DNA from: a virus
DNA length: 32,093 nucleotides
Direction: 5' to 3' (one strand)
IMG/VR virus record: IMGVR_UViG_3300042894_001988
Span: 1-32,093 of that record
Part shown: positions 1 through 32,093 of the stretch, piece by piece
Layout: every line of letters begins with the position of its first letter
Position numbering within the stretch: the stretch's first letter is position 1
Program-made: the position numbers and the translations under genes
The notes under the pieces: generated by a model
Seen by the model: only the letters and a program-made list of their open reading frames with translations
Told to the model about the DNA's origin: nothing
Database searches by the model: none

Positions 1-275
1 TCTCTTCACTCTTTGTTATATCTAATTTCTTTAACTTCTCTATTATATCTGATGTTACTAATCCTTTCTCATAAATTAATTCTTCTAAATATAAATCATT
101 ACCATTCTTATATACCGCTACTAATGCAGTTGGGTCACTACTAAATCCAAAATCTATTCCAAACCCTACAAACTCTGCCTCATATGAATCTACAATATCA
201 AATTGGAATATTGCTTTATCATTCAGAGCAAATTCACCTTTACCATATATCTGCCACTTCTTTGGTGATGTATGT
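1..275. repeat. Terminal overlap, left copy
   Basis: Bases 1-275 match 31819-32093 as a direct repeat with mismatches at 128, 187, 194, 226 and 263. It lies wholly inside terL, so it most simply reflects a circular or circularly permuted molecule assembled past its own start from a mixed population. Confidence 0.95.
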
Positions 276-832
276 TCTAAATCTTCAATTGCTTTAATAA
301 TTTCTTTTTCTAAGTAAGGGTTATCTCTGTATGTGGTAATGAATCTTTCACAATCCTGCATTTGTCTAATCCAATGGTAAGGAGATATGGTAGGGTTATA
401 TGCGAGTATGATACGATTAGTAGTTCTGATAGATAACTGAAAATAACTTTCTTCATCCACTTCACTTGCTTCATCAATAAAAAGTATATCAGATTTAATA
501 CCGCGTAACTTATCAGCATCATCAGTAGAGAGGAATTGAATAGAACTATCGTACAACTTATAGACCCTGTCAGTAATGTTAAAGTTTTCATCTTGCCAAA
601 TATCTATTGATTTTAAAATATCTGTGAAATCTTTTATCACAGTTCTTTTAAGTGAAGGAATTGTTTTTCTTACTATTGTTATTGTTTGTGGAGATTGTAA
701 GGCCTGAACTATTATCCATTGTAGTATTGCGTATGTTTTACCACTTCTAGTTCCACCTATGTGCTGAGTGATTCTACTTCTTGCATCTAATAAGTGCTCG
801 AATGTTATTGTAGTGTTAATCTCTAAATTCAT
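1..832 (-). CDS. terL: Terminase large subunit, N-terminal part (continues across the circular junction)
   Basis: ATPase-nuclease motor that packages DNA into proheads. Translating from the ATG at 832 gives a Walker A motif GGTRSGKT near residues 26-33, a Walker B-like DILFIDEASE near residues 113-122, and the start of the nuclease domain (GIDFGFSSDPTALV). The frame is open to the window edge and continues in the right-end copy (31484-32093). The joined protein is 388 residues, somewhat short for the PBSX-like/Terminase_3 group but with all expected motifs. Its start overlaps the small-terminase gene by 17 bases, which implies coupled translation. The identification rests on motifs and is firm; which packaging mode it uses cannot be read from the sequence. 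Confidence 0.95.
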   Translation of the reverse strand, partial: MNLEINTTITFEHLLDARSRITQHIGGTRSGKTYAILQWIIVQALQSPQTITIVRKTIPSLKRTVIKDFTDILKSIDIWQDENFNITDRVYKLYDSSIQFLSTDDADKLRGIKSDILFIDEASEVDEESYFQLSIRTTNRIILAYNPTISPYHWIRQMQDCERFITTYRDNPYLEKEIIKAIEDLEHTSPKKWQIYGKGEFALNDKAIFQFDIVDSYEAEFVGFGIDFGFSSDPTALVAVYKNGNDLYLEELIYEKGLVTSDIIEKLKKLDITKSEE

Positions 833-1124
833 CTTTACTACCTGTTCTGTTTACGTTCACACTTATCTGCTGTATTCTTTGATTAATCTCAGCTTTCATT
901 TCTGTTCTACTTAACTTAGGCATTACATACTCCATCAATTGTAAAGCGAGTTGTATTGCTTTCTCAGGATTATCTTTTCTTATCTTTTCTAAATCTTCTG
1001 AAATAGTATCTAAAGTTTTATTTGCTGCTCTTGCTAAAGTAAGTTTCATTTGTTCGGTAGACCTATTAACTGCTCCTACCGGTCTTCCCTTACTCAATGT
1101 ATGTCCTTTCTCAAACTTTGCCAT
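816..1124 (-). CDS. terS: Terminase small subunit (putative)
   Basis: A 102-residue basic protein directly upstream of terL and overlapping its start by 17 bases. The N-terminus (KGHTLSKGRPVGAVNRSTEQ, residues 7-26) resembles the start of many small terminase subunits, where KGRPxGAxN precedes a helical DNA-binding region. The rest is helical, with a central stretch rich in Glu, Lys and Leu that could support oligomerisation. The expected role is to recognise phage DNA and hand it to the large subunit. The call depends on position and the N-terminal motif; no fold can be proven from sequence alone. Confidence 0.75.
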   Translation of the reverse strand: MAKFEKGHTLSKGRPVGAVNRSTEQMKLTLARAANKTLDTISEDLEKIRKDNPEKAIQLALQLMEYVMPKLSRTEMKAEINQRIQQISVNVNRTGSKDEFRD

Positions 1125-1181
1125 ATATTTCCATTATTTTATTGGTATATACATATATAACCAACTAAATTAATTTTGTTG

Positions 1182-1346
1182 TTAATGGTTGCCGAACATT
1201 GGTTCATCGTTACTACCACTTTGTTCCGCTTTTAATCTTTGATACATCTCATTGTACTGTCTTTCTAATTCATCTAATTGTTCAATACCTAATGTAGATT
1301 TAATTTGTTCTACAATTTCTTTAATTTGTTCTTCGTTCTTAATCAT
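1182..1346 (-). CDS. Small coiled-coil protein, unknown function
   Basis: A 54-residue reading frame starting MIKNEEQIKEIVEQIK and ending EPMFGNH. The first 40 residues are Glu/Lys/Gln/Leu-rich with heptad spacing, so a single coiled-coil helix is likely, followed by a short polar tail. Its ATG overlaps the stop of the sigma-like gene by 8 bases (ATGATTAA), and it sits between that gene and terS in the same operon. No family is recognised. The overlap and amino-acid composition support a real gene; a role near the packaging machinery is only a guess from position. Confidence 0.65.
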   Translation of the reverse strand: MIKNEEQIKEIVEQIKSTLGIEQLDELERQYNEMYQRLKAEQSGSNDEPMFGNH

Positions 1347-1890
1347 TTTCAAATGGGTTTTGTATATTATTCTTTAAATGTTTCTTTACTTTTTTTACTG
1401 CTAAGAACACAGTTGATTTACTTATCCTTATATCTTTACTTACTTCATCTAATGTTTTATCTGAGAACCAATAGTGTTCATATATCATTGCACTACTCCA
1501 TCCCTTTCTTTTCTTCATACCATTTAGTTCTTCTTTTACTTCATCGTATGCCTTATCTATCCTTTCATCATTCTGATAATCATACTCTATATCTACTTCA
1601 TCATAATCGTCCGACAATCTTTTCTTTTTGTTATCTCTTTTAATACCATTGATAAATCTACTTAGGATAAATTGTCTACAATATTGTAAGTTAAATGAAT
1701 CTAAGTAAAATAATTTTTCGTTACACTTCTCTCCTAAATACAGGTATAATTCAGATACTAACTCTTCTGTTGTTTCTTGATTATGTGATATATTAAATGC
1801 TACCGCTCCCAACCACTTATGATGCTTTCTATATAATGTATCTAATCTTTCATTACATTGTATTTGGATTGATTGTGTAACTTCGTTCAT
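1339..1890 (-). CDS. RNA polymerase sigma-70-like factor (putative)
   Basis: 183 residues. Residues 23-85 (HHKWLGAVAFNIS, then TTEELVSELYLYLGE) resemble sigma region 2, which binds core polymerase and the -10 element. Residues about 138-172 (YEHYWFSDKTLDEVSKDIRI, then SKSTVFLAVKKVKKHLKN) resemble the region 4 helix-turn-helix. An acidic linker at 94-110 separates the two, and there is no region 1 or 3, as in ECF-type factors. It lies in the leftward late unit just upstream of the packaging genes, so a role in late transcription is plausible. It could instead be a generic HTH protein. The start overlaps the upstream stop as TAATG. Confidence 0.65.
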   Translation of the reverse strand: MNEVTQSIQIQCNERLDTLYRKHHKWLGAVAFNISHNQETTEELVSELYLYLGEKCNEKLFYLDSFNLQYCRQFILSRFINGIKRDNKKKRLSDDYDEVDIEYDYQNDERIDKAYDEVKEELNGMKKRKGWSSAMIYEHYWFSDKTLDEVSKDIRISKSTVFLAVKKVKKHLKNNIQNPFEND

Positions 1891-2129
1891 TATACTGATT
1901 CAACTGATTTTAAGTAATCTCTCAATACTGTTACTGCTTTTAACCATAACCCTCCGGCTGATTTACAACTACACGGTTGGTTCTCCGGTGAATTAGTTAA
2001 TTTTTTATATGTACCCCACACATAACCTAATAACATTTCAGGTAGATAATCTTTAATTGAATCTATCTTAGATTTAAGTTCCAAGTATTCACTCTCTGTT
2101 AATGGATGGTATTTATTTTCTATACTCAT
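1890..2129 (-). CDS. Conserved-looking small phage protein, unknown function
   Basis: 79 residues with a Cys motif (PCSCKSAGGLW) in the middle and a C-terminal helix (LKAVTVLRDYLKSVESV). The C-x-C plus Trp cluster is too small to claim a zinc site. It overlaps the sigma-like gene as TAATG and follows the 82-residue gene after one base, so it belongs to the same operon. No function is recognised. Confidence 0.7.
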   Translation of the reverse strand: MSIENKYHPLTESEYLELKSKIDSIKDYLPEMLLGYVWGTYKKLTNSPENQPCSCKSAGGLWLKAVTVLRDYLKSVESV

Positions 2130-2130
2130 A

Positions 2131-2379
2131 TTATTCTCCTTTAAAAATTCTATCTTCTATATTAGGCTGTTGTAATGGAAAAGGATTTTCTAAATTAAGA
2201 AATCCAGAAAGATGTTGGATTAATGGATGATTACCTGGAAATGAAATACCCATTGCTGAAAGTATTACTACCAAATCATTTACATTTGTTAACTTTGTGA
2301 AATCTACCATGTATCCCATATTAGGATCAAATTCGTGTTTTGGTTTTTCTCCACTTAATGTACTTTTTACTTCTATCAT
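2131..2379 (-). CDS. Hypothetical protein
   Basis: An 82-residue protein with no recognised family. The N-terminus is polar and the centre has a hydrophobic stretch (NDLVVILSAMGISFPG, about residues 34-49) too short and interrupted for a clear membrane helix. The C-terminus is Pro/Gln-rich. It lies 11 bases after the methyltransferase gene and one base before the next gene, within a tight leftward operon that leads to the terminase genes. Confidence 0.65.
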   Translation of the reverse strand: MIEVKSTLSGEKPKHEFDPNMGYMVDFTKLTNVNDLVVILSAMGISFPGNHPLIQHLSGFLNLENPFPLQQPNIEDRIFKGE

Positions 2380-2390
2380 ATTATTTATTT

Positions 2391-2933
2391 TTATTTTCTT
2401 TTTAATATTGTTAATCCGTTATTGTTTGTATATCTTTCTTTTATTTCCCATACACCTTCTTCTAATAATTCTTCAATTGCCGGCCCGATTCCTTTCTCAT
2501 ATTCACCATTATAACTTTCACCAATGTATTCAAATGATGTAGTATCGTGAAAGATTAAATACTTTCTTGCTTTGTGGGAATGTAATTCTAATTCTTTCTT
2601 TAACTGATTGTAATTGTGTAGTGTATCAATGAATAGTAAATCTGTTTCTGCTATTGTTAAATCCGTAGTATTCCCTATTCTAAAATCAAAATCTATTCCT
2701 TCTAAATTTGCCCATCGTATTACTCCTTCTATACCTTGTGCCCAATTGATATCATAAGAAATCATTCTCTTTGGTTCACCCATTAGTAGTGCGAATGTAG
2801 ATACAATACCTCTTACACCCATTTCAGTTATGTGTTCACACTCACTTGCGTATTTCATTAGTGTTGGTAAGTGTTGATGTATATCTGATGGTGTTTCACA
2901 TAATCTATGATACATTAATGTTATGTTACTCAT
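2391..2933 (-). CDS. Class I SAM-dependent methyltransferase-like protein
   Basis: 180 residues. Residues 34-50 (HITEMGVRGIVSTFALL) fit motif I of Rossmann methyltransferases, with E37-x-G39-x-x-G42 as the nucleotide loop. D61 (MISYDI) fits the acidic residue that binds the ribose. D103 in LLFIDTLHNY and HDT at 129-131 are typical of the Methyltransf_24/cephalosporin-hydroxylase-like group, often linked to sugar or small-molecule methylation. The substrate is unknown; modification of phage DNA is not indicated because no DNA-methylase catalytic motif is present. It sits three bases downstream of a Zn-finger gene in the late operon. Confidence 0.75.
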   Translation of the reverse strand: MSNITLMYHRLCETPSDIHQHLPTLMKYASECEHITEMGVRGIVSTFALLMGEPKRMISYDINWAQGIEGVIRWANLEGIDFDFRIGNTTDLTIAETDLLFIDTLHNYNQLKKELELHSHKARKYLIFHDTTSFEYIGESYNGEYEKGIGPAIEELLEEGVWEIKERYTNNNGLTILKRK

Positions 2934-2936
2934 TAT

Positions 2937-3305
2937 TTATTTTTTATTTTCTTCTGATTTTAAATTTATATATTCCATTAATTTTCTATCATTTAATATC
3001 CTATCCATTTGTTTACTGATGAATTCTCTTACATCTTCTCTATTTGTTAACCCTTTTATTTCTTTATTTATGGATGCCCAAAATTCTTTTCTATTCTCTA
3101 TTTTATAATCTCTATATAATGCTATTCGGTTTATTGCTGCCCCCACTACTGCTCTCCTTTCTCTTTGTTCTTTAGAATGTTTTTGTGCTTCAATTATATA
3201 ACACCCCTTACATAGCGCTCTCTTTGGTTGTTTAGGATGTTGTTCATCAAATATTACACCACATGTTCCACATTGTGTTGATAGTTGTCTTAAACTTCTT
3301 GCCAT
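2937..3305 (-). CDS. Zinc-ribbon-like protein, unknown function
   Basis: 122 residues. Cys12/Cys15 (CGTC) and Cys32/Cys35 (CKGC) form a four-Cys arrangement typical of a zinc ribbon, followed by a highly charged helical C-terminus. The ribbon could bind nucleic acid or a protein partner. It overlaps the next gene upstream by one base (3305) and precedes the methyltransferase. A link to HNH proteins was considered, but no HNH catalytic histidines are seen. Confidence 0.7.
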   Translation of the reverse strand: MARSLRQLSTQCGTCGVIFDEQHPKQPKRALCKGCYIIEAQKHSKEQRERRAVVGAAINRIALYRDYKIENRKEFWASINKEIKGLTNREDVREFISKQMDRILNDRKLMEYINLKSEENKK

Positions 3306-3487
3306 TAAAATAATTTTATTCTATTATCACACTTAAACAATTTATCTAAGTATTCTCTCCTTCTATCACAACCACAATCAGTATAGCCCATTTTACTTGC
3401 TATCCATCCTGCTATTTGTTTTCCGTGTCCTAATGTCACTACGGAGATTAATCCTTCTAACCACGTTCCAAAACGAAATATACACAT
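3305..3487 (-). CDS. Small amphipathic Cys-motif protein
   Basis: 60 residues. The first half (WLEGLISVVTLGHGKQIAGW) is amphipathic to hydrophobic; the second half carries GYTDCGCDRRREYLDKLF, a CGC-x-RR pattern I associate with short proteins in Bacteroidota phages, from memory. No function is known to me. Being short with one hydrophobic segment it could associate with membrane, so a lysis role is conceivable but unsupported. It overlaps both neighbours by one base (3305 and 3487), so it is translationally coupled. Confidence 0.65.
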   Translation of the reverse strand: MCIFRFGTWLEGLISVVTLGHGKQIAGWIASKMGYTDCGCDRRREYLDKLFKCDNRIKLF

Positions 3488-3939
3488 TAGTTATTTACAT
3501 TTAAACATTTACCATTTAGTTTCAAAGCAATAATCATTTTACTTTCTATCTCTCTTAAATCTTTCTTACTGATATCACCCATATCTTTTACTATTTCAAA
3601 GGTATGTGCATCTATACCCCATATATCAAATGATTTATGTAATGAAGGGAACGTTGAATATCCTTTTAATTTTTGATTGAAATATACTCCTCTATGGTTC
3701 ATAAATCTATATGTAGGTTTACTTTTAGTACAACCAATATAAGTTTCACCTAATGGATTAATGATACGATATATAATACCATTCTTATTTGCTTTTAATA
3801 ATTCATTTGTAAGAGGACGAGTTCTGATAGATTGACACACTTTACAATGTGGTTGTAATCCATCTTTACTTCTTTTATACTTTGAGAATTGTGTTGTAGG
3901 TTTAGAGTGATTACAACTACCACATAGTTTTGTTGCCAT
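3487..3939 (-). CDS. GIY-YIG endonuclease with N-terminal zinc finger
   Basis: 150 residues. Residues 6-35 hold CGSC and CKVC pairs forming a zinc finger of the kind seen at the N-terminus of phage homing nucleases. The nuclease core follows: GIIY at 54-57, YIG at 67-69, an Arg in the helix YRFMNH (R78) and a candidate metal-binding Glu in REIESKMI (E132). All elements of a GIY-YIG active site are present. It is the first gene after the promoter at 3962-3993. It may be a free-standing homing endonuclease; no intron is evident around it. Confidence 0.85.
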   Translation of the reverse strand: MATKLCGSCNHSKPTTQFSKYKRSKDGLQPHCKVCQSIRTRPLTNELLKANKNGIIYRIINPLGETYIGCTKSKPTYRFMNHRGVYFNQKLKGYSTFPSLHKSFDIWGIDAHTFEIVKDMGDISKKDLREIESKMIIALKLNGKCLNVNN

Positions 3940-3961
3940 TATATTAATTTTTAGTTATACT

Positions 3962-3993
3962 TAAAGATACTACATATAAGTATCAATTCCAAA
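3962..3993 (-). promoter_or_regulatory. Bacteroidota-type promoter for the late leftward operon
   Basis: On the minus strand TTTG (3993-3990), a 20-base spacer and TATCTTTA (3969-3962) match the Bacteroidota housekeeping promoter TTTG-N19-20-TANNTTTG except for the last base. It lies 22 bases upstream of the GIY-YIG ATG, just after a terminator, and heads the operon running through terS and terL. Confidence 0.8.
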
Positions 3994-4020
3994 TATTTTA
4001 AGTAAAAAGTTTTAGACAAT

Positions 4021-4050
4021 AAAAAACCCCCATCGGAGAAGATGAGGGTT
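4021..4050 (-). terminator. Rho-independent terminator
   Basis: Read leftward, AACCCTCATC pairs with GATGGGGGTT (one A-C mismatch) around a TTCTCC loop and is followed by six T. A second hairpin (GTAGAG/CTCTAC) lies just upstream at about 4053-4075. It ends transcripts from 4700-4164 and the short unit starting near 4126. Confidence 0.85.
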
Positions 4051-4126
4051 GGTAGAGTATTATTTGTACCTCTACATAATTTATAAGGATATTCAGCCTA
4101 AATGGCACTAAAGAACTGAACATTGA
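4021..4126 (-). ncRNA. Candidate small RNA of about 105 nt
   Basis: A perfect consensus promoter at 4132-4163 points leftward into this stretch, which ends at the terminator 4021-4050, so a discrete transcript of about 105 nt is predicted. It can fold into three stems: TTCA/TGAA enclosing GCC/GGC around ATTTA (about 4089-4119), GTAGAG/CTCTAC (about 4053-4075), and the terminator hairpin. A 41-codon frame begins at 4123 but runs through the terminator stem to 3998, so a coding role is unlikely. It resembles no known RNA family that I recognise; existence is inferred from signals only. Confidence 0.5.
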
Positions 4127-4131
4127 TATAA

Positions 4132-4163
4132 CAAAGATAATTTATTTTTTATTAATATCCAAA
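4132..4163 (-). promoter_or_regulatory. Perfect-consensus Bacteroidota promoter
   Basis: On the minus strand TTTG (4163-4160), exactly 20 bases, then TATCTTTG (4139-4132). This is the only site in the window matching every consensus base. It begins immediately after the stop codon of the GIY-YIG gene ending at 4164 and drives the short unit that stops at 4021. Confidence 0.75.
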
Positions 4164-4700
4164 TTATTTGTAGTAAAATATATAATCTTTTGTATAATTT
4201 CTTAATCCTTTTAAGACTCTATGTATTGATTTATATCTAATACCCAATTCAACTGAACATTCTCTTACTGATAAATGTTCTTTTACTTTACCATCTATTA
4301 AACTTTTAGAATAAAAAGGTTTAGATAATTTTAATTTAGTTGCTCTTATTGAACTATCTCTTATTTTATCTAATACTCTATAATCTTGTGTACCATCCCA
4401 TTCATATCCATATTGTAAATTTAATTCTTTTTCTCTTTCACTTGCAATATTAATATCAGTATGAACTTCTAAGATTTCGTATTCATTAAATTTTTGTTCC
4501 TTAATTCTATTTTCAATTCTTTTGGAACATCCTATTTTAATTCCTGGTATGTGATAAATTGTATATGCCATTTTACTATTGTTTGCTGCTGTCTGCTTTC
4601 GTCTTTCATTTGGGTTGAGTTTTCTTGAATGCCCCCAGCCCCCATAACATTTTTTTATATTATGAAAACCGGAGTATAAACTCAACACTAAATGTTTCAT
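4164..4700 (-). CDS. GIY-YIG-like homing nuclease with C-terminal NUMOD1-like domain
   Basis: 178 residues. The nuclease-like core starts at YTIYHI (46-51), followed by KIGCSKRIENRIKEQ (55-69), where IG-C and Arg61/Arg65 match the YIG and catalytic-Arg region, and a Glu-rich helix EREKELNLQYGY (88-99). Residues 143-168 (LSVRECSVELGI, KSIHRVLKG) fit a NUMOD1-type DNA-binding helix-turn-helix. The first 43 residues are unlike the family, and Met44 (4571) is an alternative start. The ATG at 4700 is kept because a promoter at 4753-4784 lies at a suitable distance. It has its own promoter and terminator, which suggests a mobile cassette. Confidence 0.75.
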   Translation of the reverse strand: MKHLVLSLYSGFHNIKKCYGGWGHSRKLNPNERRKQTAANNSKMAYTIYHIPGIKIGCSKRIENRIKEQKFNEYEILEVHTDINIASEREKELNLQYGYEWDGTQDYRVLDKIRDSSIRATKLKLSKPFYSKSLIDGKVKEHLSVRECSVELGIRYKSIHRVLKGLRNYTKDYIFYYK

Positions 4701-4752
4701 TCGGTGTATCGTTCCCTTTGAAGAGACCCCCAGTAGTTTACTACCATATAAA

Positions 4753-4784
4753 TAAATATAAAGAAAATTAATTTAAGAAACAAA
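4753..4784 (-). promoter_or_regulatory. Bacteroidota-type promoter for the GIY-YIG gene at 4164-4700
   Basis: On the minus strand TTTG (4784-4781), a 20-base spacer and TATATTTA (4760-4753). The TTTG box is the end of the T tract of the adjacent terminator, so the two signals share bases. The leader to the ATG at 4700 is about 45 nt. Confidence 0.7.
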
Positions 4785-4814
4785 AAAAAGCAGTAATATT
4801 TCTACTACTGCTTT
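4782..4814 (-). terminator. Rho-independent terminator of the leftward early operon
   Basis: Read leftward, AAAGCAGTA (4814-4806) pairs perfectly with TACTGCTTT (4795-4787) and runs into eight T. It lies 41 bases after the stop of the 335-residue gene and ends the operon from 7084. Confidence 0.9.
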
Positions 4815-4854
4815 CAAAAGGAACAACATGGCGGAAATCCTTTTAGCTTTAAAA

Positions 4855-5862
4855 CTATTTTATAGTGATTATACCATTTTCATCTTTGGGTAATTCCCAT
4901 ACATTTATATATTCATACCCTTTAGGTCCACTAGTTAACTTTAATAATAAAGGTATCGTTTTTAACAACGGCATCTTCTCACTATGATATATGATAACAT
5001 TCATTACTTTATGAACGAAGTCTACAAACATATCATTGTTATCATTAACAATCTCAACACCATTTAAGGTATTATCTTTGAATATAGTGAAACCATTTTG
5101 AGTTGCACTTCTACTAGTCTTAACATCATCCAACTTAACACCATAGAAACTTTCAAACCAATCTACACCGAACTCAAAACATATGTTACTGATAATTGGT
5201 TTAGCACCTTTCTTAATAAATGTTTCACACTCATCCGTTAGTAAACCATTTGTTTTAACATTTACATTAGGTTCATAATCCGTTTTAGATAAATCAAAGT
5301 TATCCTTACAATCTTGCACAATTACATCCTTACCATCAAAGATAGAATATACACCTACAATGTCACTTTGATTATCACAACACATTTGTAATGATGCAAA
5401 CCTTCTCATCATATCAAACTCAATACTCCAACTCGGTGATTGATTACCTAATGTATCTAATTGATTGAACTCATCTCTACTCATCGCTCTATACACTAAA
5501 ACTAATTGTTCGGTATGTAGGTTAAACTTAGAAACATACTCATACCACATATCAAACTCTTTTACATTTCTACTACCATCGTTTATATAAGGTAACATAG
5601 CTAAACATAATAAAGCTAACTTAGTATTTTCTGCAGCTTTGTTAGTTTTAGTATCTACTCTACTACTGATACCCCAACGAACTAACTCCCAATTCTTTAA
5701 CATAATTTCCCAACTACTACCCTTACCTTTATTCTCATTCATATTACCACATAAAGTTTCCATTAAGTTTGATAACGCCATTTCTTTTTCTGCGTAACTT
5801 AAATGTAATAATGAACTACTACTTTGTTTAGCTATCTTTTTAGCTTTTTGTTTCTTACCCAT
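4855..5862 (-). CDS. Putative ADP-ribosyltransferase (R-S-E type), divergent
   Basis: 335 residues, by far the largest early gene. Three motifs occur in ADP-ribosyltransferase order and spacing: VYRAMS with Arg125 (NAD-binding Arg), SPSWS at 142-146 followed by a helix ending RRFAS (the S-T-S-like strand), and DECETFIKKG with E211-x-E213 (ExE, the catalytic Glu being E213). The N-terminal 20 residues are basic and Ser-rich, and residues 80-92 are hydrophobic. Known phage transferases of this kind modify host polymerase or other host proteins early in infection. Overall similarity outside the motifs is not recognised, so this is an inference from motif order; catalytic activity is unproven. 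Confidence 0.55.
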   Translation of the reverse strand: MGKKQKAKKIAKQSSSSLLHLSYAEKEMALSNLMETLCGNMNENKGKGSSWEIMLKNWELVRWGISSRVDTKTNKAAENTKLALLCLAMLPYINDGSRNVKEFDMWYEYVSKFNLHTEQLVLVYRAMSRDEFNQLDTLGNQSPSWSIEFDMMRRFASLQMCCDNQSDIVGVYSIFDGKDVIVQDCKDNFDLSKTDYEPNVNVKTNGLLTDECETFIKKGAKPIISNICFEFGVDWFESFYGVKLDDVKTSRSATQNGFTIFKDNTLNGVEIVNDNNDMFVDFVHKVMNVIIYHSEKMPLLKTIPLLLKLTSGPKGYEYINVWELPKDENGIITIK

Positions 5863-5880
5863 AATTTTAGATTTTATATT

Positions 5881-6069
5881 TTATTTATATTCTTTCATAA
5901 TTGTATCAAATATTTCGCCGGCTTTTTTATCCTCATAATCAATATCTAAATCGTCACATACAATTTCCCATAAAGAACTATGTAATGCTTTTGTAGAATT
6001 AGTTTGTTCACTTGCAGAATAATAATACTCTTGAATAATACCTGCGATTTGTGTTTCTAAATTTGCCAT
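5881..6069 (-). CDS. Hypothetical acidic protein
   Basis: 62 residues, helical and acidic at the C-terminus (DDLDIDYEDKKAGEIFDTIM). It carries no signal peptide or membrane segment. It lies 18 bases upstream of the ADP-ribosyltransferase-like gene and 6 bases downstream of the 73-residue gene, in the leftward early operon. No family is recognised; small acidic early proteins often bind host factors, but nothing specific is seen here. Confidence 0.65.
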   Translation of the reverse strand: MANLETQIAGIIQEYYYSASEQTNSTKALHSSLWEIVCDDLDIDYEDKKAGEIFDTIMKEYK

Positions 6070-6075
6070 TTTATT

Positions 6076-6297
6076 TTATTTTGTGTTATTTAATTCAATT
6101 TTATGTTCGTAATGTGTAATTCTTAAATCGTCTCTATTTTCACTTTCATTGCAATCCTCGTCTTGTTGGTCTAATAAACTTTCTATATCAATAGATTGTT
6201 CACTTTCATAATCACCATAAACCTCAAACCAATCATTTTTATAATTGGTATCATTCCATTTAATGTCATAGAATGTCACTTTGTAACTTTTACTCAT
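6076..6297 (-). CDS. Hypothetical acidic protein
   Basis: 73 residues; the start (YKVTFYDIKWN) suggests beta strands, followed by a strongly acidic centre (YESEQSIDIESLLDQQDEDC). No known family or catalytic motif is seen. It follows a terminator hairpin at 6324-6347, so its expression is probably lower than that of the genes upstream unless it has its own unseen promoter. Confidence 0.65.
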   Translation of the reverse strand: MSKSYKVTFYDIKWNDTNYKNDWFEVYGDYESEQSIDIESLLDQQDEDCNESENRDDLRITHYEHKIELNNTK

Positions 6298-6323
6298 ATT
6301 ATTTTATTTATTTGTTTAATTAA

Positions 6324-6347
6324 AAAGGGGAAACTTAATTCCCCTTT
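6324..6347 (-). terminator. Internal rho-independent terminator or attenuator
   Basis: AAAGGGGAA and TTCCCCTTT pair perfectly around the loop ACTTAA; on the minus strand the hairpin is followed by two more T (five in all). It sits between the genes at 6356-6703 and 6076-6297 and likely attenuates the leftward early operon. Confidence 0.85.
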
Positions 6348-6355
6348 ATGTTTGT

Positions 6356-6703
6356 TTACTTAATTCCTTTTTCTAAAGGATAGATACCTAATAATTCAGT
6401 AGTAAAATCTAAATTGTATCTAACTAATTTAATGAATTGTTTTTCACTTATATCACAACCATATTTGAAATATTGTGAATTTGCACAATCCATAGTACCA
6501 TATTCCATTTTTACTTTACTTCTTTCACCATCTTCAAAGTATTCTGTAATACACATAAATACTTCATCAAAATTTCTAGATGTTTCGTAGTAATAAGTAA
6601 TTTTACTACCATCAATACTTTTTTCAATAGAAGGTTTAGTTTTTTTGAAATCTTTTGAAATCTTTACTAACGTTTCTTTACTTAAATTATAACTTTGTAC
6701 CAT
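6356..6703 (-). CDS. Hypothetical protein
   Basis: 115 residues with alternating strand-like segments (KITYYYETSR, CITEYFEDGE, KVKMEYGTMD) and no recognised motif; the fold may be a small alpha/beta protein. It is flanked by hairpins on both sides (6324-6347 and 6755-6797), so it is nearly monocistronic. The ATG is preceded by an A-rich leader. Function is unknown. Confidence 0.65.
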   Translation of the reverse strand: MVQSYNLSKETLVKISKDFKKTKPSIEKSIDGSKITYYYETSRNFDEVFMCITEYFEDGERSKVKMEYGTMDCANSQYFKYGCDISEKQFIKLVRYNLDFTTELLGIYPLEKGIK

Positions 6704-6754
6704 TTTGTTTTGTTGGTTACCTATACACCATAAGGTTTTTGTTTATAAAAATTG

Positions 6755-6797
6755 AAGATAGAGGGGGAAACGAACCCCCTCAAAGTTCCAAACTATC
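6755..6797 (-). terminator. Two-tier hairpin, probable terminator
   Basis: An inner stem GAGGGGG/CCCCCTC sits inside an outer stem AAGATAG/CTATCTT. On the minus strand the outer stem is followed by CAATTTTTA. It lies just after the stop of the 92-residue gene and is likely a terminator or attenuator of the leftward early transcript. Confidence 0.65.
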
Positions 6798-6805
6798 TTA
6801 GTGTA

Positions 6806-7084
6806 TTATTTTAGTGTTTGAAAATTATTATCATTAGATATAAATTCTAAAAATTCAGTTTCAGTATCAAAATGAATATCACCCTCAAAGGTATCACCCA
6901 CCTCTATAATAACCGCATCTAAAACTTGATTATCTCTAACATACGGAATATTAACTGAATTACTATTTTTAGTAAAACATAAATAATGAATATCATTAGA
7001 TACTAAATCTTTACCTTTGAACTTAAATCCTAAATTAGTAATGTTGTTTACTAAAATTTGTTGTTCGTTACTTAAATTTGCCAT
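6806..7084 (-). CDS. Hypothetical first gene of the leftward early operon
   Basis: 92 residues, start MANLSNEQQILVNNIT. The first quarter is helical; the rest is predicted beta-rich and acidic (IIEVGDTFEGDIHFDTETEF). No family is recognised. It is the first gene after the promoter at 7166-7197, with a leader of about 75 nt, so it should be among the earliest and most expressed leftward products; an inhibitor or anti-defence role is possible but nothing in the sequence shows it. Confidence 0.65.
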   Translation of the reverse strand: MANLSNEQQILVNNITNLGFKFKGKDLVSNDIHYLCFTKNSNSVNIPYVRDNQVLDAVIIEVGDTFEGDIHFDTETEFLEFISNDNNFQTLK

Positions 7085-7165
7085 TTTGTTTTTTTACTAT
7101 CATTTTCTCAATAGTGGGAGATTTGTGTATAATAAGGTAGGGATACATTCCCAACCGATAATACA

Positions 7166-7197
7166 TAAAGATACACCCATTTTTTGGATATTCCTAA
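7166..7197 (-). promoter_or_regulatory. Leftward early promoter
   Basis: On the minus strand TTAG (7197-7194), a 20-base spacer and TATCTTTA (7173-7166). The core GGTGTATCTTTAT is shared with the rightward promoter. One base departs from TTTG at the -33 box. Confidence 0.65.
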
Positions 7198-7226
7198 TGC
7201 TTTTTCAACTATTTTTAGGGTTTTTC

Positions 7227-7370
7227 GTAACTTGTTGATTATCAATGAGTTATAAAGTGTTGATTTTCAACGACTTATGAAGTATTTGATGAGTGGTAAA
7301 ATAGATGGATAAGCGGTAAAATAGGTTGACGAATGGTAATATATGTAAGTTATTGATAATCAATGAGTTA
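7227..7370 (+). repeat. Iteron-like repeat cluster
   Basis: A 26-bp element starting GTAAC at 7227-7252 recurs at 7345-7370 with three mismatches; its centre is the near-palindrome TTGATNATCAA. A weaker copy (TTGATTTTCAACGACTTA) is at 7260-7277. Between them lie three contiguous 20-bp units at 7288, 7308 and 7328 with the core GRNYGGTAAWATA. Confidence 0.75.
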
Positions 7371-7398
7371 GGTTTTTGGGTAATTTTCCCCTATTTTC

Positions 7399-7430
7399 TT
7401 TGGTTTTTACGAAATATTGGTGTATCTTTA
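7399..7430 (+). promoter_or_regulatory. Rightward early promoter
   Basis: TTTG (7399-7402), a 20-base spacer and TATCTTTA (7423-7430), followed 54 bases later by the first rightward ATG. It fits the Bacteroidota consensus at all but the last base. Confidence 0.8.
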
Positions 7431-7439
7431 TTATATAGG

Positions 7440-7459
7440 GTTGAGAAATATCTCTCAAC
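7440..7459 (+). promoter_or_regulatory. Leader hairpin of the rightward transcript
   Basis: GTTGAGA and TCTCAAC pair perfectly around a six-base loop right at the predicted 5' end of the rightward mRNA. Such 5' stems usually stabilise transcripts; no T tract follows, so it is not a terminator. Confidence 0.5.
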
Positions 7460-7483
7460 TTAAAACTTAAATTTAATAAAAAA

Positions 7484-7714
7484 ATGGCAAAGAGTATTAT
7501 TGAAATGGTTACCCCAATTGTAATGAAAGAACATTTAACCTATCTAAAAGAAAGAGTTAAAAATGTAAGGAAAATTATCAAAGGAATTGAAAAAGATAAT
7601 GAGTATGATAGTAATTTATATCCAACACCAACGGATTATGAAAAAGAGTTATCTTATTATGAAGGTAAGTTAGATGAATTACAAAGCATTATTAACCAAA
7701 TTAAAACTAAATAA
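7484..7714 (+). CDS. Small coiled-coil early protein
   Basis: 76 residues, highly charged, with long helices (LKERVKNVRKIIKGIEKDNE and YEKELSYYEGKLDELQSIIN) separated by a Pro-containing turn (LYPTPTD), suggesting a helical hairpin. The ATG lies in an A-rich leader (ATAAAAAAATGG) typical of Bacteroidota starts. First gene after the rightward promoter. No known family is recognised. Confidence 0.65.
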   Translation: MAKSIIEMVTPIVMKEHLTYLKERVKNVRKIIKGIEKDNEYDSNLYPTPTDYEKELSYYEGKLDELQSIINQIKTK

Positions 7715-7715
7715 A

Positions 7716-7889
7716 ATGGGAAAATTAAATACATTAAAAGGTATTCTTAAAATGAAAGTTCAAAGATTACAAAGAGAATTAGAACGATTACAATATGAGG
7801 AAAATAAAGAACATCTCATAACATTTGTTAAGTTAGATACACAAATTTCTGAATTAAACGAAGTGATAGATATTATTGATACATTATAA
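7716..7889 (+). CDS. Small coiled-coil early protein
   Basis: 57 residues from the ATG at 7716 (MGKLNTLKGILKMKV); an in-frame upstream ATG at 7674 would overlap the previous gene by 41 bases and is less likely. Nearly all of it is predicted helix with Leu/Ile heptads (LQRELERLQYEENK, LDTQISELNEVIDIID). It follows the preceding stop by one base and may pair with its neighbour's helices. Function is unknown. Confidence 0.6.
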   Translation: MGKLNTLKGILKMKVQRLQRELERLQYEENKEHLITFVKLDTQISELNEVIDIIDTL

Positions 7890-7899
7890 AATAAAAGTT

Positions 7900-8238
7900 A
7901 TGAAAACATTAGAGGAAAGAATAACCGATATAGAGAGGAGATTTAGACCGATTGAGTATGTTCTATACCGAAGTGAATTTAAGGAGTTAATTGAGGATGC
8001 TAAGGGGGTAGAATTGAATTCTAATGGTAACACATACGAAGTGACAATTCAGTTCCAAACCGATAAGGGAACTTATATTAAACAATTTGAACAAAAGGCT
8101 TATACTAATAAACAAGCAGAGTTCTTATGTGAAAGGGATATTATACATCCTAATTTACAAACGATTAAAACTGCTGGTAAAATTCGTTGGTATAAAATAT
8201 TAACTAAATCATCTAAAATAAAAGAAAATGGAAAATAA
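7900..8238 (+). CDS. Hypothetical early protein
   Basis: 112 residues from the ATG at 7900 (MKTLEERITDIERRF); an in-frame ATG at 7876 overlaps the previous gene and lacks the usual A-rich leader. An N-terminal helix is followed by strand-like segments (TYEVTIQFQTDKGTYIKQFE) and a Lys-rich C-terminus. No motif is recognised. It overlaps the next gene by 11 bases, so translation is likely coupled. Confidence 0.6.
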   Translation: MKTLEERITDIERRFRPIEYVLYRSEFKELIEDAKGVELNSNGNTYEVTIQFQTDKGTYIKQFEQKAYTNKQAEFLCERDIIHPNLQTIKTAGKIRWYKILTKSSKIKENGK

Positions 8239-8482
8239 TACAACATTACAAGCAATAGTTAGTTCTCTAAATGCGAGAATATATAAATTAGAGGAAATGG
8301 TTAATAAAGAAGTTAATATTAATTATAAGACTAGAAATGAAATATTAGATTATATTCAATCAAAAATAAAACTATGTAAAAACGATGAACACTCTGAATT
8401 ATTAATAAATGTATTAAGAGAAGTAAAACATAGTATTGAGGAAATATATGATAACAATAATTATATTGTAGATGAAAACTGA
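8228..8482 (+). CDS. Small helical early protein
   Basis: 84 residues, mostly helical and charged (LNARIYKLEEMVNKEVN, SELLINVLREVKHSIEEIYD). No catalytic or binding motif is seen. Its ends overlap both neighbours by 11 bases (8228-8238 and 8472-8482), a compact operon arrangement. Confidence 0.6.
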   Translation: MENNTTLQAIVSSLNARIYKLEEMVNKEVNINYKTRNEILDYIQSKIKLCKNDEHSELLINVLREVKHSIEEIYDNNNYIVDEN

Positions 8483-8966
8483 TATTGAAAGAATAATGGA
8501 TATAATAGATTTACATCCACAATACTTTCCACACTTAACTAAACAATCCCATAAAATAAAATGGAGGATTGAAACTAAATCTAATTATGGTTATCTATTA
8601 AATGATGGTGCTTTTATTACTTATGAAATCAATACACAAAAGAGTAAGATAATAAATAAGGCTAACATCTATAAAAAGAAAGGTGATATGATACTACATC
8701 AAATAGGAAGTAATGGAACTATCAAAGGTGCTGCAAAAGAACTATTAGATAAGTTAATAGAATTAAGTAGAAATAAAATGTGTGAAAATATAATTCTTTC
8801 AGTTAGAATGGATAATGAAAAGGCTAGAAACTTTTATGAAAGAAATGGATTTACCTTAATTTATCAAAGTGACAATGTATGGAATGAAAAAGGAAAACCA
8901 TTAGGTGGTTGTATATATAAAATGAATATACCTAATAGTAATAAGGTATATGATTTTTTTACATAA
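8472..8966 (+). CDS. GNAT-family N-acetyltransferase
   Basis: 164 residues. The C-terminal half has GNAT features: the acetyl-CoA-binding segment (HQIGSNGTIKGAAKELLDKL, about 77-96) and the hallmark strand-helix-strand SVRMDNEKARNFYERNGF (about 115-132), where Asn-x-x-Ala and FYxxxGF close the fold. These enzymes move an acetyl group from acetyl-CoA to an amine on a protein, tRNA or small molecule. The substrate is unknown. As the last gene of the rightward early operon it might modify a host target. The family assignment is fairly sure; the role is not. Confidence 0.8.
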   Translation: MKTDIERIMDIIDLHPQYFPHLTKQSHKIKWRIETKSNYGYLLNDGAFITYEINTQKSKIINKANIYKKKGDMILHQIGSNGTIKGAAKELLDKLIELSRNKMCENIILSVRMDNEKARNFYERNGFTLIYQSDNVWNEKGKPLGGCIYKMNIPNSNKVYDFFT

Positions 8967-8992
8967 GGATTTGAGTGATAGGGTTTATTAAT

Positions 8993-9032
8993 ACGAAAGG
9001 GGTTAGATTGATTTCTATACCCCTTTTTCGTG
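8993..9032 (+). terminator. Rho-independent terminator of the rightward operon
   Basis: ACGAAAGGGGT pairs with ACCCC plus TTTTTCGT, extended inward by TAGA/TCTA, with five T at the 3' side. It lies 27 bases after the acetyltransferase stop and separates the rightward operon from the facing late operon. Confidence 0.8.
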
Positions 9033-9086
9033 TCTTATATTCAATGGTTAGAGTTTATACTCCCTTTATATTAAACCCTCTTAAAT

Positions 9087-9100
9087 TAGGTTATAACCTA
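9087..9100. other. Perfect 14-bp palindrome between convergent operons
   Basis: TAGGTTATAACCTA is self-complementary over all 14 bases and lies 14 bases beyond the last leftward stop (9114). Read leftward it is followed by only AATTT, so it is a weak terminator at best; it may be a protein-binding site. Confidence 0.35.
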
Positions 9101-9113
9101 TTTTGCTGAGATT

Positions 9114-9233
9114 TTATCTACCCTGTCCAACATTCGGTTTTGTTGGTTTATCTTTAGGACCTTTACCTTTTTTTGCTTTTCCTTTCTTTTTACTCTTTAG
9201 CACTTTTACTGGCGCGTTCATTCCTTTTGCCAT
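9114..9233 (-). CDS. Very small Lys-rich protein
   Basis: 39 residues starting MAKGMNAPVKVLKSKKKGKA; roughly a third is lysine. It overlaps the preceding gene as TAATG and is the last gene of the leftward late unit. Its basic charge suggests nucleic-acid or capsid-interior binding, as with short basic peptides packed with phage DNA, but that is conjecture. Too short for family assignment. Confidence 0.5.
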   Translation of the reverse strand: MAKGMNAPVKVLKSKKKGKAKKGKGPKDKPTKPNVGQGR

Positions 9234-9409
9234 TATATTCCTTTTCCGTATTTAGTTTCTGTTAATGTGTGTATTTCGTTTTGTAATTTATCTATTTGAG
9301 TTACTAATGATAATACAATAGAACGTAATTCATCCATCTGATTTTGCTGATGTTCAATTGTTAATTCCAATTGCAATATCTTTTTTGTACAATCATCAAA
9401 TCCGAACAT
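9233..9409 (-). CDS. Small coiled-coil protein
   Basis: 58 residues (MFGFDDCTKKILQLELTIEH...). Residues 9-50 form a clean heptad pattern (LQLELTIEHQQNQM, LRSIVLSLVTQIDKLQNEIH), predicting a coiled coil. It overlaps the upstream and downstream genes as TAATG on both sides (9409 and 9233). Similar short coiled-coil genes near structural genes can be assembly or spike components; no specific role is shown. Confidence 0.6.
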   Translation of the reverse strand: MFGFDDCTKKILQLELTIEHQQNQMDELRSIVLSLVTQIDKLQNEIHTLTETKYGKGI

Positions 9410-9726
9410 TACTTATCTTCTTTTATTGGTATACAATTAGGAACTTCTCTACCATCCATATCTTTCATTCCGTATTGTTCATATCCCTCAGTACAAGGGT
9501 CATTTGCATCTTTTAGATTGATACCTTTATACTTTGTATCATATACTACTCTTGCCATTACTTTTGCAGATGTATCGTTAATCTTACTCATCTTATCCCT
9601 ATCGTAATATGAAATACAAATTGCTGTTGCCTGTTCTTTTTCGTATCCTGCATTAATTTCTGCGGGTATACAATATGATAAATACTTATCTCTACTTTCA
9701 CCTGCTTTTGGTTTATCTACTGGCAT
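9409..9726 (-). CDS. Phage structural-module protein with two short conserved motifs
   Basis: 105 residues from the ATG at 9726 (MPVDKPKAGESRDKYLSYCI); an upstream in-frame ATG at 9774 would overlap the preceding gene by 44 bases and is disfavoured. Two motifs stand out: RDKYLSYCIPAEINAGYEKE followed by QATAICISYY, a Cys-helix-QAxAIC motif I know from head proteins of many phages, and a C-terminal GYEQYGMKDMDGREVPNCIP segment with paired Cys. The role is unknown; it is probably a virion or head-assembly accessory. Confidence 0.65.
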   Translation of the reverse strand: MPVDKPKAGESRDKYLSYCIPAEINAGYEKEQATAICISYYDRDKMSKINDTSAKVMARVVYDTKYKGINLKDANDPCTEGYEQYGMKDMDGREVPNCIPIKEDK

Positions 9727-9730
9727 ATTG

Positions 9731-10597
9731 TTATGGTAATGTTTGTAAGTATCTCCAATTCTGAGCAATCTCATTTCCAGATAATACTGAATTATAAACT
9801 AATATTCTTTTTACTGCTCCTTTAAATGCATATGTAATATTAGAACCATCTGGTCCAACCCATCCAGTAGGTGGGAATGTACCTTGTTGTCCAAATGTTA
9901 AATCATTATTTGTAAAATCAAATCCACCCGCTAATGAATTATTTTTAATGTATAAAGGACCAGTACCATTGAATACACCAGGTGAAATTGCAAATTGACT
10001 TCCACTTACATTCATACCTACACCTACATTATATGCAAATATATTACTACCATTACCAACAGGTGTTCCGTCTGCAACTATTCCCCCCAAATACATTCCG
10101 GAATTAGTAGTTAAATCTACTAACGGATTTGTTTGAGTTGTTTGATTAGCCATCGCCGGCCATCCTATATATAGACCTGTATTACCTAATACTGTATTTG
10201 AACCTCCCCAAAAACTTGCACCTCCACCAAACAATGATACTGAACTTGTATATGTTGCTGAACTTTGCCATTGAATAAAAATGCATTGTCCTTCAAATGT
10301 AGGTGGAGCTTGACCTTGTGGATATCTTGATGTCCAATACAAATAATCATTTTCTCCAAATGCAATATTGTATCCACCAAATGAAGCAGTGTTTTCAGTA
10401 ATTGTATCAAAATTACCACTTACATATGCATTATTACCCCATCTACCATTATCAAACCATGTACCGGTAAAGGAATCGTATGTTTTAGTTTGTGGAGTTA
10501 ATTGTTCAGACTCTAAGTAAGACCATAGATTTCTTTGAACTAATCCACCTGGCTCACCTATACATTCCTGCCAATTATAGTTGTAGTTAACTTGCAT
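9731..10597 (-). CDS. LamG/concanavalin-like surface protein
   Basis: 288 residues, Gly/Asn/Ser/aromatic-rich and predicted to be almost all beta. The last 40 residues (AVKRILVYNSVLSGNEIAQN then WRYLQ) match the closing strand and helix of LamG-type concanavalin-fold domains. Such domains bind sugars or mediate contacts in phage fibres and head decorations. No signal peptide is present, as expected for a virion protein. It lies in the late unit 11 bases after the 82-residue gene. The domain end is recognisable; whether it is a tail receptor-binding or capsid decoration protein is open. Confidence 0.65.
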   Translation of the reverse strand: MQVNYNYNWQECIGEPGGLVQRNLWSYLESEQLTPQTKTYDSFTGTWFDNGRWGNNAYVSGNFDTITENTASFGGYNIAFGENDYLYWTSRYPQGQAPPTFEGQCIFIQWQSSATYTSSVSLFGGGASFWGGSNTVLGNTGLYIGWPAMANQTTQTNPLVDLTTNSGMYLGGIVADGTPVGNGSNIFAYNVGVGMNVSGSQFAISPGVFNGTGPLYIKNNSLAGGFDFTNNDLTFGQQGTFPPTGWVGPDGSNITYAFKGAVKRILVYNSVLSGNEIAQNWRYLQTLP

Positions 10598-10608
10598 ATT
10601 ATATTTTA

Positions 10609-10857
10609 TTATCTAAATGCTACAATATCAGTTGCAGTTGAACCGCTATTTACTGATACGAATAAACCTGGAATAAATCCTGATACATTCTTTAATGTGA
10701 TTACTGAGCCATCTACGGTTGTTGCTATAACATTACCAAATGTTCCTACATATAATCCTTGTGCGGTAAAACCGAAAGAACCTGTATTTTGGTTTATTCC
10801 ACCACTAAATTGTGGGTTGGTAATATAATCTTTACCATTTGCTATTTTATTTGCCAT
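10609..10857 (-). CDS. Small beta-rich structural protein (putative)
   Basis: 82 residues, rich in Gly, Val, Ser and Thr (GLYVGTFGNVIATTVDGSVI, then TLKNVSGFIPGLFVSVNSGS). The alternating hydrophobic pattern suggests a small beta sandwich or trimeric tip. It sits just upstream of the LamG-like gene and may be a decoration or spike subunit. No family is confidently recognised. Confidence 0.6.
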   Translation of the reverse strand: MANKIANGKDYITNPQFSGGINQNTGSFGFTAQGLYVGTFGNVIATTVDGSVITLKNVSGFIPGLFVSVNSGSTATDIVAFR

Positions 10858-10898
10858 AATAATTCTTTTTTATCTTTTTAACAATTAATAATCTCTTT

Positions 10899-11231
10899 TT
10901 ACTTAACAATATACAATTTACCTTCAAATCTACATTTACTTACTGTTTGTAAGGTTAATGTTCTCCAATTAGCTCTTCCACTTTCTGAGGTTAACGTAGT
11001 TTGTATATTAAACATTCCTTCTGCTGCCTTTGTATCACTTGCTTCATTACCAACATATGCCCCACTATCCCACCACATCCAATAGTAATCTCTATTACCT
11101 TCTAATGTTTCCCACTCAACTCTAATCTTATTATCTATATCACTACTTTCTAATAAGTCTTGAAATTTAGATAATGAAATAGTTTGTGGTGCAAACTGAA
11201 TTAACTTTTTATGAATATTATTTTGATTCAT
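10899..11231 (-). CDS. Hypothetical virion-region protein
   Basis: 110 residues, with an N-terminal polar helix and an aromatic-rich centre (GNRDYYWMWWDSGAYVGN). It overlaps the end of the protease gene by 14 bases and lies between it and the small beta-rich gene, so it is transcribed with the virion genes. No motif is recognised. Confidence 0.6.
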   Translation of the reverse strand: MNQNNIHKKLIQFAPQTISLSKFQDLLESSDIDNKIRVEWETLEGNRDYYWMWWDSGAYVGNEASDTKAAEGMFNIQTTLTSESGRANWRTLTLQTVSKCRFEGKLYIVK

Positions 11232-12243
11232 CTTTTTTCTTTTTAGCTACTTCGCCAGGATATGATGATGTTATTGATGGTTGTGATTCTGTTTCAGTTA
11301 GTAAACCTAATTCTCTTAATTTATTTCTGCTATATGAAAGTGCGGCTTTACCACCCCACAATAAGTAGGATATAGTTCCGCATGCATTCATATCGCTTTC
11401 ATCGTAATATGTTTCTGCTCTACTCAAATAAGAGTACATTCTCTTTATGGTTTCTACACTAATTGGTTCACCTTTTGCTAATTGCTGAGCTCTTACTTTA
11501 CCTACCGGAGTAGCACATTTATTACCATTCTTTAAATTTAATTCAATTCCTTTCTTTGCGTTATTAGAAATACCGCTACCATAATCAGAATAAGATTCCA
11601 TTTCTACTCTTTGTCCTTTTCCGTATCTCTTATCTTTCTTAATCATTGCTTTGATTTTAGAAAGAACTACTTCTGCTTCATCATCTGATAATTCATCAAT
11701 CCCTTTATCTAATGATAATTTTATTGTAGATACTTTATGTTCAAAAAGACCTTCAATACTGAATCCTTTAAAAATACCTTTCTTAACTTCTTCCCATACC
11801 TTTGGATTACCACTTACATCATACACACCAAACCACGTTCCTTTTGGTAGAGTATATCCATATATATTACTTTTATCCTTTGAACTCATTTCAATTAACC
11901 AACTTTCTGTTAAGTTAATTCCACTTACCTTTTTATCATGCTCTACGGTAACTGCATCGTTGTATTTATTTTTCATAAACTTACGAGCAATCTTTTCAAT
12001 TGTTTCAGGAGTAAAGTATACATAATAAGTTTTACCTTCACCATCTATACGAAGAATTTTCTTATTCGGGATAAGTAGGGGTCCGGCTACGAGCATCTTG
12101 TCCTCACTTACGGCCTGAAAGTTTATCTCTTTACCAAAGAAAACAAAATCTCTTTCTATTGCTGGAGAATCTACAAATGATGTTGCAAAAACACCATCTT
12201 CTTCATCTTCCAATACTAATTCGTATAATAATTCTTTTTCCAT
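11218..12243 (-). CDS. XkdF-type phage protease with C-terminal accessory domain
   Basis: 341 residues. Residues about 90-168 match the XkdF putative serine protease: VEHDKKVSG (His102 as candidate catalytic base), ESWLIEMS, YGYTLPKGTWFGVYDV and GFSIEGLFEH (Ser162 as candidate nucleophile). Such enzymes mature the prohead. A Lys-rich linker leads to a second conserved block (residues about 228-315: SGISNNAKKGIELNLKNGNK, RAQQLAKGEP, ACGTISYLLWGGKAALSYS) often fused to phage head proteins, of unknown function. Unusually, it lies after the tape measure gene, far from capsid and scaffold. The ATG is preceded by an A-rich leader. Confidence 0.8.
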   Translation of the reverse strand: MEKELLYELVLEDEEDGVFATSFVDSPAIERDFVFFGKEINFQAVSEDKMLVAGPLLIPNKKILRIDGEGKTYYVYFTPETIEKIARKFMKNKYNDAVTVEHDKKVSGINLTESWLIEMSSKDKSNIYGYTLPKGTWFGVYDVSGNPKVWEEVKKGIFKGFSIEGLFEHKVSTIKLSLDKGIDELSDDEAEVVLSKIKAMIKKDKRYGKGQRVEMESYSDYGSGISNNAKKGIELNLKNGNKCATPVGKVRAQQLAKGEPISVETIKRMYSYLSRAETYYDESDMNACGTISYLLWGGKAALSYSRNKLRELGLLTETESQPSITSSYPGEVAKKKKDESK

Positions 12244-12268
12244 ATCTCTTTAACAATTAAATATTATT

Positions 12269-14323
12269 TTATCCACCCGCAAATGTCGCTGCTCTATTTG
12301 TTCTTCTATCTAATGCCTGTTGTGAACTTATATCACCACTCACTACATATGCTTTAATAGGTTTTTGTGCTCCCGCTATTGTTTCACCAATTTGTTGTGT
12401 TGGATTCATACCACCACCCGTCTGTATTTGTGGTGCTGATGCACTACTTACCTTTGGTAATGCAGGTGATGCCGTACTAGCTGCTCCACCTCCACCACCA
12501 CTTACTCCCGCTGATGATGCTGCTGAATTAATTTGTTGTATTGATTTAACTGCTCCGGCAATTGTTGATGCAATACTTAAACCTGCTGATATAGTATTTA
12601 TTAAAACCCAAGGTGCTCCGAATGTTAATGGAGATGCTGCTACTGCTTTAGCATTTGCTATACCTGTACTTGCTACAATTTGTCCGATTGCTGCTGCCTG
12701 TGATATTACAACACCTGCTATTGCCAATGCTTTATTCTTTCCTGCTAATTGACCTAACACATTACCGAATTGTTCAAACAATCCTAAGTAAGCCATATTA
12801 ATCTCTTGCTTAGCTTGTGCTGCTGCTTTCTCAGTTGCTACTTCCTGGTCTGAAATTCCTTTTCTAGCATCTGCATACTTCTTACGAATCTCTGTTTTTT
12901 GAAATTCTGTAAGGTCTGTATTTTGTAATTCAGTTGCTTCTTGCTCAGCTAATATATCTCTTTGTTGATTTAACCTTTCTAAATCTTGTGCAAAATCAGC
13001 ATCTGCAAGTTTATTCTTTCTATCTAAATCTTCAAATTCAGCCTGTAATCTATTTGCAATTATACCTCTTTCTTCTTCTGCTAATTTCTTCTTTTGCTCG
13101 TTTTTATATGTTTCTAATGCAATTTCTGCATCAATTAAGTCTTTACCATCAGTTGCATACTTTGCTTTAATATCAAATAAAGCCTGTTGATACTCCTTCT
13201 CACTTATTTCACCTTTAGCTTTTCTTAATTGTAATGCAGCAACTTCTGTATCAAATAAATCTTTAGCATTTTTATTTGCAATCTCTTTTTGTTTTTCACC
13301 AAATGCCTTAGTTTGATTTATAAAATCTGATTGTAATTTTATTTTTTCAGCTTCTAAGTTTTTATATTCAATAGAATCTTTTTGATATAAAGCCTGTTTA
13401 TCAGTTAAATCTTTTAATCTTAAATCGTATGTTTTTTGTGCAAATGCTTTCTCTACATCTAACTTCTGTTGCTCAGTTGTTGCGAGTACTAAAGCTTCTT
13501 GCTTTAACTTTTCTAATCTTGCTTCATCTAACTTATCCTCAGCTTCCATTCTCTTGAACTTCTCTTGTAATGCTTTATCCGCATCATCCTTCTGAGTTTT
13601 AAGATTTTCTTTCTGAGTTTTAGTTTGTTCCTTAGTACCTTCTTCAAAACGTTTGTATGTTGCATCGAATGTTGCTCCAACACTTGTAAATGCATCTTTG
13701 ATACCTGCTGCACCTTCTTTAAGTGCATCGAAATCTAATGTGAATATACCTTTAAGTATTTTACCTGCTGATACACCTACATTCTTTACTAATGTGAATA
13801 GTGAATATAGACCTGAATAGAACATACCAATACCCTTTGTAATATATGGTAATGCTGATGTAGCCATTTCAATAAATGCATCTAATACAGGTTCAAATGC
13901 TCTGAATATACCACCCAATATCTTTTCCATTGCAATAAACAATGGTTGTAGTTTCTTCATTGCAGTTTCACTCTGTGAGAATGCTGCAACTAATCCACCA
14001 ATTGCGGCAACTAATATACCAATGATTGATGTTTTAAGTACCGCATTAAAAGATGAAAACGATTTCTCAGCCCCTCTAATACCTTTACCTAAAATACCCA
14101 ATGGACCTGACGCGTTCTCTAAGTATCCTGCAAAATCATCTGAACTTGCTGATGCATCTTTAATCGCATCATCCATATCACGTATCTGCGCAGATATTTT
14201 ATTAAACTCAGCAGAACCTGCCGCAGTTTCCTTTAATTGCTTTTTTAATATTTTTAAATTAGCAATTGTAGGTTCAATATTTGTTTCTACATCTACCTGG
14301 ACTTTAATTTTCTTATCTGCCAT
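12269..14323 (-). CDS. Tail tape measure protein
   Basis: 684 residues, the typical tape-measure pattern. An N-terminal helical region is followed by a hydrophobic stretch at about 98-115 (KTSIIGILVAAIGGLVAAF) and a second hydrophobic area, a long charged coiled coil (about 220-510; repeated KxxA/QxxL segments), then a hydrophobic Ala/Gly-rich region (ALAIAGVVISQAAAIGQIVA) and a Gly/Ser/Pro C-terminus. It sets tail length; at about 0.15 nm per residue the tail would be near 100 nm. It follows the baseplate-like genes rather than the tail chaperone, which is unusual. Confidence 0.9.
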   Translation of the reverse strand: MADKKIKVQVDVETNIEPTIANLKILKKQLKETAAGSAEFNKISAQIRDMDDAIKDASASSDDFAGYLENASGPLGILGKGIRGAEKSFSSFNAVLKTSIIGILVAAIGGLVAAFSQSETAMKKLQPLFIAMEKILGGIFRAFEPVLDAFIEMATSALPYITKGIGMFYSGLYSLFTLVKNVGVSAGKILKGIFTLDFDALKEGAAGIKDAFTSVGATFDATYKRFEEGTKEQTKTQKENLKTQKDDADKALQEKFKRMEAEDKLDEARLEKLKQEALVLATTEQQKLDVEKAFAQKTYDLRLKDLTDKQALYQKDSIEYKNLEAEKIKLQSDFINQTKAFGEKQKEIANKNAKDLFDTEVAALQLRKAKGEISEKEYQQALFDIKAKYATDGKDLIDAEIALETYKNEQKKKLAEEERGIIANRLQAEFEDLDRKNKLADADFAQDLERLNQQRDILAEQEATELQNTDLTEFQKTEIRKKYADARKGISDQEVATEKAAAQAKQEINMAYLGLFEQFGNVLGQLAGKNKALAIAGVVISQAAAIGQIVASTGIANAKAVAASPLTFGAPWVLINTISAGLSIASTIAGAVKSIQQINSAASSAGVSGGGGGAASTASPALPKVSSASAPQIQTGGGMNPTQQIGETIAGAQKPIKAYVVSGDISSQQALDRRTNRAATFAGG

Positions 14324-14454
14324 ACTCTTTTTATTTTGTTAAGACCTTGCTTCCAAGTTCTTGCTATTTCGTATTTTCCTTTTGCTATTTCTACTATTTC
14401 TGAAACACCATAATGTTCTGTAATACTAAGTAGTTCAATAATTCCTATTATCAT
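14293..14454 (-). CDS. Possible small basic protein upstream of the tape measure gene
   Basis: A 53-residue frame from the ATG at 14454 (MIIGIIELLSITEHYGVSEI) to a TAG at 14293 that overlaps the tape measure start by 31 bases. An N-terminal hydrophobic helix is followed by a basic C-terminus (KQGLNKIKRVWQIRKLKSR). The space between the neighbouring genes (14324-14474) is otherwise empty, which supports it. It might be a short partner of the tape measure; spurious translation cannot be excluded. Confidence 0.4.
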   Translation of the reverse strand: MIIGIIELLSITEHYGVSEIVEIAKGKYEIARTWKQGLNKIKRVWQIRKLKSR

Positions 14455-14474
14455 AATTTAACATTTAATTTTTA

Positions 14475-14996
14475 TTATCTACTTAACGAATCCGGTATAA
14501 TTGGACCTAATAATTGTAATGTACATTCACCTGTCTTTAATGAATAATCATTTATTGCTCTTAGATGATAATAATTACCTCTAAAATTTACAATATCATT
14601 TAATTCCATTGTAAAATAATCTGCTAATGGAATAATTGCACTACAATTTAATAATCTTGTCTTAGGGTTGTAAAGTAAATTTACATAGGTTTGCCAATAT
14701 TCTGAATATAAAGTTTCTGTTGGTACTTCACCATATACCGCCGATTCATTATTGAATAGTAATGTTCTACTATCTGTGGTAGGGAAACTGCCACTTACTA
14801 CATTGTAGTTATCAAAATAAGGAAATGCGGTTTGTTCAAAAGTTACACCACCTACTGCTAATGAGCCACTTTCAATATAATAACGTTCACAATCTACTAA
14901 TCCATTGTAAAAAAATAAACGCGGTAATACTCTTGCAGGAGCATATTCTTGATTGTTTATGTAAGTTGGTATGTATATTGGTATAATTTGACTCAT
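14475..14996 (-). CDS. Tail/baseplate protein, possibly the detached C-terminal part of the upstream gene
   Basis: 173 residues. The N-terminus (NNQEYAPARVLPRLFFYNGL, residues 14-33) and the end (RGNYYHLRAINDYSLKTGEC then TLQLLGP) look like the C-terminal third of the long baseplate proteins found in related Bacteroidota phages, as I remember them. It starts 11 bases after the stop of the 666-residue gene, in another frame. It could be a genuine separate subunit. Predicted mainly beta. It probably takes part in the tail tip together with its upstream neighbour. Confidence 0.6.
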   Translation of the reverse strand: MSQIIPIYIPTYINNQEYAPARVLPRLFFYNGLVDCERYYIESGSLAVGGVTFEQTAFPYFDNYNVVSGSFPTTDSRTLLFNNESAVYGEVPTETLYSEYWQTYVNLLYNPKTRLLNCSAIIPLADYFTMELNDIVNFRGNYYHLRAINDYSLKTGECTLQLLGPIIPDSLSR

Positions 14997-15007
14997 AAGT
15001 TATTTTT

Positions 15008-17008
15008 TTATCTACCACATCTTGCTGATGAAGTTGATATTACTCCTGTTGATGAATTGATTGCGTAAATTAATAATCCATTACTAAAGAATGTATATCC
15101 TGTTATTGGTGTAATTGCGTATTGGTCATAATATGCAACTTGACCAGATGTTAATAAACCATTAGCAGTATATACTTCAAAGTCAAATGGTGAACTACAT
15201 GCAGATAATGCACCAGCACTTGTAAAATACCATGTTCCTGCACTATATTGTGTAACGGGCGGATTGATACCACCTACACTGCCACTCAACCCTGTTCCTG
15301 CTATTCTAAGTAATGGTTCTGATGCAAATGTTGTTTTAACTTCTAATTTACCTTGTGAATAAAAATTAGTAGTATCTGTATAATATTGTTTACCATATTC
15401 TCTATTTGCACCTTTTGCAAATTGTTGAGCAATATAATCCTGGTCTAACGTATCACCAAAGTTTAATTCATTTACTGCTAAGTTATTTGCTGGAATTACT
15501 TCTATCTTTTCATCTAAGTTAATGTATTTATTAAAATCTTTTACTTCACCTCTATGATACCAATTATTAAATGTTTCAACTATAAATTGATTTGGTTTAG
15601 TTTTATCAGGATAAATTACTAAATTAAACTTCTTTTGTAAACCTATTATAAAATCAATCAGTTTAATACCACTTGTTCCAAAAGGCATATTAGAAGGTAT
15701 ATCCATCACTCTACCATCTGCTGCCGAATTAACTTGTGTTATTTCTAAAAATGATTTAGTTGTTGAATCAGGGTCTAATGTAACCACAGGTAAACTACCT
15801 GTTGCAAAATTAGGCGCTTGGCGGATTTGAAAATAATAATTACCATCCGGTACACTATTTAAATTAAATTCAGTTGCTAACTGATATGTTGTATTAATAC
15901 TACCTTGCCTACTTTGTTGCAATTCATTAAAGAAAATTATATAAGATTGAAGTGCTTGAGTTGAATAAGGTGTTGAACTACCTGTTTCTAACATTCTTAT
16001 TTGCCATGTAGAAAATCCGTTTAATGTACCAGGCATATTATTTACAGAACAACTTACATTAATATTAATATTTAATGCTCCTTTTAGATTGGTTCTTTTC
16101 TCAACTCTATATGCACCATTCTGATAAAAGTTTTGTGGGTCAGAAAATTCATTATACCAAGGTAAAGTTACCCAACTGCCCGATGGCAAGTTTACATCTG
16201 TCATTCCACTTCCACTAATTGCACCTATTTTTATCTTACCATAAGTTTCTAAATCAACACCACTATATTCAGGATATTTTAATGAATTATTACAAATCAT
16301 ATATACATCATCTAAAAATGGTTGGTTCATAAATGAAGATGTATATGTATATCCCGCTTGTTCAAAGATTGCATCCCATACTGCTTTTACTCTAATTGCA
16401 GGTTTGAAGTTTTGAACAGTTAGTGAACCCTCTACATCATTCATTCCAAATGTTTGAAAATCACCTGGAACGAATTGATATCCACTACCATAATCTGCTA
16501 AGGGATAAACGATATCACCATCAAATAAATTACCACTCCAACTTGCTGTAATATTATCTAAGGATGAAGTATGATTATATGCTGATAATGTTGTTAAATC
16601 TGTTAGGTATAATCTATTAATTTCTCTACCAAATGATGATAGAGTTCCAAAAATAGTTACCTCATATGAATCAATAAATTTATTTGCTAATACATTTACC
16701 TTATTTAATTGTAAGTATCCTTGTGAAAGATATATAGAATCAAAATCAAAGTATGCTGGAACCTTTATATTCGTTGCAAATAAGAAAGGTGAATCAATAC
16801 TGATATCGTAAACATGTTCGAAAAATGCGTTGTTTGTCTTCGTTCCAGGTAGTGTTATCTGACGAGTGAAATCTGATGGTAATGAACCTATATCAAAAAG
16901 ACCTGTTATATTATTTGATAATTTAATATCTTCATCTTCAAAAAGGTCTAATTCTTGTCCATTTGCTACTAATCGAAAAGTAAACGCTTGTGTTGATATA
17001 ACTCCCAT
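15008..17008 (-). CDS. Tail tip/baseplate protein (Tal-like)
   Basis: 666 residues, the second largest virion protein apart from tape measure and long fibre. The N-terminus (FRLVANGQELDLFEDEDIKL, then TGLFDIGSLPSDFTRQITLP) has the shape of tail-tip proteins that contact the distal tail ring. Residues about 440-560 (LIDFIIGLQKKFNLVIYPDK, YINLDEKIEVIP) continue this type. The last 100 residues (CSSPFDFEVYTANGLLTSGQ, YTFFSNGLLIYAINSSTG) form a Cys-bounded module seen in Bacteroidota surface proteins. It overlaps the preceding gene by one base (17008). Host contact or tube capping is likely. Confidence 0.7.
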   Translation of the reverse strand: MGVISTQAFTFRLVANGQELDLFEDEDIKLSNNITGLFDIGSLPSDFTRQITLPGTKTNNAFFEHVYDISIDSPFLFATNIKVPAYFDFDSIYLSQGYLQLNKVNVLANKFIDSYEVTIFGTLSSFGREINRLYLTDLTTLSAYNHTSSLDNITASWSGNLFDGDIVYPLADYGSGYQFVPGDFQTFGMNDVEGSLTVQNFKPAIRVKAVWDAIFEQAGYTYTSSFMNQPFLDDVYMICNNSLKYPEYSGVDLETYGKIKIGAISGSGMTDVNLPSGSWVTLPWYNEFSDPQNFYQNGAYRVEKRTNLKGALNININVSCSVNNMPGTLNGFSTWQIRMLETGSSTPYSTQALQSYIIFFNELQQSRQGSINTTYQLATEFNLNSVPDGNYYFQIRQAPNFATGSLPVVTLDPDSTTKSFLEITQVNSAADGRVMDIPSNMPFGTSGIKLIDFIIGLQKKFNLVIYPDKTKPNQFIVETFNNWYHRGEVKDFNKYINLDEKIEVIPANNLAVNELNFGDTLDQDYIAQQFAKGANREYGKQYYTDTTNFYSQGKLEVKTTFASEPLLRIAGTGLSGSVGGINPPVTQYSAGTWYFTSAGALSACSSPFDFEVYTANGLLTSGQVAYYDQYAITPITGYTFFSNGLLIYAINSSTGVISTSSARCGR

Positions 17009-18174
17009 TACATAATTAATTTATAAGATTGACCTAAAGTAAATTCAAATTGATATTGAATTAATTTATCTACTACTCCTGTCTTAAATTGTATATCTGA
17101 TGATGCAATACTTAAAGGTTTTACTGCATTTGTTGCTTCATTATATACCCAATATATTTCATCACTTACCATTAATTGTTTGAAAATATCATTATAATCT
17201 TCATTCACCCAATTTGTATTTACACTAAGTGTTTGCTTAGTATCTACAATATAATCTAACATAGAACTATTGTATGATTGATAACTAAATGTACTTCCTT
17301 CCCATGTTCCTAATGTTGGTTGATAAGTTCTTCTCGTTGTTGATAAACTTTCTCTATTAATCATATTAAAGTTTAAGTAATCAAATTGTCCGAAACGATT
17401 TTTCCATTTGATTCTTACATTTGGATATTTCTGTGGACAAACTATTTCATAACGAATCGTAGCACCTAATGCAGTTCCTCCGTTAAATGGTTGTATTGTA
17501 TAGTAATCTAATCCCGCTGTTGATAATGGGAAACCACTTTGTGCTGCTCCAATTGGATAATCATCTATTTGACCTGATGTTGCAGTAGATGATGATAAGA
17601 AATAAGTTGCTGTGCCTGTATTACCACTATAAACTATTCTATCTGCTACCGTTCCACCTAGTGTTCCAACTGCTACACCACTTACACCTACATTATCTAA
17701 AAATGCACTTTGTGTTACAGGTCCATCAGTAAGTAAAGGATAGTATGTGGATAATGTGTTAAGTTGTTGTCCTATCGTTTCAGGAAATAAACCATAACCA
17801 TCTAATGCTTTAAATAATTCACTCTTTACATGTGAACCAGTTATAAATGTTGAGCCAGTTAAATATTGTGGATAAAAATCTACTGCAAAGTAAACTACGT
17901 TAGAAGAATTTTGAATTAGTAAATCTGTAAGTGTAGAGTTTATAATTCTATTTAAATCAAAGATACCAACGTTTGAAGTATTTGGAAACTTTGAAATTGT
18001 ATAATCTGATAAAGAGCCTGAATCTAAAACTGAACCTGTCCAATAATATAATTCACCAACATATTGAAATGATGATGAAGTTAAATTAACTAAATTGCTT
18101 TCTGCAACCGTAAATATAATTGGTGATTGTGCTAGAGATGCTGTTGCTGGTGTTTGTGTTATCGATAAAGCCAT
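17008..18174 (-). CDS. Tail protein, probable distal tail/baseplate component
   Basis: 388 residues, Ser/Thr/Tyr-rich with no signal peptide. The C-terminal half holds conserved-looking segments (YEIVCPQKYPNVRIKWKNRF, GQFDYLNFNMINRES, YQFEFTLGQSYKLIM) of a kind seen next to tail-tip proteins in Bacteroidota phages. It directly precedes the Tal-like gene with a one-base overlap, consistent with a distal-tail role. The exact subunit identity cannot be fixed from sequence. Confidence 0.6.
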   Translation of the reverse strand: MALSITQTPATASLAQSPIIFTVAESNLVNLTSSSFQYVGELYYWTGSVLDSGSLSDYTISKFPNTSNVGIFDLNRIINSTLTDLLIQNSSNVVYFAVDFYPQYLTGSTFITGSHVKSELFKALDGYGLFPETIGQQLNTLSTYYPLLTDGPVTQSAFLDNVGVSGVAVGTLGGTVADRIVYSGNTGTATYFLSSSTATSGQIDDYPIGAAQSGFPLSTAGLDYYTIQPFNGGTALGATIRYEIVCPQKYPNVRIKWKNRFGQFDYLNFNMINRESLSTTRRTYQPTLGTWEGSTFSYQSYNSSMLDYIVDTKQTLSVNTNWVNEDYNDIFKQLMVSDEIYWVYNEATNAVKPLSIASSDIQFKTGVVDKLIQYQFEFTLGQSYKLIM

Positions 18175-18223
18175 CTAATAATCTTTTCTTTTATAACCAA
18201 CAAACTAAAAAAAGTAATTGATA

Positions 18224-18655
18224 CTAATATTCAGATTCCATTTTATTTAACTCATCTTCTATACCTGCTAATATAGTATCACCTAATAAATCATATATAT
18301 CGTTTAATGCTCTTTGAACTTGTGGTTCGTTTAATGCAGTTTCAACAAAGTTTATTCTACCAGGTACATTTTTTGTTTTACCACTTCTGACAGTAGAACT
18401 AACGGTTGGGTCATTCCACCACATACCATACTCTGCTCCATCAGGTGCGTAATCAATAGTAAATGTAATAGTTTTTAAGGGAATAGATTTAGTACCCCCT
18501 CTACCTACATCTAACATTGTATTAAGGTTATTAGCTCTTAACAATGCTCTTTGTAGAGTCCCTGTTTTCTTAGGAGCATTCGCTGCAACTCTTTTAGATA
18601 TTATATTAGCTAATGAGTTTGCTTTTTGGATTACATCATTTATTGATTTAGCCAT
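18224..18655 (-). CDS. HK97 gp10-like tail completion/neck protein
   Basis: 143 residues. The start (INDVIQKANSLANIISKRVA then ANAPKKTGTLQRAL) contains the APKKTGTLxxAL pattern typical of gp10-like proteins that join head and tail. ITFTIDYAPDGAEYGMWWND and the FVETAL helix (residues about 60-115) fit the rest of the family. Length is normal. It lies between the long fibre and the tail genes, consistent with a connector. Confidence 0.75.
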   Translation of the reverse strand: MAKSINDVIQKANSLANIISKRVAANAPKKTGTLQRALLRANNLNTMLDVGRGGTKSIPLKTITFTIDYAPDGAEYGMWWNDPTVSSTVRSGKTKNVPGRINFVETALNEPQVQRALNDIYDLLGDTILAGIEDELNKMESEY

Positions 18656-18656
18656 A

Positions 18657-21383
18657 TTACGATGGGTTTATAATCATAAATGCTACTACATCTGTGTCAC
18701 CATTATGGTTTGCTGTTATTGTAAATGTTCCACTACCTTTTGAACTAACAACTACCGGTCCTGCGTTAGGATGATTGTTAGTTTGTTTGGTTAACATTAT
18801 AATAGAGTTTGCAGTTACTAATGAATTTGATACCGTTACTGTTCCTGGATTTGCACCATCTAAAGTTGCTAATCCTGTTTGTTGGTTAGAACCAGAACCT
18901 AATTTTAATTGTTGGTTTGGTACTACACTTAAACTACCAGTAACTACTGTATTTGTTCCTAATGAAAGATAATTTGGTGAAGTAATAGTACTACTTACAT
19001 CTAATGAGCCTGTAATTTTAACACTACCTGTTGCTATCATAGCAGTTCCACCATTTGTATTAAGTGTTAATGCTGTTGGAACACCACTACTACTTATATA
19101 CAATCCTTTATCCATATATACTTTCTGAGCAAATCCAGCAAATGCGTAATTATAAACTAATTCTAAACCGCCACCACTATTTACTAATACATCACCACCT
19201 TTAATTTCACTTCCACCAACTACTGATTGTGTAAGAGAACCGGATATTAGAGCGAAATAGTTACTTCCACCAAATGTACTTTGTCCACTACCATTAGTTT
19301 GCAATCCAAATAAGAATTGAGAACCACTTATATCATTGTATTGACCGGCTTGTAAGTTTATATTAAATGCGTATGGTTGTCCTTGATTTTGATATAATTG
19401 AAATCCATCTGTTGCAATTTGTGGTACAAAACTTGATGTTCCATAAGTTAATGTTTGAAAATATACTTTATTATTTCCTTTCAATTGTAATGTACTTGCT
19501 GTAATTGCAGTACCAACTGATATATCACCACTTGCAGTTATATTTCCACTACTATCAATTGATAAACTTGAACCAGTTACTACTAAAGAGCCTGTTACTA
19601 CGATATTACCATTGAAAGTTGAGCTACCCGTTACTGCTAAAGAGCCTGTTACTACGATATTACCATTGAAAGTTGAGCTACCCGTTACTGATAAACTACC
19701 CGATACATTTACTACTGATGCACTATCTACGGATAATGCTGTTTTTCTATTTGAAGTTGATGTTCCAGTTCCTACTGCGAATATTGTTTTACCACTATCT
19801 GCTAATAAATTAGTTATATCATTGTATCTACCAAAGAATGCACCACCTTGATTAGTTGTATTTGCTACTGATTGTGCTCCACTAACAATTAAGTTATAAC
19901 CATATACTATTTCATTTCTTAATCCTGCTGAATCAGTTCCTACTGCATCTGCCTGAATTGTAATTGCTGAGCCACCTAATAAGTTTGCTACAATTGGTCT
20001 ACTTACGTTTGTTGAAGGAGAACCACCTGCATTGATTACAATATTTTGTCCATTAGTTAAGTTAGCCGCTAATGTTAATGAGTTATTACTACCTGTATGG
20101 AAGTAATTATTATTAACTGTTGTTCCACCAATTATAGCATTAGTAGTTGTTAGTATTGATGAACTTGTATGGTTTAATGATAATCCACCACCACCGATAA
20201 TATTACTATTAAAGGTTGCAGCTACTGTTCCTGATGTTAAACCATTTTGAGTAGATGTAATAAGACCATTACTCATATTATTTTGCATTTGCATTGTGCC
20301 ACTCTGATGGTTCAATGTAATAGTAGATGAGAAATTATTATTAACAAAGAATGGTACTGCTATTGAAGAAGTAATAAAGTTCATTGATAATTGTCCAGTA
20401 CCTATATTGGCCTGAACTGTTGGATTAAACAAAGATTGTGTATGTAATAGTGGTATAGTAACAAAATAGTTATTATTACCACCTACATATCCTCTATCAA
20501 ATGCTCTCGCTCCAGCTAATGTTTTAGCAGGATTGTGAAGTATATTACCACTTCCTGATATGATAACTGAGCCTGTTTGTGTTGAACCCAATGGAGTTCC
20601 ACCAAATATTAAGTTTGATTGAGATGTTGCGTTTGATGCAGTTATGTTATATTGAACTGCTCCACTTACAAATCCTGCAGAAAATAATTTAATTACACTA
20701 CTTGTAATATTACTTACAATTGCACCTTCAATAGTTTGATTTCCTGTGAATGTGTTACTGCCTGTTGTTGCAAATGTTGTGTTTAATAAATCTTGAGATG
20801 AAGTATAACTATTAAATGAAGATGTTGTTACAAATGCTCCACTTGCTATTTCTAAACTATCTATTCTACTATCGAATGAAGAACTATCGTTTTTGTATTG
20901 AGAGCCAGAGAATGTTTGTAATAATCCTATTGAAGAACTATTACTTGCTATATTAACACTTTGCGTTGTATCAGTAAAGTATAAAGATTGAGATAATGCA
21001 GTAGTAGCATTAGATGCAGTTAAAGCGTTAGCATTAATCTGAAATGATTGAGTTATAAGAACTTGATTAGAATATGCTGCATATGTTTCTAAATTACCTA
21101 CTGATGTACTAATACTTGCTGTGAATGTATTCGTTGATTGTGTATATGCGTTAAAAGATGAAGTAGTTACTAAACTTCCTGTATCTATTGTACTACCTGT
21201 TAAGTTAGTTGCATATACATTACCACTAACATATAAATTCTTATTAGTTGAAACTGATACCCCAATACCATTTCCTAAACCATCTTGTAATTCAGTTGGT
21301 GTAGAACTTGCAACATTATCACTCCCTAAATGAATTAGAGAAATATAACTTTGCGATATGAATAAATTACTTAAACTTCCCAT
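18657..21383 (-). CDS. Long tail fibre/structural protein
   Basis: 908 residues, Ser/Thr/Gly/Asn-rich, predicted beta-rich with short helical shaft segments. It carries repeated VTGS units, including an exact 18-residue duplication (see 19583-19690), and the segment LSQSLYFTDTTQSVNI, which recurs in the other fibre gene. The C-terminus (SKGSGTFTITANHNGDTDVV then AFMIINPS) is a compact tip. It starts MGSLSNLFISQSYISLIHLG, which would attach it to the virion. Probably a receptor-binding fibre or a tail-associated spike. One base separates it from the gp10-like gene. Confidence 0.7.
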   Translation of the reverse strand: MGSLSNLFISQSYISLIHLGSDNVASSTPTELQDGLGNGIGVSVSTNKNLYVSGNVYATNLTGSTIDTGSLVTTSSFNAYTQSTNTFTASISTSVGNLETYAAYSNQVLITQSFQINANALTASNATTALSQSLYFTDTTQSVNIASNSSSIGLLQTFSGSQYKNDSSSFDSRIDSLEIASGAFVTTSSFNSYTSSQDLLNTTFATTGSNTFTGNQTIEGAIVSNITSSVIKLFSAGFVSGAVQYNITASNATSQSNLIFGGTPLGSTQTGSVIISGSGNILHNPAKTLAGARAFDRGYVGGNNNYFVTIPLLHTQSLFNPTVQANIGTGQLSMNFITSSIAVPFFVNNNFSSTITLNHQSGTMQMQNNMSNGLITSTQNGLTSGTVAATFNSNIIGGGGLSLNHTSSSILTTTNAIIGGTTVNNNYFHTGSNNSLTLAANLTNGQNIVINAGGSPSTNVSRPIVANLLGGSAITIQADAVGTDSAGLRNEIVYGYNLIVSGAQSVANTTNQGGAFFGRYNDITNLLADSGKTIFAVGTGTSTSNRKTALSVDSASVVNVSGSLSVTGSSTFNGNIVVTGSLAVTGSSTFNGNIVVTGSLVVTGSSLSIDSSGNITASGDISVGTAITASTLQLKGNNKVYFQTLTYGTSSFVPQIATDGFQLYQNQGQPYAFNINLQAGQYNDISGSQFLFGLQTNGSGQSTFGGSNYFALISGSLTQSVVGGSEIKGGDVLVNSGGGLELVYNYAFAGFAQKVYMDKGLYISSSGVPTALTLNTNGGTAMIATGSVKITGSLDVSSTITSPNYLSLGTNTVVTGSLSVVPNQQLKLGSGSNQQTGLATLDGANPGTVTVSNSLVTANSIIMLTKQTNNHPNAGPVVVSSKGSGTFTITANHNGDTDVVAFMIINPS
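19583..19690 (-). repeat. Two exact 54-bp tandem repeats in the fibre gene
   Basis: Copies at 19583-19636 and 19637-19690 encode two 18-residue VTGSSTFNGNIVVTGSLA units and a partial third follows. The near-identity shows a recent duplication in the fibre shaft; length variation here is likely. Confidence 0.9.
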
Positions 21384-21411
21384 TATTGTATATTTTTATA
21401 TTTTTATTTTT

Positions 21412-22275
21412 TTAATCTCCACTCCACGTTCTAAATGATACTGATGAACCCGAACTCCAATTCTCTGGCGTTGTACTCCATATTTTAGGTTGTATCCATA
21501 ATTCACAAAGTGAACACGAATCATAACTTTGGAATGGTATTGCCAACACCGGTAAATTTACATAATCCCAATTATCAAAATCATTTACTTGCTCAACTAC
21601 CGTATAACAAGTTAAAGGAACACCCGCACTACCTTTATATCCACTCACATTATTTATAGAACTTATAACACTTCCGGTTACTGCACTTCCATTCAATACT
21701 GCGTAATATTCATCACCACTTAAACACTCTCTTAATTTAAAGCCACTACCCGATGGATTAACTAAAAAAAAAAGACACCGATTTTTATCGTTGTGAGTAG
21801 TAAGGCTAAAGGTAGCCACCCATCCTGTCAGCCCATTATCAAACCTATCTACAAATGGTATACATTCAATTTCACCATCTATATCAAATCCTGCTATTCC
21901 TCTTTGAGTATAAGATGTTAAATCATTTAGAATACCTAATGTATTAGAATGAATATATACATCATCATCTACACCAAAAAATGGAATAACTTGTTTATTA
22001 GTTACATCTTCACTTTCGTTATTCTTGTTCTTTACTTTATCTGCTATTACTAATTCAATAGTATAGGTTGTTACATTTGTTCCAAAGATTGTATTAGTTA
22101 TATTAACATTACCAATTGGATACATAGGATATTCTTTCAAATCCATATGCTGTAAATCACCATAAGTAGCAACACCAATACTAGGATGGTTCTTCATTAT
22201 CGTTTTAAAATAATTTAGAACATTATAGTAGAGTGTATAATTTATTCCTGTGTTATGTATAATTTGTTGAGACAT
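21412..22275 (-). CDS. Connector/tail paralog B with C-terminal Cys-rich extension
   Basis: 287 residues. Residues 1-168 align along their whole length with the 172-residue gene just upstream (ILHN/IIHN-xGINYTLYYN, DVTNKQVIPF, NTLGILNDLT, LTTHNDKNRCLF). Beyond that it gains about 117 residues (FKLRECLSGDEYYAVLNGSA ... YDSCSLCELWIQPKIW) with three or four Cys, probably a surface domain. A run of ten T on the coding strand (21764-21773) sits exactly at the junction; a -1 slip there reaches a stop after F-S, giving 172 residues. Likely a head-tail connector or tail terminator; the family role is inferred from position after the portal and adaptor. Confidence 0.65.
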   Translation of the reverse strand: MSQQIIHNTGINYTLYYNVLNYFKTIMKNHPSIGVATYGDLQHMDLKEYPMYPIGNVNITNTIFGTNVTTYTIELVIADKVKNKNNESEDVTNKQVIPFFGVDDDVYIHSNTLGILNDLTSYTQRGIAGFDIDGEIECIPFVDRFDNGLTGWVATFSLTTHNDKNRCLFFLVNPSGSGFKLRECLSGDEYYAVLNGSAVTGSVISSINNVSGYKGSAGVPLTCYTVVEQVNDFDNWDYVNLPVLAIPFQSYDSCSLCELWIQPKIWSTTPENWSSGSSVSFRTWSGD

Positions 22276-22277
22276 AA

Positions 22278-22796
22278 TTAATATAATTCAAATAGACAAC
22301 GATTTTTATCATTGTGTGTTGTTAATGTAAATGTTGATACCCAACCTGCTAATCCATTATTAAATTCATCTGCAAAAGGTTGACAAGTTATATTATCGTT
22401 TATTTCAAATCCTACAATACTTCTTTGTGTATAAGCTGTTAAATCATTTAAGATTCCCAAAGTATTACTCTGAATATCTACAACATCATTAACTCCGTAG
22501 AAAGGTATAACTTGTTTATTAGTTACATCTTCACTTTCGTTATTTTTATTTTTACCTTTATCTGCTACTATTAACTGAACATTAAATCTACTTTCGTTTT
22601 CACTAAATGTAGTTGATAATATACTAACATTTCCCAATGGGTATTTAGGATATTGATTATCATCTAATACATCAATATTACCATAAGATACTTGTAGTAT
22701 AGAAGGATGTTCATCCATTATAGTCTTAAACCAATTTATTAGATTGTAATATAATGTATAATTAATTCCCGCATTATGTAGGATAGCCGTACTCAT
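22278..22796 (-). CDS. Connector/tail paralog A
   Basis: 172 residues, a tandem paralog of the next gene: GINYTLYYN, NKNNESEDVTNKQVIPF, NTLGILNDLT and LTTHNDKNRCLF are shared, and a 38-base stretch of DNA in the middle (from ATAACTTGTTTATTAG on the plus strand) is identical. It ends ELY where the partner continues. It is positioned two bases before that gene and six bases after the adaptor, suggesting a role at the head-tail interface. No catalytic motif. Confidence 0.65.
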   Translation of the reverse strand: MSTAILHNAGINYTLYYNLINWFKTIMDEHPSILQVSYGNIDVLDDNQYPKYPLGNVSILSTTFSENESRFNVQLIVADKGKNKNNESEDVTNKQVIPFYGVNDVVDIQSNTLGILNDLTAYTQRSIVGFEINDNITCQPFADEFNNGLAGWVSTFTLTTHNDKNRCLFELY

Positions 22797-22801
22797 ATTA
22801 A

Positions 22802-23320
22802 TTATAATTGTATTCCACCAAAGTATTGATTCGTTTGGTCAGGATAGATTTGTGTTTGGTTACCAACTGATTCTAAGTATTGAGGTATCTCATTTGAATA
22901 AGATATCAAATAGTTTTGTAATCTTAATGCGTAATAATCTGCGTTGTTCAATGCCTTTGCTAATAGGTAATCTATCTCACTCTTAGAAGGTGCTATACCT
23001 TGCTCACTTTGTTGTTTAACACTACCATTAGATTTAAACTGAATTGAACTAAATGGAATATATTCTACACAACCATACCAAATTAATGCGTTCTTAATAT
23101 AATCATCTAAAAGGTCTTGATAATATACTGATAAACTACTAACTGTATTTGCAGTGATTCTTGTTTGTAAGAAATCAAATAGGACAGTTCCTAATAAGTT
23201 CTTTAAGTATTTATCTTGTGCTGTTCTGATAAATGGTAACAAAGCATCTGCATCAATTGCTCCTTGCAATGGTGAGTTCTTTATGATATCATTTCTACTT
23301 ATGAATAATGCGTATGCCAT
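22802..23320 (-). CDS. Head-tail adaptor-like protein
   Basis: 172 residues, mostly helical. The start (FISRNDIIKNSPLQGAIDAD then ALLPFIRTAQDKYLKNLLGT) matches the N-terminus of adaptor proteins (DUF6712-like) that follow the portal in many Bacteroidota phages. A helical centre (YYQDLLDDYIKNALIWYGCV) and a polar C-terminus complete the protein. It starts 3 bases after the portal stop, which fits the connector role. Confidence 0.7.
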   Translation of the reverse strand: MAYALFISRNDIIKNSPLQGAIDADALLPFIRTAQDKYLKNLLGTVLFDFLQTRITANTVSSLSVYYQDLLDDYIKNALIWYGCVEYIPFSSIQFKSNGSVKQQSEQGIAPSKSEIDYLLAKALNNADYYALRLQNYLISYSNEIPQYLESVGNQTQIYPDQTNQYFGGIQL

Positions 23321-23322
23321 AA

Positions 23323-24621
23323 TTATTTTTTTAATATTTCGTATTGTTGTTCGAAGAATGTTGGTTTAACAAATTTTTGAGGTTCTTCTACTTTTACATC
23401 CCCACTATCCTCTATTGTTTCATCCGAACTATCTTCTGTTGTTGCTGGATTTTCCATTGCATCGTTTGTTTCATCTTCAACCTGCTCTACTGTTTTACCT
23501 TGCTCCTCTGCTTGCTGTGAAAGAATTACTAATGGAGTTAATTGTTCAAAGTATAATTCAGTATCAGCATACCCTCCCATATTTAACACATAATCTAATG
23601 AATTTAGAATAATGTTTTGGAATGGAGCTATCGTCATTGTTTGTAAGATACTAAATGCAGTTTTCATTTCTTCACTTTGAGAACTGAAACCATTGTTCTG
23701 TGTTCTGATACCAAATAAAAGTGGTGATGTTACTCTGTGTGCCACTAAGATTCTATCTTGTACATATTCTGCAACATACTGATGTTTCTCATGTAAGTTT
23801 GGAATATCAATTGTATCGATTGTAGGTTTGTTTGCCGGGTCATCATTGAAAGATAACATAAATCTACCAGCATTATCAGTACCTGTAAATTTAGCATGCA
23901 CTAAATCTTCTATCGTTTGTCTTTCTTCAGGTGCTGGAACTCCACTATTAAAGTTTAACATTACTGCCGGTAAGAAACCATTTGTAATATTCTGATAATG
24001 TAAGTTAGATATTTCACCTTCACTTAAACTAAATTGTAATGCTGATACCCAATCAGGTAGTGAATAGTAATATAAACCTGGCTGATAATTCTTAATATAA
24101 AGAATTTCAAATTTATCTTTAGATGTTCCGAATGCAGGTATTTTCTTTTTGTTCTTTACTGCTCTATGGTCGAACCAATCTGTACAATAAAAATAATTTT
24201 GTATTTTAGGTTCACCATATAATTTCTCTGCTCTTAAATTCTGAATAGGAATATGAAATAGTTTTACAATTTTAGTATGTTCTGCGTTCCAATAGATTTG
24301 AAATGCTGCATTACCAAATAACTTTAAATCAAATGCTACTCTCTTTGTTTCTTCTTGTGGTAATATCTTTTGAAGGGTTTCATTAAATATTTCATTCTTA
24401 GAATAAATTCCTTTACCAAATATTAAATCTGATAATCCTTCTACACACGCTGCATTAGTTGTACTAACATTGTATGCTGATGTTACTGCTGAAAAGAAAT
24501 CATCATTACCATAAACACCAAAAGGTACATATGGATGACGAGTTTTTGTATCCTCAATTATCACAGGTAACATATTGTTCTGTGGATTATTTACTATACT
24601 AAATTTTGTTGTTTGCTTCAT
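23323..24621 (-). CDS. Portal protein
   Basis: 432 residues. Portal-type features: N-terminal VPFGVYGNDDFFSAVTSAYN, a wing/stem region with FDLKLFGNAAFQIYWN and HIPIQNLRAEK, and the helical stem region YVAEYVQDRILVAHRVTSPL followed by LFGI and FSSQSEEMKTAFSIL, as in PBSX-like portals. The last 60 residues are acidic and disordered (ETNDAMENPATTEDSSDETI). It forms the dodecameric DNA gate at the capsid vertex. It lies downstream of the capsid gene rather than upstream, unlike many phages. Confidence 0.85.
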   Translation of the reverse strand: MKQTTKFSIVNNPQNNMLPVIIEDTKTRHPYVPFGVYGNDDFFSAVTSAYNVSTTNAACVEGLSDLIFGKGIYSKNEIFNETLQKILPQEETKRVAFDLKLFGNAAFQIYWNAEHTKIVKLFHIPIQNLRAEKLYGEPKIQNYFYCTDWFDHRAVKNKKKIPAFGTSKDKFEILYIKNYQPGLYYYSLPDWVSALQFSLSEGEISNLHYQNITNGFLPAVMLNFNSGVPAPEERQTIEDLVHAKFTGTDNAGRFMLSFNDDPANKPTIDTIDIPNLHEKHQYVAEYVQDRILVAHRVTSPLLFGIRTQNNGFSSQSEEMKTAFSILQTMTIAPFQNIILNSLDYVLNMGGYADTELYFEQLTPLVILSQQAEEQGKTVEQVEDETNDAMENPATTEDSSDETIEDSGDVKVEEPQKFVKPTFFEQQYEILKK

Positions 24622-24622
24622 A

Positions 24623-24982
24623 TTAGTTCATTATGATGTATTCATTCGTACTTTCGTGCGATATATATTGATTATTTTGTGTTGTATAAGCTACCTTATC
24701 AATTGACTGAGATTGATATACTTGTAAAGAGCCATGCCATATTGGTGTACTACTACCTGAATTTAATAGAGTAACTCTAAATTCTTGTCCTGTATATGCT
24801 CCACTTATACTTGCAGTAAATGCTAATAAGTTTTCATAAGAAGTAAATGATGAACTAACTAAACTTGCTGTTGAATTAGTTTGTGTTATCATATCTTGTA
24901 AAGACATTGTAAATTGATTGGAAGAAGTATCTTCTGTTCTAATCGTAAAAGAATTTGTATTATCTAGGTAATAGGTAAGCAT
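24623..24982 (-). CDS. Hypothetical virion protein upstream of the portal
   Basis: 119 residues, Ser/Thr/Gln-rich and beta-like (LTYYLDNTNSFTIRTEDTSS, SGAYTGQEFRVTLLNSG). It ends one base before the portal gene and is the first virion gene after the GIY-YIG cassette. It may be a decoration or capsid-stabilising protein; no family is recognised. Confidence 0.6.
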   Translation of the reverse strand: MLTYYLDNTNSFTIRTEDTSSNQFTMSLQDMITQTNSTASLVSSSFTSYENLLAFTASISGAYTGQEFRVTLLNSGSSTPIWHGSLQVYQSQSIDKVAYTTQNNQYISHESTNEYIIMN

Positions 24983-25018
24983 TATGTATGATTTATCTAC
25001 AATTTAACAAATATTATC

Positions 25019-25336
25019 TTAAAAGTAGTTGGACATATTCATCCTTTTAATTCTTAATGCTTCTCTAGCTTTTATTGCATGACTATGGATTTTACTTATA
25101 TCAGTTTCAAGATTGTATTTTATCTGTAATTTTTCTTCATATTTTCTAGCATACTTTTTAATTTTATATATTTTAATTTGTCTAAAATAGTAATCTATAT
25201 TATTAAACTTCCCAGTCTTATCAATATGATTTCTCCATCTATTATACATATTTTTTGTTACACCTACATATACAACTTTGTCATCAGACGTTTGGTATAT
25301 TTGGTATACTATATATTTTTCTTTATCTGCTTTCAT
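25019..25336 (-). CDS. GIY-YIG endonuclease
   Basis: 105 residues, a minimal GIY-YIG domain: YIVYQI (8-13) as the GIY strand, VYVGVT (22-27) as the YIG strand, NMYNRWRNH with Arg33 or Arg35 as catalytic Arg, and a Glu in YARKYEEKLQI (E67/E68). No extra DNA-binding domain is visible. It sits between tail-tube-like and portal-region genes with its own promoter (25341-25372) and an upstream terminator, so it reads as a self-contained inserted unit, probably a homing endonuclease. Confidence 0.85.
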   Translation of the reverse strand: MKADKEKYIVYQIYQTSDDKVVYVGVTKNMYNRWRNHIDKTGKFNNIDYYFRQIKIYKIKKYARKYEEKLQIKYNLETDISKIHSHAIKAREALRIKRMNMSNYF

Positions 25337-25340
25337 AACT

Positions 25341-25372
25341 TAAAGTTAAGGATTTTTTTTGATATTTCCAAA
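25341..25372 (-). promoter_or_regulatory. Bacteroidota-type promoter for the 25019-25336 nuclease
   Basis: On the minus strand TTTG (25372-25369), 20 bases, then TAACTTTA (25348-25341), only 5 bases before the ATG, so the mRNA would be leaderless or nearly so, or the start is internal. It may also restart transcription of the downstream virion genes after the terminator at 25389-25417. Confidence 0.65.
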
Positions 25373-25383
25373 TTTATTTCAGA

Positions 25384-25417
25384 CATAAAAATAGGATACC
25401 CTTTAAGGATACCCTAT
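25384..25417 (-). terminator. Rho-independent terminator after the tail-tube-like gene
   Basis: Read leftward, a 14-pair stem (AATAGGGTATCCTT paired with AAGGGTATCCTATT) forms when two G-U pairs are allowed, followed by TTTTTATG. The same stem has two A-C mismatches in the opposite orientation, so it is directional. It lies 28 bases after the stop at 25445. Confidence 0.85.
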
Positions 25418-25444
25418 TAAATATTTTCAATGCTATACTACTGA

Positions 25445-26011
25445 TTAACTACCGTATACGATAGTTCCGTTGTTTAATACACCTGTTGTAAGTGCTGCTG
25501 TTGTTGTTGAACCCGATATGAAAATTGCTGGGAATTGTTCTTGTCCGGTAAATGTTGCAGAATAACCATAAAGGTCACCCATTGCACCACCCGTTTGAAT
25601 AGTTCCACCAGTCAAATCTGCACCTTCTCTATATCCAACTAAAAAAGCATCTCCGCTCATTGTCCAAACTACGATTTGAGGTCTTCCCCAAGCCATAAGT
25701 TTCAACTGAGTTGTCATCTCATTTGTTAACTTCTTTAAATTCAAAGTTAATTCTTGAGAAAAGAACGTAGTTCCATTTTCACGTGATGTATTAATTGTCT
25801 CAGTATATGCACTTGTCCCTTTAAGGTCATAGAAATAAACTGATGAACTAGCCGGTAAAGCGGTAACTACTGGTAAAGCACCTGTACTTCCATCTAATGA
25901 ACCCGAAACGGTGAAACCGCCTGATACATAATTGATAAAGTAAACACCTGCCAAACCACCAATACTCTCTTTACAAGGTTCGTTTCTTCCTGCTGATAAA
26001 TTACAAGCCAT
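25445..26011 (-). CDS. Major tail tube-like protein
   Basis: 188 residues, start MACNLSAGRNEPCKESIGGL, then AGVYFINYVSGGFTVSGS, a type I recall from tail-tube or major structural proteins of Bacteroidota phages. It is beta-rich (ELTLNLKKLTNEMTTQLKLM, PQIVVWTMSGDAFLVGYREG). It follows the capsid gene after 76 bases and precedes a terminator, the usual setting for an abundant virion protein. The name of the subunit is an inference. Confidence 0.65.
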   Translation of the reverse strand: MACNLSAGRNEPCKESIGGLAGVYFINYVSGGFTVSGSLDGSTGALPVVTALPASSSVYFYDLKGTSAYTETINTSRENGTTFFSQELTLNLKKLTNEMTTQLKLMAWGRPQIVVWTMSGDAFLVGYREGADLTGGTIQTGGAMGDLYGYSATFTGQEQFPAIFISGSTTTAALTTGVLNNGTIVYGS

Positions 26012-26034
26012 AATGATAAGTTTTTTGTTTTGTT

Positions 26035-26074
26035 AAAAGGGTGAGTTTCTGTTCTACGATACTCCCCACCCCTT
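26035..26074 (-). terminator. Possible attenuating hairpin after the capsid gene
   Basis: Read leftward, AAGGGGTGGGGAGT pairs with ACTCACCCTT with a small bulge and runs into TTTT, 14 bases after the capsid stop. It may reduce read-through into the tail-tube-like gene. Confidence 0.4.
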
Positions 26075-26087
26075 AAATATTGTTTAA

Positions 26088-27026
26088 TTACGATGCTTTG
26101 TAATAAGCGATATCACCAGCTATACCGATTTGAGTACCAGCTGTGTATCTCATAATTACTCTAAAGTTTTGAGAACCATCTAAATCTGCCATATCCAATA
26201 CTTTTACTGTATTGTAATCAGATAATAAACCGGTACCAAAGAATAAGTTAGATTTTTGAGCCGCTACCATTGAAGATGCAGGTAAACCAGGACAAAACGC
26301 GATTTCAATACCATTAAAGTTCAATGGTTTTTCACCTACGTTCATTTGGTTGTTCCATCCGTTTGCACCTGCAGAACCACCAGCTAATGCTTGTTGGTAA
26401 GCTCTGATTACATTCGTTGGAGCGTAAATCATTAAGTCTTCCTTACCATAAACTGTGTTAGGAATTGCATCTACTAAAGAATTTAAGTTAGTTAATACAT
26501 TTGCAGAAGTAATAGAACCAGAGATTGATGCAGAAATTGCGGCACTTCCTGTGATATTTCTGTAAAGACCACCGAATTGTCCGTTTGCACTATTATCACC
26601 ATTCCAAATAGATTGTTCAGTTGCCTGAGCTACTACACCACCTACATAAGAAATTAAATAATCTGTGAAGTTTGCAGGAATAGTATCAAATGCACTATAT
26701 CCTAATTGCAATGCTTCCCAAGAATCTACGAACTCTTGCTTACATAAACTTAAGTTAACTTGTAATTCTTTTGGAGTGATGATTGATTCAGTTAATGCTA
26801 CTGAGCCTGAAGTTGTGAAATCGCAACTTGCATTATTTACGATGTTTGCAACTTCTAATTTTTGGATAACTTGCTTAAACTTTACGTTTGGTAAAATTGT
26901 AATGTACTTGTTATCCAAAGTTTTTGCTGATAATAAAGCCGCGGCTATATATTGACCAGCGAATTCACCTGCGTACGTTGATGTTACATCAGGTTGTCCT
27001 GTTGTGAAATTTTGAATTTTTTTCAT
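26088..27026 (-). CDS. Major capsid protein
   Basis: 312 residues, with an HK97-like profile: an N-terminal arm (STYAGEFAGQYIAAALLSAK), strand-rich centre, long spine-helix region (NFTDYLISYVGGVVAQATEQ, followed by SIWNGD), a P-domain with FNGIEIAFCPGL, and a C-terminal GTQIGIAGDIAYYKAS. It directly follows the acidic scaffold-like gene and is followed by a hairpin. The absence of a long N-terminal delta domain suits the separate scaffold. Its position and pattern make this the capsid protein. Confidence 0.85.
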   Translation of the reverse strand: MKKIQNFTTGQPDVTSTYAGEFAGQYIAAALLSAKTLDNKYITILPNVKFKQVIQKLEVANIVNNASCDFTTSGSVALTESIITPKELQVNLSLCKQEFVDSWEALQLGYSAFDTIPANFTDYLISYVGGVVAQATEQSIWNGDNSANGQFGGLYRNITGSAAISASISGSITSANVLTNLNSLVDAIPNTVYGKEDLMIYAPTNVIRAYQQALAGGSAGANGWNNQMNVGEKPLNFNGIEIAFCPGLPASSMVAAQKSNLFFGTGLLSDYNTVKVLDMADLDGSQNFRVIMRYTAGTQIGIAGDIAYYKAS

Positions 27027-27051
27027 TCTAAATCTTTTTTTTGTTTTTTAA

Positions 27052-27777
27052 TTATTTGTATAATTTAGCTAAGAAAGAGTTCTGAGCGTTGTCAGTTTTC
27101 TTGCCAAATCTTTTACTATTTTGTTCTGCTGAGAATTTATACATTTCATCGATTGGAGCACCATCTAATTTAGGTAACTCTTCTTCTTCAACTTCTTTCT
27201 CATCTTTATCTTCCATTTTAACTTCTGTCATCTTAGAGATTTTCTTTTCCATCTCTTCGATTCTATATCCCATCTCTTCAACTTTCTTCATCATTTCTGG
27301 CATACCCATTTCTTCTTTATCGGTATCTGCTGGAATTGGAGCAACTTCTTCAGTTGTTTCATCTTCTGATACTGTTGGTTCAACTTCTGCTAACATAGAT
27401 GATGGTTTCAAATCCTTAACTTCCTCACCTGCTGCTTTCTCATCTTTAACATCGTTTACTTCTGTTGGGTCACCAGGTAACTTTTCTGTATCTATCATTT
27501 CCAATTCAACATTTTCTCTTTCTACAATCTTACCATCTTCTGTGATAACTTTTAAAAGAGTTTCATTTCCTTCTGTATCTTTCAACATAAGTTCATGCGT
27601 TCCGTTTGGTGCTGGAGTTTTAGTTCCATCTTCTGATACAACGAATAGGTCTTCACCTACATCGAATGTTGCTGATTCTACTATTGTTCCGTCAGCTAAT
27701 TTTGCATATGTTAAAGTTACTTCTGCTTCTAAATTTAAAAGCTTTGCTACTTTACTTAATACTTGTTTTGCGTTCAT
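27052..27777 (-). CDS. Capsid scaffolding protein (putative)
   Basis: 241 residues, very acidic, with a beta-like N-terminus (LTYAKLADGTIVESATFDVG), a disordered Glu/Asp-rich middle, a coiled-coil segment (MMKKVEEMGYRIEEMEKKIS, about 163-182) and a basic C-terminus (FGKKTDNAQNSFLAKLYK), the usual form of scaffold proteins that bind the capsid inner face through a charged tail. It lies 25 bases upstream of the capsid gene. No protease domain is seen in it. Confidence 0.8.
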   Translation of the reverse strand: MNAKQVLSKVAKLLNLEAEVTLTYAKLADGTIVESATFDVGEDLFVVSEDGTKTPAPNGTHELMLKDTEGNETLLKVITEDGKIVERENVELEMIDTEKLPGDPTEVNDVKDEKAAGEEVKDLKPSSMLAEVEPTVSEDETTEEVAPIPADTDKEEMGMPEMMKKVEEMGYRIEEMEKKISKMTEVKMEDKDEKEVEEEELPKLDGAPIDEMYKFSAEQNSKRFGKKTDNAQNSFLAKLYK

Positions 27778-27829
27778 ATTAGTTTATTTTAATTATTTAA
27801 CAAATATATATTTTTTTGTATTGATTTTT

Positions 27830-28021
27830 TTAATTTAATCTATTTTCTAATTTAACGAATTGGTTATAATCATCAACCAAATCCTTATTAATATCATGTA
27901 AATACTGAATGTAGCCATATAGACTATCAATTTCAGCTCTCAAATCTCTGTTTTCATCTTCTGCTAATTCTAGCATTACTTCTAATAATATGTTATCCGT
28001 ATTGTGAGTAGACATTTTCAT
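27830..28021 (-). CDS. Small coiled-coil protein
   Basis: 63 residues, acidic N-terminal half (ILLEVMLELAEDENRDLRAE) and helical throughout, predicting a coiled coil. It overlaps the end of the DUF1566-like gene by 29 bases and precedes the scaffold. Function is unknown; possibly an assembly or fibre-associated protein. Confidence 0.6.
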   Translation of the reverse strand: MKMSTHNTDNILLEVMLELAEDENRDLRAEIDSLYGYIQYLHDINKDLVDDYNQFVKLENRLN

Positions 28022-28643
28022 ATGGATTATTTATATCGTATGTAATATATCTGCAAGGTCTTACTTCAAATCTAGTATCTTTGCCAATTGGTGAACCACT
28101 ATTACCAGGTGTACCACAATTTGTAGTACCTCCAGTTCTTACCTGAAATGAAATTGCTCTACGTGATGCTGATCCAACGGCTTGAGTTGATGTCCAAGTA
28201 TTTCTATTATTATTACTAACCCAATTACCTTTATTAAGATTACCGGCTGCGAATTGTATACAAACTTCGTTGTATTCATCTTGCGAAGGTAAGAACCAAT
28301 CATCAAATCCTGCAGAAGAATAGTTAGCCGCTACTTGAGCCGCATATGTATTTCCACTACCATAATAATCTAATATATATTGTGTATTGGTTGCACCTGT
28401 TCCTATTACACTACCAGTTGCTCCTGGTATAAGTTCGTCAAATACACCCCAAAAATATCCTAAACCTGATGGGTCTGTTGTTGGTATAAAATCTGTTGAT
28501 ACTACAAATCCTATTTGATTAGGAAATACTGATGGTGGACTAGAACCGATTGCTCCTAAATATGCAATTATACCACCTTGATAATAATCACCTATTTTTA
28601 ATGGAGAAGGTCCTAAAAATTGTGCTGTTGGTATTATATTCAT
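27993..28643 (-). CDS. DUF1566/Lcl-like C-terminal domain protein (adhesin or receptor binding)
   Basis: 216 residues. It begins IGDYYQGGIIAYL and continues with GFVVST, YFWGVFDE, the invariant-looking FDDWFLPSQDEYNEV (about residues 113-127), NTWTSTQAV and KDTRFEVRPCR, which is the DUF1566 pattern known from the collagen-binding Lcl protein and many phage and bacterial surface proteins. The fold is C-type-lectin-related. Located after a fibre gene, it probably forms the receptor-contacting part of the tail or head fibre. Confidence 0.75.
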   Translation of the reverse strand: MNIIPTAQFLGPSPLKIGDYYQGGIIAYLGAIGSSPPSVFPNQIGFVVSTDFIPTTDPSGLGYFWGVFDELIPGATGSVIGTGATNTQYILDYYGSGNTYAAQVAANYSSAGFDDWFLPSQDEYNEVCIQFAAGNLNKGNWVSNNNRNTWTSTQAVGSASRRAISFQVRTGGTTNCGTPGNSGSPIGKDTRFEVRPCRYITYDINNPYENVYSQYG

Positions 28644-28644
28644 C

Positions 28645-30159
28645 CTATACTAAATTTTTAATTGCAGAAGTATATAAAGAACTTGTATCAAATGTCATAA
28701 ATGTAAATAAATCTACTCCTCCAGTAATCGCACTACCCGTATTGTATTGTGCACTTCCACTCCAAAATTTAAATGGAGTATCAAATCTAACACTACCAGT
28801 CGTTGATTGTTGTAATAATTTAATACCAACTGTTTGACCTTCTTTTATATTAGTTGCTCTAATTAAAGTTATAGAAGAAGATGGAATAGTTAGGGTAAAG
28901 AAATTACCTTTACTCATATCAATAGATGCTGTATTAGATGCTGGTGTAATTGCTACTACATTTGAATTAGATGAACCAGTTATTGCAATAGAACCCGTTA
29001 TTGTAAGTGAACCAAATAGTGTTTGATTAGTTGCATTATTACTTATATAACTACTACTTACACTTGCTGATAAAAATAAACTAGCACTTGCTACACTCGC
29101 TGATAATGCAGTACTTGCACTAGCTGCACTTGCACTATATGCTGATGCACTTTGGAATGCTCCCCATGCACTTGCTGATGCCTGTGTTATGTTTACACTC
29201 TGAGTTGTATCGGTAAAATATAATGATTGTGAAAGTAATGTTATGTTATTACTTTGTGTTGCATCTGTTAGATATGTTGAAGAACTTAAATTAGTTATAG
29301 TTGTTTGTAATGAATTACTTACAAATAAACTTTGAGAGTACGCACTTGCACTATAAGAATTAAAAGATGATGTATCTAATTTTGCTAAGTTTAATGATAC
29401 ACTTACTGCTGCTAATTGTGCATCGGTTGCGTATGTCATATCTAATGAAGAACTAAATGCTTCTAATGAATCTAATCTACTATCTACACTCGTACTATAT
29501 GCAGGGAATGCAGAAGATGAGTTTAATAAAAAAACTACTGATGCTGAGAACTCTTCAAAGTTTTCTCCATCTATAATTAAAATATCTGTACTTAATGTAC
29601 CATTTACTAATGTAGTACATCCTATGTTTCTACCTAATACACTATTATCTGTTATGTTTAATTTAGAACCTGTTATATCACCACCAACAATAGAACCCGT
29701 TACTGATATCTTTCCTACTACATTTAAATCTTCACCAATGAATACTTGCTGTTCGAATGTATTATCCATCTCAAAAGTATTTGATTCAGATACATATGCA
29801 ACTTTAACTTCTAAGAAATCTAATCTTGCGTTTGTACTTGCTGTATATGCAATAAATGAAGATGAATTTAATTTTTGATTTATTGTTGTAGTTAAACTAG
29901 CACTCAATGATGCCGTTGCTGCGTTCAAAGAGCCCGATGTAATAAAGTTTGTATTAAGTGATTGTGTGTATAGGTTTAATCCTACCAATTGTGCACTTAC
30001 ACTACTACTATCAGTATTGTATCCTGTCTGATTAACTGTACTATCAATTATATCTGTATTGAATCCTCTTAATAAAGTAGGTGATATATATCCGGTTGTA
30101 TTATTAGGGAATGATGTTTGATTTGCTACACCTAATTGTTGTTTACTTAATGTTGACAT
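28645..30159 (-). CDS. Tail or head fibre protein
   Basis: 504 residues, Ser/Ala/Thr-rich. The N-terminus (SKQQLGVANQTSFPNNTTGY then ISPTLLRGFNTDIID) is an attachment region; the middle contains repeated SxS and ASAS segments that predict a helical shaft (SAYSASAASASTALSASVAS), and the C-terminus (FFTLTIPSSSITLIRATNIK ... FTFMTFDTSSLYTSAIKNLV) is a beta-rich tip. The motif LSQSLYFTDTTQSVNI is shared with the 908-residue fibre. One base separates it from the DUF1566-like gene, so both probably form one adhesion apparatus. Confidence 0.7.
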   Translation of the reverse strand: MSTLSKQQLGVANQTSFPNNTTGYISPTLLRGFNTDIIDSTVNQTGYNTDSSSVSAQLVGLNLYTQSLNTNFITSGSLNAATASLSASLTTTINQKLNSSSFIAYTASTNARLDFLEVKVAYVSESNTFEMDNTFEQQVFIGEDLNVVGKISVTGSIVGGDITGSKLNITDNSVLGRNIGCTTLVNGTLSTDILIIDGENFEEFSASVVFLLNSSSAFPAYSTSVDSRLDSLEAFSSSLDMTYATDAQLAAVSVSLNLAKLDTSSFNSYSASAYSQSLFVSNSLQTTITNLSSSTYLTDATQSNNITLLSQSLYFTDTTQSVNITQASASAWGAFQSASAYSASAASASTALSASVASASLFLSASVSSSYISNNATNQTLFGSLTITGSIAITGSSNSNVVAITPASNTASIDMSKGNFFTLTIPSSSITLIRATNIKEGQTVGIKLLQQSTTGSVRFDTPFKFWSGSAQYNTGSAITGGVDLFTFMTFDTSSLYTSAIKNLV

Positions 30160-30173
30160 ATTTTTATTTCTAT

Positions 30174-30458
30174 TTATGGTTGTGTTGCTTCAGTATCAAA
30201 GCCTGTATCATATCCTTCATCGAATGCTCCCTTTTGATTAAAGGTTGCCGGCGATTGTATTACACCGATACCTTGCTCTAACAATGCACCATTACAACAC
30301 TTTCTACTATATGTGTTGGTATTGATACATAAACAAGCCATTCTACTATTCTTAGGTGATGATAAACCTTGCGTAGGCCCAATATAGATACCGCTGTTAT
30401 TTTCTCTATTAACAGAATATCTTAAATTACCACTCCTACTATTGCTCCAAATACCCAT
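30174..30458 (-). CDS. Cys-rich structural-region protein, unknown function
   Basis: 94 residues. A central motif RMACLCINTNTYSRKCCNGA followed by LLEQGIG packs four Cys in about 18 residues, a form I associate with small virion-linked proteins of Bacteroidota phages. The N-terminus (WSNSRSGNLRYSVN) is polar, the C-terminus acidic. It lies between the tail chaperone and the fibre gene. It may bind zinc or form disulfides. Confidence 0.65.
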   Translation of the reverse strand: MGIWSNSRSGNLRYSVNRENNSGIYIGPTQGLSSPKNSRMACLCINTNTYSRKCCNGALLEQGIGVIQSPATFNQKGAFDEGYDTGFDTEATQP

Positions 30459-30500
30459 TGTGATGTTTTATATCTTTAACAATCAATCAATGGTTTATTA

Positions 30501-31264
30501 TTAACCATTCTTTTTTAGAGCTTCTTTATGTAACATCTCTTGCATAGTTTGTTTATCTGCTTTGTATGCTAATAACATTAAACACTTCTCTAACGGTTCT
30601 TCAACAACTCTATCAATCTCTCCAATGTTTCCGTTGGCAAGTTCAGCGATAGTTGCATAAGAGCTCCACTTCTTTCCAAAATTGATTTGATGTTGGGAGG
30701 AAACTGCTCCACCTTCGTAGAGTTCAGGATATTTTTCAGTAAGTCGGTTGACAAATGTACAAAAAAAAACAGAGTACCTAAATGTATATCCATACTAACC
30801 TCTAAGAATTTATCTGAATCTATCTCACCATTATACTTTTGTATTTCGTATGTATCTCTTACTCTCTTTGTTATAGGACGATATAGGATACTCATTATCT
30901 TTGCCCAATTATCATCTATCGTTAGTGTTCCGTATTGTGTTATATCTGCATACGCACCATACGCTATATTAGATAAGTTAGGTTCAAATCCATACTCTAC
31001 ACCATCTATTGTAATAATCCTTTTTAAATCAAAATCTGTTTTAGAAATCCATTTGCCTAATTCATAACCAATAGTATTATAATCTTTCTTACCTAACCCC
31101 GCTAAGATATCACTATCAATACCACATAGATAAGTTACTAATACAGCAGCTTGTGCATCTTCTTCACCTTCGTAGTTCTTTAATTCCTTTTGTAGAGTTA
31201 GATATTTTTTTAATGTAACATCTTCATAACCTTGCGGTATACTAATTTCTATTTCTTTTTTCAT
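30501..31264 (-). CDS. Tail assembly chaperone fusion made by -1 frameshift
   Basis: A run of nine T on the coding strand (30769-30761) ends the first 168 codons of the chaperone gene as TTT TTT TTT. A -1 shift there opens a frame that runs 86 codons to a TAA at 30501 (start of extension CTFVNRLTEKYPELYEGG, then FGKKWSSYATIAELANGNIG and CLMLLAYKADKQTMQEM). The extension has no ATG of its own near its start and reads as protein with a Trp/Tyr pattern I recall from tail chaperones of Bacteroidota phages. The 254-residue fusion corresponds to gpGT of lambda. Frameshifting is inferred, not shown. Confidence 0.7.
30590..31264 (-). CDS. Tail assembly chaperone, unshifted product
   Basis: 224 residues, helical. 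It shares the first 168 residues with the fusion (PNLSNIAYGAYADITQYGTL, WAKIMSILYRPITKRV, LGTLFFFVHL) and then continues VHLSTDLLKNILNST to LLKNR. Both ends look protein-like, supporting two true products. In lambda-type phages the short form and the fused form act at different ratios to coat the tape measure. Here the gene lies straight after terL, far from the tape measure. It overlaps the 72-residue gene by one base. Confidence 0.75.
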   Translation of the reverse strand: MKKEIEISIPQGYEDVTLKKYLTLQKELKNYEGEEDAQAAVLVTYLCGIDSDILAGLGKKDYNTIGYELGKWISKTDFDLKRIITIDGVEYGFEPNLSNIAYGAYADITQYGTLTIDDNWAKIMSILYRPITKRVRDTYEIQKYNGEIDSDKFLEVSMDIHLGTLFFFVHLSTDLLKNILNSTKVEQFPPNIKSILERSGALMQLSLNLPTETLERLIELLKNR

Positions 31265-31482
31265 TATGCTTGATATGTGTTGTTTGTAAATGCGTGTGAT
31301 ATAAATAATAATTGCTGTTGTAACTTTTGTACCTTCTTTTCTTCGTTCTCTAATTTTGCATTCATAGCTATTATATTTGCGTTTAGTGTTTCGTTTGTGT
31401 TTAATAATTCTCTACTCATTTCTAATAACTGAAGTATATCTGCCTCAGTAAACTCTTGTCCTTGTATTTCTATTGTATTCAT
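31264..31482 (-). CDS. Small coiled-coil protein
   Basis: 72 residues. The first 25 residues read like a short acidic domain (IEIQGQEFTEADILQLLEMS); the rest is a heptad-rich coiled coil (LNANIIAMNAKLENEEKKVQ, KLQQQLLFISHAF). It starts one base after terL stops and overlaps the chaperone start at 31264, so it is translated in a chain with both. Possibly an assembly partner of the tail chaperone; no family is recognised. Confidence 0.65.
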   Translation of the reverse strand: MNTIEIQGQEFTEADILQLLEMSRELLNTNETLNANIIAMNAKLENEEKKVQKLQQQLLFISHAFTNNTYQA

Positions 31483-31483
31483 A

Positions 31484-32093
31484 TTAGTATTTATAATTTC
31501 CTATTGTGATTGCGTATTTACCTTTACTCTTTGCCTTCTCACTCAATTTCATCATACAACAATAACGTGCTGCATCTATTAAGTGGTCTAAACCTCCTTC
31601 AGGGTTATCAGTTGTATATCCATGCTTATCCGTTGAGTATTGATAACCATACATCTCATTGATAAGATTCTGACTAGTTTTTAATATGTGTATCTTATGA
31701 TTCTGCATTACTGATATACCAAACTTAATACTATCCTTTCCTTTTACAACAGGCTTAATATTAAATCCACTTCTATATATCTCCTCAATCAAACGAGGTT
31801 CTGCACTATCGCCCCATATCTCTTCACTCTTTGTTATATCTAATTTCTTTAACTTCTCTATTATATCTGATGTTACTAATCCTTTCTCATAAATTAATTC
31901 TTCTAAATATAAATCATTACCATTCTTATATACCGCTACTAATGCCGTTGGGTCACTACTAAATCCAAAATCTATTCCAAACCCTACAAACTCTGCCTCA
32001 TATGTATCTACTATATCAAATTGGAATATTGCTTTATCATTCAAAGCAAATTCACCTTTACCATATATCTGCCACTTCTTAGGTGATGTATGT
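31484..32093 (-). CDS. terL: Terminase large subunit, C-terminal part (same gene as 1-832)
   Basis: Carries the RNase H-like nuclease domain that cuts concatemeric DNA. It holds the first acidic motif (GIDFGFSSDPT), a central acidic site (WGDSAEPRLIEEI) and the C-terminal DHLIDAARYC motif, in the order expected for terminase nucleases. The frame is open at the right edge. Bases 31819-32093 repeat bases 1-275, and codon phase is preserved when the ends are joined. In the overlap the two copies differ at five bases, four silent and one Ser/Thr change. The gene ends at 31484 and is followed after one base by a small coiled-coil gene. Confidence 0.95.
   Translation of the reverse strand, partial: HTSPKKWQIYGKGEFALNDKAIFQFDIVDTYEAEFVGFGIDFGFSSDPTALVAVYKNGNDLYLEELIYEKGLVTSDIIEKLKKLDITKSEEIWGDSAEPRLIEEIYRSGFNIKPVVKGKDSIKFGISVMQNHKIHILKTSQNLINEMYGYQYSTDKHGYTTDNPEGGLDHLIDAARYCCMMKLSEKAKSKGKYAITIGNYKY
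31819..32093. repeat. Terminal overlap, right copy
   Basis: Right-hand member of the 275-bp direct repeat. Removing one copy leaves a unit of 31,818 bp with terL intact. The variant positions correspond to 31946, 32005, 32012, 32044 and 32081. Confidence 0.95.

Follow-up and report, generated by a model that had tools for sequence, protein, structure and literature searches.

Why would a phage keep a short, gene-free stretch of DNA that carries a promoter and a terminator of its own? The question is raised by a 32,093-base IMG/VR virus record, covered in full by the window analysed here, in which a promoter-RNA-terminator unit spans positions 4163-4019 of the minus strand. A preliminary description had suggested a small regulatory RNA that might control a switch between early and late regions. 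Comparison of relatives points instead to a homing-type endonuclease, whose start codon covaries with a loop of the RNA. The capsid-type protein of the window has hundreds of relatives in metagenomic viruses; since it matches the Nonlabens phages P12024S/L, albeit distantly only (28%), the phage probably infects a member of the Bacteroidota, and the promoter type agrees.

A conserved structured RNA between promoter and terminator

The features of the locus are collected in Table 1. The promoter of the RNA, P1, follows the Bacteroidota consensus TTTG/TAnnTTTG (PMC6847099). The earlier claim that it is the only perfect consensus promoter in the window holds for a 20-nt spacer, for which it is the sole perfect copy, and fails for spacers of 17-22, with which there are six other perfect matches (7 in all vs 2.7 expected by chance). 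Considered by itself in the window, the predicted promoter is weak evidence; it becomes strong once conservation is counted, because a perfect TTTG-N19/20-TAnnTTTG recurs at an unchanged distance in 13 of the 15 loci of a close group of relatives. With the start estimated from the -7 numbering of PMC6847099 (G at -5) and the end from the terminator, the RNA comes out at about 108 nt (start near 4127, end near 4019), slightly longer than the approximately 105 nt first proposed.

Table 1. Features of the small RNA locus in the window.
Feature	Position	Strand	Basis
Promoter P1 of the small RNA	4132..4163	-	TTTG-N20-TATCTTTG; perfect in 13/15 close-group loci
Small RNA	4019..4127	-	~108 nt, ends estimated; fold z=-4.8; 16 covariance-model homologs; covariation
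Stem-loop 1 with 19-nt loop	4089..4123	-	predicted fold and covariation
Conserved loop segment CUUUAGUGCCAUUUAG, presumed pairing segment	4098..4113	-	reverse complement of AAAUGGC start-codon context
Stem-loop 2, GUAGAG/CUCUAC, conserved loop GUACAAAUAAUA	4052..4075	-	compensatory changes at 3/6 pairs
Stem-loop 3, intrinsic terminator with U-run	4019..4050	-	both sides changed at 7/10 pairs
Promoter P2 of the downstream endonuclease	3962..3993	-	TTTG-N20-TATCTTTA, directly after the terminator
Downstream GIY-YIG homing-type endonuclease gene, endonuclease-VII-like CxxC N-terminus	3487..3939	-	PHROG homing endonuclease and endonuclease VII matches
Upstream endonuclease-like gene, GIY-YIG-like with I-HmuI NUMOD domain	4164..4571	-	PF22083, weak T5orf172

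The three potential stems noticed earlier recur in the predicted fold, which has three hairpins (MFE -31.8 kcal/mol, z=-4.8); similar folds are predicted for homologs (z -3.7 to -5.4). The last hairpin is the rho-independent terminator already recognised, with a 10-bp stem (4050-4025) followed by T6, and it heads the list of terminator-like sites in the first 12 kb. A search of Rfam 15 with the RNA gave no family at the gathering threshold and nothing credible below it, as the absence of a known family had led one to expect, and a tRNA/tmRNA search of the unit gave none. The stretch also proved gene-free: a 41-aa frame runs through the unit, but most homologs lack it and show no conserved reading frames, and a small peptide gene was rejected. 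Use of the loop within the molecule, through pairing of CUUUA with UAGAG of stem-loop 2, is possible by eye; it competes with stem-loop 2 and was likewise set aside.

Homologs were gathered by a sequence search of 43 related records, BLAST of fetched loci and an IMG/VR pattern scan. The first were found at 72-82% identity, and a covariance model, the E-values of which are rough, returned 16 members at E<=2e-4, one per record. Most matches of the loop-pattern scan were judged to be chance, often the antisense of ordinary gene starts. A locus search using the orphan protein 4855-5862 returned nothing, and the two flanking proteins have no relatives in isolated phages and host genomes, save for a single fecal phage record, unannotated, that gave a partial match.

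Are the stems retained by selection on structure? On the covariance-model alignment, which was fitted to the structure and leans towards it, 97.2% of helix cells are paired, vs 31-52% when the partner strand is slid as a control; cells changed on both sides number 54, vs at most 5 in the slid controls. Stem 2 alternates visibly among GUAGAG/CUCUAC, AGAGUG/CACUCU and AGAGAG/CUCUCU. The stems are thus kept and covary in relatives, which supports the earlier view of an independent small RNA, and the comparison indicates that the unit encodes a structured non-coding RNA outside Rfam.

In a set of distant relatives (group II: L235-L242, L247, L248, L283, L286, L300, L182, L205 and L219), the RNA is shaped as a long two-part helix with a conserved one-sided bulge, CUUAAnnnAAUAC, followed by a terminator hairpin. 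Stem-loop 2 of group I, for its part, keeps AAAUAAUAC.

Genes and promoters around the RNA

In most relatives, the gene preceding the RNA is a conserved one beginning MAKDPAV, in place of which the window has the upstream endonuclease-like gene. The latter likely starts at 4571, not 4700, as its homologs begin MYYIYH. The gene following the RNA is a homing-type endonuclease in all relatives read far enough. These enzymes are of mutually unrelated kinds, either GIY-YIG enzymes that carry an endonuclease-VII-like CxxC part or various sorts of HNH enzyme (PF13392 HNH_3; PHROG homing/HNH endonuclease matches), and the combination of a nuclease domain with differing types at one site marks them as putative homing endonucleases. 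Some endonuclease genes occupy the same place without the RNA (L230, L245); the RNA was never seen without an endonuclease gene, except on contigs ending too early.

A second promoter, P2, right after the terminator, is a detail that the preliminary description had missed. In the close group, TTTG-N20-TAnnTTTA is found between the terminator and the endonuclease gene, mostly 54-60 nt before its ATG, and because of this intervening promoter the RNA and the endonuclease are predicted to be two transcription units in a row. Read-through into gene 3939, raised earlier as one of the outcomes that would speak against a separate RNA, is not needed given the gene's own predicted promoter. The endings of the two promoters differ consistently in the close group, TAnnTTTG for the RNA and TAnnTTTA for the endonuclease, possibly reflecting two strengths or classes. 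The window holds four TTTG-N20-TAnnTTTA sites vs 0.7 expected.

Several further elements lie nearby. A sigma-factor-like gene (1339-1890, minus strand; PHROG 1740, E=1.6e-6) belongs to the operon behind the endonuclease, with terminase genes next in relatives. A conserved 60-aa Cys-containing protein (3305-3487, minus strand; MCIIKLGN.. in relatives) is often encoded directly after the endonuclease gene or overlapping its stop codon, and has no match in isolated phages or one-per-species genomes. A second candidate RNA (4851-4784, minus strand) has a hairpin AAAAGGA-(UUUCCGCCAUGUUGU)-UCCUUUU, its loop carrying GCCAU, and behind it a 13-bp terminator (fold z=-3.6). It is followed by a promoter, TTTG-N20-TATATTTA, at 4784-4753 and by the endonuclease gene 4571-4164, a layout that matches the main unit.

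The position of the unit before an operon with the sigma-like gene and, in relatives, terminase genes would suit a leader or attenuator like that of lambda pR', in which the RNA ends at the terminator unless an antiterminator opens the sigma-like and late genes. This reading is very unlikely, as a second conserved promoter is predicted after the terminator and the matching of loop and start codon described below is left unexplained. The RNA may still affect the genes behind the endonuclease, which share its orientation, in an indirect way.

Complementarity between the loop and the following endonuclease's start codon

In the close group, the conserved loop reads CUUUAnnGCCAUUU, the reverse complement of a start-codon context AAAUGGC. 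Within the presumed pairing segment, CUUUA and GCCAUUU are invariant among close homologs, and the mean unpaired probability in the predicted fold is 0.74; in other predicted folds, too, the loops are mostly unpaired. An unpaired loop complementary to the endonuclease start codon reads GUGCCAUUU in the window and GUCAUUU, GCCAUCUU, GUCAUAUU or other sequences elsewhere. In the distant relatives, the matching motif is located in the terminator loop, not in stem-loop 1. There, the loop GUCAUUU occurs where the endonuclease begins AUGAC, GCCAUCUU matches AAGAUGGC in L239 (11 nt in all), GUCAUAUU matches AAUAUGAC in L247, GUCAUACU matches AGUAUGAU in L286 and UAGCCAUUU matches AAAUGGCUA in L182.

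Loops pair better with their own endonuclease start than with swapped ones (-9.98 vs -7.80 kcal/mol, p=2e-5, n=35), and the same p is obtained with the whole RNA in place of the chosen loop. The best pairing site in the downstream region covers the AUG at 14 of 28 loci, vs 1.3 expected. In control tests at these loci, no pairing preference is seen for the MAKDPAV gene start (p=0.22) or for windows displaced by -45, -30 or 90 nt (p 0.22-0.87); a displacement of 30 nt gives p=0.026 and one of 60 nt p=0.07. The permutation tests ignore phylogeny, and these controls address kinship only in part; since they are mostly null, shared ancestry by itself does not appear to explain the start-codon signal.

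The match recurs in a fresh sample, for which GIY-YIG genes were taken from a protein search, contigs already used were dropped, and the terminator hairpin and loop before each gene were found by a script. At the 20 loci with a machine-extracted loop, the runs of pairing with the own start reach 8.05 nt vs 5.64 for swapped starts (6.7 s.d., p=2e-5), and the longest pairing is 11 contiguous bp. Examples are L334, which pairs over AACCGAUGGCA (11 nt), L330, over AAGAUGGCAA, and L343, over AAUGACAAAA. At L353, the pairing site lacks an AUG (AAUAGCAA) and the gene starts just after it; the loop reads GCUAUU, which fits the AUG-less site, so that pairing is retained despite the loss of the start codon there. 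Together with the cases above, loop and start codon covary in L239, L247, L286, L182, L334, L330 and L353. The misfits are L248 and, in the fresh sample, two of the 20 (L364, L372), of which L364 resembles members of the close group, where the matching loop is carried by stem 1.

At some loci, the pairing site lies about 10 nt before the endonuclease ATG (L244 4690-4710, L262 2418-2440, and also L352, L353, L329 and L348). In L244 and L262, it begins a frame of four codons (ATGGCACAATTATGA) overlapping the start of the endonuclease, an arrangement that suggests translational coupling.

Could the RNA serve something else, the spacer being merely a hot spot where endonucleases land? Unrelated endonuclease types at the same place would then be expected, as would the genes found there without the RNA. 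This is the least probable of the alternatives: the covariation of loop and start recurs in two data sets with negative controls, and RNAs lacking an endonuclease gene were seen only where the contig stops too soon. In the wider family, the RNA has a conserved seed, predicted to be accessible, that covaries with the start of its presumed target, as in trans-acting antisense small RNAs, and its conserved P1 and terminator define a unit whose transcription is predicted to be independent.

Targets within the window and its close group

Within the window itself, the presumed target in gene 3939 is AAUGGCA over the start codon (3940-3934; 7 bp, -9.1 kcal/mol), which ranks 9th of the 67 starts by pairing with the RNA. 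A possible second target is AAAUGGCA over the start codon of gene 4571 (4573-4566; 8 bp, -12.1 kcal/mol), and the start at 6703 pairs better still (-13.2); chance alone yields several well-pairing starts in a genome like this. A full AAATGGCnnTAAAG target occurs nowhere in the window except on the antisense strand of the RNA itself. The search for pairing with phage mRNAs that had been proposed earlier thus singles out the endonuclease start in the wider family (p=2e-5) and not in the close group taken separately, in which the loop hardly varies and shows no preference for its own start relative to the starts of sister phages (p=0.12). Because pairing in this group is short (7-8 bp), the function of the window's RNA rests on homology, which would assign it gene 3939 as a target and perhaps gene 4571. 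The RNA may act on both endonucleases in this phage, or on more genes.

The latter option would make it a broad regulator, its loop recognising AUGGC/AUGAC at the starts of several mRNAs, of phage or host, including that of the endonuclease. The window starts that pair equally well or better, the nearly constant loop of the close group and a perfect 13-nt pairing of the L229 RNA with its MAIKKELS gene would all fit. This reading is nevertheless unlikely, as the covariation is specific to the endonuclease start and no other gene family serves as a shared best target in the window and six further contigs. The MAIKKELS/MARSLRQL gene, considered as the main target of the close group, was rejected: the match is perfect only in L229 and poor in L119, L222 and L224.

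A separate RNA that may silence a selfish gene

The best explanation, and a fairly probable one, is that a trans-acting small RNA blocks translation of the adjacent homing-type endonuclease. The RNA would be transcribed from its own promoter, fold into three hairpins and stop at its own terminator, with the endonuclease mRNA made from the separate promoter just downstream. The exposed hairpin loop would then base-pair across the start codon of this neighbouring mRNA and so block its translation. In Bacteroidota, translation starts without a Shine-Dalgarno sequence and is tuned by mRNA structure and the bases preceding the AUG (PMC6847099), so an RNA covering the AUG should block initiation; as the loops are also mostly unpaired, repression in trans is proposed. 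The sequence comparison shows that the RNA is structured and conserved, that it and the endonuclease have separate promoters, that an endonuclease gene is its constant neighbour, and that loop and start covary in the wider family. From these we infer that the RNA is made, that it pairs in cells with repression as the effect, and that the endonucleases home.

The same covariation would be predicted by a lock in cis, in which loop and start codon pair only within read-through transcripts that span both RNA and gene, the endonuclease being closed on transcripts from upstream and open on those from P2. RNA and gene do follow one another in the same orientation, the start codon lying 76-195 nt downstream of the loop, and the T4 I-TevI hairpin offers a precedent (PMC3014915, PMC2988022). 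Such a lock needs neither a dedicated promoter nor an intrinsic terminator, yet the RNA conserves both, and the terminator and second promoter stand between it and the gene. It is quite unlikely, and we infer action in trans rather than in cis.

Repression in trans would most likely keep a selfish homing gene switched off. A further, rather doubtful extension is a portable module, a "leashed homing endonuclease", in which the loop of stem-loop 1 or of the terminator is re-tuned to the start codon of each replacing endonuclease, and the resident RNA silences matching endonucleases of co-infecting relatives in trans. If true, loop-start matching would decide which selfish endonucleases can spread.

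Comparison with known systems

Free-standing homing endonucleases cut DNA and bring no obvious benefit. How phages tolerate them is known mainly from T4-like phages, in which the mRNA hides its own start. In Bacteroidota phages, a separate small RNA family seems to restrain them, recognisable by covariation of its loop with the start codon. This is one of the rare cases in which metagenomic sequence allows an antisense interaction to be read, with examples of both sides changing together, and these natural changes make the mechanism directly testable by swap mutations.

In T4-like phages, hairpins in the endonuclease mRNA (I-TevI, Aeh1 mobE, T4 segB) hide the ribosome-binding site (PMC3014915, PMC2988022). 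The two systems share the restraint of phage homing endonucleases at translation initiation by RNA pairing. They differ in that the T4-type hairpins lie within the endonuclease mRNA and hide the Shine-Dalgarno sequence, whereas the RNA described here would be a separate molecule, with promoter and terminator of its own, that pairs over the AUG. The antisense RNA CfrI of cyanophage S-PM2 (Millard 2010, cited in PMC12197685) is also encoded beside a homing endonuclease gene, between it and psbA. However, it is antisense to psbA, on the opposite strand, and the review's account of it (PMC12197685) describes no pairing with the endonuclease start.

Control at translation initiation is thus already known, and a separate small RNA as the means is new; no earlier report of such an RNA pairing with a homing endonuclease start was found in open-access papers. 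The adjacent, non-overlapping RNAs of the type I toxin-antitoxin pairs IstR-1/TisB and OhsC/ShoB offer another parallel, in which a costly gene has a small RNA gene as its neighbour and its translation is stopped by a short stretch of base-pairing. In the present case, the RNA would control a DNA endonuclease of the GIY-YIG or HNH kind instead of a small membrane toxin, and the predicted pairing lies over the AUG. Finally, the lambda pR' leader RNA, which ends at the tR' terminator, is likewise a short terminated RNA before an operon, in that case the late one. It differs from the present unit, in which a second promoter follows the terminator and the loop of the RNA matches the start of the next gene.
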